Shown one piece after another: positions 1 through 64,000 of a stretch of DNA of 64,000 nt. The translations under genes and the position numbers were made by a program. Origin of the DNA: Lutibacter sp. GTDB lineage: Bacteria > Bacteroidota > Bacteroidia > Flavobacteriales > Flavobacteriaceae. The stretch's first letter is position 1; every line of letters starts with the position of its first letter. The notes under the pieces are model-generated. The model searched no databases. It saw only the letters and a list, made by a program, of their open reading frames with translations, and was not told the DNA's origin. The stretch covers positions 62,001 through 126,000 of the forward strand of contig DAIDMK010000002.1 of assembly GCA_027449025.1 (NCBI GenBank). The letters run 5' to 3'.

Positions 1-1
1 A

Positions 2-892
2 ATTCAAACAGAATCCCAAAAAGCATCTGTCATATTCGCTAAATTTTCAAAAATATTGGATGCTTTTGATCAGCGGAATAACCTAATTATTGGTTCTTTT
101 GGCAATGTTTTTTTATTGCGTGATTTGCAGCAAGTTTATAATGTAGAAAAATGGATTAGCAATTATAAATCAAAAGTGGAAGACTGGATAAATATAATTT
201 CTTTTTTTGATGCACAAAATTCCTTGGCTAATTTTGCTTTTAACCATTCGAGTTATGTTTTCCCTGAAATTGAGACTAATAAAAATGTAATTTCTGCTCA
301 AAATTTGGGACATCCTTTGTTGAAAGTTTTGCAACGCGTTGACAACGATTTTACCATTGAAAATCAACAATTTTTTATTGTAACGGGTGCAAATATGGCA
401 GGAAAAAGCACTTTTTTAAGAACTGTTTCCTTGTCTATAGTGATGGGAAATATGGGCTTGCCGGTTTGTGCATCAGCATTTAAATATGCGCCCATAAAAT
501 TAATTACCAGTATGCGAACTTCCGATTCTTTGGCCGACAATGAATCTTATTTCTTTTCTGAATTGAAGCGCTTAAAATTTATTGTTGATGAAATTAAGTA
601 TGAGGATTATTTTATCATTCTAGATGAAATTTTAAAAGGAACAAACAGCACTGATAAAGCGATTGGCTCAAGAAAATTTGTCCAAAAATTGGTGAGCTCA
701 AAATCGACCGGCATTATCGCCACACACGATTTAAGTTTGTGTGAAATTGAAAAAGAATTGCAAGAAGTACAAAATTATTATTTTGATGCTGAAATTATCA
801 ATGATGAATTATTTTTTGATTATAAATTGAAAGTTGGAGTTTGTAAAAATATGAATGCTTCTTTTTTATTAAAGAAAATGGAAATTATATAG
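2..892 (+). CDS. MutS-family ATPase, C-terminal part (5' end outside window)
   Basis: The reading frame is open from the first bases of the window, so the N-terminus lies upstream. The visible part is the MutS C-terminal ATPase domain. A Walker A motif TGANMAGKST is encoded near 383-412, a Walker B-like segment FIILDEILKGTNS follows near 611-652, and IATHDLSL gives the conserved switch histidine. Flavobacteria carry several MutS-like proteins. Short ones with an N-terminal membrane region fit this ending better than canonical MutS1, because no long C-terminal clamp or dimerisation tail follows the ATPase. The exact subfamily cannot be decided without the N-terminus. Confidence 0.88.
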   Translation: MQTESQKASVIFAKFSKILDAFDQRNNLIIGSFGNVFLLRDLQQVYNVEKWISNYKSKVEDWINIISFFDAQNSLANFAFNHSSYVFPEIETNKNVISAQNLGHPLLKVLQRVDNDFTIENQQFFIVTGANMAGKSTFLRTVSLSIVMGNMGLPVCASAFKYAPIKLITSMRTSDSLADNESYFFSELKRLKFIVDEIKYEDYFIILDEILKGTNSTDKAIGSRKFVQKLVSSKSTGIIATHDLSLCEIEKELQEVQNYYFDAEIINDELFFDYKLKVGVCKNMNASFLLKKMEII

Positions 893-940
893 GTGTTTAT
901 AACTCTTAATTATTCATTTTTAATCATTCATTATTCATTA

Positions 941-1363
941 TTACGGATGCGAATTTACCCAAACTTCACCATCTTCAAAATGCTCTTTTTTCCAGATAGG
1001 AACTGTTTCTTTCAGTGTATCAATGGCAAACTGACAAGCTTCAAAAGCAGCATTTCTATGTGCTGAAGAAACCGCAATAATTACTGGGATATCACCAATT
1101 TGTAATTCACCAACTGCATGGTGAATCGCTAATTTGTGGATTTGAAACTTTGTCAAAGCCAAATCTGCAATTTTTTGCATTTCCTTTATAGCCATTGGTT
1201 CATAAGCACTGAAATCCAATAGGGAAACCTCTTTGTTTTTTGTGGAATTACGAACTGTACCCACAAATAAGGCAATGCCACCACATGAGGCAGCCTGCAC
1301 AAAATCATAACAATCTTGAAGATTCAATTTTTTAGGAGTAATTAAAACAGAAGATTTTTTCAT
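941..1363 (-). CDS. moaE: Molybdopterin synthase catalytic subunit MoaE
   Basis: MoaE is the large subunit of molybdopterin synthase. It inserts two dithiolene sulfurs, carried by MoaD thiocarboxylate, into precursor Z to make molybdopterin in the cytoplasm. The 140-residue length is normal. FVGTVR (residues 33-38), the AHRNAAFEAC segment and the C-terminal VPIWKKEHF match the family. Lys118 and Lys125 fall where the catalytic lysines of E. coli MoaE (119 and 126) are expected. It lies downstream of moaD on the same strand with a 77-base gap. Both sit beside genes for a molybdenum oxidoreductase that needs this cofactor. The other moa genes are not in the window. Confidence 0.95.
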   Translation of the reverse strand: MKKSSVLITPKKLNLQDCYDFVQAASCGGIALFVGTVRNSTKNKEVSLLDFSAYEPMAIKEMQKIADLALTKFQIHKLAIHHAVGELQIGDIPVIIAVSSAHRNAAFEACQFAIDTLKETVPIWKKEHFEDGEVWVNSHP

Positions 1364-1440
1364 TATTGATTAGTTAATGAGCCAATTAGGCGATTAGTTG
1401 ATTGTCTTTTTTTAATTCCCTCCGGGGTTAGGGGGCATTT

Positions 1441-1683
1441 TTACCCACCACTCACTGGAGGAATAATTGCCACCACATCATTTTCTTGCAAAACCAAATC
1501 ATTTTCGCCATATTCTTCATTTACGGCAATGGCAAAATCTTCGATGTTTTTTAATTTTGAATACTTCTTCAGCAAATCTTTTTTTAATTCACTAATAGTA
1601 GCAGCAGATTTCAATTCAATAAAAACTGAATTTTCTCCAACCAAATCGGTGGCAATGCCAAAAAATAATAATTGAATTTTCAT
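1441..1683 (-). CDS. moaD: Molybdopterin synthase sulfur carrier subunit MoaD
   Basis: This is a small ubiquitin-fold protein of 80 residues ending in the di-glycine PPVSGG. The terminal glycine becomes a thiocarboxylate that donates sulfur to the MoaE active site. FGIATDLVG near the N-terminus and the NDVVAIIPPVSGG ending are typical. It is first in a two-gene minus-strand unit with moaE. The stop is followed on the coding strand by a C-rich, G-rich stretch that also follows the ABC-F gene near 17.28 kb. Confidence 0.93.
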   Translation of the reverse strand: MKIQLLFFGIATDLVGENSVFIELKSAATISELKKDLLKKYSKLKNIEDFAIAVNEEYGENDLVLQENDVVAIIPPVSGG

Positions 1684-1833
1684 GATTTCTATTTCTGCAA
1701 AAATAAATTATTTCTGCTTAGAAACCTCATTTCATTTGCAAAATAGGTCTAAACAACCTATTGCGTGATGTTTATCACAAAACTAATAGTTACAATCGCT
1801 AAATTTGTTTTAGTTCAAAATATTTTTAAATAT

Positions 1834-3450
1834 ATGAAGTATGGTTTTATAATCGACAACAGAAAATGCATTGGTTGTCATGCTTGCACAACAGCTTGTA
1901 AATCAGAACATGATGTGGCTATTGGAGTTAACAGGACCTACGTAAAGCAGGTTGAAAAAGGAGAATTTCCAAATACCCGAAGAATTTTTTCCGTGATGCG
2001 TTGCAACCATTGCACCGATGCACCTTGCGTAGAAATTTGTCCGGTAGAAGCACTTTATACGCGTGAAGACGGTATTGTGGATTTCGATAATAATCGTTGC
2101 ATAGGTTGTAAATCTTGTATGCAAGCTTGTCCGTACGACGCTTTGTATATTGATCCCGACACACATACTGCCGCAAAATGCAATTATTGTGCGCACAGGG
2201 TCGATGTTGGACGTGAACCTGCCTGTGTCTCCGTTTGTCCGGAACATGCCATTATTGCGGGCGATATGCACAATCCTAACACAGAGATTTCTCAATTGTT
2301 GGCACGTCAGGCGGTAAAAGTTCGCAAGCCAGAAAAAGGTACCAATCCTAATTTATTTTATATAGATGGAGATGATTCCTCATTGGTTGCGGAGGCAACC
2401 GACAAATCTGGTCCGAGTTTGTGGAGTTCACAAGCACGTGGTGTCGGTCATTTTGCCAAAGCTGCCGAAAAAATGATGTACAACAATAATGATATCGATT
2501 TGTTGCAGATGACAATTGACAATGACATACAAGCTGCATACCAAAGAAAAGACAGTGAAAATCCGAATTATATAGATGTGTTGAACGGAAAAGCCCGTAG
2601 GGTTTATGATACACCAGACAAAGGAATATTGTGGGGTTGGGAAGTTTCCACTTATGTATTTACCAAAGCCATTGCCGCCGGCGCTTTTTTAATCCCGTTT
2701 TTGGCCATGCTGTTAGGATATGAAGTATCGCCAAGCGCCAAATTATGGTCTGCCGCAATCTCATTGGTTTTCCTTGGCTTAACAGGCTTGTTTTTGGTGA
2801 TGGATTTAGACCGACCAGACCGATTTTTAAATGTTTTATTGCGTCCGCAGTGGAATTCATGGTTGGTAAAAGGTGGTTATACGATTACAGTATTTGGATT
2901 GTTGGTAACTGTTTGGGGAGCAATGTCGTTTTTCGAAATTAAAACCGGTGAAACCGTTTTATTGTGGATTACCGCAATTTTTGCCATATTGTTGGCAATT
3001 TATACTGCATTCTTGTTTGCCCAGGCAAAAGGCCGCGATTTTTGGCAAAGTCCTACTCTACCCTTGCATATGTTGGTTCATAGCGTCATGGCGGGAACTG
3101 CAGTTTTTGCAATTGTCTCATTGGTTTTAGGTTATGAAGATTGGATGGTAATTTTAAAAAACACCATGATTATTGCTTTGTTGGTTAACCTATTTACATT
3201 GATTACAGAATTAACAATTACTCATCCAACAACTTCTGCAAAAATGGTGGTTAAAATGATTACCAAAGGAAGGTATAAAAACCTGTTTTGGGGCGTAACT
3301 GTTTTAGTTGGGAATATCATTCCGTTGGCATTGTTGTTTTTTGGAAATGGAGAAATATGGGCAGTGATATCAGGAGTTTGTGTGTTGGCAGGAATTTTAA
3401 TTACAGAGAAAATTTGGGTGGAAGCACCGCAGCGAGTGCCACTCGCTTAA
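1834..3450 (+). CDS. Fused four-cluster ferredoxin subunit and NrfD-type membrane anchor of a molybdenum oxidoreductase
   Basis: This electron-transfer and membrane subunit partners the catalytic protein encoded next. From the start MKYGFIIDNR there are sixteen cysteines in four [4Fe-4S] sets: C12/15/18/22, C57/60/65/69, C89/92/95/99 and C116/119/131/135. This is the DmsB/PsrB arrangement. After a linker of about 120 residues, roughly residues 260-538 contain about eight hydrophobic segments of the NrfD/PsrC/DmsC quinone-binding anchor. In most systems these are two separate genes, so the fusion is notable. The frame extends to an ATG at 1765, but that adds a hydrophobic leader before the ferredoxin that the family lacks, so I prefer 1834. 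The likely role is exchanging electrons with the quinone pool. Confidence 0.88.
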   Translation: MKYGFIIDNRKCIGCHACTTACKSEHDVAIGVNRTYVKQVEKGEFPNTRRIFSVMRCNHCTDAPCVEICPVEALYTREDGIVDFDNNRCIGCKSCMQACPYDALYIDPDTHTAAKCNYCAHRVDVGREPACVSVCPEHAIIAGDMHNPNTEISQLLARQAVKVRKPEKGTNPNLFYIDGDDSSLVAEATDKSGPSLWSSQARGVGHFAKAAEKMMYNNNDIDLLQMTIDNDIQAAYQRKDSENPNYIDVLNGKARRVYDTPDKGILWGWEVSTYVFTKAIAAGAFLIPFLAMLLGYEVSPSAKLWSAAISLVFLGLTGLFLVMDLDRPDRFLNVLLRPQWNSWLVKGGYTITVFGLLVTVWGAMSFFEIKTGETVLLWITAIFAILLAIYTAFLFAQAKGRDFWQSPTLPLHMLVHSVMAGTAVFAIVSLVLGYEDWMVILKNTMIIALLVNLFTLITELTITHPTTSAKMVVKMITKGRYKNLFWGVTVLVGNIIPLALLFFGNGEIWAVISGVCVLAGILITEKIWVEAPQRVPLA

Positions 3451-3514
3451 TAATTTAAGATGTACGATTTTAGATTTATGAATTATAGTTTAAAAGAAGC
3501 ACTTAAAAAATAAT

Positions 3515-3587
3515 CAAAAATCGTAAATCCTATAATTGAATAATTAAATCAAAAAATCGTAAGTCGTAAATCGTAAATCAAAAAATC
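3515..3587. repeat. Low-complexity tandem motif ahead of the oxidoreductase gene
   Basis: The spacer before the catalytic-subunit gene is built of imperfect repeats of AAATCGTAAATC, with three consecutive CGTAA units near 3558-3582 and related pieces from 3460 on. Similar AT-rich degenerate spacers occur at 893-940 and 1364-1410. No gene is visible here. The array directly precedes the ATG at 3588 and contains no obvious ribosome binding site. Confidence 0.5.
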
Positions 3588-6488
3588 ATGGGTTACAAGA
3601 AACCATCATTTATAGAAGGAATTGCACAAAAATTGGGAATCATTCCTAATTTGCATAAAGAAGGCTATCAGGAATTTGATCAGGATATGCGTCATTTTAC
3701 CGATGAACAAGTTGCGCAGCTTTATGAAAATTTTCCGCCGCCGGAAAAATGGGACAATTGGGTAGAATACAATCCGAAAGTGTGGCCAAAAAAAGAAAAG
3801 GTTACCTATCAAATTGTGCCGACCACTTGTTTTAATTGTGAAAGTGCTTGCGGATTAACGGCATTCATCGACAAAGAAACACAGGAAGTGAAAAAGTTTG
3901 AAGGAAATCCTTATCATCCGGGAAGCAGAGGAAGAAATTGTGCTAAAGGCCCTGCAACCATCAATCAATTAACAGATCCAGATCGAATTTTATTTCCGCT
4001 GAAAAGAAAAGGAAAAAGAGGTGAAGGAGAGTGGGAACGTGTAAGCTGGGATGAAGTGCTGGATACTATTTCTGCCCGCATCAGAAAAGCCATTTTAGAA
4101 AATCGTCACAATGAAGTAGCTTACCACGTAGGAAGACCGGGACATGAAAAATTTATGAACTGGATTTTACAGGGCTGGGGAATTGACGGCCACAACTCAC
4201 ATACCAATATTTGTTCATCAGGAGCGCGTTTTGGATACAATTTATGGTACGGCTACGACAGGCCATCACCGGATCACGCTGAGGCAAAATTTATATTGCT
4301 GATTTCTGCACATTTAGAATCTGGTCATTATTTCAATCCGCATGCGCAACGTATTATTGAAGGGAAAATGAAAGGTGCCAAACTGGCCACGATGGATCCC
4401 CGTTTATCGAATACTGCAAGCATGTCCGATTATTGGTTGCCATCTTATCCGGGAACGGAAGCCGCTGTTTTGTTGGCGATGGCCTTGTATATTTTACAGA
4501 ATAATTTATACAACAGAAATTATCTAGAAAATTGGACCAACTGGCAAGAATATTTAAAAGCAAAACATTCAGATAAAGCAATAACTTTTGAAAATTATAT
4601 TGCCGCAATGATTGACGAGTATAAGGAATTTACCCCAGAATTTGCAGAAAAGGAATCGGGCGTAAAAGCCGATATGATTGTGGAAATTGCACAAAAAATT
4701 GGTGAAGCTGGTGAGCGTTTTGCATCGCATAACTGGCGTGCCGCAGGGGCATCAAATCTTGGCGGCTGGGCTGTTGCCCGTTGTTTGCATTTTTTGACTG
4801 TGCTTACTGGTGCGGTGGGGGCTAAAGGAGGAACATCACCAAATAAATGGAATAAATTTGCACCAACATTGCCAAATCCCCCAAAACCACAGAAACAATG
4901 GAACGAACTGCATTTTCCAAAAGAATTTCCATTGGCATTTTTTGAAATGAGCCAATTGTTACCGCATTTCCTAAAAGAAGGAAGAGGAAAGATGGATGTG
5001 TATTTTTCGAGGGTTTTCAATCCGGTTTGGACCTACCCCGACGGATTTACTTGGATGGAAATGTTTATGGATGAAAGTAAATTTGGATTGCACGCCGCAT
5101 TAACGCCAACATGGAATGAAACTGCTTTTCACGCCGATTTTGTGTTGCCGATGGGATTGGCTTCCGAGCGTCATGATATTAATTCATATGCGACACACGG
5201 TGGAACCTGGGTGGCTTTTCGTCAGCCAGTGCTGCGTGAAGCTGCGCGAAGAAATGGAAAACTGGTGGCGTTAACCTATGAAGTTAATCCGGGAGAAGTT
5301 TGGGAAGAAGATGAATTTTTTATTGAATTAAGTTGGCGAATAGATCCCGACGGCAGTATGGGAATTCGCAAACATTTTGAATCGCCATACCGTCCGGGAG
5401 AAAAAATAACTATCGACGAATATTACCAATATATTTTTGAACGCGTGCCAGGTTTGCCAGCAACTGCCAAAAAAGAAGGTATCACCGAATTGCAGTACAT
5501 GCAAAAATATGGTGCCTATGAGATTGAAAGTGGAGAATCGTACAAAAAGAATGAAACCTTATTAACTGAATCTCAGTTAATAGGTGCGACAATTGATGAA
5601 AATACCCAAGTTGTTTCTAAAGGCGGAAAAGCAATAGGGGTGATGATTAATGGAAAAGCCATGGTTGGTTTTCCTACGCCGTCGCGAAAAAATGAGTTTT
5701 ATTCTCAAACCATGGTCGATTGGAAATGGCCGGAATATGCAACGCCAACCTATATAAAAAGTCATATTCACCTCGATAATTTGGATAAATCAAAAGGAGA
5801 ATATGTGCTGGTTCCAACATTCAGGCTGCCAGCTTTGATTCATACCCGTTCAGGAAATGCAAAATGGCTGGTAGAAATTTCTAACAGAAATCCGATTTGG
5901 ATGCATCCCGATGATGCGGCAAACTGGGGATTTAAAACGGGCGATTTGGTTAAAATGAATACCGATATCGGTTATTTTATCGATAAAGTTTGGGTAACGC
6001 AAAGTATGAAACCTGGTGTTGTTGCCTGTTCTCACCATATCGGTCGCTGGAGAAGGCCACAAGATAAAACAGGAAATAGATGGGCCACAAATACTGTAAA
6101 CATTGAGAATAATGGAAAAGGAGGATGGAAAATGAACACCATTTCGGGTATAGAACCATTTGAATCAGCAGATAAAGATTCCAAACGTATTTTTTGGAAA
6201 GACGGTGGTGTCCATCAAAATATTACCCACGCAGTACATCCCGATCCTATTAGCGGAATGCATTGCTGGCACCAACGGGTTCGCATTGAGAAACCTGGAA
6301 AAGACGAGAGTTATGGTGATATTTTTGTGGATACCAACAAATCTCATGAGGTTTATAAAGAATGGATGAAAATGACACGGCCGGCTCCCGGACCAAAAGG
6401 AGAGCGCAGGCCAATTTGGTTTGAGCGGGCTTTTAGACCAGATGAGTCCATGTACTATCTTAATGATGAAAAGAAAAAAGAAGACTAA
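3588..6488 (+). CDS. Molybdopterin oxidoreductase catalytic subunit, SoeA/PsrA/PhsA-like
   Basis: This 966-residue member of the Mo-bis-MGD (DMSO reductase) family is the catalytic subunit of the complex formed with the preceding fused anchor. The N-terminal [4Fe-4S] site is C81-x2-C84-x3-C88 with C118. Cys209 in TNICSSGAR is the likely Mo ligand, as in polysulfide/thiosulfate reductases and SoeA. The C-terminal part (about 770-960) contains the molydopterin dinucleotide-binding fold. No twin-arginine signal peptide is present, so the site should face the cytoplasm, as in sulfite-oxidising SoeABC. Periplasmic PsrABC and PhsABC normally carry a Tat signal. Substrate (sulfite, polysulfide or another) is inferred only. 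Confidence 0.85.
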   Translation: MGYKKPSFIEGIAQKLGIIPNLHKEGYQEFDQDMRHFTDEQVAQLYENFPPPEKWDNWVEYNPKVWPKKEKVTYQIVPTTCFNCESACGLTAFIDKETQEVKKFEGNPYHPGSRGRNCAKGPATINQLTDPDRILFPLKRKGKRGEGEWERVSWDEVLDTISARIRKAILENRHNEVAYHVGRPGHEKFMNWILQGWGIDGHNSHTNICSSGARFGYNLWYGYDRPSPDHAEAKFILLISAHLESGHYFNPHAQRIIEGKMKGAKLATMDPRLSNTASMSDYWLPSYPGTEAAVLLAMALYILQNNLYNRNYLENWTNWQEYLKAKHSDKAITFENYIAAMIDEYKEFTPEFAEKESGVKADMIVEIAQKIGEAGERFASHNWRAAGASNLGGWAVARCLHFLTVLTGAVGAKGGTSPNKWNKFAPTLPNPPKPQKQWNELHFPKEFPLAFFEMSQLLPHFLKEGRGKMDVYFSRVFNPVWTYPDGFTWMEMFMDESKFGLHAALTPTWNETAFHADFVLPMGLASERHDINSYATHGGTWVAFRQPVLREAARRNGKLVALTYEVNPGEVWEEDEFFIELSWRIDPDGSMGIRKHFESPYRPGEKITIDEYYQYIFERVPGLPATAKKEGITELQYMQKYGAYEIESGESYKKNETLLTESQLIGATIDENTQVVSKGGKAIGVMINGKAMVGFPTPSRKNEFYSQTMVDWKWPEYATPTYIKSHIHLDNLDKSKGEYVLVPTFRLPALIHTRSGNAKWLVEISNRNPIWMHPDDAANWGFKTGDLVKMNTDIGYFIDKVWVTQSMKPGVVACSHHIGRWRRPQDKTGNRWATNTVNIENNGKGGWKMNTISGIEPFESADKDSKRIFWKDGGVHQNITHAVHPDPISGMHCWHQRVRIEKPGKDESYGDIFVDTNKSHEVYKEWMKMTRPAPGPKGERRPIWFERAFRPDESMYYLNDEKKKED

Positions 6489-6491
6489 TTA

Positions 6492-6516
6492 AAATCCCGC
6501 GATTGCGGGATTTTTG
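6492..6516 (+). terminator. Rho-independent terminator after the oxidoreductase gene
   Basis: A perfect 9-bp stem AAATCCCGC / GCGGGATTT closes a GATT tetraloop and is followed by Ts. It starts 3 bases after the stop codon and also stands between convergent transcription units. Confidence 0.9.
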
Positions 6517-6582
6517 GATTTTAAAATGAATAAGTAGATGATTTAATTTTGTTTTCAAGAATTACTTGTGGAACATAAAAAA

Positions 6583-7602
6583 CTAAGTGGATTCCCTAAT
6601 TACTAATGATGTAGGGAGAATGATATTTTGGAAAGAAAAAGGAGTGTTGGTGTTGAGGTTTTTAATTTCCTCTATTAAAATTTCAGTAGCTTTTCTTCCC
6701 ATTTCAAATCCCGGTTGTACTACAGATGATAATGTAGGTGTGACTACAGATGACATAAACCAATCGCTAAAACCAAATACGGCTATGTCTTCTGGAATTT
6801 TAACGCCTTTTTCATTGAAGCATTTTAAGATTCCAACAGCAATAAGATCGGTTATGGCAAAAATAGCATCAACATTATTTTGCTCTTTCAATAATTTTTG
6901 TGCATTTATGTAGCCATCATTAAAATCATTATTATTATCACATAAATACACCAATGATGGGTCGAACTTAATTCCGTGATCGATAAGCGCTTTTTTATAG
7001 CCCAGAAATCTGTCAATAGAATTTTGAGGCATTAGCGCCCCTCTAAAATGAGCAATTCGTTTATAACCTTTTTCAATTAAATAGGATACTGAGTTATATG
7101 CGGCCATTTGATCATCAATGGAAACTTTTGAACAGTTAACCAGTTTGCTAATTTTATCGAATATAACTATAGGTATATTTTTTTGGAGAATTTCATTTAG
7201 GTGTTTACATTGCTGGGTTTGGTTGGAGAGAGAAATAAGAATACCATCAACTCTTTTTTGCATTAGCAGCTGAAGTTGTTTTTTCTCAAACTCAAAATTT
7301 TCATTGGACTGCATCGTAATCACGAAATAGCCTTGTTTTTCTGCTTCTTCTATAATGCCGTCTATTACTTTCGAAAAAAACTGATGTACAATCGTAGGAA
7401 TAATAACCCCAATGGTTTTAGTTTGCCGTGTCCTTAAATTTACAGCTACAGAATTAGGGACATAATTCATTTTTTCTGCCAAATTTACTACAGCTTCTCG
7501 AGTAGCATTACTTACATCGCTGCGACCTTGCAGTGCTTTGGAAGCAGTGGCAACCGAGATGTTTAATTCTAAGGCAATGTCTTTTAGGGTAACAGGTTTC
7601 AT
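6583..7602 (-). CDS. LacI-family transcriptional regulator of the sugar locus
   Basis: The protein has 339 residues, the usual LacI/GalR length. The helix-turn-helix is TLKDIALELNISVATASKAL (residues 4-23), followed by the hinge helix region near residues 50-60 and a periplasmic-binding-protein-like ligand domain beginning TIGVIIPTIVHQFFSKV. It is divergent from the TonB receptor gene, with two palindromes between them. It is most likely a repressor that releases the downstream sugar genes when the imported sugar or its phosphate binds. The inducer cannot be read from the sequence. The fructokinase and GH65 genes suggest an alpha-glucoside. Confidence 0.92.
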   Translation of the reverse strand: MKPVTLKDIALELNISVATASKALQGRSDVSNATREAVVNLAEKMNYVPNSVAVNLRTRQTKTIGVIIPTIVHQFFSKVIDGIIEEAEKQGYFVITMQSNENFEFEKKQLQLLMQKRVDGILISLSNQTQQCKHLNEILQKNIPIVIFDKISKLVNCSKVSIDDQMAAYNSVSYLIEKGYKRIAHFRGALMPQNSIDRFLGYKKALIDHGIKFDPSLVYLCDNNNDFNDGYINAQKLLKEQNNVDAIFAITDLIAVGILKCFNEKGVKIPEDIAVFGFSDWFMSSVVTPTLSSVVQPGFEMGRKATEILIEEIKNLNTNTPFSFQNIILPTSLVIREST

Positions 7603-7700
7603 TATACAAAGAATAATTGGCCTAATTTAGACTAATTTATTTACTTTTTAAGAGGGAGTTATTTTTTTTTTGATAAAAAATCAGGTAAAGGAATATCTGT

Positions 7701-7739
7701 TTCGCAATCGATTGCGAAGATTTCGCAATCGATTTCGTT
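7701..7739. promoter_or_regulatory. Two tandem LacI-type operators
   Basis: A perfect 18-bp palindrome TTCGCAATCGATTGCGAA lies at 7701-7718. A second, imperfect copy TTCGCAATCGATTTCGTT lies at 7722-7739. Their starts are 21 bp apart, two helical turns, so two dimers would bind the same face of the DNA. The central CG and the position between the divergent regulator and receptor genes fit LacI-family operators. Confidence 0.8.
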
Positions 7740-7810
7740 AAAAAAAAGTTAATATTTATTAGAAAATGTGTCTAGTTTTAAGAAATCAAACCAAATTAAA
7801 TTAATAAGAG

Positions 7811-10438
7811 ATGAAAAAATTTTTATGTTTATCAGCCTTTGTTTTAGCTGCAATTACAAGTGCAATAGGACAGCAGACAGTCGATGTGTCGGGTTTAATT
7901 ACAGACGCAAAAAATCAACCCATACCTGGAGTAAGTATTGTTATTGAAGGTACAATGAAAGGAGTATCCTCCGACTTTAATGGGAAATATGAGATTACCA
8001 ATGTTTCAGAAGGAACATATACCTTAACCGCATCCTTTGTGGGTTATAAAACAATAAGTAATCAAATTACCTTAAGTAATGCTAACGTGACCCATAATTT
8101 TATTTTACAAGAGGATTTATTGTCTTTGGATGAAGTAATTGTTACAGGATCATCAAATCCGAAAACAAAACTCGAATCAAGTATTGCGGTAACTACAATG
8201 AGCGCGAAGCAAATTGAAGCAAGATCACCTCAAAGTACGGCAGATCTATTACAATCAATTCCTGGTTTTTTAGTGGAAACTTCAGGTGGGGAAGTTGGAA
8301 ATAACTTATTTGCTAGAGGAATTCCTTCAGCAGGCGCTTATGAGTATGTTCAGATTCAAGAAGATGGCTTACCGGTTTTTGAAGATGGTGCTTTACAGTT
8401 TGCCAATATTGATAATTTTTACCGTGTTGATTTAACAGTAGATAGAATGGAAGCCGTAAAAGGAGGTTCAGCATCTATATTTGCTAGTGGCGCACCTGGA
8501 GGAATTATAAACTTCACGTCAAAAACTGGTCAAAATGAATTTAAAGGGATTACTAAATTAACAGTTGGTGATTACGGATTGTTTAGAACAGATTTTAATG
8601 TTGGAGGAGCAGTTATTGAGGATAAATTATTCTTTAATGTTGGTGGTTTCTACAGAGTAGATCAAGGAGTGAGAGATCCTGGTTTTGATGCAAATAAAGG
8701 TGGACAAGTGAAAATGAATTTTACTTATAAATTTGATAAAGGTTATGCAAGGATATACTACAAAAACTTAAATGACAGAAACATATTTTACCAATCAACT
8801 CCTTTTGTAATGAATGGAGATAAGGTTGAAGAATATCCAGGATTTGATGCTAATTATGGTACTTTTACTTCTGTAAACTTTAGTAAATTGAAAGTCCCAC
8901 AGGCTGGAGGCGGTTATTTTGAAGCTAATTTAGAAGATGGTGTACATCCCATTTCTAATACAGTAGGCGGTGAATTTAAATTTGATTTAACAGATAAAAT
9001 TACTGTTAAAAACGCCTTTAAAAATACAGATATAGACATGGACTATAATGCCATTTTTGCTTCGCAATGGATGGGGGATGTATCTACACAAGATCAAATA
9101 GCTGGTGGATATGGTATTCCAAGCAGTGATGCTGTTTTTACTTATGATGATAATGGATCTGAATTAAGTACTGGTACAGAGTTAAAAAGAGCTGATTATT
9201 GGTTTATTCATAAGGATATGCAAAATTTTGCAAATAATTTATCATTCAACTTTAACTTAGAAAAAGTAAACTTAACAGTAGGATATTATTATTCTAATTG
9301 GAAATCCGATCAAAATTGGAATTGGAGCAGCTTTTTATTGAGCGTTTCAGACAATCCTAGATTGGTTAACTTATCTGATTCTAATACAGGAATGGATTAT
9401 TCTTATAATGGTATTACAGGAATCACATGGTTGCAAAGAGAGTCTCAAATTCAAAACACAGTAAATGCCTTTTTTGCAGATGCAGAATTTGATTTATCTG
9501 AAAAATTAACGGCTAATGTTGGTTTAAGATATGATGACAATAAATTTTCAGGAGCTGGTGACCATGGCACTTGGGGAAATGATATAGGAATTCTTGATAA
9601 TAATACAGCAGATAATGGTGTCAATATTTTAAAGGGTGATTATGTATATTGGACTTATGACCTTAGTGAATTATCATACACAGGAGCTTTAAACTATAAG
9701 TTCAACAATAATATGGCATCATACGTTCGCTATAGCCATGGGTTTAGAGCGCCAATTGAAGAATCTTTTTATGGCCCAGCTGTTGAAAGTGGTGCTGGTA
9801 CTGCTGGTTTAGACGGATTGGAATCAACCAAAGTAAACCAAACAGAGCTAGGTTTTAAATATTCTGCACCTAATTTTGCCTTGTTTGCAAATGCATTTTT
9901 TATGCAACTTGATAATATTGCTTATCAAGATATTCAAACAGGAGGTGTTTCTGAAAAGAAATTTGCGAATGTTGAAAATATTGGATTGGAATTGGAAGCT
10001 ATTGTGAAATTGGGAGATTTAAATTTGAATTTCAATGGAACTTTACAAAATCCAGAATATACTGGATATGAAGGTTCTGAATCAGCATTAAATGGAAATA
10101 CAGCTCGTAGAATTTCTAATCTTTATTTCATATTTAGACCTGATTACAATATAAACGAATCTTTAAACGTGTACGCTAGTTCGTCTTATTTTGGTAAAAA
10201 ATATCAAGATATATCTAATAAGTTTGAACTTCCTGCATTTAATGTTGTTAATTTTGGAGGGTCTTATACCCTAAACAATATTCGTTTTGCGTTGGATGTT
10301 TCAAATGTATTTAATACAATTGGTTTAACAGAAGCTGACGGAAGACAAGATGGAGATGCACCAGTTGATGGAGAAACTTTTATGGGTAGGTCTATTTTGG
10401 GTAGAGCTGCAAAGTTGTCTGTTGCAATTAATTTCTAA
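7811..10438 (+). CDS. TonB-dependent outer-membrane receptor, probably for a di- or oligosaccharide
   Basis: This 875-residue receptor imports a substrate across the outer membrane using TonB energy. A signal peptide (MKKFLCLSAFVLAAITSAIGQ) leads into a carboxypeptidase-regulatory-like domain at about 22-105, with VSGLITDAKNQPIPGVSIV and a DFNGKYEI motif. DEVIVTGS marks the start of the plug domain (about 115-240), and the 22-strand barrel ends with the aromatic F at KLSVAINF. No SusD-like lipoprotein gene follows, so it is a one-component receptor rather than a SusCD pair. It is first in the LacI-controlled unit and is followed by an MFS permease and a GH65 phosphorylase. Confidence 0.92.
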   Translation: MKKFLCLSAFVLAAITSAIGQQTVDVSGLITDAKNQPIPGVSIVIEGTMKGVSSDFNGKYEITNVSEGTYTLTASFVGYKTISNQITLSNANVTHNFILQEDLLSLDEVIVTGSSNPKTKLESSIAVTTMSAKQIEARSPQSTADLLQSIPGFLVETSGGEVGNNLFARGIPSAGAYEYVQIQEDGLPVFEDGALQFANIDNFYRVDLTVDRMEAVKGGSASIFASGAPGGIINFTSKTGQNEFKGITKLTVGDYGLFRTDFNVGGAVIEDKLFFNVGGFYRVDQGVRDPGFDANKGGQVKMNFTYKFDKGYARIYYKNLNDRNIFYQSTPFVMNGDKVEEYPGFDANYGTFTSVNFSKLKVPQAGGGYFEANLEDGVHPISNTVGGEFKFDLTDKITVKNAFKNTDIDMDYNAIFASQWMGDVSTQDQIAGGYGIPSSDAVFTYDDNGSELSTGTELKRADYWFIHKDMQNFANNLSFNFNLEKVNLTVGYYYSNWKSDQNWNWSSFLLSVSDNPRLVNLSDSNTGMDYSYNGITGITWLQRESQIQNTVNAFFADAEFDLSEKLTANVGLRYDDNKFSGAGDHGTWGNDIGILDNNTADNGVNILKGDYVYWTYDLSELSYTGALNYKFNNNMASYVRYSHGFRAPIEESFYGPAVESGAGTAGLDGLESTKVNQTELGFKYSAPNFALFANAFFMQLDNIAYQDIQTGGVSEKKFANVENIGLELEAIVKLGDLNLNFNGTLQNPEYTGYEGSESALNGNTARRISNLYFIFRPDYNINESLNVYASSSYFGKKYQDISNKFELPAFNVVNFGGSYTLNNIRFALDVSNVFNTIGLTEADGRQDGDAPVDGETFMGRSILGRAAKLSVAINF

Positions 10439-10538
10439 ACATTATTTACTGCACTTATAAATTAAATAATATAAGTGCAGTAAATTTTTAAAATATTAAA
10501 ATCAATTATTAACTATTAACAAAGTAATTTACTTTTTA

Positions 10539-11777
10539 ATGAAGAATATTGGAATAAAATTATCATTGTATTTAAATTACTTTGTTTTTGCTATTTTGCT
10601 AAATAGTGTGGGAATTGTTATTTTAAAGTCTCAAATTATTTATGGTGTAGATGAAGTTGCGGCAAGTACGCTAGAATTGTTTAAAGATTTACCAATTGCA
10701 ATAATTTCTTTTGTAATTGCCTCGTTTTTGCCAAGAATTGGGTACAAAAAGTCAATGTTAACTGGGCTTTTTTTGGTTACATTAGGTTGTATTCAAATGT
10801 ATTATGCCAATTCTTTTTTAGGGGCAAAAATCCTTTTTGCCATAGTAGGCGTTTCATTTGCCTTGATAAAAATTTCAGTATATTCTTTAATAGGGTTAAT
10901 TGTTGAGAATCAAAAGGAACATAATAGTTTAATGAGTTCCGTTGAAGGGGTTTTTATGATAGGTATTGCCTTGGCCTATTTTTTATTTCCGGCATTTAAC
11001 AATGAATCTGATCCAAACTCTTGGTTAAATGTTTATTGGTTTTTAGCGGCATTATCTGGAATTTCATTCGTGATATTGTATGCGATTAAGTTTGATGAGG
11101 GAGATGAAATTCCTGGAGTTGACTTGGTCGATGACGCAAAACAAATGATGATGTTGCTTACCAAAATATTGGTCTTGGTTTTTATAATAAGCGCCTTTTT
11201 ATTTGTAATGGTTGAACAAGGCATTATGTCTTGGTTGCCGACGTTTAACTCCCGTGTTTTAAAACTTCCTGAAAATGTTGGGATTATGATGGCGAGTATT
11301 TTGGCAATTTCATTGGCAATTGGTCGTTTAACGGCGGGGTTTGTCACAAAATATTTTTCATGGTTTTGGGTTGTTTCCATAAGTACCTTAATAGCCATGT
11401 TAATTGTAGTTCTTATTTTGCCAAAAGCCATTGGTATTGAAGTAGTGGAAATAAACAGTCTTTTGGATATTCCATTGATAGGATTTGTTTTTCCGTTGGT
11501 TGGATTATTTATAGCCCCTATTTATCCATTATTAAATTCGGCTATCTTAAGTGTTTTGCCTAAAAAATTGCACAGCCCAATGACAGGTTTAATTGTAATA
11601 TTTTCGGCATTGGGAGGCACCTTGGGATCCAGAATTATTGGTTGGCTATTTAAAAATTTAGGTGCTAATAAGGCATTTTATTTTCTTTTGATTCCTATGG
11701 GATTGCTTATTGTGGCTTTTTATATATTAAACAAACTCACATCAAAAACTGCTAAACTGGCAGCAGCTAACAAGTAA
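10539..11777 (+). CDS. MFS sugar transporter
   Basis: This 412-residue inner-membrane protein has about twelve hydrophobic segments. The cytoplasmic loop between segments 2 and 3 carries PRIGYKKSML, a degenerate MFS motif A, and a central loop (around residues 190-205, EGDEIPGVDLVDDAKQ) divides the two halves. It sits 100 bases after the TonB receptor gene and 70 bases before the GH65 phosphorylase gene. It is therefore expected to carry the intact disaccharide from the periplasm to the cytoplasm for phosphorolysis. The substrate is inferred from context only. Confidence 0.85.
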   Translation: MKNIGIKLSLYLNYFVFAILLNSVGIVILKSQIIYGVDEVAASTLELFKDLPIAIISFVIASFLPRIGYKKSMLTGLFLVTLGCIQMYYANSFLGAKILFAIVGVSFALIKISVYSLIGLIVENQKEHNSLMSSVEGVFMIGIALAYFLFPAFNNESDPNSWLNVYWFLAALSGISFVILYAIKFDEGDEIPGVDLVDDAKQMMMLLTKILVLVFIISAFLFVMVEQGIMSWLPTFNSRVLKLPENVGIMMASILAISLAIGRLTAGFVTKYFSWFWVVSISTLIAMLIVVLILPKAIGIEVVEINSLLDIPLIGFVFPLVGLFIAPIYPLLNSAILSVLPKKLHSPMTGLIVIFSALGGTLGSRIIGWLFKNLGANKAFYFLLIPMGLLIVAFYILNKLTSKTAKLAAANK

Positions 11778-11847
11778 AATTTTAAATAATAATAGAAGTG
11801 CTTCTCATTAATATAAATAATTATAAATAAAAATCGAATTTAAAAAT

Positions 11848-14100
11848 ATGAATAGTTGGCGTTTTAAGGATACAAATTTTAAGGAATCTTATCAATTAAA
11901 AGAGACACTCTTCAGTACAGCAAATGGCTATTTTGGCGTAAGAGGCAGTTTTGAAGAAGGCGTAAACAAGGAAACTCCAAGTGTTAGAGGTGCCTATATC
12001 AATGGGTTTTATGAAAGTGAAGAAATTGTTTATGGTGAAAAATTACATGGATTTCCAGACAGAAGCCAAAGTATTTTAAATGTAATAGATACCCAAGGAA
12101 TTTCAATTAAAATCAATAATGAAATATTTTCATTATTTAGCGGAAAAGTCTTGTTTTATGAAAGAGAGCTCGATTTTAAGAAAGGGATGGTTATTAGAAC
12201 CGTGCAATGGGAATCTCCTAAAGGAAATACAGTAAATTTAATATTTAAAAGATTGGCTTCATTTACATTAAGGGAGCTTTTCTTAATTAACATAAGTATT
12301 GAAGCGGTAAATTTTGATGGAACCATCGAAATTGTTTCAACTATAAATGGTGATGTATCTAATATTGTGTCAGAAGACGATCCAAGAATTGGGACGGCAA
12401 ATGCAAAAGCATTAAGTATTGTTGATTTACAGGTTGAAAATAACAGATCTTTTATTAAGTCAAAAACGAAACACTCTAACCTAGTTGTTGTTGGGGGTAT
12501 TTCACATTCAAACTCACAAAATTTTAGTGAGACTATAGAAAAAGAAGAAAAAAGTATTCATCATATTTTTAAAGGAGATATAGAAAAAGGGAAGAAAATT
12601 TCCTTCACTAAATATGCGATTTATACCGACACAAATCGTCATCCTGATGAAATGAATCAGAATAAAAAAATATTGGATGAGGCTTTAAAACATGAGTTTG
12701 GACATTTTGCAATTTCACAAGAAAACTATCTCTTTAAATTTTGGGAAGTTTCCGATATCCAAATTACTGGGGATGAAGAAATGCAACAGGGACTACGTTT
12801 TAATTTGTTCCATTTGTTGCAGTCGGTTGGAAAAGATAGATGGAGTAATATTTCTGCAAAAGGACTTTCAGGTGAAGGATATGAAGGACATTATTTTTGG
12901 GATACAGAAATTTATATTTTTCCTTTCTTCTTATTCACCAATCCTGATTTGGCAAAAAACCTATTGAATTATAGGTTTACTATTTTGGATTTTGCCCGCA
13001 AAAGAGCAAAACAAATGGGACACACTATCGGTGCTTTGTATCCATGGCGAACCATTGCCGGTGATGAATGCTCCCCGTTTTTTCCGGCAGGCACAGCCCA
13101 ATATCATATAAATGTTGACATTGCCTATTCTATAATACAATACTATACCGTAACTGAAGATTTGGTGTTCATGACCGAAAAAGGAATGGAAATGTTAATC
13201 GAAATAGCACGATTAATGTATCATATCGGTCATTTCAGAAACGATGGAAAGTTTTGTATTGATGCGGTTACTGGGCCAGATGAATACACGTGTATTGTAA
13301 ACAATAATTACTATACAAATGTACTGACCAAAAATCTTTTTGTGCAAATTGGAAAGATATGGAATGAACTTGGAGGATTTCAGAATGAATCATTGAAAGC
13401 CTTACAAGAGAAATTGCATTTTGAAAATAAAGAACTGATGAATTTTGAAAAGGCTGGTGAAGCGATGTATTTACCTTATGATGCTGAGAAGAATTTACAT
13501 CCGCAGGACGATAGTTTTTTCAATAAAAAAATGTGGGATTTTGAAAATACCCCTAAAGAAAACTATCCGTTACTTTTAAATTATCACCCGCTAACCTTGT
13601 ACAGACATCAAGTTTGCAAGCAGGCTGATACCATTTTGGGACATTTTTTGCTTGAAAATGAAAGCAATTTAGAAACCATAAAGAATGATTATCACTATTA
13701 TGAAAAAATAACCACCCATGATTCTTCACTTTCTACCTGTATTTTTAGCATTATGGCTAACCGTATAGGTGAATATGATAAAGCCTATGATTATTTTATA
13801 AATACAGCAAGATTAGATATTGATAATTTGCATCACAATACAAAGGATGGAATTCACACTGCCAGTATGGGGGGATCTTGGATGTCGATGGTATTTGGTT
13901 TTGGAGGGATGAGACTAGTTGATGGAGAACTAAATTTCCATCCACATTTACCTAAAAAGTGGAAAGACCTCGATTTCAAGATAAGTTTTAAAAACAGAAT
14001 TTTAATTTGCCATTTAGAATCAGACAGCATTCAAATCCATTTGGAAAAAGGGGAACCTTTAAATGTTAAGGTCGATGGAAATATTGTGGCGCTTAGTTAA
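11848..14100 (+). CDS. Glycoside hydrolase family 65 disaccharide phosphorylase
   Basis: GH65 inverting phosphorylases split alpha-glucosides with phosphate to give beta-glucose 1-phosphate plus a free sugar. The 750-residue length fits. An N-terminal beta-sandwich (about 1-270) precedes an (alpha/alpha)6 barrel containing YEGHYFWDTEIYIFPFF and PAGTAQYHINVDIAY. Glu479 in VTGPDEY aligns with the catalytic acid (Glu487 in Lactobacillus maltose phosphorylase). Members act on maltose, trehalose, kojibiose, nigerose or other glucosides, and I cannot assign the substrate. It follows the permease gene. A fructokinase-like gene lies downstream, so a glucosyl-fructose sugar is possible. No beta-phosphoglucomutase gene adjoins it. 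Confidence 0.88.
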   Translation: MNSWRFKDTNFKESYQLKETLFSTANGYFGVRGSFEEGVNKETPSVRGAYINGFYESEEIVYGEKLHGFPDRSQSILNVIDTQGISIKINNEIFSLFSGKVLFYERELDFKKGMVIRTVQWESPKGNTVNLIFKRLASFTLRELFLINISIEAVNFDGTIEIVSTINGDVSNIVSEDDPRIGTANAKALSIVDLQVENNRSFIKSKTKHSNLVVVGGISHSNSQNFSETIEKEEKSIHHIFKGDIEKGKKISFTKYAIYTDTNRHPDEMNQNKKILDEALKHEFGHFAISQENYLFKFWEVSDIQITGDEEMQQGLRFNLFHLLQSVGKDRWSNISAKGLSGEGYEGHYFWDTEIYIFPFFLFTNPDLAKNLLNYRFTILDFARKRAKQMGHTIGALYPWRTIAGDECSPFFPAGTAQYHINVDIAYSIIQYYTVTEDLVFMTEKGMEMLIEIARLMYHIGHFRNDGKFCIDAVTGPDEYTCIVNNNYYTNVLTKNLFVQIGKIWNELGGFQNESLKALQEKLHFENKELMNFEKAGEAMYLPYDAEKNLHPQDDSFFNKKMWDFENTPKENYPLLLNYHPLTLYRHQVCKQADTILGHFLLENESNLETIKNDYHYYEKITTHDSSLSTCIFSIMANRIGEYDKAYDYFINTARLDIDNLHHNTKDGIHTASMGGSWMSMVFGFGGMRLVDGELNFHPHLPKKWKDLDFKISFKNRILICHLESDSIQIHLEKGEPLNVKVDGNIVALS

Positions 14101-14487
14101 TTGAATAACTGGGATTTTAATAAAAGAATTGAACAGGTAAAAAACAAAATACAATTAATTACCTATGCTAATAGGATAGGGTGTAAAAACATATAGATTT
14201 AAATTCTTTATTTAAAAATGAATTAAAAGGTCATTTTGGAGGGTTACATATTTTGCCTTTCTACTATCCTAATGATGGTGAAGATGCAGGAATCGACCCT
14301 ATTGATCGTTAATTAATAGACCCAAGATTAAGTGATTGGAATGATTTAAATGAATTAAGAAAGGAAGTAGCTATTATGGCCGATTTAATTGTAAACCATG
14401 TCTCTGCAAAATCGATACAATTTCAAGACTATTTCCAAAAAGGGAAAGATTCTAAATACGTTTCCTTTTTTCTAAAGTTTGGTTCAA
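14101..14487 (+). pseudogene. Broken sucrose phosphorylase (GH13_18), N-terminal remnant
   Basis: Conceptual translation gives family-specific pieces in two frames. NKIQLITYANRIG is in the frame of 14101. GGLHILPFYYPNDGEDAGID, then DPRLSDWNDLNELRK and ADLIVNHVSAKSIQFQDY, are in the next frame. These match the first ~110 residues of bacterial sucrose phosphorylases. A one-base shift occurs near 14180-14195 and an in-frame TAA lies at 14310-14312. After the segment SKYVSFFLKF the similarity stops, so roughly 380 residues, including the catalytic Asp and Glu, are gone. It begins one base after the GH65 stop codon, so it was part of the same operon. The end coordinate is approximate. Confidence 0.85.
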
Positions 14488-14630
14488 ATGCAAAGTACGG
14501 ATTTATACTTGCAACAGTATTCGCAGCTTTATTGTTTGTGGGCTTTTTGTTGAATATGATATTTAAGCCAACCCATATTCGTCTTGCTAAGTTAAATGAA
14601 AGCGAATACCAAAATTTAGACAGCCTGTAA
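14488..14630 (+). pseudogene. C-terminal tail of a lost membrane transporter fused to the sucrose phosphorylase remnant
   Basis: In the same frame as the preceding remnant, the sequence changes abruptly to NAKYGFILATVFAALLFVGF, a single hydrophobic helix. It is followed by the polar tail LNMIFKPTHIRLAKLNESEY. This resembles the last membrane helix and cytoplasmic tail of an MFS-type sugar permease. An internal deletion must have removed the end of the phosphorylase gene and most of a transporter gene. The resulting 84-residue chimera (ATG at 14376) is unlikely to be functional. The stop overlaps the fructokinase start (TAATG), so translation through this piece could still matter for coupling. 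Transporter family is my inference. Confidence 0.6.
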
Positions 14631-15490
14631 TGAAATCTAAAAAATTTAATATTATCGACATTGGAGAATTGCTTTGGGATGTATTGCCCGATGGAAAAGA
14701 ATTGGGAGGGGCTCCTGCAAATTTTACTTACCATGCAAACTTTTTGGGCGCAAATTCAACCATTATCAGCGCTTTGGGGAATGATGTACGAGGTGAAGAA
14801 ATTAGAGCTTCATTAAAAAAAAGAAATTTAAAATATTCAATTAATATAGTTGATTATCCTACCGGATGGGTTTCTGTAAAACTAGATAAAGGCATTCCAA
14901 ATTATGTAATTCATGAAAATGTGGCATGGGATTTTATTTCGCTGAAAGATGAGATAATCCCAGTATTACAAAAAGCTGACGCTATTTGTTTCGGTACTTT
15001 ATCCCAGCGTTCGACAGTATCGTTTAACGGTATTTATGAAGCTTTAAAGTTGGTTCCAGAAACCGCATTAAAAGTGCTGGATGTTAATTTAAGACAATCT
15101 TATTACACAAAAAACATTATTGAAACTTCATTAATATGTGCAAATGTGGTAAAACTAAATGATGAGGAACTAATTGTTTTAAGCGAAATGTTTCATTTGC
15201 CAACATCACAAGGTGAAGCCTGTAGAGAATTGTTAAATAGGTTTAACCTAAAATTATTGGCGTTAACAAAAGGTGCTGAAGGAAGCATTCTATTTACACA
15301 AAATGATATTTCATGCCATCCTACCCCAAAAGTAAAAGTTGTTGACACTATTGGTGCTGGGGATTCATTTACTGCAGCAATGGTAATGGGTTTACTTAGT
15401 GAAAAAGCGCTAGAACAAATTCATAAAGAAGCCACGCAACACGCCGCTAAAGTTTGTACTTATAAAGGAGCAACACCCAAACTAATTTAA
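14630..15490 (+). CDS. PfkB-family carbohydrate kinase, probable fructokinase
   Basis: The protein has 286 residues. It opens with NIIDIGELLWDVLPDGKELG and GGAPANFTYH, the sugar-binding N-terminus of bacterial fructokinases. It contains the anion-hole signature DTIGAGDSF with catalytic base Asp245. It would phosphorylate the fructose released by phosphorolysis of a glucosyl-fructose sugar. The start codon overlaps the stop of the transporter remnant by one base, consistent with an operon that once read GH65 phosphorylase, sucrose phosphorylase, transporter, fructokinase. The gene itself appears intact. Confidence 0.87.
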   Translation: MKSKKFNIIDIGELLWDVLPDGKELGGAPANFTYHANFLGANSTIISALGNDVRGEEIRASLKKRNLKYSINIVDYPTGWVSVKLDKGIPNYVIHENVAWDFISLKDEIIPVLQKADAICFGTLSQRSTVSFNGIYEALKLVPETALKVLDVNLRQSYYTKNIIETSLICANVVKLNDEELIVLSEMFHLPTSQGEACRELLNRFNLKLLALTKGAEGSILFTQNDISCHPTPKVKVVDTIGAGDSFTAAMVMGLLSEKALEQIHKEATQHAAKVCTYKGATPKLI

Positions 15491-15697
15491 ATCTGGTAAC
15501 GGCAGGATTTTTTTGTGATAAAATTAAGTTACCCGAAATAGCTATATTTATTGTTTAAATTAGTAGTCCCGATTAAAATATTTCACAAACCAAAATATGC
15601 CAAAACTAGACAAAGATTCTTTCATCGCATATTAATTATAATCGGGATATTTTGTGATTAAAAAGCCTAAGATTGCATATAGTAAGGACTGAAAATT
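15491..15697. other. Intergenic region with a long-range inverted repeat
   Basis: No gene is visible. Arms TCCCGATTA at 15567-15575 and TAATCGGGA at 15639-15647 are exact inverted repeats separated by 63 bases, both within AT-rich sequence resembling each other further out (ATATTTCACAAA versus its partial complement). It could be a remnant of a small element or a transcript end for the sugar operon. No clear U-tract terminator follows. Confidence 0.3.
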
Positions 15698-16222
15698 ATG
15701 GAACAAAAGCGATACACTATAAGAAACGCAAAACCTAAAGAATTTGCAAAACTTGGAAAGTTGATGGTTAAGGTATATTCACAACTCGAAGGTTTTCCAA
15801 AAGAAGCTGAACAACCCAATTATTACAAAATGCTGGCCAATATTGGTGAATTGACAAACTGTCCAAAAACAGAGCTCTTGGTGGTGGTTTCACCCGACAA
15901 TAAAATTGTTGGCGGCGTGGTTTATTTTGGCGATATGAAATATTATGGCTCTGGAGGAACAGCAACCCAAGAACAAAATGCCTCGGGTTTTAGATTGTTG
16001 GCTGTAGATACAATGGAAAGAGGCTTCGGTATTGGCAAACTTTTGACAAATGAATGCATTAGAAAAGCTGTTGATAATAAGCATAGCCAGATAATTATCC
16101 ATAGCACGGAAGCGATGAAAATTGCATGGAAAATGTATGAAAATATAGGTTTTAAAAGATCAGAGGATTTAGATTTTATGCAAGGGGAGCTTCCAGTTTT
16201 TGGATTTAGATTGTTTCTTTAA
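15698..16222 (+). CDS. GNAT-family N-acetyltransferase
   Basis: This 174-residue protein has the GNAT fold. RNAKPKEFAKLGKLMVKVYS forms the first helix region, VVGGVVYF-type strand 4 appears as NKIVGGVVYFGD, and the acetyl-CoA-binding motif A appears as FRLLAVDTMERGFGIGKLLT (R/Q-x-x-G-x-G/A variant). EAMKIAWKMYENIGFKRSED is the usual C-terminal YxxxGF. The acceptor substrate is unknown. It stands alone between the sugar locus and a SnoaL-like gene, about 70 bases upstream of the latter. Confidence 0.85.
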   Translation: MEQKRYTIRNAKPKEFAKLGKLMVKVYSQLEGFPKEAEQPNYYKMLANIGELTNCPKTELLVVVSPDNKIVGGVVYFGDMKYYGSGGTATQEQNASGFRLLAVDTMERGFGIGKLLTNECIRKAVDNKHSQIIIHSTEAMKIAWKMYENIGFKRSEDLDFMQGELPVFGFRLFL

Positions 16223-16290
16223 CAATGATAACGGATATCGAATTCTCCAAAAAGGACAATGTAACTCAAAAAATTAAAAAATAAAATACC

Positions 16291-16662
16291 ATGACAAACA
16301 AAAAAGAAATGGCGCAACACTTTTTAAAATTAACTTCAAAAGGGAAATCAAGAGAAGCATTTAAGCTTTATGTTGGAGCAAATTTTAAGCACCACAATGT
16401 TTATTTTAGAGGAGACGCAGATACTTTAATGAAGGCGATGGAGGAAGACGCTAAAATAAACCCTGATAAGGTTTTTGAAATTCAACGTGCTTTGGAAGAT
16501 GGCGAATTGGTAGCCGTTCATTCTCGTTTCAAGCAAAATCCGAACGATACAGATTGGGCTGTAATTCATATTTTTAGCTTTGAAAATGACAAAATTTTGG
16601 AGCTTTGGGACTTTGCACAAGCTGCGCCTGATGAAATGGTCAATAAAAATGGAATGTTTTAA
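16291..16662 (+). CDS. SnoaL-like / NTF2-fold protein
   Basis: The protein has 123 residues with the cone-shaped alpha+beta barrel pattern of SnoaL-like polyketide cyclase-related proteins. The N-terminal helix carries HFLKLTSKGKSREAFKLYVG. NFKHHNVYFRG provides the pocket-side His pair, and a C-terminal strand pair reads WAVIHIFSFENDKILELWDF. Many bacterial members are small enzymes or binding proteins of unknown role. No signal peptide is present, so it is cytoplasmic. The neighbours do not indicate a function. Confidence 0.75.
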   Translation: MTNKKEMAQHFLKLTSKGKSREAFKLYVGANFKHHNVYFRGDADTLMKAMEEDAKINPDKVFEIQRALEDGELVAVHSRFKQNPNDTDWAVIHIFSFENDKILELWDFAQAAPDEMVNKNGMF

Positions 16663-16699
16663 TTTGATATTAAAGGTTGTAAGCAAGCCTAGGTACAAT

Positions 16700-17016
16700 A
16701 AAATAACAGATACCTGAAAAACTAAACTTATTCGGAAAAAAAACCTTGGAAAATTGCGCATATGGATACCATAGAATTGTCGAAATTTGGTGATTACAAG
16801 CATTATACTGCCTTAAAATTACTCACATTAATTTTAAATATTCCTTCACCGAAAGATGACATAAGTGGCAGTGAAGTTTGTGGCGTGTATTATAAAGAAA
16901 AAGACGTAGCGCGTATTGCGATTTATTGCGAAAAAGACACTGTTGCCGTTGCCCAATAGCTATTGCGATTTAACAATGAACGGCCGATTGATGAACTAAA
17001 CATTGTTCATGTGTAA
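16700..17016 (+). pseudogene. Remnant of a Bacteroidota 3'-5' exonuclease (PolB/DnaQ-like exonuclease domain)
   Basis: Only the last ~100 codons of a ~240-residue family remain. QIPEKLNLFGKK is read up to an A8 tract at 16736-16743, where one extra A shifts the frame. The next frame gives PWKIAHMDTIELSKFGDYKH and SPKDDISGSEVCGVYYKEKD, then CEKDTVAVAQ. A TAG at 16957-16959 interrupts it, after which LLRFNNERPIDEL continues to TAA at 17014-17016. DTIELSKFGDYK and YCEKDTVAV are the exonuclease motifs near the C-terminal catalytic Asp. The internal ATG at 16762 opens a 65-residue frame, but I regard it as part of the dead gene. Confidence 0.72.
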
Positions 17017-17287
17017 GATTGTTTACTGATATTTTGGTTGTTTGGCTTGCAAAGATATTTTTTTATCGCCCCTTCCAGCTGGGCAGGCAAGCTTTAGGGT
17101 TGGGGAAAATAAAAAAATAGTTGGTGTTATTTCGATTTCAGAATGTTAAATTTTCACATTTCACTTGAAAATTCAACGTGTAAATTTAATTTTTAGCTAA
17201 TAATGCCAACGCGCCATCTGGCACATTCACTAAAAATGTTCACAGAACATTTTCTTAACGTTCTGTCCCCCTTCGGGGGGTAGGGGG
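17017..17287. other. Intergenic region with dispersed GC-rich repeat pieces
   Basis: No gene is seen. CCCCTTCCAGCTGGGCAGGC followed by AAGCTTTAGGGTTGGGG lies near 17070-17106. A hairpin-forming CCCCCTTCGGGGGGTAGGGGG lies at 17267-17287. The latter resembles the sequence after moaD at 1418-1436. Such short GC-rich pieces in an AT-rich genome look like dispersed intergenic repeats. Confidence 0.45.
17232..17253 (-). terminator. Probable terminator of the ABC-F gene
   Basis: On the minus strand, arms AAAATGTTC and GAACATTTT form a 9-bp stem with a three-base loop followed by Ts, about 35 bases after the ABC-F stop codon. A second GC-rich hairpin (CCCCCCGAAGGGGG) lies between. Confidence 0.6.
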
Positions 17288-19144
17288 CTATTCCAACATC
17301 GAAGAAAGCTCAAACCAACGCGCTTCTTTTTGGTCAATTTTTTGGCTAATTTCTTGGAGTTTTATAGCCAACTCATTTATTTCTTCACCTGAAAGTGAGG
17401 TATCCAAAAACTTGGCTTCAATATCGCCTTTTTGCTTGGTCAAAGATTCTATATCACCTTCAAGGGAATCATATTCCTTTTTTTCCTTAAATGACAATTT
17501 CGATTTGTTGCCTATTTTGCTTCTTGAATCAACACTTTTTGGGGCCGTATTTTCTTCCACAGGTTTTGAATCTTCATATACTTTATAATCTGTATAATTT
17601 CCAGGGAAATCTTCTATTACACCATCGCCTTTAAAAACAAAAAGATGGTCCACAATTTTATCCATAAAATATCGATCGTGAGAAACCACAATTAAACAGC
17701 CAGGAAAATCGAGCAAAAATTCTTCCAGTACGTTTAAGGTTACAATATCCAAATCGTTTGTGGGCTCATCCAAGATTAAAAAGTTAGGGTTTTGGATTAA
17801 AACCGTGCACAAATACAAGCGTTTTCTTTCACCACCGCTTAATTTCTCAACAAAATCATATTGTCTTGATCGGCTGAACATAAAACGTTCCAGCAATTGC
17901 GCAGCCGAAATTTTTCTTCCTTTGGTTAACGGAATGTATTCTCCAAATTCCTTGATCACTTCAATCACCTTTTGTCCCGGTTTTATCACAATTCCGTCTT
18001 GTGAATAATGACCGAATTTTATGGTTTCGCCAATTACTACTTTGCCCGAATCAACAGGGATTTCTCCGACAAGCATTTTTATGAATGACGATTTTCCCGT
18101 GCCATTTTTACCGATAATTCCTATGCGTTCGTTTCTTTTGAAAACATAATCAAATCTGTCCAAGATTTTTAAATCGTCAAAAGATTTTGAAACGTGGTGA
18201 AATTCAGCAATTTTTGAACCCAAACGCTCCATATCAATTTCAAGCTGCACTTTATGGTTGTCCCGTCGTTTATGCGCTTCCTCTTTGATGATGAAAAAAT
18301 CATCAATCCGAGATTTTGACTTTGTGGTACGTGCTTTTGGTTGTCGGCGCATCCACTCTAACTCTTTAACAAACAGGTTTTTGGCTTTGTCAACACTTGC
18401 TTGTTCAATGGCGATTCGCTCTTCTTTTTTCTCCAAAAAGTATGAGTAATTACCTTTGTAAGTATATAAATTCCCCTGATCCAATTCTATAATTTCGTTG
18501 CAAACACGCTCTAAAAAATACCGGTCGTGCGTCACCATCAAAAGGGTGATTTTCTCTTTTTGAAAATAATTTTCAAGCCATTCAATCATTTCTAAATCCA
18601 AATGGTTGGTTGGCTCATCCAAAATCAACAAATCCGATTTGTGGATTAAAATCACTGCCAGCGACAATCTTTTACGCTGTCCGCCCGATAGCGAACTCAC
18701 TTTTTGCGTTAAATCGTCTAACTTTAATTTCGATAAAATTTGCTTGTATTGGGTTTCAAAATCCCAAGCGTTGAGCCTCTCCATTTTTTCAAAAGCCACT
18801 TGATAACCCTTTTCATCATTCGGATTGTGTAGCGCTTTTTCATATTCCTCAATCACTTTTAGCGTCTCGTTATCCGAATTAAAAATGGTTTCCTCTACCG
18901 TTAAATTGTCGTCTAAATTGTCTTCTTGCGACAAATATTCGATTTTTATGCCCTTGCGCGACACCACTTGTCCGGTATCCGAACTCGCCAATCCCGCAAT
19001 AATGTTCAAAATTGTGGTTTTCCCAGTACCGTTTTTGGCAATAAAGGCAATTTTTTGGTCTTTATTTATGCCGAATGAAACATTGCTAAAAAGCGCCACT
19101 TCACCAAAAGATTTCGATATATTTTCAACGGATAAATAATTCAT
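17288..19144 (-). CDS. ABC-F family ATPase (Uup/EttA type)
   Basis: This is a 618-residue soluble protein with two ABC ATPase domains and no membrane segments. Domain 1 has Walker A GKNGTGKTT-like AKNGTGKTT (about 36-44), signature LSGGQRKRLS and Walker B LLILDEPTNHLD. Domain 2 has GKNGTGKSS, LSGGERKRLY and FLILDEPTNDLD. A charged linker with paired helices joins the domains, and a C-terminal coiled coil (about 545-618, rich in K/E with SKLSFKEKKEYDSLE) is the Uup-type extension. ABC-F proteins act on the ribosome to relieve stalled or drug-bound states. It appears to be monocistronic. Confidence 0.92.
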   Translation of the reverse strand: MNYLSVENISKSFGEVALFSNVSFGINKDQKIAFIAKNGTGKTTILNIIAGLASSDTGQVVSRKGIKIEYLSQEDNLDDNLTVEETIFNSDNETLKVIEEYEKALHNPNDEKGYQVAFEKMERLNAWDFETQYKQILSKLKLDDLTQKVSSLSGGQRKRLSLAVILIHKSDLLILDEPTNHLDLEMIEWLENYFQKEKITLLMVTHDRYFLERVCNEIIELDQGNLYTYKGNYSYFLEKKEERIAIEQASVDKAKNLFVKELEWMRRQPKARTTKSKSRIDDFFIIKEEAHKRRDNHKVQLEIDMERLGSKIAEFHHVSKSFDDLKILDRFDYVFKRNERIGIIGKNGTGKSSFIKMLVGEIPVDSGKVVIGETIKFGHYSQDGIVIKPGQKVIEVIKEFGEYIPLTKGRKISAAQLLERFMFSRSRQYDFVEKLSGGERKRLYLCTVLIQNPNFLILDEPTNDLDIVTLNVLEEFLLDFPGCLIVVSHDRYFMDKIVDHLFVFKGDGVIEDFPGNYTDYKVYEDSKPVEENTAPKSVDSRSKIGNKSKLSFKEKKEYDSLEGDIESLTKQKGDIEAKFLDTSLSGEEINELAIKLQEISQKIDQKEARWFELSSMLE

Positions 19145-19214
19145 ATTTCAAATTTTTGCAAAAGTACGCAATAAAAGTGAGAATTAATTTCGACAATATT
19201 CGTTTAAAATATTT

Positions 19215-19312
19215 GGGCGCTCCCCCGCCGAAAAGGCGGGGTCGGGCTTTCACTACTCGCTTCCCGTAAAAAAACGGGAGAGCTCAAACATGCCGTTCAA
19301 TCCCTAGCGCAG
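19215..19312. repeat. GC-rich dispersed intergenic element with two hairpins
   Basis: The stretch contains CCCCGCC-GAAAA-GGCGGGG near 19222-19241 and TCCCGT-AAAAA-ACGGGA near 19262-19279, followed by GCTCAAACATGCCGTTCAAT and CCCTAGCGC. GC content is far above the flanks. From memory, nearly identical text is scattered between genes in many Flavobacteriaceae. It lies between the divergent ABC-F and DUF1801 genes and could serve as a transcription insulator. Confidence 0.55.
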
Positions 19313-19403
19313 TTAAAAACAAATAGATAAATGTAAAATAACTTTGTTAAATTAGCATTAAGATAATTGAGTTTTAAGTAATTTGATAGTAAAAAATAAG
19401 CAA

Positions 19404-19862
19404 ATGAAAATTGAAGCCAATACACCACAGGAATATATAAACAACATGCCCGATGACCGAAAGCAAGTGATGAATAAATTGAGAAAAACGATACTTGATA
19501 ATTTGCCAAAAGGATATGAGGAAACTTTAAGTTATGGCATGATAGGCTATGTTGTACCTCATTCAATTTATCCAAATGGCTATCATTGCAATCCTAAATT
19601 ACCGCTGCCATTTATCAATATCGCTTCGCAAAAAAATTTTATTGCGGTTTACCATATGGGTTTGTATGCAAGCCAAAAACTCTTACATTGGTTTGTTCAG
19701 GAATATCCAAAACATTGTAGCACAAAATTAGATATGGGAAAAAGTTGCATCAGATTTAAAAAAATAGATCAAATTCCGTTCGAGTTAATTGAAGAACTTA
19801 CAAAAAAAGTATCTGTAGAAGAGTGGGTCAAAACTTACGAGGAAAACTTTAAAAAAAAGTAA
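19404..19862 (+). CDS. DUF1801-domain protein (YdhG/frataxin-like fold)
   Basis: The protein starts MKIEANTPQEYINNMPDDRK and has 152 residues. PKGYEETLSYGMIGYVVPHS and LPFINIASQKNFIAVYHMGL are characteristic of DUF1801, and CIRFKKIDQIPFELIEEL near the end is the usual cysteine-containing strand. A longer frame begins at a TTG at 19383, but the ATG at 19404 fits family starts better. Function is not established for the family. It is a single gene after the repeat element. Confidence 0.83.
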   Translation: MKIEANTPQEYINNMPDDRKQVMNKLRKTILDNLPKGYEETLSYGMIGYVVPHSIYPNGYHCNPKLPLPFINIASQKNFIAVYHMGLYASQKLLHWFVQEYPKHCSTKLDMGKSCIRFKKIDQIPFELIEELTKKVSVEEWVKTYEENFKKK

Positions 19863-20134
19863 TCCTATTGAGATTTCCAAAATAAGATTCAACCAATTTA
19901 ATATCAAAATAAATTACAACAACATGACAGCATTTATTGACCCAACCTAAATAGGCGTTTTTAAATTTGAAATAATGGACAAATATTTTGCGTTTGCGGT
20001 TTAAATTTGTAGCTATTCACAGATGTTTTTTATGAATCAACAAATAAACTTAGTGCATATTTTTGTTCAAATTTGGCTATATTCGTAACCTAAAGAAATT
20101 CGTTTCTCTTTTATAGCAGCACCTACGTTAACTT
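19863..20134. other. Intergenic region with a possible small gene remnant
   Basis: A frame beginning at ATG 19924 reads MTAFIDPT, then a stop, then IGVFKFEIMDKYFAFAV, suggestive of the start of a decayed small protein. I do not recognise it with confidence. The remainder is AT-rich and includes TATATTCG near 20078, a possible -7 element for the ABC gene that follows. Confidence 0.25.
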
Positions 20135-21805
20135 ATGAAACCTCTATTAAAAGTTCAGAATTTATCCATTTCATTTAACCAAAATAAAGTGGTTCATGAG
20201 GTTTCTTTTGAATTAAACTCAAAACAAATTTTAGGAATTGTTGGCGAATCGGGCAGCGGTAAGTCAGTAACTTCCTTGGCTATTTTAGGATTGCTCCCAA
20301 AAAATGCCCGCATCACAGGTAGTATTTTATTAAACGATATCGATTTACAAAAAACTTCAGAAAAGGAATTTCAAAAAATCAGGGGAAATAAAATCTCCAT
20401 GATTTTTCAAGAGCCCATGAGCTCCTTAAATCCAAGTTTAACTTGTGGTTATCAAGTTCAGGAAGTTTTATTGCAGCATAAAAAACTAGCTAAAAAAGAA
20501 GCTAAAAATCAGGTTATTGCACTTTTTCATAAGGTGAAATTGCCAAGGGCAGAAGCGATGTACAGCCAATATCCACATCAACTTTCTGGCGGACAAAAAC
20601 AACGGGTGATGATTGCGATGGCAATAGCCTGCAAACCGCAAATTTTAATTGCAGACGAACCCACTACGGCACTTGATGTAACCATCCAAAAAGAAATTAT
20701 TGAACTACTGAAAGCGCTTCAGCAAGAAACTGAAATGAGCATTATTTTTATTACGCACGATTTGGCCTTGGTTTCAGAAATTGCCGATACTGTTTTGGTG
20801 ATGTATCAAGGGGAAATTGTGGAGCAGGGAAATGTTACTCAGGTTTTTAAAAATCCTGTTCACAATTATACCAAAGCCCTTATAAACTCTAAACCCAACT
20901 TAAAAAAGCGCCAGAAAAAATTGTCCACCGTGAAGGATTTTATAGAAAACACGGTTGCTCATGAAGTATATACAACTGCGCAACGCAACAGTTTTCACGC
21001 TAAAATTTATGCGGCAAAACCCTTGTTGGAGCTTAAAAATGTATCGACTTATTTCAACACCGAAAAACATTTTTTCTTTGGGAAAGCAAATCCCATCAAA
21101 GCAGTTGAAGATGTTTCATTTCAGCTTTTTGAGGGAGAAACTTTAGGACTTGTTGGTGAATCCGGTTGCGGTAAAACTACTTTGGGCCGTACTATTTTGC
21201 ATCTAGAAAAAGCCACAAAAGGACAGATTTTTTACAAACAAAAGGACGTTACCAATCTCTCAAAAAAGGAATTGCGAAACTTTAGAAAAGAAGTCCAAAT
21301 TATTTTCCAAGATCCGTTTTCATCACTCAATCCAAGAATTTCTGTAGGTGAAGCATTGATGGAACCTATGAAAGTTCACAGAATATTAAATTCATCAGAA
21401 GAAAGAAAAAAATATGTTTTTGAATTGTTGGAACGCGTTGGTTTGCAAGCGGAACATTTTTATAGGTATCCGCATGAATTTTCGGGCGGACAAAGGCAAC
21501 GCATTGGCATTGCGCGTACGATTGTCCTAAAACCAAAATTGATTATTTGCGACGAATCGGTTTCGGCGCTCGATGTTTCTGTACAGGCGCAAGTACTAAA
21601 TTTGCTGAATGAATTGAAGACCGATTTTGGCTTCACTTATATTTTTATTTCACACGATTTGGCGGTTGTGAAATACATGGCCGATCAGCTGGTGGTGATG
21701 AACAACGGTAAAATTGAGGAAATGGGCGATGCCGACACCATTTATCAATTGCCAAAAACAGCTTTTGCCCAAAAATTAATCGATGCCATTCCTAAAGGAA
21801 TCTAG
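20135..21805 (+). CDS. Double-ATPase ABC transporter protein, dipeptide/oligopeptide type (DppD-DppF fusion)
   Basis: The protein has 556 residues with two complete ABC domains of the peptide-importer class, as in GsiA and YejF. Domain 1 has [17 protein letters not shown] and [13 protein letters not shown]. Domain 2 has [18 protein letters not shown] and [13 protein letters not shown]. The FSSLNPR and MSSLNPS Q-loop neighbourhoods are typical of oligopeptide/nickel ATPases. It energises uptake of short peptides through permeases encoded elsewhere, as no permease or binding-protein gene adjoins it. In domain 2 the usual DEPVSALD proline is replaced by serine (DESVSALD), an uncommon but conservative change. 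Confidence 0.9.
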
Positions 21806-21876
21806 CCTCCAATTTCCCGACGAGAAAATTAATAATGCACAATTAAAAATTAATAAATTGTATATTGCAGCGCTGT

Positions 21877-22836
21877 ATGAGAACTAAATATTTATATGGG
21901 TTATTTGCGTTTGGAATGTTGTTCATTTCAAGTTTTTCTTATGCCCAAATAACAAATATAGAAGAGGAAAATAGCTTGAAATTTCAAACCCATTTTTTTG
22001 AAGCTTTAAAGCAAAAAGCCATAAAAAACTACAGTAAAGCTATTGAAAGTTTGGAATTGTGTAATGAAATTGATTCTGTGAATGTTTCTGTTTTATTTGA
22101 ATTTTCAAAAAATCATTTGGAGTTAAATAATTATTTTGAAGCAGAATTATTTATTGACAAAGCATTGCAACTAGAACCCGAAAATAGGTATTTGTTACAA
22201 CATAAAGTAGCCGTTTTAAAAGCACAACGTAATTTTAAGAAAGCCATTGAAGTTCAAAAAACAATACTGAAAATACAGCCAAAAGATTCCGAAGAATTGG
22301 TGTTTCTTTACATTCAAAATCAGAATTTTGCAGAGGCGGAAGCACTGATTTCAAAAATTGAAGAAAATGCGATGACATCAATGCGCATAAAATCGTTTAA
22401 AAGATTTTTGGAAAACAGAAATGGGGTTGAAGTAAATATTGAAAAACCTGCAGAAATTACAACTGAAAATGTGGATTTTGAAACATTAAAAAAGTTATAC
22501 GCCAATAATAAGGAATATAAAATAGTGCAGGAAATTTTGATTCAAGAAGAAAAAGAGGCGCTTTTTGAAGCGCTTTATGCTGACAGCAAAGAGGCTTTGG
22601 AGCTTTTTCCAGAACAGCCTTTTTTATATAAAATGAATGGTTTGGCACTAAATAAGCTGAGAAAATATAATGAAGCAATCACCGTTTTAAGTATTGGCAT
22701 TGATTTTGTTATTGATAACAGCGCAATGGAAGCCGATTTTTATGAGCAACTCGCAATAAGCCATGAAAATCTTGGAAACAAAAGCGAAGCATTGAAATAC
22801 AAACAAAGAGCCATTGCCTTAAGAAAAGAAAATTAA
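21877..22836 (+). CDS. Periplasmic tetratricopeptide-repeat protein
   Basis: The protein has 319 residues from MRTKYLYGLFAFGMLF. A signal peptide ends at SYAQ, so it is exported. TPR-type helical repeats follow, for example NYSKAIESLELCNEIDSVNV, NYFEAELFIDKALQLEPENR, KYNEAITVLSIGIDF and the last repeat ENLGNKSEALKYKQRAIAL. The frame extends 12 bases to a TTG at 21865, but the ATG gives the better signal peptide. In related flavobacteria a TPR protein precedes the DUF4292 and EnvC genes, so it probably belongs to an envelope-related group. The partner proteins are unknown. Confidence 0.82.
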   Translation: MRTKYLYGLFAFGMLFISSFSYAQITNIEEENSLKFQTHFFEALKQKAIKNYSKAIESLELCNEIDSVNVSVLFEFSKNHLELNNYFEAELFIDKALQLEPENRYLLQHKVAVLKAQRNFKKAIEVQKTILKIQPKDSEELVFLYIQNQNFAEAEALISKIEENAMTSMRIKSFKRFLENRNGVEVNIEKPAEITTENVDFETLKKLYANNKEYKIVQEILIQEEKEALFEALYADSKEALELFPEQPFLYKMNGLALNKLRKYNEAITVLSIGIDFVIDNSAMEADFYEQLAISHENLGNKSEALKYKQRAIALRKEN

Positions 22837-22839
22837 AAG

Positions 22840-22968
22840 ATGAAACGCCAGAACCAAGACAAGCTTAAATACAAAAAAATTACCGACGTTCCATCTGACC
22901 TATTAAAAAAATTAAAAGCTTCAGATGAAACGAGCACAACAAATTTTGATACACAACGGAATGATTAA
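22840..22968 (+). CDS. Small hypothetical ORF whose 3' end lies in the 88-bp repeat
   Basis: An ATG four bases after the TPR stop, with AATTAAAAG in front, opens a 42-residue frame. Its first 26 residues are basic (MKRQNQDKLKYKKITDVPSD) and unique. From about residue 28 the frame runs into the first copy of the 88-bp repeat, which supplies the last 15 residues and the stop codon in a frame not used by the repeat's own ORF. This suggests an older small gene interrupted by the repeat. I do not recognise the protein, and it may not be functional. Confidence 0.35.
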   Translation: MKRQNQDKLKYKKITDVPSDLLKKLKASDETSTTNFDTQRND

Positions 22969-23188
22969 TGGCGAACTGCATCTGTTACCGCTAAAAAATA
23001 AAATTTAAACAGATGAAACGAGCACAACAAATTTTGATACACAACGGAATGATTAATGGCGAACAGCATCTGTTACCGCTAAAAAATAAAATTTAAACAG
23101 ATGAAACGAGCACAACAAATTTTGACACAGATAGGAATGATTAATGGCGAACAGCATCTGTTACCGCTAAAAAATAAAATTTAAACAG
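22925..23188 (+). repeat. Three head-to-tail copies of an 88-bp element
   Basis: Units at 22925-23012, 23013-23100 and 23101-23188 are nearly identical. Each starts ATGAAACGAGCACAACAAAT and ends AAATTTAAACAG. The next 88-bp phase point is the ATGAAA start of the DUF4292 gene at 23189. Within each unit CATCTGTT can pair with AACAGATG spanning the next start, for example 23155-23162 with 23184-23191. A 27-codon ORF (MKRAQQIL...) fills each unit. Further copies lie at 55836-55923 (minus) and 58362-58449 (plus). Confidence 0.95.
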
Positions 23189-23965
23189 ATGAAATATTAT
23201 TTTAAAATAACGATATTGATGTTGCTTGCACTCTCTTCGTGCAAAAGCAAAAAAAGTTTGACAAATATGGAAGGTATTGAAAATATTTCCACAAAAAAAA
23301 TAATAAGCAACCACTACGACAATAATTTCAACCAGAAAACGGTGAATGCCAATTTAAATGCCAAATATTCCGACAATAAAATGTCAACATCTGTCAACAT
23401 AAAACTGCGCATAGAAGTGGATAAAACCATTTGGATGAGCGCCACAAAGTTGGGATTTCCTTTGGCGAAAGTTAAAATTACACCAAACCGGGTAAGCTAT
23501 TACGAAAAAATTAGAGGCACCTATTATGATGGAGACTTTTCTATGTTAAGTAAATGGCTAGGGACAGAATTGGATTATCAAAAAGTTCAAAATATTTTAT
23601 TGGGACAAGCAGTTTTAAATTTAAAAAGAGATAAATATGATTCTAAAATAGACAATCGATTGTACCAATTATCGCCAATAAAACATAATGATTTGTTTGG
23701 TATTTTGTTTTTTTTGAATCCGGATAATTTCAAATTAAACCGACAAGAAATTACCAATACTGCAAAACAACAAATGCTTTCTGTATCCTACGCAAACTAT
23801 AAAAACATTAAAGGGGAACAGTTCCCAGAAAACATCAATATAAGAGCGACAGATCACGATAATTTAACCACCATCAATATAGAATATAAGTGGGTTGAAT
23901 TCAATGAAAAATTAACGTTTCCATTTGAAATTCCAACTGGTTACAAAGTAATTAGTTTAAAATAA
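23189..23965 (+). CDS. DUF4292 outer-membrane-associated lipoprotein
   Basis: The protein has 258 residues. The lipoprotein signal MKYYFKITILMLLALSSC has its lipobox cysteine at residue 18, followed by a Lys-rich start. The body (ARYSDNK/VNIKLRIEVDKTIWMS, then PLAKVKITPNRVSYYEKIRG) resembles the half-barrel of LolA/LolB-like lipid carriers that DUF4292 has been compared with. The stop overlaps the start of the EnvC-like gene (TAATG), so the two are translationally coupled. Its ATG is at the exact boundary of the third 88-bp repeat, so its original leader has been displaced and the start codon lies in a possible hairpin. Confidence 0.85.
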   Translation: MKYYFKITILMLLALSSCKSKKSLTNMEGIENISTKKIISNHYDNNFNQKTVNANLNAKYSDNKMSTSVNIKLRIEVDKTIWMSATKLGFPLAKVKITPNRVSYYEKIRGTYYDGDFSMLSKWLGTELDYQKVQNILLGQAVLNLKRDKYDSKIDNRLYQLSPIKHNDLFGILFFLNPDNFKLNRQEITNTAKQQMLSVSYANYKNIKGEQFPENINIRATDHDNLTTINIEYKWVEFNEKLTFPFEIPTGYKVISLK

Positions 23966-25182
23966 TGCGGTTTAAATTTAAGTACATTTTTTCTTTTTTA
24001 GCACTGTTTTTAAGTGTGGCAGTTGCTGCCCAAAACACAAAGCGCGACAATTTGGAGGCGCGCCGGACTCAAATTCAAAAAGATATTATTTATATCAATA
24101 ACTTGCTTTCAACCACAAAAAAAACAGAAAAAAATTTATTGGTTGAGGTCAAGGATTTAAAGGATAAAATAGACAAAAGGGAAGAATTAATTACCGTTAT
24201 TTCAAGCGAATCTGCTGAGCTTGGTAATGAAATTTATTTAAATCAGCTTGAAATTAACAAAAATCAACGCAATTTGGAAGCGTTAAAGAAAGACTATGCT
24301 GAAATGATTTTTAAATCGTACAAAAGCAAGTCACAAAACAGCAGAATCATGTTTTTGCTTTCTTCCGAAAATTTTTATCAGGGTTATAAACGCTTTCAGT
24401 ATATGAAGCAATATTCCAGTTTTAGAAAAAATCAGGGAGAAGAAATTCAACAAAAAACAATTGAAATTCAGGCTTTAACGGATACGTTAATTTCAAAAAA
24501 GAAGCAGAAGCAAGAGCTTTTAAATGAAAAAAAACAGGAGCAAGTTGTTATCCAAAAAGAAAAAAAGGAACAAGAAAACTTATTGAGTCAAGTAAAGGAC
24601 AAAGAGAATAAATACAAAAGGCAAATTTCACAATTTCAAAAAGAAGAAAGAAAGATTGATGCCCAAATAGATAAAATAATTAGAGATGCAATTGCGGCTT
24701 CCAACAAAAACACATCAAACACCACATCAGCAACTTTCACTCTTACGGCTGAAGCTAAGGAATTGGCTTCAAAATTTACGGCTAATAAAGGGCAATTGCC
24801 TTGGCCAGTTGAAAAAGGATTCGTTTCTACTTATTATGGAAAACAACCGCATCCTGTTGTGAAAACAGCCACAATACAAAGCAATGGCGTTAGAATTACC
24901 ACTGATGTTGGCAGTAAGGCGCGTGCTGTTTTTGAAGGAACTGTTTTATCTGTTCAAGTTTTGGGCGGTAATTTAAAAGCCGTATTAATTCAACACGGGG
25001 ATTATATAACTGTATATAAAAATTTGGAAAGCGTGTTTGTAAATACTGGTGATAAAGTAAAAACAAAACAAGAAATTGGAACTATTTTTACCGATAAAAT
25101 TACTGGAAAAACAATTTTAGGATTTGTATTATCACGGAACGTAACTACAGAAGACCCAGCATCTTGGATTTATAGGATGTAA
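23965..25182 (+). CDS. EnvC-like murein hydrolase activator with degenerate LytM/M23 domain
   Basis: The protein has 405 residues. A signal peptide (KYIFSFLALFLSVAVAAQ) leads into a long coiled coil (about 25-255) rich in Lys, Glu and Gln. A C-terminal LytM/M23 domain follows (about 280-405), starting LPWPVEKGFVSTYYGKQPHP. The zinc ligands of active M23 peptidases (HxxxD and HxH) are not present: the segment reads SNGVRITTDVGSKARAVFEG and later IQHGDYITVYKNL. This matches EnvC, which is enzymatically inactive and switches on amidases at the division site. It is coupled to the DUF4292 lipoprotein gene, and its end is 3 bases from the stop of the convergent thioesterase gene. Confidence 0.87.
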   Translation: MRFKFKYIFSFLALFLSVAVAAQNTKRDNLEARRTQIQKDIIYINNLLSTTKKTEKNLLVEVKDLKDKIDKREELITVISSESAELGNEIYLNQLEINKNQRNLEALKKDYAEMIFKSYKSKSQNSRIMFLLSSENFYQGYKRFQYMKQYSSFRKNQGEEIQQKTIEIQALTDTLISKKKQKQELLNEKKQEQVVIQKEKKEQENLLSQVKDKENKYKRQISQFQKEERKIDAQIDKIIRDAIAASNKNTSNTTSATFTLTAEAKELASKFTANKGQLPWPVEKGFVSTYYGKQPHPVVKTATIQSNGVRITTDVGSKARAVFEGTVLSVQVLGGNLKAVLIQHGDYITVYKNLESVFVNTGDKVKTKQEIGTIFTDKITGKTILGFVLSRNVTTEDPASWIYRM

Positions 25183-25185
25183 GAG

Positions 25186-25695
25186 CTAATCAATAAATAA
25201 TTTTCGTAACTCGCCTGCCTCACTTGGTTTCATTCTTCCGGATATGATTAAGCTTAATTGTTTCCTGCGTAAAGCACCTTCAAAGCGTTCTTTTTCAAGC
25301 GTTGTCTCGGGTACTAATTGAGGAACGGCTACGGGTTTCCCAGATTTGTCAACAGCAACAAAAGTGTAAATACCCTCATTTACTTTTGAACGTACTTGAG
25401 ATTCCCGGTCTTCAACCCAAACATCCACATAAATTTCCATAGATGTTTTAAATGCTCTTGAAACTTTGGCTTCAATAGTCATAACGCTCCCTACAGGAAC
25501 AGCATTGTTAAATGCCACATGATTTACCGATGCGGTCACCACAATTTCATGCGAATGACGACGTGCCGCAATGCTGCAAGCCCTATCCATTCTTGCCAAT
25601 AATTCGCCTCCAAACAAATTTCCCAACGGATTGCTTTCTCCCGGTAAAACGATATCGGTAAATATGGTTAAGGATTCTTTTGGTGTTTTTACCAT
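25186..25695 (-). CDS. Acyl-CoA thioesterase, hotdog fold
   Basis: The protein has 169 residues of the YciA/BFIT-like acyl-CoA thioesterase group. NPLGNLFGGELLARMDRACS carries the conserved GN.FGG.L..M.D of the hotdog helix with its catalytic Asp. VTASVNHVAFNNAVPVGSVM is the second conserved block, and YTFVAVDKSGKPVAVPQLVP ends the strand set. It hydrolyses fatty acyl-CoA to free acid and CoA in the cytoplasm. It is probably the second gene of a minus-strand pair with the SPOR protein gene, 71 bases upstream of it. Confidence 0.9.
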   Translation of the reverse strand: MVKTPKESLTIFTDIVLPGESNPLGNLFGGELLARMDRACSIAARRHSHEIVVTASVNHVAFNNAVPVGSVMTIEAKVSRAFKTSMEIYVDVWVEDRESQVRSKVNEGIYTFVAVDKSGKPVAVPQLVPETTLEKERFEGALRRKQLSLIISGRMKPSEAGELRKLFID

Positions 25696-25766
25696 GATTA
25701 ATTAAATTTTTTTCGGAAAAAGATAGCTGTATTATAAAAGAAATAAGCTTCAGTAAATGCTAGATA

Positions 25767-26687
25767 TTAGTATTCTTTAACCAATAACCAAGCATCTTCC
25801 GACTCTGTTTTATGAATGATGCGCATTTTGTTTATCGCCTCATTCTCAGTGGCAAAACTTTCGAAGGCAACCTCAGTCAAATGCCACTTATTAACGCCCA
25901 GAATTTTGGCATTATACCCTTTCTCAAGCAATTGCTGCAATTTTTTCACTGCGTTTTCAGGAGTTCTAAAAGCACCAGCGATAATATGGTAATTATAGGT
26001 TTCTTTAGTGATGTTTAAGGTAATTGCAGGTAAGGGATTGGAAATTACAAACGTTGCTTCCTGTATGGTTTTTTCGACTTTCTTTTGTTGTTGCTCGGCT
26101 TCGGTAACTAAATTTTTATATTCAATTTTTTGGTATTCGTTCCAGCCTACTGTCCCCAAGGCAAAAAGTATGGCCGCTGTTGCCGCATATTTAATAAATA
26201 CAGGCGTTTTTCGTTTTGTTTCCTCTGTTGAAAATGTTTCCAGCTGCTTAATTTTTTCTTTGTAAACAACGCGTTTTATAGCAGGTGAAACAAAAGAACC
26301 CAATCCAAAAGAGGCTGTCAAATAATTAAGAGAATTCGTAGGTTCAAAAATGAGTTTGCGATCTTTATTTAACTTAAACGACCCAATATTTTCTAATTCA
26401 AGTACTTCAACATTCAGCAGCAGTTTCCACTCAGTCACGTCTTTTTCAATGACTTTCAAGGCTTCTGAATAGGAAATTTTTTTTGATGCAGCCACATAAT
26501 TTGCCAACAATCCATCATTATTTTGCAAATGGGAATTAAAGGTCAACTGATTTGAAGGCGGATAAAAAGTGTGTGTAAAATGATTCACTTTTGCCGAAAT
26601 TTCGTTGGTTACAAAACCACCAAAATTTGGTACAATTACACATTCATATCGGTATAATAAATCGCTTATGTAGTTTGCTGTTGTCAT
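25767..26687 (-). CDS. HU-CCDC81/SPOR-domain membrane protein
   Basis: The protein has 306 residues. The N-terminal ~130 residues (ISDLLYRYECVIVPNFGGFV and FGLGSFVSPAIKR) form the bacterial HU-CCDC81 domains, which have an HU-like fold. A single membrane helix (FIKYAATAAILFALGTVGW, about residues 163-181) follows. The C-terminal ~80 residues are a SPOR domain (YNYHIIAGAFRTPENAVKKL), which binds denuded glycan strands at the septum. So the HU-like part is cytoplasmic and the SPOR part periplasmic. Its position next to the EnvC-like gene fits a cell-division role. Confidence 0.88.
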   Translation of the reverse strand: MTTANYISDLLYRYECVIVPNFGGFVTNEISAKVNHFTHTFYPPSNQLTFNSHLQNNDGLLANYVAASKKISYSEALKVIEKDVTEWKLLLNVEVLELENIGSFKLNKDRKLIFEPTNSLNYLTASFGLGSFVSPAIKRVVYKEKIKQLETFSTEETKRKTPVFIKYAATAAILFALGTVGWNEYQKIEYKNLVTEAEQQQKKVEKTIQEATFVISNPLPAITLNITKETYNYHIIAGAFRTPENAVKKLQQLLEKGYNAKILGVNKWHLTEVAFESFATENEAINKMRIIHKTESEDAWLLVKEY

Positions 26688-26783
26688 TGAAACAAATATA
26701 TAAAAAAACCCTTGCCAAAATATTGGTTATACATAATTTTTATTAACAATAATTTTATATATTGACACTCAAATTGTTAAAAT

Positions 26784-27887
26784 ATGCTTGAAGAAGATTT
26801 GCTGTACGTTTTGGCGTTGCAGCGCGCAAAAGGTATTGGCGATATTAACGCTAAAAAGTTGTTGGCACACTGCGGAAGCGCCAAAGAAGTGTTCAAAGAG
26901 AAACGTCGGAATATTGAAAAAATATTTGGCTTCGGAAAACTTTCGGTCCAATATTTATTTGATTCCAACAATTTAAAAGAAGCCGAAGTAGCGCTAAAAT
27001 ATATTCAGGAAAACGCTATAGAAACACTCTATTTTACCGATAATAATTACCCAGAACGATTAAAACATTGCATAGATGGTCCCATACTGCTATTTAAGGA
27101 AGGGAATATCGATTTAAATGCCGGACCAATCATCAGCATTGTTGGTACACGTCAAATTACGAGTTATGGCAGGGATTTTTGTGAAAAGTTGATATCAGAT
27201 TTAACAGCATACAATCCAATTATTGTGAGTGGTTTTGCCTATGGTGTCGATATTTGTGCCCACAAAGCAGCTCTTAAAAATAATTTGCAAACCATTGGTG
27301 TTTTGGCACACGGATTTGAAGAAGTTTATCCTAAAATTCATAAAAAGTATATTTCCGAGATGCATAAAAACGGCGGGTTTCTAACCGAGTTTTGGCAAAA
27401 TGACCAACCATTGCGTGAAAATTTTTTAAAACGAAATCGGATTGTCGCAGGAATGTCAGAAGCCACCATCATTATTGAATCTGCCGAAAAGGGCGGTTCT
27501 TTGGTCACTGCCGATATTGCAAATTCTTACAGCAGGGATGTTTTTGCAGTTCCTGGAAGAAGCACAGATATATATAGCAAAGGCTGCAACGATTTGATAA
27601 AAAACAACAAAGCAGCCATTTTAACTTCTGCAAAAGATTTAATCGACATGCTGAATTGGGAAAGCCCGCTAAATGTAAAAAAATCAATTCAAAAACAGCT
27701 TTTTGTTGAATTGACAGAAAACGAACAATTGATTTATAACTTTTTGACACATAACGGCAAAGAGCTTATCGATTTAATTTCTCTAAACTGCAAATTGCCT
27801 ATACATCAAACCACATCGTTATTATTTAATTTAGAGATGAAGGGCATGATAAAACCATTGCCAGGAAAGTTATATGAAGCTATTTAG
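26784..27887 (+). CDS. dprA: DNA-processing protein DprA
   Basis: The protein has 367 residues. DprA binds incoming single-stranded DNA during natural transformation and loads RecA. An N-terminal helix-hairpin-helix-like region (about 1-60, QRAKGIGDINAKKLLAHCG) is followed by the Rossmann-like DprA/Smf core. The core contains ISIVGTRQITSYGRDFCEKL, VSGFAYGVDICAHKAAL and the ESAEKGGSLVTADIANSYSR loop. A C-terminal winged-helix segment (about 305-367) resembles the DprA WH/DML1 domain. The ComF gene at 62.1 kb is another competence-linked gene in the window. The gene starts 96 bases from the divergent SPOR gene. Confidence 0.94.
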   Translation: MLEEDLLYVLALQRAKGIGDINAKKLLAHCGSAKEVFKEKRRNIEKIFGFGKLSVQYLFDSNNLKEAEVALKYIQENAIETLYFTDNNYPERLKHCIDGPILLFKEGNIDLNAGPIISIVGTRQITSYGRDFCEKLISDLTAYNPIIVSGFAYGVDICAHKAALKNNLQTIGVLAHGFEEVYPKIHKKYISEMHKNGGFLTEFWQNDQPLRENFLKRNRIVAGMSEATIIIESAEKGGSLVTADIANSYSRDVFAVPGRSTDIYSKGCNDLIKNNKAAILTSAKDLIDMLNWESPLNVKKSIQKQLFVELTENEQLIYNFLTHNGKELIDLISLNCKLPIHQTTSLLFNLEMKGMIKPLPGKLYEAI

Positions 27888-27975
27888 TTTTTAGTAAGGT
27901 TAAAATAACTTTAAAATCATAAAAGAAAAGGTCAATTTGTGCTAAAATCAGTATTTTTGCACCTTAAATTTAATT

Positions 27976-28572
27976 ATGATTAAAATACCCCAACAAGCAA
28001 AAGCACTTATTTTCGATTTAGATGGCACCATTGCCAACACCATGCCAAATCATCTTATATCTTGGAGAAAGGCAGTTTTGCCTTATGGAATCAACTTTGA
28101 TGCAGCTTTATTTATGCAGTTGACAGGAATGCCAAGAACGGCTACTATTGAAAAACTAAATGAAATGTTCAGCACTAAAATGAATCCTGATATTGTTGGA
28201 AAAGTAAAGGAAGACCATTTTAAAACATTGGTCAACTTAACCGAAGAGATTGAGGTGGTTACCGATGTTATTAGAAAATATCACACCATTTTGCCGATGT
28301 CCATTGGAACGGGAAGCACAAAAAGTGGTGCTAAAAAAACGCTGGAAGTTATTGGGTTTGAAAACTATTTTGACATTGTTATCACTGCAGATGACATTAT
28401 AAACCACAAACCACATCCTGAGACATTTTTAAAATGCGCGGAACTAATGGGTGTTAAACCACAAGACTGCGTTGTTTTTGAGGATGGAATATTAGGGATG
28501 AAGGCAGCAGAAGAAGCTGGAATGATGGTAATTGACGTGAACGATTATTTTAAAATTGATTATGAAGTTTAG
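27976..28572 (+). CDS. HAD-superfamily phosphatase/phosphomutase, YqaB or beta-phosphoglucomutase-like
   Basis: The protein has 198 residues. Motif I is LIFDLDGTIANTMPNH (nucleophile Asp18 and general acid Asp20 near the N-terminus). MSIGTGSTKSG gives motif II, KPHPETFLKCAELMG gives motif III with its lysine, and VVFEDGILGMKAAEEAGM gives motif IV. The small helical cap contains the ALFMQLTGMPRTATIEKL segment, close to YqaB-type fructose-1-phosphatase and to beta-phosphoglucomutase. The latter would convert the beta-glucose 1-phosphate made by the GH65 enzyme, but it is 14 kb away and not in the LacI unit. TATTTTTG at 27952-27959 is a good -7 promoter element. Confidence 0.82.
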   Translation: MIKIPQQAKALIFDLDGTIANTMPNHLISWRKAVLPYGINFDAALFMQLTGMPRTATIEKLNEMFSTKMNPDIVGKVKEDHFKTLVNLTEEIEVVTDVIRKYHTILPMSIGTGSTKSGAKKTLEVIGFENYFDIVITADDIINHKPHPETFLKCAELMGVKPQDCVVFEDGILGMKAAEEAGMMVIDVNDYFKIDYEV

Positions 28573-28945
28573 GATTTTGAAATTCTCGCTTCAAACCTAC
28601 TTCCCATTCCTTTAAAAAATCCTCAATTTCTTCAATAAACTCGATGCTTATTTCGGTTCGGTTGATGGTGCAATGCAAAATTATTTTGTCTTTTTCCGGT
28701 GGAAAACCAGTAGTTATTGTCCATGATAATGCATTTGGACAATCCAATAAAGTAAAGCGGACTCCGCCATTTATTTTATCGTAACGGATGTTGAATTCGC
28801 CCCAAAGCGTCAATCCAATAAAATGGTTTTCTTCACTTTCTAGAAAAAGCATAGACTCCGTAAACTCTTCTACGCTTTTTGGGTGTATCTTGTCTTGAAT
28901 CTGTGCTTCAGAAGTCTGTTTATCAATAATTCTAAAAAACTCCAT
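28550..28945 (-). CDS. Hypothetical cytoplasmic protein
   Basis: The protein has 131 residues, beginning MEFFRIIDKQTSEAQIQDKI. An upstream in-frame ATG at 28978 would overlap the EamA gene by 32 bases. The ATG at 28945 is one base after the EamA stop (TAATATG), so coupling supports the shorter form. The protein is acidic, lacks membrane or signal segments, and has beta-rich blocks (FIGLTLWGEFNIRYDKINGG, WTITTGFPPEKDKIILHCTI). I do not recognise the family. The 3' end overlaps the end of the convergent HAD gene by 23 bases. Confidence 0.65.
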   Translation of the reverse strand: MEFFRIIDKQTSEAQIQDKIHPKSVEEFTESMLFLESEENHFIGLTLWGEFNIRYDKINGGVRFTLLDCPNALSWTITTGFPPEKDKIILHCTINRTEISIEFIEEIEDFLKEWEVGLKREFQNPKLHNQF

Positions 28946-28946
28946 A

Positions 28947-29813
28947 TTATATTTTTTTATGTGATTGGACACTTTCAATAACTACGGTCGAAAGAATCAG
29001 CAATCCACCAATTAACGTATTTTCAGAAGGAATTTCATGCAACAAAAACAGTCCGAAGAAAACGCCATAAACCGGTTGAATACTGCTCATAATACTCGCT
29101 GTGCTAATGGAAAAATTCTTAAAGCTCATCACAAAAAGCGTATGACCAATAGCTGTGGTAAACAAAGCTAATGTAACTAAAGCCATCCAATCTTCTGAAG
29201 TTGGTTTAGCTTCAAAGATAAAAAGTACTGGCCATAAAACCAATGAAACAATAACTAGTTGATAAAACATAAGCATTGAGCCAGAATATTGGGCTATTTT
29301 TTGTTTCATCATAATATTTCTAAGGGCGTAAAACACAGAAGAAAGCAATCCGGAAAGCACCCCTTTAGTAAGATTATTCTCCAAATTAAATTCGGGTGCT
29401 AAAAAATAAATACCGACCAATGCAATAAGTCCCAAAAGCACGTGAGTTTTGTTCAATTTCGTCTTAAAAAATAAAGGCTCCAGCAAAGCGGTAATTACAG
29501 GATAAGTAAATAAACTAAGCATTCCGATGGCTACATTTGAAAGGTGGAGCGCATAAAAATAGGTAATCCAATGTGCGCCAAGAAACAGGGAGCTCAGGAT
29601 AATAGCTTTAAAGTCTTTTTTGCTTGAAATTTTTAAGTCAATTTTTTTATACCAACAAAACGCCCCTAAAATAACTGCGGCAAAAGCACAACGAAACCAA
29701 ATGGATACAGGTGGTGGCATTGCTATAAAACGCCCCAAAACACCTGAAGTGCTAATTAACAGCACGGCAATATTAAGTTCTAAAATGTGTTTTAGATGTT
29801 GTTGCTTTTTCAA
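28947..29813 (-). CDS. EamA/DMT-family transporter
   Basis: This 288-residue inner-membrane protein has ten predicted helices in two EamA repeats. The first repeat begins LNIAVLLISTSGVLGRFIAM and ends near YFLAPEF. The second begins VLSGLLSSVFYALRNIMMKQ and carries the typical SSIQPVYGVFFGLFLLHEIP block. Family members export amino acids, nucleotides or other metabolites, and the substrate is unknown here. The gene lies 3 bases downstream of mfd and one base upstream of the hypothetical gene, so the three genes form one minus-strand unit. Confidence 0.88.
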   Translation of the reverse strand: MKKQQHLKHILELNIAVLLISTSGVLGRFIAMPPPVSIWFRCAFAAVILGAFCWYKKIDLKISSKKDFKAIILSSLFLGAHWITYFYALHLSNVAIGMLSLFTYPVITALLEPLFFKTKLNKTHVLLGLIALVGIYFLAPEFNLENNLTKGVLSGLLSSVFYALRNIMMKQKIAQYSGSMLMFYQLVIVSLVLWPVLFIFEAKPTSEDWMALVTLALFTTAIGHTLFVMSFKNFSISTASIMSSIQPVYGVFFGLFLLHEIPSENTLIGGLLILSTVVIESVQSHKKI

Positions 29814-29816
29814 TGA

Positions 29817-32800
29817 TTATATTTTTTGAAGCGTTGTCAAAGCTTTATTTATAGTTGTAATTTTATCAAATGTTAACAAAAGTCGCAATCCATTTTTCGT
29901 TTCTTTTTCTTTTATGGTGCACCCGAGTGGATTTTGCTGAACAAATTGTAAAACTTTTGTAAAAACAGGTGTTTGGTAAAAAGAACTTTGCTGATTGGAA
30001 ACAAAGTAGCCAATCATTTTATGTTTTTTCAGGATAAGACGTTCAAGTCCCAAAGATTTGGCAATCCATTTTATGCGCATACTGTTTAACAAATCCACTA
30101 CTTGAATAGGAAGTTCTCCAAAACGGTCAATCAATTCCAATTCGAATTTCTGAAGGTCTTCTTCCGTTTTAAGCTCACTTAATTTAGTATATAAATTCAA
30201 TCGTTCAGAAATCACATTGATATAATCATCGGGAAAAAGAATTTCAAAATCAGTATCAATCTGAATGTCTTTTACATAATCTTTTGGTTTTTCATCTTGC
30301 TCTTTATACAATTCTTTAAACTCATTTTCCTTCAGTTCCTCAATGGTTTCATTCAATATTTTTTGATAAGTTTCAAAACCAATATCATTGATAAACCCAC
30401 TTTGTTCACCACCCAATAAATCGCCTGCACCGCGAATTTCCAAATCTTTCATGGCAATTTGAATACCGCTGCCCAACTCCGTAAACAATTCAATGGCCTG
30501 AATGCGTTTTCGGGCATCATCGGTCATCATATGATAAGGAGGCGTAATAAAATAACAAAATGCTTTTTTGTTTGAGCGCCCAACGCGTCCGCGCATTTGG
30601 TGCAAATCAGACAAGCCAAAATTGTTGGCGTTGTTGATAAAAATGGTGTTTGCGTTTGGCACATCCAAACCGCTTTCAACAATGGTTGTGGAAACCAACA
30701 CATCAAATTCATTGTTGATAAAACCAAGCATCAAGCCTTCCAGCTTTTTACCTTCCATTTGTCCGTGACCAATTCCTATTTTCGCATCGGGAACCAATCG
30801 CTGCAACATTCCGGCAACTTCTTTAATGTTTTCAATGCGGTTATGGATAAAAAACACTTGTCCGCCCCGCTGAATTTCATAGCGAATCGCATCTCGAATC
30901 ACTTCTTCACTAAATCGAATCACATTGCTTTCTACGGGAACACGATTTGGTGGCGGTGTATTGATAACAGATAAATCACGCGCTGCCATCAAGGAAAACT
31001 GCAAAGTTCTCGGGATTGGCGTTGCGGTAAGCGTTAAGGTATCAATATTTTCTTTTAAAGTTTTCAATTTATCTTTAACGGCTACACCAAATTTTTGTTC
31101 TTCATCAACAATTAACAACCCCAAATCTTTATATTTTATGACTGGATTCGTCAGTTGATGCGTTCCAATCACAATGTCAACAGAACCGTCTTCCAATCCT
31201 TTTAAAACAGCTTTTCTTTGGGTGGCGGTTCTAAATCGATTTAAATATTCTACGGTAACAGGGAAATCTTTTAAGCGTTCGCTAAAGGTTTTAAAATGCT
31301 GAAAAGCCAAAATAGTGGTTGGTACCAAAATAGCAACCTGTTTGCCGTTATCAACCGCTTTAAAAGCAGCCCTGATGGCAATTTCTGTTTTTCCGAAGCC
31401 AACATCGCCACATACCAAACGATCCATTGGGCGTTCATTTTCCATGTCACTTTTCACATCTTGGGTTGATGAAGATTGATCTGGTGTGTCTTCGTACAAA
31501 AAGCTGGCTTCCAGTTCATGCTGCAAATAACTGTCTGGTCGGTATTGAAAACCTTTTTGCATTTTGCGTTTCGCATACAATTCAATCAAATTGAAGGCAA
31601 TATGACGAATACGCGATTTTGTTTTTTGTTTTAATGCTTTCCAGGCGCCAGATCCCAATTTATGCAATTTGGGTGCGGTGCCGTCTTTGCCGTTGTATTT
31701 GGCAATTTTATGGAGCGAATGAATGCTGATGTATAAAATATCACGATCGCCATAAATCAATTTAATGGCTTCTTGCTGTTTTCCTTCGACATCAATTTTT
31801 TGAAGTCCGCCAAATTTCCCGATGCCGTGATCAATATGCGTCACATAATCGCCAATTTCAAGATTGGTCAATTCTTTTAAGGTGATGGTTTGTTTTTTGG
31901 CATAGCCGTTTTTTAAGCGGAACTTATGATAACGTTCAAAAATTTGGTGGTCGGTATAGCAAACCAATTTATTTTCTTCATCAATAAATCCTTGAAATAA
32001 AGGGAAAACAAGTGTGGTATATTCCAATTCCTTGTCGAGGTCACTAAAAATATCGTGAAAACGATCGGCTTGTTTTTGTGAATCGCAAAACAGATAATTT
32101 TTATAGCCATTTTCGCTATTTTGATGAAAATTTTCAACGAGTAAATCAAATTGTTTGTTGAATGATGGCTGCGGTTTTGTGTTGAAGATCACAACGTTAT
32201 GCTGAACTTGTTTCAGCATCTTTTCATTTGATTTTGAATCGTCTCGAGAAAGCCTTGCATTTACAATTTCAACCAATGAAAGCGCCTGTAATTCTTTTTT
32301 TATAAGGTCGCCATCACAAAATAGTTCGTTTGGTTTTGCGTGATTTAAAGCCGAAGACAAATCTTTAAAAGTAATTTCTGCCTTGCCAAAAAGGTTGTCC
32401 AGGGTATTATAAAGCAGGTTTAAATCTTTAGCAAAAACAATAGTTTTATCGGAAATGTATTTTAAAAAACTGTCCCTTTTTTCGGTTAGCGCTTTATTTT
32501 CAACATTAGGCATAATGCCAATTTTATTTATTTTTTCTGTGGAAAGTTGCGTTTCAACATCAAAAGTCCGGATGCTTTCCACTTCATCGTCAAAAAATTC
32601 AATACGATAAGGTTCGTCATTCGAAAAAGAAAAGACATCAATAATACCGCCTCTAGTCGAAAATTCTCCGGGCTCACTCACAAAATCCACTCGGTTAAAT
32701 TGGTATTCAAACAAAACCTCATTCACAAAATCTAAACTCAGTTTATCATTGACGCTTATTTTTAAAGTGTTTCGGTTTAATTCTGCCTTAGTGACAACTT

Positions 32801-33218
32801 GTTCAAAAAGCGCTTCGGGATAAGTGACAATAATTGCCGCTTTTTTACGCGAATTAATTCGGTTTAAAACTTCTGAACGCAACAAAACATTGGCGTTGTC
32901 AGTCTCTTCTATTTGATAAGGTCTTCGGTAGGAACCCGGATAGAAAAGCACATCCTTATCGTTTAAAAGCAGCTCCAAATCATTTAAATAATAGGCAGCT
33001 TCTTCCTTATCATTAAAGATTAACAAAAATGGTTTGTCAACTTTTTTAAAACTTTCAGAAATAACGAAAGACAATGACGATCCAACCAAATTCGAAATTT
33101 GAAAATGGTGATTATCTTTTAGTAATAGTGGAACCAATTGTTTTTGCTCAACAATTTGTCCGTAAATTTTAACAATAGCTTGTTTGCTCAAATTTGCAAA
33201 TTTTGCCAAAGGTAGCAT
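29817..33218 (-). CDS. mfd: Transcription-repair coupling factor Mfd
   Basis: The protein has 1133 residues. Mfd pushes stalled RNA polymerase off lesions and recruits UvrA. The N-terminal UvrB-homology region spans about 1-330 (LLIFNDKEEAAYYLNDLELL, EPGEFSTRGGIIDVFSFSND). The RNA-polymerase-interacting CarD-like domain is near 450-520 (LEIGDYVTHIDHGIGKFGGL). The RecG-like translocase has Walker A GDVGFGKTE, box II VDEEQKFGV, and TATPIPRTLQ. A C-terminal TRCF domain (about 980-1100) follows. Residues ~345-360 form a short Gln/Lys-rich insert (MLKQVQHNVVIFNTK) that looks unlike other Mfd proteins and resembles read-through of a dispersed repeat. It is first in the minus-strand unit. Confidence 0.95.
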   Translation of the reverse strand: MLPLAKFANLSKQAIVKIYGQIVEQKQLVPLLLKDNHHFQISNLVGSSLSFVISESFKKVDKPFLLIFNDKEEAAYYLNDLELLLNDKDVLFYPGSYRRPYQIEETDNANVLLRSEVLNRINSRKKAAIIVTYPEALFEQVVTKAELNRNTLKISVNDKLSLDFVNEVLFEYQFNRVDFVSEPGEFSTRGGIIDVFSFSNDEPYRIEFFDDEVESIRTFDVETQLSTEKINKIGIMPNVENKALTEKRDSFLKYISDKTIVFAKDLNLLYNTLDNLFGKAEITFKDLSSALNHAKPNELFCDGDLIKKELQALSLVEIVNARLSRDDSKSNEKMLKQVQHNVVIFNTKPQPSFNKQFDLLVENFHQNSENGYKNYLFCDSQKQADRFHDIFSDLDKELEYTTLVFPLFQGFIDEENKLVCYTDHQIFERYHKFRLKNGYAKKQTITLKELTNLEIGDYVTHIDHGIGKFGGLQKIDVEGKQQEAIKLIYGDRDILYISIHSLHKIAKYNGKDGTAPKLHKLGSGAWKALKQKTKSRIRHIAFNLIELYAKRKMQKGFQYRPDSYLQHELEASFLYEDTPDQSSSTQDVKSDMENERPMDRLVCGDVGFGKTEIAIRAAFKAVDNGKQVAILVPTTILAFQHFKTFSERLKDFPVTVEYLNRFRTATQRKAVLKGLEDGSVDIVIGTHQLTNPVIKYKDLGLLIVDEEQKFGVAVKDKLKTLKENIDTLTLTATPIPRTLQFSLMAARDLSVINTPPPNRVPVESNVIRFSEEVIRDAIRYEIQRGGQVFFIHNRIENIKEVAGMLQRLVPDAKIGIGHGQMEGKKLEGLMLGFINNEFDVLVSTTIVESGLDVPNANTIFINNANNFGLSDLHQMRGRVGRSNKKAFCYFITPPYHMMTDDARKRIQAIELFTELGSGIQIAMKDLEIRGAGDLLGGEQSGFINDIGFETYQKILNETIEELKENEFKELYKEQDEKPKDYVKDIQIDTDFEILFPDDYINVISERLNLYTKLSELKTEEDLQKFELELIDRFGELPIQVVDLLNSMRIKWIAKSLGLERLILKKHKMIGYFVSNQQSSFYQTPVFTKVLQFVQQNPLGCTIKEKETKNGLRLLLTFDKITTINKALTTLQKI

Positions 33219-33287
33219 TTTAAAAAAAATGAGGAAAAATTCAGCAAAAATTATTAAATTTATAAATTAAAATAAAAACTTTTATTT

Positions 33288-33728
33288 ATGCCAAATACAG
33301 ATTCATATCTAACAGGATTACATCATCAAAACATTGACCATTTTGCCGCTTTGGTAAGACTTGCTTTATTTGATGATAGGATTGATGATAAAGAATATAG
33401 GTTATTGGAAAGATTAGCCATTCGGCTCGATATAACTAAAATTGAATTTGAAGCTATCTTGAAAAATCCAAAGAATCACCCAATAGACAGGCCAGTAAGT
33501 TATGATGAAAGGTTAGAGCATTTATACGATTTAACAAAAATGCTATTTTTAGATAGGAACCCAACTATTGATAAAACCTCTATGATGGATAGAATTGCTG
33601 TAGGCCTTGGGTTTCCTGCCGAAAATGCAAGAGTTATTGTAAAAGAGGCTATAAAATTCTTTTTAAAAGAACCTGATGTGGAAGATTTTAAAAAAGTAAT
33701 AAAACAAGCGAATCCCATTAAACACTAA
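33288..33728 (+). CDS. TerB-like protein, first of two tandem paralogues
   Basis: This 146-residue all-helical protein has DHFAALVRLALFDDRIDDKE near the N-terminus and YDERLEHLYDLTKMLFLDRN in the middle, the paired acidic TerB/DjlA-like half-repeats. It aligns along its whole length with the next gene (shared ALVRLAL.DD, SYDERLEHLYDL, GLGFP), so the two arose by duplication. TerB-like domains bind metal ions in tellurite-resistance proteins, but small standalone forms in Bacteroidota are uncharacterised. The acidic ADG-type loop seen in the second copy is DRN here. Confidence 0.75.
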   Translation: MPNTDSYLTGLHHQNIDHFAALVRLALFDDRIDDKEYRLLERLAIRLDITKIEFEAILKNPKNHPIDRPVSYDERLEHLYDLTKMLFLDRNPTIDKTSMMDRIAVGLGFPAENARVIVKEAIKFFLKEPDVEDFKKVIKQANPIKH

Positions 33729-33799
33729 TTTGCATTTTTAAATTTTTTAGATGGATATATTTTGAGGGTTTAATTATATTTGGGGTTAAAATTAGAAGT

Positions 33800-34234
33800 A
33801 TGGCGTTATCGGATTATAATTTAAGCGGGGAACAAAAAAGAAACATTGCGCATTTTGCGAGTATTGTAAGATTGGCTTTGGCAGATGATATGATTACTGT
33901 AGGCGAAGAAAAATTATTGAAAAAATTGGCCAAAAGATTTCATATTTTAGATGAAAAGTATAAGGAAGTACTTGAAAATCCTAATGACTATTCGCAAGTG
34001 ACGCCACATGGTTATGATGAGCGTATTGAGCATTTATACGATTTGGCAATGATGGTTTTTGCAGATGGGGAAGCATCAAAAGAGGAAGCTAAAGTATTGA
34101 AAAAAATATGCATCGGACTTGGGTTTCCTCTGGATAATGTTGAAAAAATAACCAACGAGGCTATTCATTTAATTTTAAACAACAATGATTTGGAAGATTT
34201 TTCAAAAGCCGTAAAGAAGGTCAATAGAATATAA
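33800..34234 (+). CDS. TerB-like protein, second tandem paralogue
   Basis: The protein has 144 residues with IAHFASIVRLALADDMITVG and GYDERIEHLYDLAMMVFADG followed by EASKEEAKVLKKICIGLGFP. The ADG..S..E motif in the second half is the usual acidic metal-binding turn of TerB-like repeats, better kept here than in the first copy. Both copies are helical, soluble and the same length. The spacing of 71 bases and the terminator after this gene suggest that the pair forms its own small operon. Confidence 0.78.
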   Translation: MALSDYNLSGEQKRNIAHFASIVRLALADDMITVGEEKLLKKLAKRFHILDEKYKEVLENPNDYSQVTPHGYDERIEHLYDLAMMVFADGEASKEEAKVLKKICIGLGFPLDNVEKITNEAIHLILNNNDLEDFSKAVKKVNRI

Positions 34235-34251
34235 TGGGACAAAAGAATGCT

Positions 34252-34281
34252 AAAAAGCTGAACATAATGTTCGGCTTTTTG
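34252..34281 (+). terminator. Terminator after the TerB-like pair
   Basis: Arms AAAAAGCTGAAC and GTTCGGCTTTTT form a 12-bp stem with one G-T pair around ATAAT, ending in a run of Ts. It precedes the GTG-started helicase gene. Confidence 0.85.
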
Positions 34282-34315
34282 TGTTTAAAATAGTAATTTG
34301 CAATAAAAATTACAC

Positions 34316-37300
34316 GTGTCAAAATTAACTTCCTTTCAGGTTTATAGCGCCTCTGCAGGCAGCGGAAAAACATTCACCTTGGTTAAAGAATATTTAAAAA
34401 TTCTTTTAACAAGTGATAACACCTATAAATTTCAACAAATTTTAGCGGTAACCTTTACCAATAAAGCCGCCGGTGAAATGAAAGAACGTGTTATTGAGAA
34501 TTTAAACACGTTTTCAAAAGCAGAAAAAAGCGATATGCTTCAGGTAATTTGTCAGGAAACAAATTTAACAGAAGTCCTTATTTTTAGCAGATCACAAGCC
34601 ATTTTAAACGCCATATTGCAAAACTATTCCGCATTTGGTATTATGACCATCGATAGTTTTACACATAAATTAATCCGAACTTTTGCTTATGATTTACACC
34701 TTCCTTTAAATTTTGAAGTGGAAATGGATGCTGAAAGTTTTTTAAATGAAGCTGTTGACATAGTGATTTCCAAAATTGGAAGTGATAAAAAATTAACCGA
34801 TTTACTAGTTAGTTATTCGCTTCAAAAACTGGAAGATGACAAAGCTTGGGATATATCATTGGAGTTAAAATCGTTTGCCAAAATTATATTGAATGAAACC
34901 GATGCAACCAATTTAAAATCGCTCAATAAAATTTCCATAGAGGAATTTACGCTATTGAAGGAAAAACTTCAAAAAGAAAACAAACAACTTGAAGATGAAT
35001 TTTTAGGTATTGGGGAAAAGGGCTTGCGAATTATTAATGAAAACGGCCTTCAACATAGCGATTTTGGTTATACTGGTGAATTTCCAAAACATTTTATAAA
35101 ACTTACCAAACTAAAATATTTAAAAGCAGACGATTTAAAATTTGAAGGAAGGCTAAACACTACTATTGAAGAAGATAAAAATTTATGCGCAGCTAAATGC
35201 AGCATAAACTCGAAACAAATTATTGAGCGTATTGCACCAGTTTTAAAGGATCTGTATTATGAATCCAAAAGATTATACGCTGAAAAGTATCCTCGTTATA
35301 TTTTAAATAATCTAATTGCAGAAGGCTTAATTCCTTTGGCGGTTTTAAATTATATAAATAATGCCCTTCAGGAAATAAAATCCGAAAATAATATTTTGTT
35401 AAATGCCGAGTTTAACCAACTTATTGGCGATACCATTAAAAATGAACCAGCACCATTTATTTATGAACGGATAGGTGAGAAATTTCGCTATTATTTTATC
35501 GATGAAATGCAAGATACTTCTCAATTGCAATGGCAAAATTTAATACCGCTGATAGACCATGCCATTTCTTCGGAAAACGAATTAGGAGAGCAAGGAAAGT
35601 TATTGTTGGTAGGCGACGCAAAACAATCAATTTACAGATGGCGGGGTGGAAAATCTGAGCAGTTTATAGCGCTCTCTTCCGAAGAAAAAAACCAAAACAA
35701 CAATCCGTTTTACGTTGAAAAGGGATTGTATAATTTGGAAACAAATTTCAGAAGTTATTCGGAAATCATAGATTTTAACAATTCTCTTTTTAAGCACAGT
35801 TCACAATATTTATCCAACCAAAGTTATCGCAATTTATTTTTTGAAGGCAATAGCCAAAAATTTAACAGTAAAACCGGCGGTTACGTACAACTTTCCTTTG
35901 TTGAAAAAAATGAGGAAGAAGAGGATAAAACGTTGGTTTATCCAAAAAAAGTGGCTGAAATTATTCAAAATTTAGATCCATCTTTTAAAAAGAATGACAT
36001 TTGTGTTTTGGTTCGGAAAAAGGATCAGGGAATTGCAGTGGCAAAATATTTATCGGAAAATGGCATTGAGATTATTTCTTCTGAAACTTTGTTGCTGAAA
36101 AACAACGAAAAAGTAAACTTCATAATCAATTTATTGTATGTGGTGGAAAATCCTTCATACAAAGAGCACAAAATTAAATTACTGTATTTTTTGTACGAAT
36201 ATTTTAAATTGGAGGAAGACAAGCATCATTTTTTAGACAAGTTTATTAGTTTACCAACTGCTGAATTTTTTGCAGGCTTAAAAAAATATGGACTGCATTT
36301 TAATTTAGAAGAATTTAACCAAAGTCCGTTTTATGAAAGCATAGAATATATTGTTAGAAGTTTCAAATTGGCTCCAGATTCCGATTCAAATATTCAATTC
36401 TTTTTGGATGTTATTTTTGAGTTTCAGCAGAAAAAAAACGTGTCTGTGGGCAATTTTTTGGAATTCTGGGAATTGAAAAAAGACAAGCTAAGTATTGTTG
36501 CTCCCGAAGCCGAAAACGCCGTGAGGATTATGACAATCCACAAAGCAAAAGGACTAGAATTTCCAGTGGTTATTTTCCCGTATGATATTGAAGTGTACCG
36601 GCAAATAAATCCGAAAGTTTGGTATTCTGATGACCAATTGGGTGATATTAAGCAGTTTTTTTTAAATTATGGAGATAGGTTAAACTACATTGGGGAACAT
36701 GGAAAACAGTTGTTTGATCAACGAAGGGAAGAGTTGGAGTTGGACAATTTTAATTTATTGTATGTAACTTTAACAAGGGCAGTAGAACAATTATACGTCA
36801 TTACTGAGGACAAAACTGGTGGTAAAGATGTGGATATTATAAAAAACACTTCGGATTTGTTTATCCAGTTTTTGAAGAAAATTGCCTTGTGGAATCCTGA
36901 AAAAAAGGAATATAGTTTTGGAGATCCAAAGCGACTGCCTTTTTCAAAAAAAGAAGAAAGCAATACCACAATCCAACAAAATTTTATTGGCAATTCATGG
37001 AAAAACCACCAGATTTCTATTGTTGCCAATTCCTCTTTACATTGGGATACCGTGCAAGGAAAAGCCATTGTTTACGGAAATTTATTGCATGAAATGTTGT
37101 CCAAAATCAAAACAACTAATGATATTGATGAGGTGGTAGATATGTATTTGTTTAAGGGTGAAATTACTCTTCAAGAACAAAATGAAATTAGTATTATTTT
37201 AAAGAAAATCATTAATCACCAGCAGCTTTCTCATTATTTTGGTCAGAACAACCTTGTTTTTACAGAACGGGAAATTCTTACTGCTGATAAACAAATATTA

Positions 37301-37486
37301 ATCCCTGATAGATTGATTTTTAATGACAACAAAGTATCGGTTCTAGATTATAAAACGGGAAAACCCGAAGATAAGCACCGCCACCAAATTAACGCCTATG
37401 CGCTGGCACTAGAAAATTTAAATTATAGTATTGAAAAAAAATTATTAGTTTATATAACTGATGAAATTTTAATAGAAGAAGTCTAA
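34316..37486 (+). CDS. UvrD-family helicase with C-terminal PD-(D/E)XK nuclease, AddA/RecB-like
   Basis: This 1056-residue protein of double-strand-break processing starts with GTG. The Walker A is YSASAGSGKTFTL (about 10-22). NKAAGEMKERV gives motif Ia, FIDEMQDTSQLQW gives the DExx-type motif II, GDAKQSIYRWRGGKSEQF is motif III, and IMTIHKAKGLEFPVVIF plus LLYVTLTRA are motifs V and VI. The C-terminal ~150 residues carry a RecB-type nuclease with DRLIFNDNKVSVLDYKTGKP and HRHQINAYALAL. In Bacteroidota this gene usually stands beside an AddB-like nuclease gene, which is not in this window. It is followed 18 bases later by kbl. Confidence 0.9.
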   Translation: MSKLTSFQVYSASAGSGKTFTLVKEYLKILLTSDNTYKFQQILAVTFTNKAAGEMKERVIENLNTFSKAEKSDMLQVICQETNLTEVLIFSRSQAILNAILQNYSAFGIMTIDSFTHKLIRTFAYDLHLPLNFEVEMDAESFLNEAVDIVISKIGSDKKLTDLLVSYSLQKLEDDKAWDISLELKSFAKIILNETDATNLKSLNKISIEEFTLLKEKLQKENKQLEDEFLGIGEKGLRIINENGLQHSDFGYTGEFPKHFIKLTKLKYLKADDLKFEGRLNTTIEEDKNLCAAKCSINSKQIIERIAPVLKDLYYESKRLYAEKYPRYILNNLIAEGLIPLAVLNYINNALQEIKSENNILLNAEFNQLIGDTIKNEPAPFIYERIGEKFRYYFIDEMQDTSQLQWQNLIPLIDHAISSENELGEQGKLLLVGDAKQSIYRWRGGKSEQFIALSSEEKNQNNNPFYVEKGLYNLETNFRSYSEIIDFNNSLFKHSSQYLSNQSYRNLFFEGNSQKFNSKTGGYVQLSFVEKNEEEEDKTLVYPKKVAEIIQNLDPSFKKNDICVLVRKKDQGIAVAKYLSENGIEIISSETLLLKNNEKVNFIINLLYVVENPSYKEHKIKLLYFLYEYFKLEEDKHHFLDKFISLPTAEFFAGLKKYGLHFNLEEFNQSPFYESIEYIVRSFKLAPDSDSNIQFFLDVIFEFQQKKNVSVGNFLEFWELKKDKLSIVAPEAENAVRIMTIHKAKGLEFPVVIFPYDIEVYRQINPKVWYSDDQLGDIKQFFLNYGDRLNYIGEHGKQLFDQRREELELDNFNLLYVTLTRAVEQLYVITEDKTGGKDVDIIKNTSDLFIQFLKKIALWNPEKKEYSFGDPKRLPFSKKEESNTTIQQNFIGNSWKNHQISIVANSSLHWDTVQGKAIVYGNLLHEMLSKIKTTNDIDEVVDMYLFKGEITLQEQNEISIILKKIINHQQLSHYFGQNNLVFTEREILTADKQILIPDRLIFNDNKVSVLDYKTGKPEDKHRHQINAYALALENLNYSIEKKLLVYITDEILIEEV

Positions 37487-37504
37487 ATTTGTAAAAAAAA
37501 CATT

Positions 37505-38698
37505 ATGTACGGTAAAATACAACAACACTTACAAGAAGAACTGCAGGAAATTAAAGCAGCAGGTTTATATAAATCTGAGCGAATTATCACATCATCACAG
37601 GACGCGGTGATAAAAATTAGTTCAGGACAGGAAGTGATTAATTTTTGTGCAAACAATTATTTGGGATTGTCAAACAATCCTAAAGTGATTCAAGCCGCGA
37701 AAGATACTATGGATACCCATGGATTTGGAATGTCATCTGTGCGTTTTATCTGTGGGACACAAGATATTCACAAACAACTGGAGCAAAAAATCGCCGAATT
37801 TTATAAAACTGAAGACACTATTTTATATGCAGCAGCTTTTGATGCAAACGGAGGCGTTTTTGAGCCACTTTTTTCGGAAGAAGACGCCATAATTTCAGAT
37901 TCTTTAAACCATGCTTCTATTATTGATGGTGTGCGTTTATGCAAGTCAGGAAGATATCGTTATGAAAATAACGACATGGATTCGTTGGAAGAACAACTTA
38001 TTGAAGCCAATAAAAAGAATCATCGATTTAAAATAATAGTGACAGATGGTGTTTTTTCAATGGATGGTGTTGTCGCAAAACTTGATAAAATTTGCGATTT
38101 GGCCGATAAATATGATGCCTTGGTAATGGTTGATGAGTGTCATGCAGCTGGTTTTATAGGAAAAACAGGCAGAGGAACATTAGAGCTCAAAAATGTAATT
38201 GGCAGGGTTGACATTGTTACAGGTACGCTTGGGAAAGCTTTGGGAGGGGCGATGGGCGGTTACACCACAGGTAAAAAAGAAATTATTGAATTGCTACGTC
38301 AGCGTTCAAGACCTTATTTATTCTCAAATTCTTTAGCTCCTGCAATTGTGGGCGCATCCCTAAAAGTATTCGAAATGATTTCAACCGACACCACTTTAAG
38401 AGATAAATTAGAATGGAATACCAACTACTTTAAAGAGGGAATGACAAAAGCGGGGTTTGATATTGTAAAAGGAGATTCGGCGATTGTTCCTGTGATGCTT
38501 TATGATGCAAAATTATCACAAGACATGGCGAATATGTTGTTGGAAGAGGGTATTTATGTAATCGGATTTTTTTATCCGGTTGTTGCAAAAGGGAAAGCAA
38601 GAATTAGAGTACAATTATCGGCAGCCCACAGCAGAGAACATTTAGAAAAAGCAATAGCTGCATTTGTTAAAGTGGGGAAAACACTTAAGGTAATATAG
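37505..38698 (+). CDS. kbl: Glycine C-acetyltransferase (2-amino-3-ketobutyrate CoA ligase)
   Basis: The protein has 397 residues, the usual length for Kbl. This PLP enzyme of the alpha-oxoamine synthase family splits 2-amino-3-oxobutyrate with CoA to glycine and acetyl-CoA, the second step of threonine breakdown. [13 protein letters not shown] is the substrate-entry block, [20 protein letters not shown] and [18 protein letters not shown] bind PLP, and [14 protein letters not shown] carries the Schiff-base lysine. Threonine 3-dehydrogenase, the usual partner, is not in the window. Confidence 0.95.
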
Positions 38699-38736
38699 AA
38701 AATTAGTAAAACTGTATTTTTTTCAATATATTTTTG

Positions 38737-38744
38737 TATTTTTG
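38737..38744 (+). promoter_or_regulatory. Probable -7 element for the OmpA gene
   Basis: TATTTTTG matches the Bacteroidota -7 consensus TAnnTTTG and sits 70 bases before the OmpA start. An overlapping second copy lies at 38729-38736. A clear -33 TTG was not found at the ideal distance. Confidence 0.45.
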
Positions 38745-38813
38745 TTTGTAATAGAGGAGTTATAAGTACTTTCGTTATTACAAAAAAGAATATTAAATCT
38801 AAACTTACTAAAA

Positions 38814-39602
38814 ATGAAACATGTAAAAATTGCCTTTTTGGCTTTGTTATTAATTGTATCCTGTCGTACTACTAATGACACTACTAATGCCCCGAAAATA
38901 CACGATGCCGATAATGACGGTGTTGAAGACTGTAGAGATAGATGTCCAAATGTTGCTGGTTTACCTGAATTTTATGGCTGCCCAGATACAGACGGGGATG
39001 GAATTCAAGACAGTAAAGATAGATGTCCAGAAGTTGCGGGATCAAAATTATTACAAGGTTGCCCAGATAGAGATGGAGACGGCACTGCAGATATAGACGA
39101 TGGTTGTCCAGACGTTTCTGGTCCAAGAACAAATGCCGGATGCCCATTTAAAGATACTGATGGAGATGGTGTTATTGATTTAATTGACAGATGCGTAACT
39201 GTAAAAGGTCCAGCATCAAATTATGGTTGTCCTGTTTTACCTGGTCAAGAGATTATGGATGAATTGAACGAGTATGGAAGAACCATTTTGTTTGATACAG
39301 CTAAATGGACTTTCAAAAAAGAATCATACAGTACTTTAGAGCCAATGACAAAAATATTAAAAGAGTACCCAGATGCTAATTTTGTAATTGAAGGTCATAC
39401 AGATAGTGTTGGTTCAGATAAATCTAATCAATTGTTATCCGAAAGAAGATCAGCAGCTGTTAGAGATTATTTCATCTCGAATGGTATCAATGCTGATAGA
39501 TTAACATCAAAAGCTTTTGGAGAGAGTATGCCAATTGATACTAATAACACAGCTGCTGGTAGAGCAAACAACAGACGTACTGAAGTTAAATTAGCAGAAT
39601 AA
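38814..39602 (+). CDS. OmpA-family lipoprotein with thrombospondin type 3 repeats
   Basis: The protein has 262 residues. The signal MKHVKIAFLALLLIVSC has its lipobox Cys at residue 17. Residues ~30-145 are calcium-binding thrombospondin type 3 repeats: four D.D.DG.ED/QD.....C...G...GCP units, such as DTDGDGIQDSKDRCPEVAGS. Residues ~155-262 are an OmpA C-terminal domain with FVIEGHTDSVGSDKSNQLLS and GRANNRRTEVKL. The domain anchors the outer membrane to peptidoglycan. It is a single gene followed by a strong terminator. Confidence 0.93.
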   Translation: MKHVKIAFLALLLIVSCRTTNDTTNAPKIHDADNDGVEDCRDRCPNVAGLPEFYGCPDTDGDGIQDSKDRCPEVAGSKLLQGCPDRDGDGTADIDDGCPDVSGPRTNAGCPFKDTDGDGVIDLIDRCVTVKGPASNYGCPVLPGQEIMDELNEYGRTILFDTAKWTFKKESYSTLEPMTKILKEYPDANFVIEGHTDSVGSDKSNQLLSERRSAAVRDYFISNGINADRLTSKAFGESMPIDTNNTAAGRANNRRTEVKLAE

Positions 39603-39629
39603 GTAACTACAACTTCTTTTAAAAGAAAT

Positions 39630-39666
39630 AATCGCCTAGAAATTAATTTTTAGGCGATTTTTTTTG
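39630..39666 (+). terminator. Terminator of the OmpA gene
   Basis: AATCGCCTA at 39630-39638 pairs with TAGGCGATT at 39651-39659 and is followed by a run of Ts, 28 bases after the stop codon. Confidence 0.9.
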
Positions 39667-40724
39667 AAAATTATTGTTGAATATTGGAACTATTTAAGAC
39701 CGTTGCAGGATAAATATTTACAAAAAAGCTAAAAACTGGATTAACCATATGGTTGTTGAACGTCATAGCTATTGATAAATTTTTTGCTTTTATAACGAGT
39801 GAACCTATTTCTATTGCATCCATTGAGCTCTAATGGTCTTGACCAGCCTGGACTTTCTATCTAATTTAGTAATTACCTAACTGCTGATTACGCTACTATG
39901 GCTTTTTTTTCTTCCAAACAAACATAAGTTAAAGATAAAAAAGTGCTGGGTCATCAAAAACCACTCCTTTTCTTCTTAAATTTGTTCTTTTTACGACACT
40001 TAGATTTTTTGATTAAATGTTTTGTCGAAAATAGGAAAAAGTGCAATAGGAAGCCTTAGAGGAGTCCCGATGAAAGTTTAGGGAGTCTTGTAAATCATAA
40101 ATTTGTAAGGCTTTTTTTATTTAAAAGGGGGGCACATGATTCCTTTTAGTTTTTTATTTGGCAACATCAAAATAAGGTATTCTGATTTTTGTCATATCGC
40201 ACTGTTATTAAGTTGTTTATTTTTGACCAATTAAATAATTATAAACTTGATGTACGCATATCAATTATTGTACGAAAAAGTACAAAGATTTGAAGTGCCA
40301 GACGCTTCTCGCACCATGTTCGTTTCTTGTAGATAAAAAGAAACAGCATTGCTAATTAATTGGAATAATTAACAAATCTACAAGTAACATTTCCTGATTT
40401 TTTTAATACCAGTGGTTTTAATTTTATTTAAAAAATTAGTTGTTTGGCGCCGAAAAAAAATAATTATACAAATTCAACACATAGATTCCGTGGATTCCCA
40501 GAATATTTTGATAGCGCTACTTAACTGGTAGTTTTTGGGGTTCATACTTTTTTAATTATATAAAGCAACCTTTTTTCGTTTTTCTTCTAATTATTTAATA
40601 ATTACAGGTGTTCTTATTATTATAAATTCAAAAATTAGACTTAAATTTGCTTAAAATATATTAAAAGGGCAATTAAATTAAAAAATATAATAGTCAATTT
40701 ATAAATATAACAAAATATAACAAT
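39667..40724. other. Long intergenic region upstream of the lysine operon
   Basis: About 1.06 kb lacks a convincing protein gene. The one open frame is 50 codons on the minus strand (39671-39823), unrecognised. The region contains an sRNA-like structure (40051-40118, listed separately) and a cluster of hairpins: TTGTAC/GTACAA at 40268-40285, GAAG/CTTC at 40292-40308 and GTTTCTT/AAGAAAC at 40322-40344. TAAATTTG occurs at 39977 and 40642, both matching the -7 consensus. The second is 83 bases before kal and may serve the operon. I found no cobalamin- or lysine-riboswitch signature. Confidence 0.55.
40051..40118 (+). ncRNA. Candidate small RNA or structured transcript end
   Basis: AAGCCTTA at 40051-40058 pairs exactly with TAAGGCTT at 40106-40113, enclosing a smaller TCCC/GGGA stem, and is followed by seven Ts. 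The geometry is that of a small RNA ending in an intrinsic terminator. It is not near the end of any gene: the OmpA terminator is 385 bases upstream. A -7 element TAAATTTG lies at 39977-39984. No known family was recognised. Confidence 0.4.
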
Positions 40725-41108
40725 ATGTTAAAATCGATGATTAGATTGCGAATGAGTTCCCATGATGCTCATTATGGTGGAAACCTTGTTGATGGAGCAA
40801 GAATGCTTCAGCTATTTGGAGATGTTGCCACAGAACTTCTTATTTTAAGAGATGGGGACGAAGGTTTGTTTAAAGCATATGATATGGTAGAGTTTATGGC
40901 ACCTGTTTATGCGGGAGACTTTATTGAAGCTGTTGGTGAAATAATTGATGAAGGAAACTCTAGCAGAAGAATGAAATTTGAAGCGCGTAAGGTGATAGTG
41001 CCTCGTCCTGATATTTCAGATTCAGCCTGTGATTTTCTTGAAGAACCTATTGTTGTTTGTCGTGCAACAGGAACCTGTGTGACCCCAAAAGCGAGTCAGC
41101 GTAAATAA
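40725..41108 (+). CDS. kal: 3-aminobutyryl-CoA ammonia-lyase
   Basis: This 127-residue hotdog-fold enzyme of lysine fermentation removes ammonia from L-3-aminobutyryl-CoA to give crotonyl-CoA. [20 protein letters not shown] and [20 protein letters not shown], together with [20 protein letters not shown], are diagnostic of Kal and distinguish it from ordinary thioesterases. It is first in the eight-gene operon and is followed 8 bases later by kce. The ATG at 40725 gives the family's normal length. No clear ribosome binding site precedes it. Confidence 0.93.
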
Positions 41109-41116
41109 ATTATTCT

Positions 41117-41941
41117 ATGGAAAAATTAATTATCACAGCCGCAATTTCAGGTGCGGAAGTTACAAAGGAACACAATCCTGCAGTGCCTTATACCATTGAA
41201 GAATGTGTTCGTGAAGCCAGTTTGGCCTATCAGGCTGGTGCAAGTATTATTCATTTGCACGTTCGTAAAGACGATGGCACGCCTACACAAGATAAAAATC
41301 GTTTTAAAGAAGTGATGGATGCAATTAGGGTTAAATGTCCCGATGCAATTATTCAGCCTTCAACTGGTGGCGCAGTTGGGATGACAAACGATGAAAGGTT
41401 ACAACCAACCGAGTTAAGTCCGGAAATGGCAACTTTAGATTGTGGTACCTTAAACTTTGGAGGTGATGAGATATTTGAAAATACCGAAAATACCATCAAA
41501 TATTTTGGCGCGCGAATGATCGAAAAAAACATAAAACCGGAATTGGAAGTTTTCGACAAATCTATGATTGATATGGCCTTGCGCCTTCATCAGAAAGGAT
41601 TTATAAAATCCCCCATGCATTTTGATTTTGTAATGGGTGTTAACGGAGGCATTTCGGGAACCTTAAGGGACTTTGTTTTCTTGCGTCACAGCATCCCTGT
41701 AGATGCAACTTATACGGTTGCAGGTGTTGGAAGGTTTGAATTTCCATTGGCTGTTGCCGCAATTATTGACGGTGGCCATGTGAGGGTTGGTTTAGAAGAT
41801 AATTTATACATCGCAAAAGGTGTTTTGGCAAAATCGAACGGAGAATTGGTTGAGAAAGTAGTAAGATTAGCCAAGGAACTCGGTCGTGAAATAGCAACGC
41901 CGGCTGAAGCAAGAGAAATTTTAGGTTTAAAAAAACAGTAA
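41117..41941 (+). CDS. kce: 3-keto-5-aminohexanoate cleavage enzyme
   Basis: The protein has 274 residues of the BKACE (formerly DUF849) family. It condenses 3-keto-5-aminohexanoate with acetyl-CoA and releases acetoacetate and 3-aminobutyryl-CoA in the cytoplasm. The zinc-binding pair His46/His48 lies in IIHLHVRKDDGTPTQDKNRF. QPSTGGAVGMTNDERLQPTE and the C-terminal VRVGLEDNLYIAKG also match the family, the latter carrying the third metal-site residue. The context with kal, kdd and kamA makes lysine breakdown the specific assignment among the many BKACE activities. Confidence 0.94.
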   Translation: MEKLIITAAISGAEVTKEHNPAVPYTIEECVREASLAYQAGASIIHLHVRKDDGTPTQDKNRFKEVMDAIRVKCPDAIIQPSTGGAVGMTNDERLQPTELSPEMATLDCGTLNFGGDEIFENTENTIKYFGARMIEKNIKPELEVFDKSMIDMALRLHQKGFIKSPMHFDFVMGVNGGISGTLRDFVFLRHSIPVDATYTVAGVGRFEFPLAVAAIIDGGHVRVGLEDNLYIAKGVLAKSNGELVEKVVRLAKELGREIATPAEAREILGLKKQ

Positions 41942-41969
41942 AAGGACTGTTTCTGTTTATATAAATTAT

Positions 41970-43013
41970 ATGATAAAAAAAGGAAATAAATACGGTACTC
42001 ACAGGGTAATTGAACCTTTAGGCGTATTACCGCAACCCGCAACGAAAGTTGATAATAATGTTGCTGAAATTTACGACAACGAAATCCTGGTTGATGTTGA
42101 TATTTTAAATATTGATTCTGCCAGTTTTACCCAAATTAAAGAACAGGCAGGCGGAGATATCGAGAAAATAAAGGAAATTATTTTAGAGATCGTTGCTACC
42201 CAAGGAAAAATGAAAAATCCTGTGACAGGATCTGGTGGAATGTTTATTGGAACTGTTTTACAAATAGGGGAAGCTTTAAAAGGAAATAGAGATTTAAAAG
42301 TTGGCGATAAAATTGCAAGCCTTGTTTCTTTATCATTAACGCCTCTTAAAATTGAAGAGATTATAGAGGTTAAAGCAACTATTGATCAGGTGATAGTGAA
42401 GGCAAAAGCTATTTTGTTTGAAACTGGTTTGTATTCAAAATTACCAACCGATATACCAAATTCCTTGGCGCTTGCAGTACTTGACGTATGTGGCGCTCCT
42501 GCACAAACAGCCCGTTTGGTAAAGTCTGGTAATACGGTTGTTATTATTGGTGCCAGCGGAAAATCTGGTATTCTTTGCTGTTACGAAGCAAAAAGAAGAG
42601 CCGGTGTTAATGGGAAAGTAATCGGTGTTGATTATAGCGACAAAGGTTTAGAAACTTTAAGGAAATTAAATATCTGCGACGAAATACTTAAACTGGATGC
42701 AACAAATGCACTTAGCTGTTACGATGCCATTTCAAAAATAACCAATGATGAACTTGCGGATGTTGTTATTAACAATGTAAACATTCAAAACACAGAAATG
42801 GGTTCTATTTTAATGTGTAAAGATAGAGGGATAGTGTACTTTTTTAGTATGGCTACTTCATTTACAAAAGCAGCCTTAGGTGCTGAAGGTGTTGGCAAAG
42901 ATATTGACATGGTTGTTGGCAATGGGTATGCAAAAGATCACGCAGAAATAACATTAAATATACTAAGAGAAGATAAAGGGATAAGGGATTTATACGAAAG
43001 CCTTTATGCATAA
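41970..43013 (+). CDS. kdd: L-erythro-3,5-diaminohexanoate dehydrogenase
   Basis: This 347-residue enzyme oxidises and deaminates 3,5-diaminohexanoate to 3-keto-5-aminohexanoate with NAD(P). The C-terminal half has a Rossmann dinucleotide-binding site GNTVVIIGASGKSGILCCYE (about residues 187-206). GSGGMFIGTVLQIG and GDKIASLVSLSLTPL are conserved Kdd blocks from the N-terminal half, which resembles zinc-alcohol-dehydrogenase folds. It stands between kce and kamA, as in other lysine-fermentation clusters. This is step three of the pathway. Confidence 0.93.
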   Translation: MIKKGNKYGTHRVIEPLGVLPQPATKVDNNVAEIYDNEILVDVDILNIDSASFTQIKEQAGGDIEKIKEIILEIVATQGKMKNPVTGSGGMFIGTVLQIGEALKGNRDLKVGDKIASLVSLSLTPLKIEEIIEVKATIDQVIVKAKAILFETGLYSKLPTDIPNSLALAVLDVCGAPAQTARLVKSGNTVVIIGASGKSGILCCYEAKRRAGVNGKVIGVDYSDKGLETLRKLNICDEILKLDATNALSCYDAISKITNDELADVVINNVNIQNTEMGSILMCKDRGIVYFFSMATSFTKAALGAEGVGKDIDMVVGNGYAKDHAEITLNILREDKGIRDLYESLYA

Positions 43014-43045
43014 TTAAATTGTTTCTATAACTGAAATTTAAGAAT

Positions 43046-44323
43046 ATGAAAAAAGAGTATAAGAAAGTAGCATACAAACACATCCCTTTATTTAAGGATG
43101 TATCTCAAGAAGATTGGAATGATTGGAGATGGCAATTGAGACATGCCATTAGAGATATTCCTACACTGGAAAAAGTTATTAAATTAACCGATGAAGAGAA
43201 GGAAAATCTTTCAAGTACATTAAATAAGTTTAAAATGGCAATTACGCCATATTATGCTGCTTTAATGGATAAGGAAGATAGAAATTGTCCGGTAAGAATG
43301 CTAGCAGTTCCGGTTCTTAATGAATTGTTTGTTGCTCCTTCTGATTTGGATGATCCGCTGCATGAAGATGTAGATTCTCCAGCTCCGGGACTCACTCACC
43401 GTTATCCAGACCGAGCTTTACTTCTTGTTACGCATGAATGTTCCATGTATTGCCGTCATTGTACACGAAGGAGGGTTGTTGGTGATTCTAGTGAAAATGT
43501 GCATAAAGACCATCTTGAACAAGCCTTTGAGTACATTAGAAATACACCGCAACTTAGAGATATCGTTGTTTCTGGTGGTGATCCCTTAATTTTAAGTGAT
43601 GAAAGATTGGACTATATTCTTACTGAATTAAGAAAAATAGATCACGTTGAAATTATTCGTATTGGAAGTCGTATGCCTGTAGTGCTGCCGCAAAGAATTA
43701 CAGATGAATTTTGCGAAATGATTAAAAAGCATCACCCAATATATGTAAATACGCATTTTAATCACCCAAAAGAAGTTACTGAAGAGGCTAAAACAGCTTG
43801 TGAAAAATTAGCAAATGCAGGCGTAAATGTTGGAAACCAATCGGTGTTGCTTAGAGGGGTTAATGATTGCTCCAATATCATGAAAAAGTTAGTGCAAGAG
43901 TTGTTAAGAATTCGTGTAAGGCCTTATTATATTTATCAGTGTGACCTTTCCGAAGGGATTTCTCACTTTAGAACAACCATTTCTAAAGGAATTGAAATTA
44001 TTGAAAATTTACGTGGACATACTTCAGGTTTGGCGGTTCCAACTTTTGTAGTGGACGCTCCAGGCGGTGGAGGTAAAATTCCTGTAATGCCAGATTACTT
44101 AATCTCTCAAAATGAGAAGAGAGTGGTCTTAAGAAATTATGAAGGAGTTATAACAACTTATACGCAGCCAACAAATGGTAAGGAACATGATGCCGAAAAT
44201 TGTGAATTCTGTAAGGATGAGAATTTGGTTGCTAAAGATGGTGTAGCCATGTTATTAAACAATGACGGACTTTCTCTTCAGCCTGAAAATTTGAAAAGAA
44301 CAAACAGACAACACGTATATTAA
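43046..44323 (+). CDS. kamA: L-lysine 2,3-aminomutase (radical SAM)
   Basis: The protein has 425 residues. It converts L-lysine to L-beta-lysine using a [4Fe-4S] cluster, S-adenosylmethionine and PLP. The radical-SAM cysteines are C132, C136 and C139 in TRRR-preceding HECSMYCRHC. Lys344 in VDAPGGGGKIPVMP is the PLP lysine (337 in Clostridium). The C-terminal NCEFCKDE carries the extra cysteines of the family. NWxWQ-type EDWNDWRWQLRHAIRD starts the protein. Length and context favour KamA over the EF-P lysyl mutase EpmB, which is shorter and not clustered with kamDE. Confidence 0.96.
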   Translation: MKKEYKKVAYKHIPLFKDVSQEDWNDWRWQLRHAIRDIPTLEKVIKLTDEEKENLSSTLNKFKMAITPYYAALMDKEDRNCPVRMLAVPVLNELFVAPSDLDDPLHEDVDSPAPGLTHRYPDRALLLVTHECSMYCRHCTRRRVVGDSSENVHKDHLEQAFEYIRNTPQLRDIVVSGGDPLILSDERLDYILTELRKIDHVEIIRIGSRMPVVLPQRITDEFCEMIKKHHPIYVNTHFNHPKEVTEEAKTACEKLANAGVNVGNQSVLLRGVNDCSNIMKKLVQELLRIRVRPYYIYQCDLSEGISHFRTTISKGIEIIENLRGHTSGLAVPTFVVDAPGGGGKIPVMPDYLISQNEKRVVLRNYEGVITTYTQPTNGKEHDAENCEFCKDENLVAKDGVAMLLNNDGLSLQPENLKRTNRQHVY

Positions 44324-44344
44324 ATAAATACGATTCCTGTTAAG

Positions 44345-45217
44345 ATGAACAGTATTATTACAGAACAACTGGTTAATAAAACGACCTTCTTAGTGGGGAA
44401 TAAAAAGAATGCGGGTAAAACTACTTTTCTAAATTATGCGCTTGCGCAGCTTAGAAAAATTGTTCAGCCTGCTTTTTTTACAATTGGAATTGATGGAGAA
44501 GCAACTGATTTGTTATTTGACGCCCCTAAACCAAAGGTTTATACTGAAATAGGAGATTATATTGTCACGTCCAGTTTAATGATTAATAAAAGTGATGCGT
44601 TATTTGAAATTATTCATGTTTTTCCATACAAAACTGTTTTAGGAAGGCTTGTTTTGGCAAAAACATTGCGAAGTGGAAATATAGAACTTGTTGGCTCTGA
44701 AGATAATAAACAGCTCGGTGAAATTGTAGCGTATTTAAGAAATGAGGAAAACATAAATACCATAATAATTGATGGTGCTGCAAGCCGGGTTACGCAAGTG
44801 GCTTCAATTAAAAATAGCTACTTTTACTTTATTATTAAGCTGGACCAAAAAAGTATAAATTCGGATATTAACAAATTAAGAACCATTGCATTAATCAGCA
44901 AATTTAGAAGTATTGATGAAATTGATGCTATAGAAAATAAAGTAGTATTTGAAATAAAAGGAGCTTTAACAGAATCTAAGCTCTCAATGATTCCTGATGA
45001 TTGTGATGTTTTGTTGCTTAATGATTTTACAAAAATATTCCTGGATTTTACTCAGGTAACCGAGTTAACAAGAAAGCTTGAAATTTCATATAAAATAACC
45101 TATCAACTGGTCTCTTTTGTGGTAATTCTAAAAGATATGATGAAGGAAGATTTTGTAAAAATAGTAGAAAACCATCATATAAAAGAAACAATTTTATACA
45201 ACCCATATGAATATTAA
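44345..45217 (+). CDS. kamB: KamB-like P-loop protein of the aminomutase operon
   Basis: The protein has 290 residues. The N-terminus has a Walker A motif, FLVGNKKNAGKTTFLNYALA (Lys near residue 24). The middle contains INTIIIDGAASRV, which looks like a Walker B or switch segment of a SIMIBI-class NTPase. No signal or membrane segment is present. Its position between kamA and the MutS-like kamC is the one occupied by kamB in clostridial and fusobacterial lysine clusters. I infer a helper function for the coenzyme B12 aminomutase (assembly or reactivation) with KamC. Biochemical activity is not visible in the sequence. Its 3' end overlaps kamC by 11 bases. Confidence 0.78.
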   Translation: MNSIITEQLVNKTTFLVGNKKNAGKTTFLNYALAQLRKIVQPAFFTIGIDGEATDLLFDAPKPKVYTEIGDYIVTSSLMINKSDALFEIIHVFPYKTVLGRLVLAKTLRSGNIELVGSEDNKQLGEIVAYLRNEENINTIIIDGAASRVTQVASIKNSYFYFIIKLDQKSINSDINKLRTIALISKFRSIDEIDAIENKVVFEIKGALTESKLSMIPDDCDVLLLNDFTKIFLDFTQVTELTRKLEISYKITYQLVSFVVILKDMMKEDFVKIVENHHIKETILYNPYEY

Positions 45218-46808
45218 AGACACCATGCAATTTGTAGAATTTAACACATTCTATTCGGAGTATGCGCCTTTAACTCCTTATGGATTGATGGATAAAAACA
45301 AATACCATGTTTTTACCAACAAAGAAATGCTTTTGTCTGTTTACAATTCCATAGGTAAAATAGTGAACTTTATCAATGAAAATTCTTTTCAATCTGATAA
45401 AATTGAACACCATCTTAAAAGGATTTCCCATTTAAATACTTTTGAAAGAAAAACCTTCGATTCTTCAGATATATTTCTGGTAAAAAAGTTGCTGGTGAAC
45501 TTTAAAAGTATCGTTAAATTGTTGAATGATGCGATAAAAGAAGATTTACAAATCAATTTTTTATCAGCAGAATTATTGAATTTTTTGTCCTATGACGGAG
45601 CGAATAAGGAAACTTTTTATTTAAGTGGGGAATACAATGCTGAGCTGGCAGAAAATCGAAAAAAAATTGCTGAAGCAGATAAATTTTTGGCTGAAATAAA
45701 AAAGGAGCGGTTTCAAGAGATTATAGAACAACACGGTCTTGATTTTAGATTTCGCGATTTTATTATTGCCTCAGAAAATATTACAAACAATTTTAGTTCA
45801 GAACTTATTTATAAAGAAGTTTACGATAAAACTTCTTTATTGTTGAAGCCAATGCTTCCAAAGGAATATTTCGATTTACACAAAAAGAGAGAGGCATTGT
45901 TGCTGGAAGAGCATAAGTTGGAACAAGAAGTTCTTATCACAATTTCTGAAAAAATACTGGTCGAAAAAGAGATTATAATAAACTATATCAGTAAAATTGT
46001 TTTACTCGATACCCTTTTTGCAAAATCAAGAATGGCTATCAAGTATAAAATGATTGCGCCTGTTTTAATCGATAAAAAGGCAACTATTGCAATTGTAAAC
46101 GGTCAATATTTACCGCTGGCAAACAAATGCGTAAAAACAGAAACAATTTACACGCCGCTAAATGCTGAATTTGATAACAAAATCTGCGTGATTACGGGCT
46201 CAAATATGGGTGGTAAAACGGTGCTTTTAAAAACAATTGGTTTTATGCAATTGCTGACTCAAATGGGTTTTTGGGTTCCTGCAGAAAAGTTTAAAACATC
46301 AATATTTGAAAACATCCATTACATCGGTGAAGACCTTTCTGAAAAAATAGAAGGGCTTAGCAGTTTTGGGTTTGAAATACACAATCTTACTAAAGCCATA
46401 AAAGATTTTGAAACAAATACCTTGCTCTTAATCGATGAGTTTGCAAAAACAACAAACGCTATTGAAGCAAAAGCCATCATTGCAGCGATGTTAAAAAGCT
46501 TTTCTCAAAAAGAGACCGTATGGAGCTTTGTGTCAACACATTTTATGGAATTGCCTGAATTTGAAAAAGTATCTTTTTATAAAATGAAAGGCTTGGATTA
46601 TTCTGAATACATGAAATATTACAACAAAGAACAACAATACTCATTGCGTGAGCGAATTAAGTTAATCAATTCTTTTATGCGCTTTGAAATTGTAAAAACG
46701 GATCATAAATACAGGACCTATGACGCTATAAAAATTGCGGATATTTTAGGATTAAACGATGAAATTATTAAATATACAAAAGCGTATTTAAGTGAGAATT
46801 ATGACTAA
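45207..46808 (+). CDS. kamC: KamC, MutS-related ATPase of the aminomutase operon
   Basis: The protein has 533 residues. The C-terminal ~220 residues are a MutS-type ATPase with Walker A ITGSNMGGKTVLLKTIGFMQ, LLIDEFAKTTNAIEAKAI as Walker B and FVSTHFMELPEFE as the switch. The N-terminal ~300 residues are helical, with a core-lever-like coiled coil (KYxAELAENRKKIAEADKF), but the mismatch-recognition and connector domains of MutS are lacking. It therefore should not be a mismatch-repair protein. Its place in the operon suggests it works on the 5,6-aminomutase, probably with KamB, perhaps removing damaged cobalamin. That role is inferred. It overlaps kamB by 11 and kamD by 8 bases. Confidence 0.85.
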   Translation: MNIKDTMQFVEFNTFYSEYAPLTPYGLMDKNKYHVFTNKEMLLSVYNSIGKIVNFINENSFQSDKIEHHLKRISHLNTFERKTFDSSDIFLVKKLLVNFKSIVKLLNDAIKEDLQINFLSAELLNFLSYDGANKETFYLSGEYNAELAENRKKIAEADKFLAEIKKERFQEIIEQHGLDFRFRDFIIASENITNNFSSELIYKEVYDKTSLLLKPMLPKEYFDLHKKREALLLEEHKLEQEVLITISEKILVEKEIIINYISKIVLLDTLFAKSRMAIKYKMIAPVLIDKKATIAIVNGQYLPLANKCVKTETIYTPLNAEFDNKICVITGSNMGGKTVLLKTIGFMQLLTQMGFWVPAEKFKTSIFENIHYIGEDLSEKIEGLSSFGFEIHNLTKAIKDFETNTLLLIDEFAKTTNAIEAKAIIAAMLKSFSQKETVWSFVSTHFMELPEFEKVSFYKMKGLDYSEYMKYYNKEQQYSLRERIKLINSFMRFEIVKTDHKYRTYDAIKIADILGLNDEIIKYTKAYLSENYD

Positions 46809-48372
46809 ATCAAAATTAAATCTCGACACGGATAAGATTGCGAAAGCGAGAGAGCTTTCAAAACAAATAACCGCCCCAGTTCAAGAATATATAGAAAAAC
46901 ACACCACTGTTGCCATTGAGAGAACAACACTTAGAATGATTGGTGCCGATGGCGTTGACAGTGTTGGTGTGCCAATTCCAAATAAGGTTCTTGACCAAAT
47001 AGGCGATAATATTTGCTATGGAGCCACAAAATACTATGTAAATGCCTTGCTTAAAAAAGGACTAACTCCAGATGAGCTAAATAATGAAATTGCAAATGGG
47101 CTGGATATTTCAAAACTTGATTTTGTGGATTTTTCTTATATTGAAGAAAAAGCGCAGGAATTGGTTGAAGTCTTTGCAGCAAAAGTGAAAGCAAACGTTG
47201 CCTATAGAGAAGAAAAAGTTTTTAAATATAAAGCGAAGGAGAATTCTCCCTTATTGTATCTTATAGTTGCAACAGGTAATATTTATGAAGATGTAAAACA
47301 AGCGCAAGCAGCCGCCAAACAAGGCGCCGACATTATCGCTGTGATTAGAACCACAGGCCAAAGTTTATTGGATTTTGTGCCTTTCGGACCAACAACAGAA
47401 GGTTTTGGAGGAACCTATGCCACACAGGAAAATTTCAAAATAATGCGTAAAGCATTGGATGAAACAGGTGAAGAAATAGGGAAATATATCAGATTGGTTA
47501 ATTACTGTTCGGGTTTATGTATGCCTGAAATAGCTGTTATGGGCGCTTTGGAAAGGCTGGATATGATGTTAAATGATTCAATGTACGGCATCTTGTTTAG
47601 AGACATAAACATGTACAGAACTTTTGTTGATCAGAAATTTTCAAGAATGATCAATTCATTTGCTGGGATCATCATCAACTCTGGAGAGGATAATTATTTG
47701 ACAACTTCAGATGCTGTTGAGAAAGCTTATACGGTAACCGCCTCTCAGTTTATCAATGAAAGATTTGCTTACGAATCAGGTTTGCCTGCAAAATTAATGG
47801 GGTTGGGTCACGCTTTTGAAATGAATCCGGATATTAAAAACGGTTTCCTTTTGGAAATGGCACAGGCTCAAATGGCACATGAAATATTCCCGGAAGCGCC
47901 ATTAAAATATATGCCTCCTACAAAATATATGACGGGAGATATTTTTAAGGGATTGGCAATGAATACCTTGTTTAACTTTATTGCAAAATCTACCAATCAA
48001 GGAATTTTATTGCTTGGAATGTTAACAGAAGCCATTCATACACCGTTTATGCAAGATCGTTTTTTAGGTGTTGCCAATGCAAAATATGTATTGAATAATA
48101 TTGCTGATTTCTCTGATGATATCGAATATAAAAAAGATGGAATCATGCAAACCAGAGCAAAAGTTGTGCTGGATGAAACTATTGAGTTTCTTGAAGAAAT
48201 TAATAAAACGGACTTATTTAATGCAATTGAGACTAAAATGTTTGCAGAAGTAAGCAGGCCGAAAAACGGAGGTAAAGGATTAAGTGGCGTCGCTGAAAAG
48301 GCTAAGGACTATTACAATCCTTTCTACACCTATCTTGAAAATGAATTAAATATTGTTAAAAAAGGAAACTAA
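46801..48372 (+). CDS. kamD: Lysine 5,6-aminomutase alpha subunit
   Basis: The protein has 523 residues from MTKSKLNLDTDKIAKARELS. This is the TIM-barrel subunit that, with KamE, moves the 6-amino group of beta-lysine to C5 using adenosylcobalamin and PLP. Blocks such as TLRMIGADGVDSVGVPIPNK, IAVIRTTGQSLLDFVPFGPT, TTEGFGGTYATQENFKIM and YMPPTKYMTGDIFKG match KamD. An in-frame GTG at 46792 would lengthen it by three codons, and I prefer the ATG that overlaps the kamC stop. kamE follows after 2 bases. Confidence 0.95.
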   Translation: MTKSKLNLDTDKIAKARELSKQITAPVQEYIEKHTTVAIERTTLRMIGADGVDSVGVPIPNKVLDQIGDNICYGATKYYVNALLKKGLTPDELNNEIANGLDISKLDFVDFSYIEEKAQELVEVFAAKVKANVAYREEKVFKYKAKENSPLLYLIVATGNIYEDVKQAQAAAKQGADIIAVIRTTGQSLLDFVPFGPTTEGFGGTYATQENFKIMRKALDETGEEIGKYIRLVNYCSGLCMPEIAVMGALERLDMMLNDSMYGILFRDINMYRTFVDQKFSRMINSFAGIIINSGEDNYLTTSDAVEKAYTVTASQFINERFAYESGLPAKLMGLGHAFEMNPDIKNGFLLEMAQAQMAHEIFPEAPLKYMPPTKYMTGDIFKGLAMNTLFNFIAKSTNQGILLLGMLTEAIHTPFMQDRFLGVANAKYVLNNIADFSDDIEYKKDGIMQTRAKVVLDETIEFLEEINKTDLFNAIETKMFAEVSRPKNGGKGLSGVAEKAKDYYNPFYTYLENELNIVKKGN

Positions 48373-48374
48373 TT

Positions 48375-49103
48375 ATGATGATAAGACCTTACGGAGACAC
48401 ATTAAACGACGGAGCCGTTCAAATGTCATTTACCTTGCCTATAGCACATTCGGCTAAAGCAGATGAAGCTGCAATTATATTTGGAAAAAAATTAGGATTT
48501 AAAGAGGTTGAGGTAGTTCACTCAAATCCCCTTTCCGATGAATTTACATTTTTTGTAGTATATGGAAAAACAGAAATAAGTATCGATTATGATAAAGTAA
48601 TTGTTGAAGAAGTTGAAAAATCGTTGGATTTTTATGGCGTAAATAATTTTATCAAAGAAAATATAAAAAGAAAAATAGTGGTTGTGGGCGCTTGTTCAGG
48701 TACCGATGCACATACCGTAGGAATTGATGCAATTATGAATATGAAAGGCTTCGACCAGCATTATGGTCTTGAGAGATATCCTATGATTGATGCCTTCAAC
48801 CTTGGAGCGCAAGTTACTAACGAAGATCTTATTAAAAAGGCCGTAGAATTAAAAGCTGATGCTATTTTAATTTCACAGATTGTAACGCAAAAAGATGTTC
48901 ATATTCAAAATCTTACAGAATTTATTGAGCTACTTGAGGCAGAAGGACTAAGATCTAAAATGGTAGTGTGCGCCGGTGGACCTAGAATTGGCAATAAATT
49001 GGCGTTAGAACTTGGATACGATGCAGGTTTTGGAAGAGGAACCTATCCTGAAAATGTAGCCTCTTTTATTGTCGAAAAAATACATGAAAGAGCGGTGAAA
49101 TAA
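48375..49103 (+). CDS. kamE: Lysine 5,6-aminomutase beta subunit, cobalamin- and PLP-binding
   Basis: The protein has 242 residues. The base-off cobalamin motif DxHxxG is D111-A-H113-T-V-G116, with His113 as the cobalt ligand. Lys124 is 11 residues later, the same spacing as His133/Lys144 in Clostridium, where the lysine forms the PLP imine. The C-terminal Rossmann-like domain continues to AGGPRIGNKLALELGYDAGF. The GG after the kamD stop provides a very short spacing typical of coupled subunits. It is the last gene of the operon. Confidence 0.95.
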   Translation: MMIRPYGDTLNDGAVQMSFTLPIAHSAKADEAAIIFGKKLGFKEVEVVHSNPLSDEFTFFVVYGKTEISIDYDKVIVEEVEKSLDFYGVNNFIKENIKRKIVVVGACSGTDAHTVGIDAIMNMKGFDQHYGLERYPMIDAFNLGAQVTNEDLIKKAVELKADAILISQIVTQKDVHIQNLTEFIELLEAEGLRSKMVVCAGGPRIGNKLALELGYDAGFGRGTYPENVASFIVEKIHERAVK

Positions 49104-49455
49104 TATGTATTTGTTATTTTATTGCTTAATTTTTTATCATAACAAACCATTTATGCTTAATAATAGGTAGCTTGTTTATTTATACCGATTATTTATTGGG
49201 GATGCATATTATAAATATATATTTGACCAAAAATTGGTAAATAATTAAGTGATTTTTGTTAATTAATCAAACATTTTGGAATATAAAACGATTATGAAAC
49301 TGTAAAACTCTGAAAATTAACAAATAAAACTGGCTGCCATGATTATTAGATTTTACAATAAAGTTTGATGGCATACGTTTAAAAAAGAACAATTTATAAA
49401 AAAATATTTAATATTAACATAATTTTATTAACTTTACCAAACAGTAAACCCCAAA
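49104..49455. other. AT-rich intergenic region after the lysine operon
   Basis: About 350 bases without a gene or an obvious intrinsic terminator. It is very AT-rich (for example 49381-49440) and contains only short hairpins. No CoA-transferase gene, the usual companion of this pathway, is present here. Confidence 0.5.
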
Positions 49456-49629
49456 ATGAATAGAAAAAGAGTTAAGTTACTAATATGGTGTTTTGGTTTT
49501 ATGCTGTCTAGTTTGCCAGCATATGCACTACCTGCTCCTCCTGTGGGCTTGCCGATAGACGGCGGTTTGTCCCTTTTATTTGCTTCTGGGATAGTATATG
49601 GCATTTACTCGTTGAAAAGAAAAAAATAA
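49456..49629 (+). CDS. PID-CTERM small sorted peptide
   Basis: This 57-residue protein starts MNRKRVKLLIWCFGFMLSSL with a cleavable signal ending near AYA. Its remaining half is the PID-CTERM tripartite signal: PAPPVGLPIDGGLS, a short hydrophobic helix (LLFASGIVYGIY), then the basic tail SLKRKK. Such C-terminal signals direct processing and sorting by an exosortase-like system. Almost the whole mature protein would be the sorting signal. It ends next to ribE on the opposite strand. No sorting enzyme gene is in the window. Confidence 0.75.
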   Translation: MNRKRVKLLIWCFGFMLSSLPAYALPAPPVGLPIDGGLSLLFASGIVYGIYSLKRKK

Positions 49630-50214
49630 TTACTTCTCCAACAACCGGGCAACGTACTTACCAATGACATCAAATTCTAAATTAACAACTGTTCCCACTT
49701 TAAAAGTGTGAAAATTGGTAAATTCATAGGTATAGGGAATAATCGCTACGGAAAAACTATTTTTTTGTGAATTCACAACCGTTAAGCTTACGCCATTTAT
49801 GGTGATAGAACCTTTTTCAATGGTGATATTGTTATAAGCATTATCGTATTCAAAACTAAATACCCAACTCCCATCTTCTTCAACAATATTTGTACAAACG
49901 GCAGTTTGGTCCACATGACCTTGCACAATATGCCCGTCCAATCTGGCGCCCAGTATCATCGCTCTTTCTAAATTTATTTCATTGCCAACGGCCACAAATT
50001 TCAAATTAGATTTATCAAGCGTTTCTTTTATGGCAGTTACAGTATATTCCTTATCCTTTAAATTTACAATAGTTAAACAAACGCCGTTGTGAGCAATACT
50101 TTGGTCTATTTTTAATTCAGGAGTGAAATTACTTTCAATGGTAATATGAAGATTATCACCTTCCTTCTTTAAATTTTTAACAATACCTACATTTTCTATT
50201 ATACCAGTAAACAT
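49630..50214 (-). CDS. ribE: Riboflavin synthase, alpha chain
   Basis: The protein has 194 residues. It dismutates two 6,7-dimethyl-8-ribityllumazines to riboflavin. The protein contains two similar lumazine-binding halves: MFTGIIENVGIVKNLKKEGD opens the first and ARLDGHIVQGHVDQTAVCTN lies at the start of the second. SIAHNGVCLTIVNL and GSITINGVSLTVVN are the repeated active-site blocks. The stop abuts the convergent PID-CTERM gene. It is divergent from pdxA with 62 bases between. No FMN riboswitch is seen in that short gap. Confidence 0.95.
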   Translation of the reverse strand: MFTGIIENVGIVKNLKKEGDNLHITIESNFTPELKIDQSIAHNGVCLTIVNLKDKEYTVTAIKETLDKSNLKFVAVGNEINLERAMILGARLDGHIVQGHVDQTAVCTNIVEEDGSWVFSFEYDNAYNNITIEKGSITINGVSLTVVNSQKNSFSVAIIPYTYEFTNFHTFKVGTVVNLEFDVIGKYVARLLEK

Positions 50215-50276
50215 AATTTTTTCAATTTAATTGACTACTTTTGATGATTCAAAATTAAGTATAATAAAGCTGATTT

Positions 50277-51314
50277 ATGGAGAAATCTGAAAAAATAATA
50301 TTGGGAATTTCTATCGGAGATTTTAATGGCGTTGGCATAGAAATTATTTTGAAAACCTTTTTGGATAAACGGATGTTCGATTTTTGTACGCCGGTTCTTT
50401 TTGGTTCGGCTAAATTGATTACAGCCTACAAAAAAAACATGGATATCAATTTGCTTTTCAATGGCATAAGGCAGGTTGATGCTGCCATTCAAGGCCGATT
50501 TAATGTATTGAATTTATGGAAAGATGACATTGAAGTTAATTTAGGAACACCAACAGCAGAGTCTGGGAAATACGCTTTTGAATCATTGGAAGCAGCAACA
50601 AATGCATTGGCTAAGGGAGAAATTGATTTATTGGTAACCGCTCCTATAAGTAAAGAAAATATTCAGTCTGAAGATTTTAAATTTCCTGGGCATACTGAAT
50701 ATTTAGAATCAAAATTGAAAGGCGAAAGCTTAATGATTTTAATGGCTGACAGTTTGAGAATTGGGCTAATAACAGGACATATTCCGGTATCAAAAGTTTC
50801 AGAAACAATTACCAGCGATTTAATCAAGAAAAAAGTAGCCATATTATACGAAACACTGGTACAGGATTTTGCCATTTCAAAACCCAAAATTGCCATTTTA
50901 GGATTGAATCCGCACTGTGGAGACCACGGTGTCATTGGAACAGAAGATGATGAAATGATAAGGCCAACAATTGCCGAAATCCAAAATGAAGGGAAATTGG
51001 TTTATGGACCTTATGCTGCTGATGGTTTCTTCGGTTCAGACAATTACAAGAAATTTGATGCTATTTTGGCGATGTATCATGATCAGGGTCTAGCACCTTT
51101 TAAAGCGTTGTCATTTGGGGAAGGTGTTAACTTCACAGCTGGTTTAGATAAGATAAGAACCTCTCCAGATCACGGGACAGCATATGATTTAGCAGGGAAA
51201 GGTGAAGCGAACATAAACTCCTTTAAAGAAGCTGTTTTTAGCGGAATACAAATTTTCAAAACAAGGAAAGAATATAAGAGTTTGACTGAAAACACTTTAA
51301 AAACTACGCGTTAA
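50277..51314 (+). CDS. pdxA: 4-hydroxythreonine-4-phosphate dehydrogenase
   Basis: This 345-residue enzyme of the DXP-dependent pyridoxal phosphate pathway oxidises 4-phosphohydroxy-L-threonine. ISIGDFNGVGIEIILKTFLD is the conserved N-terminus, FPGHTEYL carries the substrate-site His, LGLNPHCGDHGVIGTEDDEM and AMYHDQGLAPFK carry the metal-binding histidines, and TSPDHGTAYDLAGKGEANINS is the C-terminal signature. Several PLP enzymes are encoded in this window (KamA, KamE, Kbl, the cystathionine enzyme), but operon links to them are absent. Confidence 0.96.
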   Translation: MEKSEKIILGISIGDFNGVGIEIILKTFLDKRMFDFCTPVLFGSAKLITAYKKNMDINLLFNGIRQVDAAIQGRFNVLNLWKDDIEVNLGTPTAESGKYAFESLEAATNALAKGEIDLLVTAPISKENIQSEDFKFPGHTEYLESKLKGESLMILMADSLRIGLITGHIPVSKVSETITSDLIKKKVAILYETLVQDFAISKPKIAILGLNPHCGDHGVIGTEDDEMIRPTIAEIQNEGKLVYGPYAADGFFGSDNYKKFDAILAMYHDQGLAPFKALSFGEGVNFTAGLDKIRTSPDHGTAYDLAGKGEANINSFKEAVFSGIQIFKTRKEYKSLTENTLKTTR

Positions 51315-51368
51315 AAAGAAAATAGATAAATATTCAATATTTATTTTAGTATATATTTTATAATTTTA

Positions 51369-51376
51369 TATCTTTG
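51369..51376 (+). promoter_or_regulatory. Bacteroidota promoter -7 element for yceD-rpmF
   Basis: TATCTTTG matches TAnnTTTG exactly and lies 22 bases before the yceD ATG. A TTTA at 51345-51348 is at about the correct distance for the -33 box. Confidence 0.6.
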
Positions 51377-51398
51377 CACGCTCAAATTGAAGTTCAAA

Positions 51399-51980
51399 AT
51401 GAAAGATTTAAAGGAGTTTGATATTTCTTTTATTGGTTTAAAAGAAGGAATACATCAATTTGAATACACAATTGACAAGAAGTTATTTGATTTTTTTAAC
51501 TATGATGAGTTTTGCGATTCAAAAGTAAAAGTTGTATTGACATTTTTAAAAAATACAACAATTTTTGAATTGGATTTTGTTTTTTCGGGCTGGGTTGAGG
51601 TAGCTTGCGATGTAACCACAGAGTTATTTCATCAACCAATTGAGACTGAAATTCATTTAGTTGTAAAATTTGGAGATGAATATAATGATGAAAACGAAGA
51701 GTTATTAATCATACCGTTTTCTGAAAATAAAATAAATGTTGCACAATACATTTATGAAGCAATTGTGTTGGCAGTGCCATTAAAAAGAATACATCCAGGT
51801 GTAATTGATGGATCACTTCACTCAGAAATTTTGGAAAGGTTAAAGGAATTTGAAATAAGAGGAGAAGAAGATCAGGCAGAAGAAGAGCAAGAAGTACATA
51901 AAAATAGGGAAATTGACCCTAGGTGGAATAAATTAAAGAATATATTAATAGAAAAAAATAAGAGCAATGGCACATCCTAA
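51399..51980 (+). CDS. DUF177/YceD-family protein
   Basis: The protein has 193 residues starting [37 protein letters not shown] carries the conserved cysteine block, [20 protein letters not shown] is the central signature, and the C-terminal [12 protein letters not shown] is the ending seen throughout the family. Members sit upstream of rpmF, and in plants a homologue supports 23S rRNA processing. The frame begins 12 bases earlier at a TTG, but the ATG at 51399 is better spaced from the promoter. The 3' end overlaps rpmF by 14 bases, so coupling is likely. Confidence 0.9.
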
Positions 51981-52164
51981 AAGAAAAATATCAAAAACAA
52001 GAAGAGATAAAAGAAGAACTCATTACAAAGCAGTAGCCCCACAAGTGGCTATTGACCCAACAACTGGTGAAGCACATTTATACCACAGAGCGCACTGGCA
52101 TGAAGGGAAATTGTATTACAGAGGTCAAATTGTAATAGATTCAGCTGAAGTTGTTCAAGCTTAA
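51967..52164 (+). CDS. rpmF: 50S ribosomal protein L32
   Basis: The protein has 65 residues. [20 protein letters not shown] is the highly conserved N-terminus. Later [17 protein letters not shown] is the Bacteroidota form, which lacks the zinc-binding cysteines found in some L32 proteins. The gene lies in the usual yceD-rpmF-fabH order of fatty-acid operons, although a terminator now separates it from fabH. Confidence 0.97.
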
Positions 52165-52185
52165 TTACTTTTATGTAAAAAATAA

Positions 52186-52215
52186 AAAAAACTCTCAATT
52201 TGGGAGTTTTTTTTT
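52186..52215 (+). terminator. Terminator after rpmF
   Basis: AAACTCTC and GGGAGTTT (one G-T pair) form a stem around AATTT, followed by a run of Ts. It separates rpmF from fabH. Confidence 0.85.
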
Positions 52216-52316
52216 ACTTTTTAGGGTAAAATTGGTGAAAATCGATGAAAATTACGCATAAATCAAAATAAATTTCATTCCTTTGAAATGCTATTTTGAT
52301 TAAAAGAAAGCAAAAT

Positions 52317-53312
52317 ATGACAAAAATTACCGCCGTGATAACGGCAGTTGGAAAATTTGTTCCTGAGGACATTTTAACAAATGAAATGTTAGAAAAAATG
52401 GTGGATACTCATGATGAATGGATTACCACAAGAACAGGAATTAAAGAGCGAAGAATCTTAAAAGGAGAAGGTAAAGGAACTTCCTTTATGGCAATTAAGG
52501 CAGCCCTAGAGTTGTTGGATAAGAAAAAACTAGATCCTAAAGAAATTGAATTGGTCATTGTAGCAACAGCTACGCCAGATATGCAAGCCGCTTCAACGGC
52601 TGTTTATGTTGCTTCCGAAATTGGGGCAACAAATGCTTTTGGCTTCGATTTGGAAGCAGCCTGTTCAAGTTTTTTATATGGCATGTCTGTTGCCGCAAGA
52701 TATATTGAATCTGGAAAATATAAAAAAGTACTGCTAATAGGTGCAGATAAATGTTCTTCTATGATTGATTATACAGATAGAGCAACTTGTATTATATTTG
52801 GAGATGGAGCTGGTGCAGTATTATTTGAACCAAATAATGAAGGTCTAGGTTTGCAAGATGAATATTTGAGGAGCGACGGAGTTGGAAGAGAATTTTTGCA
52901 GGTAAAAGCAGGTGGTTCTCTGCATCCGATGACAAAGGAAGCCATAGACAGAAAAGAAAATTTTGTTTTTCAAGACGGTAAGACTGTATTTAAAAATGCA
53001 GTTTTTAACATGGCCGACGTAACATTTAAAATTATGGATCGTAATAATTTAACCAATGATGACATACAATGGCTTGCCGCCCATCAGGCAAATAAACGCA
53101 TAATTGAAGCAACGGCGAACAGAATTGCATTGGAAAATTCAAAGGTAATGATGAACATTCAAAATTATGGAAACACAACATCAGCAACATTGCCTTTGCT
53201 TTTAGCTGATTATGAGCAACAACTTAAAAAGGGAGACAATATAATTTTTGCAGCATTTGGAGGTGGTTTCACTTGGGGATCAATTTACTTTAAATGGGCA
53301 TACAATTCTTAA
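52317..53312 (+). CDS. fabH: 3-oxoacyl-[acyl-carrier-protein] synthase III (FabH)
   Basis: The protein has 331 residues from MTKITAVITAVGKFVPEDIL. It starts fatty acid synthesis by condensing acetyl-CoA (or a branched acyl-CoA) with malonyl-ACP. The catalytic triad is Cys116 in DLEAACSSFLYG, the His in AAHQANKRI and the Asn in NIQNYGNTTSATLP. WITTRTGIKERR is the CoA-binding strand. A TTG at 52296 extends the frame by seven residues, but the ATG matches the family. Downstream accB is 28 bases away, forming the fabH-accB-accC unit. Confidence 0.95.
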   Translation: MTKITAVITAVGKFVPEDILTNEMLEKMVDTHDEWITTRTGIKERRILKGEGKGTSFMAIKAALELLDKKKLDPKEIELVIVATATPDMQAASTAVYVASEIGATNAFGFDLEAACSSFLYGMSVAARYIESGKYKKVLLIGADKCSSMIDYTDRATCIIFGDGAGAVLFEPNNEGLGLQDEYLRSDGVGREFLQVKAGGSLHPMTKEAIDRKENFVFQDGKTVFKNAVFNMADVTFKIMDRNNLTNDDIQWLAAHQANKRIIEATANRIALENSKVMMNIQNYGNTTSATLPLLLADYEQQLKKGDNIIFAAFGGGFTWGSIYFKWAYNS

Positions 53313-53340
53313 CCAATTAATAATTTAAAACCAAAATATA

Positions 53341-53820
53341 ATGGATTTAAAAGATATTCAAAATCTGATAAAATTTGTGGCCAAATCTGGCGCAAGTGAA
53401 GTTAAGTTAGAAATGGAAGATATTAAAATCACCATTAAAACTGGATCTGAAAGAACTGAGACCACCATACTTCAGCAAGTGCCATCAGGCATTTCTCAAA
53501 TGGTTGCAACTCCAGCAGCTGCTCAAGCACCTGCTCAAGTTGCCGTTACGGATTCTCCTGTTACAGAAGAAGCTGTAAAATATATTGAAATTACTTCCCC
53601 AATAATAGGCACTTTTTACAGAAGGCCAGCGCCAGACAAACCCGTTTTTGTTGAAGTTGGCGACATGGTAAGTCCTAATACCGTTGTATGTATGGTAGAA
53701 GCAATGAAATTATTTAATGAAATCGAGTCAGAAGTTTCAGGTAAAATTGTAAAAATATTAGTGGAGGATGGAACTCCGGTAGAGTACGGCCAGCCAATAT
53801 TTTTAGTAGACCCTTCATAA
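53341..53820 (+). CDS. accB: Biotin carboxyl carrier protein of acetyl-CoA carboxylase
   Basis: The protein has 159 residues. An N-terminal KFVAKSGASEVKLEMEDI region is followed by a short Ala/Pro-rich linker (about 54-72, AAAQAPAQV). The C-terminal biotinyl domain has Lys123 in VEAMKLFNEIE as the biotin attachment site, and ITSPIIGTFYRRPAPDKPVF is also typical. This subunit carries the carboxylated biotin between AccC and the carboxyltransferase. It is followed 80 bases later by accC. Confidence 0.96.
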   Translation: MDLKDIQNLIKFVAKSGASEVKLEMEDIKITIKTGSERTETTILQQVPSGISQMVATPAAAQAPAQVAVTDSPVTEEAVKYIEITSPIIGTFYRRPAPDKPVFVEVGDMVSPNTVVCMVEAMKLFNEIESEVSGKIVKILVEDGTPVEYGQPIFLVDPS

Positions 53821-53900
53821 TTTTAATTCCAATTTGCACAATATAAGTTTCAAGAAATATTTTTGAAATTGAAGATTGTCAATAATAATTTGAAAACAGT

Positions 53901-55253
53901 ATGTTTAAAAAAATATTAATTGCAAACAGGGGGGAAATAGCTTTACGAGTTATACGAACCTGCAGAGAAATGGGTGTTAAAACAGTGGCTGTTTATTCAA
54001 CGGCTGATGCAGAAAGTTTACATGTTCGTTTTGCTGATGAAGCAGTGTGCATTGGTCCACCGCCAAGTAGTGAGTCCTACCTAAAAATGTCGGCTATATT
54101 GGCAGCTGCAGAAATAACAAATGCTGATGCCATTCACCCTGGATATGGATTTTTATCTGAAAATGCCAAATTTTCAAAATTATGCGAAGAGCATGGTATA
54201 AAATTTATTGGCGCTACTTCAGATATGATTAGTAAAATGGGCGATAAAGCTTCAGCCCGCGCAACAATGAAGGCAGCTGGAGTGCCAACAATTCCAGGTT
54301 CAGAAGGCTTATTGGACACCTATGAAGATGCTGAAAAATTGGCAGATGAAATGAAATATCCTGTGATGTTGAAAGCCACAGCAGGTGGTGGAGGAAAAGG
54401 AATGAGAGCTGTTTACAAAAAAAACGACCTTAAAAATGCTTGGGATGCAGCCCGTAAGGAAGCTTTTGCTTGTTTTGGAAATGACGGCATGTATATGGAA
54501 AAGTTGATTGAAGAACCCCGACATATCGAAATTCAAGTTATTGGCGACACCTATGGAAAAGCTTGCCACTTATCGGAAAGGGATTGCTCTATTCAGCGAC
54601 GTCACCAAAAGCTTACAGAAGAAGCCCCTTCTCCGTTTATGACAACTCAGTTGCGAAAAAAAATGGGTGAAGCTGCCGTAAAAGCAGCAGAATATATTTC
54701 TTATGAAGGAGCTGGTACCATTGAATTTTTAGTAGATAAACATAGAAATTTCTACTTTATGGAGATGAACACACGTATTCAGGTGGAACATCCAATTACA
54801 GAACAGGTAATTGATTACGATTTAATTTTTGAACAGATCAAAGTTGCAGCAGGAATTCCAATTTCCGGAAAAAACTATTTCCCAAAACTACATTCAATAG
54901 AGTGTAGAATTAATGCGGAAGATCCGTATAAAGATTTTAGGCCTTCCCCAGGAAAGATTACCACATTACATATTCCGGGAGGACACGGAATTAGAGTAGA
55001 TACGCATGTTTATGCAGGTTACACGATTCCTCCAAATTATGATTCAATGATTGCAAAATTAATTGCAACAGCTCAAACTCGTGAAGAAGCAATCAGTAAA
55101 ATGAAAAGAGCTTTGGATGAGTTTGTAATTGAAGGAATAAAAACCACAATTCCTTTTCACAGACAATTGATGAAACATCCAGATTATATTGCCGGTAATT
55201 ATACCACTGCTTTTATGGAAGGTTTTGAAATTCAGCCAGAAATTGACAAGTAG
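53901..55253 (+). CDS. accC: Acetyl-CoA carboxylase biotin carboxylase subunit
   Basis: The protein has 450 residues, the normal AccC length. [20 protein letters not shown] is the N-terminal signature, [16 protein letters not shown] is the glycine-rich ATP loop, and [18 protein letters not shown] and [20 protein letters not shown] form the active site. It carboxylates biotin on AccB using ATP and bicarbonate. The gene ends the fabH-accB-accC unit, and a terminator follows 18 bases after its stop. Confidence 0.97.
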
Positions 55254-55271
55254 AATTTCAAATTGAAATAA

Positions 55272-55308
55272 AAATAAAGGATATGATTTTTCATATCCTT
55301 TATTTTTT
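55272..55308 (+). terminator. Strong terminator after accC
   Basis: AAATAAAGGATATGA and TCATATCCTTTATTT are a perfect 15-bp inverted repeat separated by four Ts. The arms themselves supply A and T tracts, so it can work in both directions. Confidence 0.92.
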
Positions 55309-55334
55309 TAAATTTACCTTCAGTTTATAATAGT

Positions 55335-55799
55335 ATGAAAGAAAAAGAATTGCACTTCGACGGTATTGATAAAATCATTTTAAAACATTTAATGGAAGAT
55401 GCCCGCACACCAATATTAGGCATTGCCCGTGAAATTGGAATATCAGGTGCGGCAATTCATCAAAGGTTGCGAAAACTGGAAGCTGCCGGGTTAATTATAG
55501 GATCTAAATTTGTAATTAATCCAAAAATATTAGGCTATAAAACATTGGCTTTTGTTGGAATTTTCTTGGATTCTGCCAGTAAATATTCCGCTGCGATTAT
55601 TCGGTTAAAAGAGATTCCTGAAGTGATTGAAAGCCATTACACCACAGGAAATTATGCTATTTTTATAAAAATAATGTGTAAGGACAATGAGCATTTGATG
55701 AAGTTACTCAATCAGGAAATTCAATCCATTAAAGGAGTTGCAAGAACGGAAACCTTTATTTCGCTCGATCAACAGATTGATCGTCAAATTAAATTATAA
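55335..55799 (+). CDS. Lrp/AsnC-family transcriptional regulator
   Basis: The protein has 154 residues. The helix-turn-helix DKIILKHLMEDARTPILGIA continues to EIGISGAAIHQRLRKLEAAG, the Lrp recognition helix with the GAAIHQRL variant. The remaining part is the RAM effector domain, with GYKTLAFVGIFLDSASK and VIESHYTTGNYAIFIKIMCK. The family senses amino acids and regulates their metabolism. A link to the lysine operon 6 kb upstream is possible but not visible. It lies immediately before a decayed region holding the inverted copy of the 88-bp repeat. Confidence 0.92.
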   Translation: MKEKELHFDGIDKIILKHLMEDARTPILGIAREIGISGAAIHQRLRKLEAAGLIIGSKFVINPKILGYKTLAFVGIFLDSASKYSAAIIRLKEIPEVIESHYTTGNYAIFIKIMCKDNEHLMKLLNQEIQSIKGVARTETFISLDQQIDRQIKL

Positions 55800-55835
55800 A
55801 GATGCCGAATTAAGAGCTTTTTTATATTTTTTCAT

Positions 55836-55923
55836 CTGTTTAAATTTTATTTTTTAGCGGTAACAGATGCTGTTCGCCATTAATCATTCCTTTGTGTATC
55901 AAAATTTGTTATGCTCGTTTCAT
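55836..55923 (-). repeat. 88-bp element, fourth copy (inverted)
   Basis: On the minus strand the copy begins ATGAAACGAGCATAACAAAT at 55923 and ends AAATTTAAACAG. The next ATGAAA lies exactly 88 bases on, at 55835. Its CATCTGTT and following AACAGATG are intact, so the hairpin is conserved. Unlike the tandem copies, it has TAA as the fifth codon. The following ATGAAA opens only 13 codons before a stop beside the end of the Lrp gene, so any target gene has decayed. Confidence 0.92.
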
Positions 55924-56270
55924 CTTTTTAATTTCTGCCTCCTAAAATGCTTATGCTCAATAAAGCAGCATAGCCATTGATTCATTGTTATACCCAAATA
56001 AGTCCTGGCGGTTCATTTTAAAGCATCTTTTGCGACATCTTGCTGTTCTCCTGTTTCCAGTGTTGCAACACCCTAAATTCTCTCTCTGAAGGAAATAAAG
56101 AAGTAAAAGCGTTGTATAAAAAAGTGAAATATTATAAGGTGTGAAATGATGATGATTTTGTTGCGTTGGGAGTTTGGATAAAAAGCGAATATATTAGTTA
56201 GATGGTGGTTTTAATAAAATTATTGAAGATTCTAACATCAGATTCTAAAGCAATTTAGAATTCAAAAAAT
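55924..56270. other. Intergenic region with gene remnants
   Basis: Two short coding-like stretches are visible in broken frames. On the minus strand LETGEQQDVAKDALK is followed by a stop and then RTYLGITMNQW in a nearby frame. On the plus strand LYKKVKYYKV is followed by a stop and NDDDFVALGVWIKSEYIS. I do not recognise either family. The region looks like the remains of one or two genes next to the repeat copy. Confidence 0.35.
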
Positions 56271-56271
56271 A

Positions 56272-56310
56272 AAAAAGCCGTTTAAAATTTAATTTTAAAC
56301 GGCTTTTTTA
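56272..56310. terminator. Bidirectional terminator after the outer-membrane protein gene
   Basis: AAAAAAGCCGTTTAAAA and TTTTAAACGGCTTTTTT form a long stem with A and T tracts on both sides. It follows the minus-strand barrel gene by 19 bases. Confidence 0.9.
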
Positions 56311-56328
56311 TAAAACAAGAAATTCTAT

Positions 56329-57178
56329 TTATTTGATAGTCGCTTTTTTATTAAAAGTATATGTGATACCAACGTTAACCCCAAAAGAAGAATAAGGAAC
56401 TTTTTGAGATAACTTAATTGAAGGATCAGTCTCAGAATGGGCGCGTTCATCTTCATAAGTGGTTTCAATTACATATCCATCAGGTAAATGATCTAAAGAA
56501 TAATACCCAGCAACTGCAACTGTACCGTCAGGTAACATAATGTCTGTGTTAAACTCTTGAATTTCTGAATCTTTTCTTTTCACACTAATTCCTAAATACT
56601 CAGCTTCAATAAATAAATCAAGGTTTTTGCCAATATTATGTTTATACCCAAAAGCACCTGTAAATCCTAAAGGAAGCTCTCCATGATAATCTTCAACATA
56701 TTCTGTTACAGAATAAGAACCTGAGGGTAAGCCCAAATAGGCTGCTTTAGCATCAGAAAAAACCTCTTTATTATAAACTACAGCCTCGGTTTTTCCTCCA
56801 ACCTTTACCACTGCGCCAAAACGACCATAAATGTTCTTTGTAAAATTATAAACTATAGATGTTGAAAAACCAAATGCTCTGGCTCTTGCCACAGCATCAA
56901 CTTTTTGGTCTGGTAAATTTACTTCTTGAATAGTTTGGTCAGCGCCGTGTAAATAGCCAAGACTAGCTTCAAGGCCAAATGTTTCATTGAAAAAGTAACC
57001 ACCTCTAAGTTGAAAGTTTGCACCCTCACCATAACTTCCATAGTAATTAGTTGTTTTTGTTGTAGAAACTTCTTCTCCTAATTTCATACCAGCACTAGGT
57101 AGTGAGTAACCACCGCTAGCAGATACATAAAATTGTGCACTTGCACTAGTTGCCTAATAATAATAAATTTTTTTTCAT
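56329..57178 (-). pseudogene. Outer-membrane beta-barrel protein with frameshifted signal peptide
   Basis: The intact 252-codon frame (ATG at 57087) starts inside the barrel and would lack a signal peptide. Upstream in the same frame the sequence reads ATSASAQFYVSASGGYSLPSAG, a good signal cleavage site and first strand. ATG at 57178 with MKKNLLLL is in another frame. Removing one base of the CC at 57153-57154 would give MKKNLLLLATSASAQ, a perfect signal peptide. As read, translation from 57178 stops after ten codons. The barrel body (GFSTSIVYNFTKNIYGRFGA, final VGITYTFNKKATIK) is otherwise well preserved, so the mutation is recent, or the extra base is an assembly error. Confidence 0.7.
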
Positions 57179-57308
57179 AATTATTCTGATTGTTAATTTG
57201 GACTGAATATAGTAGTATTAATAGATATAATGTATGACAAATGTTACTTATAGAAAAAATAATAGCATTTATATTTTTAATGCAAAAAACTTATTTAATT
57301 GTTGAATT

Positions 57309-57644
57309 TTATTTAAAAACACCTACTTTTTTTTTAGTATTTCCTACATAAATTTTATCACCGTTTACAATAACGGGGCGTTTTAGAAAAGTATATTCTT
57401 CCAAGAGCAATTTTCGATAGTCTTTTTCAGTTAATTGCTGACTTTTTAAGGCCATCTCCCTATATTTTTTTGCGCTTCGGCTAAACAAAACTTCGTAGTT
57501 TCTGGTTAGTGCAAACAATTCGTCCAACTGCTTTACAGTAATAGGCTGGGTTTTAATCTCCTGTAAAATATAACCTGAAGTATCCATTTCTTTTAAAATT
57601 CTTCTGCAGGTATCGCAGGTTTTTAAGTGATATATTTTTTTCAT
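57309..57644 (-). CDS. ArsC/Spx-family thioredoxin-fold protein
   Basis: The protein has 111 residues. HLKTCDTCRRILKEM carries the CxxC pair (Cys10, Cys13) at the start of the first helix, as in Spx and YffB rather than the single CX5R of arsenate reductase. KRPVIVNGDKIYVGNT is the cis-proline segment. Most such proteins in Bacteroidota are annotated arsenate reductase-like, but no ars genes are nearby. The role is probably redox-related and unknown. Confidence 0.85.
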   Translation of the reverse strand: MKKIYHLKTCDTCRRILKEMDTSGYILQEIKTQPITVKQLDELFALTRNYEVLFSRSAKKYREMALKSQQLTEKDYRKLLLEEYTFLKRPVIVNGDKIYVGNTKKKVGVFK

Positions 57645-57730
57645 TTATTAAATTTATTAAAGAGGTTAATCTATAAAGTTAATGTGTTTTTATTTTAAAT
57701 TTGAAAATTATTAACTAAAAATAAATCGAA

Positions 57731-58186
57731 ATGCAAAAACACTTTGACATTCTTCTTCAAACAAGAGAGTTACTTTTAAAAACAACCGAACACCTTTCGA
57801 TGGAGCAATTGAATAAGATTCCGCAGGGATTTAAAAACAACATCGCCTGGAATATCGCCCATTTAACCGTAACACAACAGCTATTATGCTATAAATTATC
57901 AGGCTTGGATTGCTTGGTTTCAGAAGAAATGATTGCTAATTTCCAAAAAGGAACCGCACCAAATAACACCATTACAAAAGAGGAGTTTGAAACCATAAAA
58001 GAACAATTTTTGCGATTGCCTTTGCGGTTGGAAGAAGATTATAACAAGGGAATCTTCAAAAATTACAACGAATACAAAACAAGTGTAAATATTACATTGA
58101 ATTCTATTGAAGACGGCGTTATTTTCAACACCTATCATGAAGGAATTCACCTAGGAATCATCCTTCAATTGATAAAATTTGTTTAA
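57731..58186 (+). CDS. DinB-family protein
   Basis: The protein has 151 residues in a four-helix bundle. The metal-binding histidines are in NIAWNIAHLTVTQQLLCYKL (about His 44) and NTYHEGIHLGIILQL near the C-terminus, with two His four residues apart. DinB proteins of this size include thiol-S-transferase-like enzymes and stress proteins of unknown substrate. It stands alone, 87 bases from the divergent ArsC-like gene. Confidence 0.85.
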   Translation: MQKHFDILLQTRELLLKTTEHLSMEQLNKIPQGFKNNIAWNIAHLTVTQQLLCYKLSGLDCLVSEEMIANFQKGTAPNNTITKEEFETIKEQFLRLPLRLEEDYNKGIFKNYNEYKTSVNITLNSIEDGVIFNTYHEGIHLGIILQLIKFV

Positions 58187-58361
58187 AATTTTTAAATGAT
58201 GAATTAATCAGAAATTAAAGAATGTGAGCCTTTCTGCTGAAAATCGACTTTAATATGATACTTTTGCAATAGGAAATAAGCAAGTGAAATCATGATGAAA
58301 AACAAGTCCAAGCCATTAATTTTATTGGACTTTGTAGAAATAAAAAAATAAATTTTCATGT

Positions 58362-58449
58362 ATGAAACGAGCATAACAAATTTTGCTACACAAAGGAATG
58401 ATTAATGGCGAACAGCATCTGTTAGCATATAAAAATAAAATTTAAACTG
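58362..58449 (+). repeat. 88-bp element, fifth copy
   Basis: It begins ATGAAACGAGCATAACAAAT and ends AAATTTAAACTG. The start codon of the cystathionine enzyme gene (ATGAAA at 58450) is exactly 88 bases from the element's own ATG. CATCTGTT is present, but the partner is AACTGATG, giving one mismatch in the 8-bp stem. It has TAA as its fifth codon, as in the inverted copy. Confidence 0.94.
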
Positions 58450-59595
58450 ATGAAATTTAATACAAAAACCATCCACGGAAATCAAGCACACGACCCTTCA
58501 ACCGGAGCGGTTATGCCACCAATATATCAAACTTCAACTTACGCCCAAAGTTCACCTGGCGTTCACAAAGGTTATGAATATTCAAGAACTGCAAATCCAA
58601 CACGCACTGCGGTTGAAAATGCTTTTGCTAGTATTGAAAATGGGGAATTCGGACTCGCATTTGGTTCTGGTTTGGCCGCCATTGATTGTGTAATGAAATT
58701 GTTGAGCCCGGGAGATGAGGTAATTTCCACCAATGATTTATATGGAGGCTCTTATAGAATATTCACAAAAATATTCGAAAATTATGGTATCAAATTTCAT
58801 TTTATAGGAATGGAAAATGTGGCTAATATTGAACATTATATCTCTGAAAAAACAAAATTAATTTGGGTTGAAACGCCTACCAACCCTATGATGAATATCA
58901 TTGATATTGTAGCGGTTTCAAAGGTTGCTAAAAAACATCAAATTTTATTGGCGGTGGACAATACTTTTGCAACGCCTTATTTGCAAAATCCATTAAACCT
59001 GGGTGCCGATATTGTGATGCATTCGGCAACAAAATATTTGGGAGGGCACTCAGATGTGGTGATGGGCGCTTTAGTGGTGATTGATAATGATCTCGCCGAT
59101 AAATTATATTTCATTCAAAATTCATGCGGTGCTGTTTGCGGACCAATGGACAGTTTTTTGGTGTTAAGAGGTATAAAAACTTTGCATGTACGCATGCAAC
59201 GCCATTGTGAAAATGGTAAAGCGGTGGCTGAATATTTGGCAAAACACCCGAAAATTGAAAAAGTATATTGGCCTGGATTTGAAAATCATCCAAACCACGA
59301 CATCGCCAAAAAACAAATGAAGGATTTTGGCGGAATGGTTTCTTTCGTTACCAAAGGAAACGACATCAAAGACGCTTTTAAAATATTAGAAAACTTAAAA
59401 CTATTCACTTTGGCCGAATCACTGGGTGGTGTTGAATCTTTGTCGGGTCATCCAGCAAGTATGACTCATGCATCTATTCCAAAAGCCGAACGTGAAAAAA
59501 CAGGCGTGGTGGATTCATTAATACGGTTAAGCGTAGGGATCGAAGATATAGAAGATTTGTTGGCCGATTTAGACCAAGCCCTAAATTTAATTTAG
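58450..59595 (+). CDS. Cystathionine gamma-synthase/lyase family PLP enzyme
   Basis: The protein has 381 residues of the Cys/Met-metabolism PLP family. PPIYQTSTYAQSSPGVHKGY and YSRTANPTRTAVENAFASIE open the protein, MHSATKYLGGHSDVVMGALV carries the PLP lysine, and SLGGVESLSGHPASMTHASI and RLSVGIEDIEDLLADLDQAL end it. Gamma-synthase (MetB) and gamma-lyase (MetC/CTH-like) cannot be separated confidently here. Its ATGAAA lies at the end of the fifth 88-bp element, so its leader is made of that element. The 3' end overlaps the convergent barrel gene by 9 bases. Confidence 0.92.
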   Translation: MKFNTKTIHGNQAHDPSTGAVMPPIYQTSTYAQSSPGVHKGYEYSRTANPTRTAVENAFASIENGEFGLAFGSGLAAIDCVMKLLSPGDEVISTNDLYGGSYRIFTKIFENYGIKFHFIGMENVANIEHYISEKTKLIWVETPTNPMMNIIDIVAVSKVAKKHQILLAVDNTFATPYLQNPLNLGADIVMHSATKYLGGHSDVVMGALVVIDNDLADKLYFIQNSCGAVCGPMDSFLVLRGIKTLHVRMQRHCENGKAVAEYLAKHPKIEKVYWPGFENHPNHDIAKKQMKDFGGMVSFVTKGNDIKDAFKILENLKLFTLAESLGGVESLSGHPASMTHASIPKAEREKTGVVDSLIRLSVGIEDIEDLLADLDQALNLI

Positions 59596-60390
59596 GTAAT
59601 AAACGTAACCAACATGAACCCATAGCAGCCAATCATTAAATTTATTGGCTGGGTCATCTTTGGCGTTTAAGCCATCAACATAATTGGAAAAGAAATATTG
59701 CCAGCGGGATTCTATCAATAGATCTGAATATTCTCCTAATTTATAACGTGTGCCAACGCCAAGGGTTGCCGACATGGTGATACCTGCTTCGTCTTTAGCG
59801 GCTCCGGGATATGAGTTATTGTCCCATTTGGGGAATAAAACACCTGGGTCTCTCCAATCTCCTAGTGTTGATTTAATTGAAGGATTATAATAATCAACAA
59901 AAGCGCCTGCACTTACGTAAGGTGACCAATGTAAATCTGGAATTCTTCGAGAGCCAAAATCAACAATATCAACCAAATGAAACTCCAATTGGGCGCCTAA
60001 ATTCAATAAGTATGTTTTACCTGTATGTGCTCGTAGCTGCTCACCACCTGCGCTTTGCTTTTCAGCATATACTCCAAAATGCTCTAATTCTGCAGACATG
60101 TATGATACCTCTGCCCGCACCCTAAAATGTTCCGCAAAATAACTGGTACGTAGATTCCATCGGTAACGATAATCTGTGAAATTTAAATAGTAGATGGCAC
60201 CAATACCCATACCAACATTTCCGCCAACATTGGCTTTGAAATTATTTCGCTGTCCATAGTCTGTCGTAAATGACGCCGAACCAGTAATAAAACCAATTTC
60301 ATGGCTCTTTTCACTTTGGGCATTTAAGTTTAAAGAGAGAATTAAAAAAAGGGTTAAAGTAGATATTTTTATTAATTTTTTCAAACACAT
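59587..60390 (-). CDS. Outer-membrane beta-barrel protein
   Basis: The protein has 267 residues. A signal peptide MCLKKLIKISTLTLFLILSL ends at LNAQ. The rest alternates polar and aromatic residues with turns, typical of a barrel: EIGFITGSASFTTDYGQRNN, FRVRAEVSYMSAELEHF and the last strand NDWLLWVHVGYVYYLN ending in aromatic and polar residues. It looks like the large flavobacterial family of porin-like proteins of unknown function. No receptor or transport partner is next to it. Confidence 0.7.
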   Translation of the reverse strand: MCLKKLIKISTLTLFLILSLNLNAQSEKSHEIGFITGSASFTTDYGQRNNFKANVGGNVGMGIGAIYYLNFTDYRYRWNLRTSYFAEHFRVRAEVSYMSAELEHFGVYAEKQSAGGEQLRAHTGKTYLLNLGAQLEFHLVDIVDFGSRRIPDLHWSPYVSAGAFVDYYNPSIKSTLGDWRDPGVLFPKWDNNSYPGAAKDEAGITMSATLGVGTRYKLGEYSDLLIESRWQYFFSNYVDGLNAKDDPANKFNDWLLWVHVGYVYYLN

Positions 60391-60447
60391 AAAATTTAGT
60401 TATTTCAAATGTAATAAAAACTTAACTAAACGCAAGAGGAATTAAGT

Positions 60448-62049
60448 TTAATCTAAGTTAAACAACTCATTCACATCCCAATTGGCTCTTAATTCGATTT
60501 TTTTATCGAAATATTTCACCACTTCAGGTTGCCGTTTGTTTAAAAAACTTCCCGTATCCCAAACGCCATTATTATTTTCGTCTAATGTTACCCTTACGCT
60601 ATAATTTCCGGGAGATAATAAATTAAAGCTGACTTTTTGGGGCTTGTCTATTTTTGCAAGCCTTATTAAAACGTCTTTATCATCTAACAATTCAACAATT
60701 AAAGCTGTTTTTTTTGTGCTCGACAAATCAATATTGATGGTGCCATAATCTTCAGGCAGTTTTGTCTTTAATCTATAAACGATAGAGTCATTTGACAAAC
60801 CAAAAATATCTGTAATTGCTTTAGACTTTAACTCAAATTTGTATTCCTTATTGTGTTTTTTGTCAAAATTGAGCGTTAATTTCGTTTTGGATTTTGAAAT
60901 ACTCTCCTTAAAATCGACCACAGTCGAATCTTTTTCGGTGATTTTAATCTTTGACCGGTCAAAATTCACAATTGGGGTGTTTGTTACAATCGAGAAAGTG
61001 TCGATTAAATGTAAAAATGAAGTAGCATTTTGGATAATTTTGAGGGAATCAATTTTTGTGCTTCTTGGTCTTAAAGTAAACTTTTCAGAATAATTATTTT
61101 TTGAAACGGAGAAAGTTAAGGAGTCTGCTTCAAAAGGTGTGTACCAAAAATTTGCGGTGTCTTTTTCTTTTTCAAAAACAATTTGAGATTTAAAATTGGC
61201 AGGTTTTTGAGATAAAATTTCAATATTTAAAGCCGAAGCATCGCCTTCAAACCCAAAAATAAGATGCCCTTTACTTGCTTCTACAGGTTTAAACACCTTT
61301 AATTCAGGGACTTCTTTAAAAATGGTGAAATTATATTCTTTGTCGGTTGGCACAACAAGCGTGTCTTTGATAAATCCGATTTTGTCAATTTTCGGATTGT
61401 AAATTTTGTTGTTATTGGCGTCTTTTAGGGCAATAAGCAAATATTTTCCAGCCCGTAAATTGGTTATTTCAAACAAGGTACTATCAAGTGTATTTGCAAT
61501 ATATCTTGGTTTCTGTTTGTAAATTACGGAATCGGTAAAGGAAGCGTTGTATTCATAGAGCATCACATCAATATTATTCACTTTTTTCTTCATAAGAGGG
61601 TCTGTAACTTCACCTTTTACATTTAAAGAGTCGATATAAGTCCCGGTTGAAAAAACATACTTAAAATTTCCCAATTTATTTTCTTCATTATTGTCAACAA
61701 TGCTGTTTCCGAAGTTAAATGCGTAGGTGGTATTTGCATCTAAAGTGTCAAGGATTTTTATGGTGATAAATTTACTTGCTGTACCAACAGGAGTAATAAT
61801 TGGATTATTTTTTTGGGGCGGGGAAATCACCAATTTTTTATTGACGTCTTTTAATTTAATATATTCGTCAAAATAAATTTTTATTTGTTTATTCTTGAAA
61901 TTAACAGTTTCAATGGCAGGAATCGCCTTAATTAAGACTGGAGGAATTGTGTCTTTTAACCCACCAGTTGGCTTGCCTCTTCTAGCACATTCAAAAAAAG
62001 CACTTGCTATCATTAAAACCAATAAAAACTTAACCAGAGAATTCTTCAT
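60448..62049 (-). CDS. SbsA Ig-like domain lipoprotein
   Basis: The protein has 533 residues starting MKNSLVKFLLVLMIASAFFE. The lipobox cysteine follows (AFFEC, with Glu unusual just before Cys), then ARRGKPTGGLKDTIPPVLIK, a conserved start. An SbsA-type Ig domain at about 40-135 contains IYFDEYIKLKDVNKKLVISP. The C-terminal region ends with DENNNGVWDTGSFLNKRQPE, a carboxypeptidase-regulatory-like fold. It should be a lipid-anchored envelope protein. An upstream ATG at 62079 would prefix ten polar residues and spoil the lipoprotein signal. comF is upstream on the same strand. Confidence 0.83.
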   Translation of the reverse strand: MKNSLVKFLLVLMIASAFFECARRGKPTGGLKDTIPPVLIKAIPAIETVNFKNKQIKIYFDEYIKLKDVNKKLVISPPQKNNPIITPVGTASKFITIKILDTLDANTTYAFNFGNSIVDNNEENKLGNFKYVFSTGTYIDSLNVKGEVTDPLMKKKVNNIDVMLYEYNASFTDSVIYKQKPRYIANTLDSTLFEITNLRAGKYLLIALKDANNNKIYNPKIDKIGFIKDTLVVPTDKEYNFTIFKEVPELKVFKPVEASKGHLIFGFEGDASALNIEILSQKPANFKSQIVFEKEKDTANFWYTPFEADSLTFSVSKNNYSEKFTLRPRSTKIDSLKIIQNATSFLHLIDTFSIVTNTPIVNFDRSKIKITEKDSTVVDFKESISKSKTKLTLNFDKKHNKEYKFELKSKAITDIFGLSNDSIVYRLKTKLPEDYGTINIDLSSTKKTALIVELLDDKDVLIRLAKIDKPQKVSFNLLSPGNYSVRVTLDENNNGVWDTGSFLNKRQPEVVKYFDKKIELRANWDVNELFNLD

Positions 62050-62132
62050 ATTTGTTTTATTAAAAATACAAAATAACAATTATTTTATTAAAAAAACGCA
62101 TTAAAATAAGAGACTGTTTAATAGTTGTTTTT

Positions 62133-62819
62133 TTACTTTGTGTAAGCCATGCATGCAATGCTGATTTTTAAGTTTTTTGTATGGCTAAGCGCTTTATAAC
62201 AAGCCTCAAGGGTTGCTCCGGTTGTAATTACATCATCAATTAATAGAATATGTTTGTTTTCTAAGGCAGTATTGTTATTGACATGGAATAACTCCTGAAC
62301 ATTTCTCCAGCGGTCAAGACGTAATTTTTTTGTTTGGGTTTTTGCTAAAGAAACCCTAATCAGAATATTCTCCTTATAAGGAATGTCCAGTTTCTTAGCT
62401 AAGCTTTCTCCAAAAGTTGTCACCTGATTGTAGCCGCGTTTTTTAAGCTTTTTAGGATGAAGTGGCACGGGTATAATGCAATCGATTGTTTTAAAGCGCT
62501 CGCTTTCAATAATTTGCTCTCCAAGCCAATCTCCAATAAAAGTCCCAACTTGCTGTTGTTTATTGTATTTTAGTTCATGTATTAAACGCTGAACGTTCCC
62601 CTTTTTGAAGAAATAAAATAATGATGTAGCATTTTCAAGCGGAATTCTTCCGTAAAATGATTTTTCTATTAAATTATTTTCCTCAAAACTAAAATTGGTC
62701 AAAGGCAAATCATGTCGGCAGTTTAAACAAATAATAGAATCGTTGCTTACCAAATAATCATTACAGCTCAAACACACTTCAGGAAAAAAGATAGCAAAAA
62801 CATTCTTAAAAATTTTCAT
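62133..62819 (-). CDS. ComF-family phosphoribosyltransferase-like protein
   Basis: The protein has 228 residues from MKIFKNVFAIFFPEVCLSCN. The N-terminal zinc-finger-like cysteines are CLSC and CLNC. The PRT-fold core contains ERFKTIDCIIPVPLHPKKLK and LKKRGYNQVTTFGESLAKKL, and HILLIDDVITTGATLEACYK is the PRPP-binding loop. ComF is needed for DNA uptake in competent bacteria and possibly links to helicase function. DprA is encoded 35 kb away in this window. An ATG at 62873 would add 18 residues and does not resemble family starts. Confidence 0.9.
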   Translation of the reverse strand: MKIFKNVFAIFFPEVCLSCNDYLVSNDSIICLNCRHDLPLTNFSFEENNLIEKSFYGRIPLENATSLFYFFKKGNVQRLIHELKYNKQQQVGTFIGDWLGEQIIESERFKTIDCIIPVPLHPKKLKKRGYNQVTTFGESLAKKLDIPYKENILIRVSLAKTQTKKLRLDRWRNVQELFHVNNNTALENKHILLIDDVITTGATLEACYKALSHTKNLKISIACMAYTK

Positions 62820-63004
62820 AGCAAATCTTTTATTAAAAGTACATATTTTATTCAAATAAATTAAAGATGTCATTAAAAGTCAAGAAAACATATAGATTGT
62901 TTATAATTTTTGTTGATAGCAGAGGCAATTACTTAAAAAAAATGAGTTACACATAATTTATTTTGTAATTTCGCGTTTCATAAGAATAATTTAACCTTTA
63001 AATA

Positions 63005-63889
63005 ATGGAAGAAAATAAAAAATCAAACAACAAGCTGATAATCATAGCATTAGCAGTTTTATTATTGGCCGCTTTGGCATACACTTTTTATACCAGCTCA
63101 GAACATAAAAAGCTAACAGACGCCATTGAAGTCGAAAAACTTGAAATAGAGCAAAATTTAGACAGCATGATTGTTAAATATGAAAACGCTATCGCTGAAA
63201 AAACATCAATGTCTGGTGAATTGGCTACTGAAAGAGACAGAATCATTGCTTTAAGAGATTCTGTAAAAAACTTATCGGCGGCAAATTACAGTATGCTTCG
63301 TAGATATAAAGGTGAAATTTCTAAATTGGAAGAATCGAACAGAAAATTATTTTTGTTAAATGAGACTTTAACCAATCAAAATCAATTGTTAACAAGCAAT
63401 TTGGATAGTGCCAATGTTAAAATTACAAGACAAATCGCTAAAAACGACACATTAACAACACAAAATTTAACATTAGCCCAAAAGGTAGCTATTGGGTCTG
63501 AGCTAAAAGTAAGCACGGCAAAAGCTATGGCGATGAAAGAACGCAATAATGGGAAATTGGTGGAAACTTCAAGAGCAAGTAATACAGATGCCCTAAGAAT
63601 TAATTTGACCATTGTTAAAAATGAAATCGCCGAAAAAGGTGATCATCAGGTTCATATCCAAATAGTAGATTCTAAAGGTGTAACTGTGGCTCCAAAAGGG
63701 GAGTTTATGCAAAATGATAATACTAAGGTAAGTTATAGTGATCTTTCAATGGTAAATTATTTAAATGAAGCCATAGACTTAATTTCATTGGTTGAAGTGA
63801 ATAGAGATATCATGAAGACGGGACTTTACACCGTGAATATTTATATCGATAATAAATTTGTTGGAGCGACTAAAATTGCGTTGAAGTAA
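63005..63889 (+). CDS. Membrane-anchored coiled-coil protein
   Basis: The protein has 294 residues. A single membrane helix (KLIIIALAVLLLAALAYTFY, about residues 10-29) near the N-terminus leaves the rest outside the cytoplasm. Residues ~35-165 are a long coiled coil with frequent K, E, N and heptad leucines. The last ~100 residues are beta-rich (DALRINLTIVKNEIAEKGDH, GLYTVNIYIDNKFVGATKIA), without recognised motifs. I do not know the function. Flavobacterial genomes often carry such proteins next to comF or Ig-like genes. Confidence 0.75.
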   Translation: MEENKKSNNKLIIIALAVLLLAALAYTFYTSSEHKKLTDAIEVEKLEIEQNLDSMIVKYENAIAEKTSMSGELATERDRIIALRDSVKNLSAANYSMLRRYKGEISKLEESNRKLFLLNETLTNQNQLLTSNLDSANVKITRQIAKNDTLTTQNLTLAQKVAIGSELKVSTAKAMAMKERNNGKLVETSRASNTDALRINLTIVKNEIAEKGDHQVHIQIVDSKGVTVAPKGEFMQNDNTKVSYSDLSMVNYLNEAIDLISLVEVNRDIMKTGLYTVNIYIDNKFVGATKIALK

Positions 63890-63925
63890 AAAAGTAACCC
63901 AATTAATACTATTTAATATTTATTG

Positions 63926-63958
63926 AGTGGAAATAGTTTAGGCTATTTCCACTTTTTT
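63926..63958 (+). terminator. Terminator after the coiled-coil gene
   Basis: AGTGGAAATAG and CTATTTCCACT form an exact 11-bp stem with a 6-base loop, followed by a T run. Confidence 0.9.
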
Positions 63959-63982
63959 ATTTTTTAGTGTTAAAAGCTTTAC

Positions 63983-63990
63983 TATTTTTG
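63983..63990 (+). promoter_or_regulatory. Promoter -7 element for the next gene
   Basis: TATTTTTG matches TAnnTTTG and lies just before an ATG at 63995 (ATGGCA). That coding sequence runs off the window and cannot be identified. Confidence 0.55.
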
Positions 63991-64000
63991 CAGCATGGCA

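What the first reader, a model, noticed from the sequence alone, without database searches (positions are those of the whole stretch)
22925..23191. A precise 88-bp element that lands on ATGAAA start codons
The window contains five copies of one sequence: three tandem (22925-23188), one inverted (55836-55923) and one at 58362-58449. All have the same length, ATG to ATG, with no variation. Each begins ATGAAACG, and ATGAAA recurs immediately after it. The ATGAAA after the third tandem copy is the start of the DUF4292 lipoprotein gene, and the one after the fifth is the start of the cystathionine enzyme gene. This looks like a short mobile sequence that targets ATGAAA and duplicates it, becoming the 5' leader of the gene it hits. 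Tandem copies would arise when it inserts into itself or by unequal exchange at the duplicated hexamer. I know of no described element that specifically targets start codons in this way.
Basis: partly seen in the sequence, partly recalled or inferred. Interest (0 to 1): 0.88.

Follow-up and report, generated by a model that had tools for sequence, protein, structure and literature searches.

The report
Tiny mobile DNA at start codons
A roughly 88-letter piece of DNA has spread through many bacteria of one large group by inserting itself in one direction, mostly exactly in front of the start signal of genes, and it carries an inner stretch that matches its own end and that start signal.

Summary
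The five copies are real. The genome, a Lutibacter-like draft, has at least 57 copies spanning 84 or more of 88 positions. The element is mobile: of 60 orthologous gene starts newly fetched from relatives, 22 are occupied and 36 empty; where leaders align, it lies exactly between native leader and start codon. It belongs to a wide superfamily: 74 of 199 genomes of its family, 25 of 395 of its class. Of 206 distinct copies, 183 are followed by ATGAAA. Of 154 distinct sites, 142 are ORF starts, against 46% among extragenic ATGAAA. The peptide frame is not conserved. Conserved instead are an inner guide whose three variable bases are complementary to the element's last three in 189 of 208 copies, and, across subfamilies, a hairpin. 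This resembles the guide-plus-hairpin ends of IS200/IS605 and REP elements, but no cognate transposase was found. Rfam and the listings of nine full-text searches showed nothing like it.

The parts
22840..22924 (+). diverged 85-bp unit of another subfamily, first unit of the array; guide CATCTG, end CAG
   Evidence: profile E 0.003 over its right half only
22925..23012 (+). 88-bp element, tandem copy 1
23013..23100 (+). 88-bp element, tandem copy 2 (query copy)
23067..23072 (+). inner guide CATCTG of copy 2, reverse complement of the 3' junction CAG|ATG
   Evidence: covariation
23098..23103 (+). 3' junction CAG|ATG of copy 2 (end of one unit, start of the next)
23101..23188 (+). 88-bp element, tandem copy 3, abutting the DUF4292 gene
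23189..23965 (+). DUF4292 lipoprotein gene whose ATGAAA start abuts copy 3
55836..55923 (-). 88-bp element, single copy; the ATGAAA behind it is not a gene start
58362..58449 (+). 88-bp element, diverged single copy (end CTG, one base off the guide), abutting the Cys/Met PLP-enzyme gene
58450..59595 (+). Cys/Met metabolism PLP-dependent enzyme gene; its start is empty in L059 and L061, has a tail in L060, another insert in L063, and two other units in L068

Best explanation
It is a non-autonomous miniature mobile element, mostly 87-91 bp, that inserts immediately 5' of ATGAAA, mostly at gene starts, and so becomes the leader of the gene. Shown: presence/absence at orthologous sites, insertion point, orientation relative to the ATGAAA, tandem arrays, wide distribution. 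Supported by covariation: an inner hexamer (CATGTG, CATCTG, CATTTG or CATATG) complementary to the last three bases of the element plus the following ATG (CAC, CAG, CAA or CAT, then ATG), and, less strongly and across subfamilies, a subterminal hairpin (7 pairs, columns 5-11 with 52-58 of alignment A4). Inferred: read on the other strand, the element is target TTTCAT, a left end of about 30 nt, the guide CANATG, a hairpin, and a terminal TTTCAT. That is the order of a guide-plus-hairpin IS200/IS605 or REP end, so the element is probably cut and joined as single-stranded DNA by a Y1/HUH-type enzyme acting in trans, the guide picking both its own end and the target CAT. Tandem arrays follow because its own terminal TTTCAT is again a target. 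Gene starts prevail because insertion there keeps the start codon and, where genes overlap, the upstream stop (ATGA), whereas insertion inside genes would be lost.
For: Orthologous sites: 69 rows in seven gene sets, 31 occupied, 36 empty, 1 degenerate, 1 cut by a contig end; 9 of the 31 occupied are the reference copies chosen because occupied, so 22 occupied and 36 empty of 60 newly fetched; plus the Cys/Met gene. Copies followed by ATGAAA: 183 of 206 (the start was sought near the expected end, ATG preferred). ORF starts: 142 of 154 distinct sites versus 264 of 570 extragenic ATGAAA in 1.16 Mb. Guide/end: of 208 copies with a CANNTG in place, 189 have guide bases 4-6 complementary to the last three bases, shuffled mean 93, maximum 113 of 1000; CTG/CAG 107, GTG/CAC 78, TTG/CAA 3, ATG/CAT 1. 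Outside the family 5 of 7 copies with a proper end match, one of them CATATG with CAT|ATG (L473). Two helices on 27 representatives: 86% of cells paired versus 16-42% when slid; cells changed on both sides and covariation score reached by 0 of 500 shuffles. Near-identical dispersed copies (identity 0.96-0.99) in G126, G163, G200 and G233 of 15 genomes compared. Genomes with at least 8 copies have Y1_Tnp in 15 of 21, others in 58 of 178 (Fisher p 0.0012; six thresholds tried, p 0.0012 to 0.048); IS110 does not go with copy number (8 of 21 versus 50 of 178, p 0.45), IS91 weakly (3 of 21 versus 7 of 178, p 0.07). Guide-directed cleavage-site choice in IS200/IS605 and one REP system: passages of PMC6006769 and PMC8266576.
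Against: No transposase with these ends: neither half of the element matched any of 59 Y1 loci fetched (best E 0.61 and 1; capped lists, not all Y1 genes). Only 1 of 30 loci of the RAYT-type search (some are fragments) has a copy, and the three RAYT flanks read carry another palindrome. Six genomes with at least 8 copies have no Y1_Tnp match (G044, G108, G148, G179, G206, G226), and the only Y1 match of G233, which has near-identical copies, holds a stop. The Y1 link is not corrected for phylogeny; copy counts are lower bounds. In one search, two of five measures do not exceed shuffles (pairs changed on both sides 195 of 500, pair types 222 of 500); the representatives were picked by arm type and the structure was read from them, which favours it, and copies of one subfamily are not independent. 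RNAalifold finds no helix on A3 and only the guide helix on A4. DNA folds of seven single copies: z -0.09 to -1.31 for six, -3.86 for one. In Lutibacter many guides read CAGCTG, which breaks the pair with the A of ATG. L258 suggests target duplication. A replication-strand test could not be made. No excision product was seen.
Confidence: 0.45

Rival explanations
1. A mobile element of the same anatomy, moved by an enzyme of another class (for example a DEDD/IS110-type recombinase with a bridge-like RNA, or a tyrosine recombinase), in which the inner segment pairs with the joined ends of a circle.
For: In the AACATCC subfamily the inner GGATGTTACATGTG is complementary, bar one mismatch, to the joined ends CAC|ATGAAACATCC. 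No Y1 match in six high-copy genomes; only a broken one in G233.
Against: IS110 genes are not enriched in high-copy genomes and have no match in G126 and G233, which hold near-identical copies. IS91 genes occur in only 10 of 199 genomes. Tyrosine recombinases were not tested.
Confidence: 0.34
2. A cis-regulatory RNA leader: the inner hexamer pairs with CAC|AUG and hides the start codon, giving regulated translation; copies spread as a regulon.
For: The same covariation; position directly before ORF starts; RNAalifold on A4 predicts this helix and no other.
Against: Presence varies between close relatives at the same gene. Tandem arrays and near-identical copies at different places. 12 of 154 distinct sites have no ORF. 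No Rfam match at the element. It may still be a side effect of the insertion.
Confidence: 0.13
3. A family of repeated small genes (27-aa peptide) multiplied in front of genes.
For: The three tandem window units have an open 27-aa frame ending 4 nt before the next ATG.
Against: The consensus frame stops after 4 or 5 codons; 117 of 208 copies stop within the first seven codons, and lengths of 87-91 bp shift the frame.
Confidence: 0.02
4. Host recombination only: unequal exchange and gene conversion at ATGAAA microhomology, with no dedicated enzyme.
For: Tandem arrays of near-identical units; tail-only remnants (L360, L060).
Against: It would not readily give single insertions at unrelated genes with flanks preserved, nor guide/end covariation.
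Confidence: 0.06

Closest known systems
IS200/IS605 ends and their miniature derivatives (Y1/HUH, single-strand transposition)
   Same: Hairpin near one end; guide lying 5' of the hairpin foot on one strand and complementary to the end; fixed short target.
   Different: One hairpin and one guide for both ends; target TTTCAT/ATGAAA, mostly at gene starts; no full-length element with these ends in 59 Y1 loci.
REP sequences and REPtrons (TnpA_REP/RAYT), including Bacteroidetes subclass 2.6 with 'atypical' structures (PMC6006769, passages seen)
   Same: Short, many copies, weak hairpin plus guide, thought to be moved in trans; Bacteroidetes.
   Different: No GT[AG]G or CGTC tag in the consensus; fixed orientation and abutment on start codons; RAYT loci here are not flanked by it (1 of 30). 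Whether the 'atypical' structures listed in that paper's supplement include this element could not be checked.
MITEs
   Same: Small non-autonomous mobile element.
   Different: No terminal inverted repeats by eye; any target duplication cannot be told from the element's own end at most sites.
Intergenic TAACTGA repeats in Beggiatoaceae (PMC4679880, search listing and start of abstract only)
   Same: Intergenic repeats thought to act on gene expression.
   Different: A 7-base direct repeat, not an 88-bp element with a guide.

Membership tests
IS200/IS605-derived miniature element | shares its ends with a full-length element that encodes TnpA_Y1 | tested here: not met
   left and right halves of the profile against 59 fetched Y1 loci: best E 1 and 0.61; not all Y1 genes were fetched
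IS200/IS605-derived miniature element | guide 5' of a hairpin foot, complementary to the end (cleavage site) | tested here: met
   guide/end; hairpin beside it: weak in the commonest subfamily; cleavage itself not shown
IS200/IS605-derived miniature element | inserts 3' of a fixed short target without target duplication | tested here: inconclusive
   empty sites fit, but both ends read ATGAAA, so the cut is ambiguous; L057 and L152 favour it, L258 does not
IS200/IS605-derived miniature element | single-stranded circular intermediate, lagging-strand bias | not testable with these tools
   GC-skew sampling of five genomes gave no usable origin/terminus in most
REP / REPtron | GT[AG]G or CGTC tag at the hairpin foot | tested here: not met
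   consensus, read by eye
REP / REPtron | copies flank a TnpA_REP (RAYT) gene | tested here: not met
   1 of 30 loci from the RAYT-type search has a copy (L436, the same place as L057)
REP / REPtron | copy number goes with presence of a Y1 gene | tested here: inconclusive
   15 of 21 versus 58 of 178, p 0.0012, but six high-copy genomes lack Y1
MITE | terminal inverted repeats | tested here: not met
   termini ATGAAAC... and ...AAACAC/G are not inverted repeats (by eye)
Rfam cis-regulatory RNA | match to a curated family | tested here: not met
   window: none at gathering cut-off; ten loci: two weak matches below their cut-offs, both in L168 at 648-767, outside the element at 1501-1589
IS110 derivative | goes with IS110 genes | tested here: not met
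   8 of 21 versus 50 of 178, p 0.45

The most novel reading that the evidence does not exclude
A Bacteroidia-wide class of mobile element whose natural target is the translation start (ATGAAA), chosen by an inner guide that pairs with both its own end and the start codon, moved by an enzyme not yet tied to any known element, and giving genes a ready-made leader.
Probability: 0.4. Interest if true: 0.9.

Novelty: new variant of a known kind. Interest (0 to 1): 0.8.

Why it matters
Insertion of mobile DNA exactly at start codons, in one orientation and at scale, is not something I know of in bacteria. It turns one element into the leader of many unrelated genes and may change expression without breaking coding sequence. 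The guide/end covariation gives a direct test of target choice: change the guide and ask whether end and target change. A guide that selects start codons would also be a tool for placing leaders before genes.

Tried and rejected
Peptide-coding repeat: rejected, the frame is not kept. Known RNA family: none at the element. Plasmids: no match; phages: one weak match in two pieces, E 0.9. Y1 gene with the same ends: none in 59 loci. RAYT as cognate enzyme: one adjacency only. IS110 and IS91 as partners: not supported. Consensus RNA structure on alignment A3: none; RNA folds of seven single copies gave z -3.24 (L046) and -2.04 (L062) for two, -0.97 to +0.09 for five. Replication-strand bias: not measurable. 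Literature: nine searches (two of them on RAYT and IS608) showed no paper on such an element in the rows listed (up to 15 each, out of as many as 3,794 papers); only titles, abstract starts and the passages were seen. bioRxiv and most subscription papers are not held.

Against the reading: at npd all 8 empty sites read ATGGAA or ATGGAG while the 4 occupied ones read ATGAAA; at dapA 6 of 8 empty sites read ATGATA, one ATGAGA, one ATGAAA, while the 4 occupied ones read ATGAAA. Either ATGAAA arose first or insertion changed the start.

Dropped rows and choices: one search matched eight gene pieces in 38 genomes; I fetched 60 places of seven genes in close relatives and left out nadK and the rest. 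In one search, 3 of 15 'short' cases are units of other subfamilies, so 12 remain non-gene; 2 of 206 had no start found. In one search, some unit borders are misplaced (left hexamers such as ATAACA; the end of L226), so left-hexamer counts are not used. In one search, background genes are ORFs of at least 100 aa but sites count as genes from 50 aa, so the contrast is somewhat inflated; the stretches were mostly chosen around copies, with places at copies masked. I did not test systematically for copies inside genes.

Full report
1. What is there. The window lies in a 3.34-Mb draft genome (G000). Five 88-bp copies are present as described, and a diverged unit (22840-22924) heads the tandem array. 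The own genome has 63 matches, 57 of them spanning at least 84 of 88 positions, with arrays of up to five units. In a search of 40 genomes, own included, 20 of the 25 of the same genus match at E<=0.001, with none listed in five of them and up to 53 in one; of 15 others one matches weakly (G031, 4.4e-4).

2. Where it sits. I collected 206 distinct copies from fetched loci; 183 are followed by ATGAAA and 201 by ATGA. After setting aside units followed by another unit and merging repeated sites, 142 of 154 distinct sites have an ORF of at least 50 aa (or open to the locus end) starting at that codon. The other 12 have none, among them the minus-strand copy in the window. In 1.16 Mb of background (stretches of five other genomes of the family, the window and four Lutibacter loci), with copies masked, ATGAAA occurs 264 times at possible starts, 306 times elsewhere between genes and 1479 times inside genes. 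So starts are favoured about twofold over other extragenic ATGAAA, with the caveat on gene-size cut-offs given under Tried and rejected.

3. It moves. I compared seven gene starts across Lutibacter relatives (69 rows): 31 occupied (9 of them the reference copies), 36 empty, one degenerate, one cut by a contig end. Examples: asd is empty in G002 (...AAAAAATAAATAA|ATGAAAGTA) and occupied in G000 (...AAAAAATAAATAG, element, ATGAAAGTA). tlpA is empty in G346 (...TTTAAATAAAGAA|ATGAAAAAATAC) and occupied in G009 (...TTTAATTAAAGAA, element, ATGAAAAAATAC). At coaD the upstream frame's TGA overlaps the ATGA in occupied G001; the element's own ATGA keeps that stop. The Cys/Met gene is empty in L059 and L061, occupied in the window, carries a 21-bp tail in L060 and another short insert in L063. 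In Mangrovimonas aestuarii (L068) two other units stand at the same gene start. Near-identical dispersed copies occur in four of 15 genomes compared, on two to nine copies each.

4. What is conserved. The 27-aa frame is not: the consensus stops after 4 or 5 codons, and 117 of 208 copies stop within the first seven. Two pairings are. First, bases 4-6 of an inner hexamer CANNTG are the reverse complement of the last three bases of the element in 189 of 208 copies; shuffling gives 93 on average and 113 at most. All four combinations occur (CTG/CAG 107, GTG/CAC 78, TTG/CAA 3, ATG/CAT 1). The guide's CAT faces the ATG that follows, although 31 copies of the AACGAGC type, and some others, read CAGCTG, which breaks one pair. 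Second, seven bases after the leading ATGA pair with seven bases just before the guide: for example AACATCC with GGATGTT, AACTTCC with GGAAGTT, AATGAGC with GCGAATT. On 27 representatives both helices together pair in 86% of cells (guide helix 100%, hairpin 74%), versus 16-42% when slid; covariation score and cells changed on both sides are reached by 0 of 500 shuffles, but the numbers of pairs changed on both sides and of pair types do not stand out (reached by 195 and 222 of 500). These counts follow subfamilies, so independent events are fewer than copies. The commonest subfamily (AACGAGC with GCGAACA) keeps only part of the hairpin, and RNAalifold predicts the guide helix alone.

5. How wide. 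With a sequence profile of the element, 74 of 199 genomes of the family match at E<=0.001. Of 395 genomes of the class, 25 match at E<=1e-4, in the own family and 12 other family labels. Of nine loci read there, seven (L466, L469-L474) abut the ATGAAA of an ORF of at least 130 aa; two of these are the same gene in one genus label. The two others (L467, L468) lack a proper right end. In 5 of those seven the guide bases 4-6 match the end, in L471 and L474 they do not.

6. How it may work. Read on the strand opposite to the gene, the order is target TTTCAT, about 30 nt, guide CANATG, hairpin, terminal TTTCAT. Passages of PMC6006769 and PMC8266576 describe, for IS200/IS605 ends and REPs, a guide just 5' of a hairpin foot that selects the cleavage site by base pairing. 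On this view the gene-side hexamer is the kept target and the far-side ATGAAAC is the element's own end. L057 (GTGAAA) and L152 (TTGAAA) fit; L258, with TTGAAA on both sides, does not; most copies cannot tell. The enzyme is not identified. Y1 genes are commoner in genomes with at least 8 copies (15 of 21 versus 58 of 178), while IS110 is not. But no fetched Y1 locus carries the element's ends (59 loci), RAYT loci are not flanked by it (1 of 30), six high-copy genomes lack Y1, and in G233 the only Y1 match is broken. I hold mobility and target as shown, the guide/end pairing as well supported, the hairpin as supported across subfamilies, and the HUH mechanism as a working model.

7. Known or new. 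It fails defining tests of REPs (tag, flanking of RAYT genes), of IS200/IS605 derivatives (shared ends, among loci fetched) and of MITEs (terminal inverted repeats), while working most like the first two. The listings of nine searches of the open-access library showed no such element, which is weak evidence of absence. PMC6006769 mentions Bacteroidetes RAYTs flanked by 'atypical' structures with copies elsewhere in the genome; I could not open the table that lists them, so overlap with known sequences remains possible.

Noticed in passing
L328, L350, L351, L356, L365, L368, L037 (inside element copies): Several Lutibacter copies carry an inserted palindrome of the CCTGCCGGCAGGCAGG type at about GCGAAC^AGCA, so a second short repeat has inserted into the first at nearly one point.
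   Followed up: no
L452, L437, L438: RAYT-like Y1 genes of Lutibacter are flanked by a different palindrome, GAAGTCGGGAGACTTCG or near it, perhaps their own REP.
   Followed up: no
L063:1962-2044: At the Cys/Met gene start another 83-bp insert starting ATGAAATAAGC and ending TTTAAATCAG stands before ATGAAA; it has no clear guide.
   Followed up: partly
L360 and L060:7142-7162: Tail-only remnants (AATTTAAACAG; 21 bp) at sites that are empty or occupied in relatives, perhaps footprints of loss.
   Followed up: no
L190:4291-4322: Only the first 32 bases of an element, then unrelated sequence: a truncated copy or a longer element.
   Followed up: no
G161:C1, near 2.30 and 2.37 Mb: Five RAYT-like Y1 genes in two clusters spaced about 1.5-2 kb apart.
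   Followed up: no
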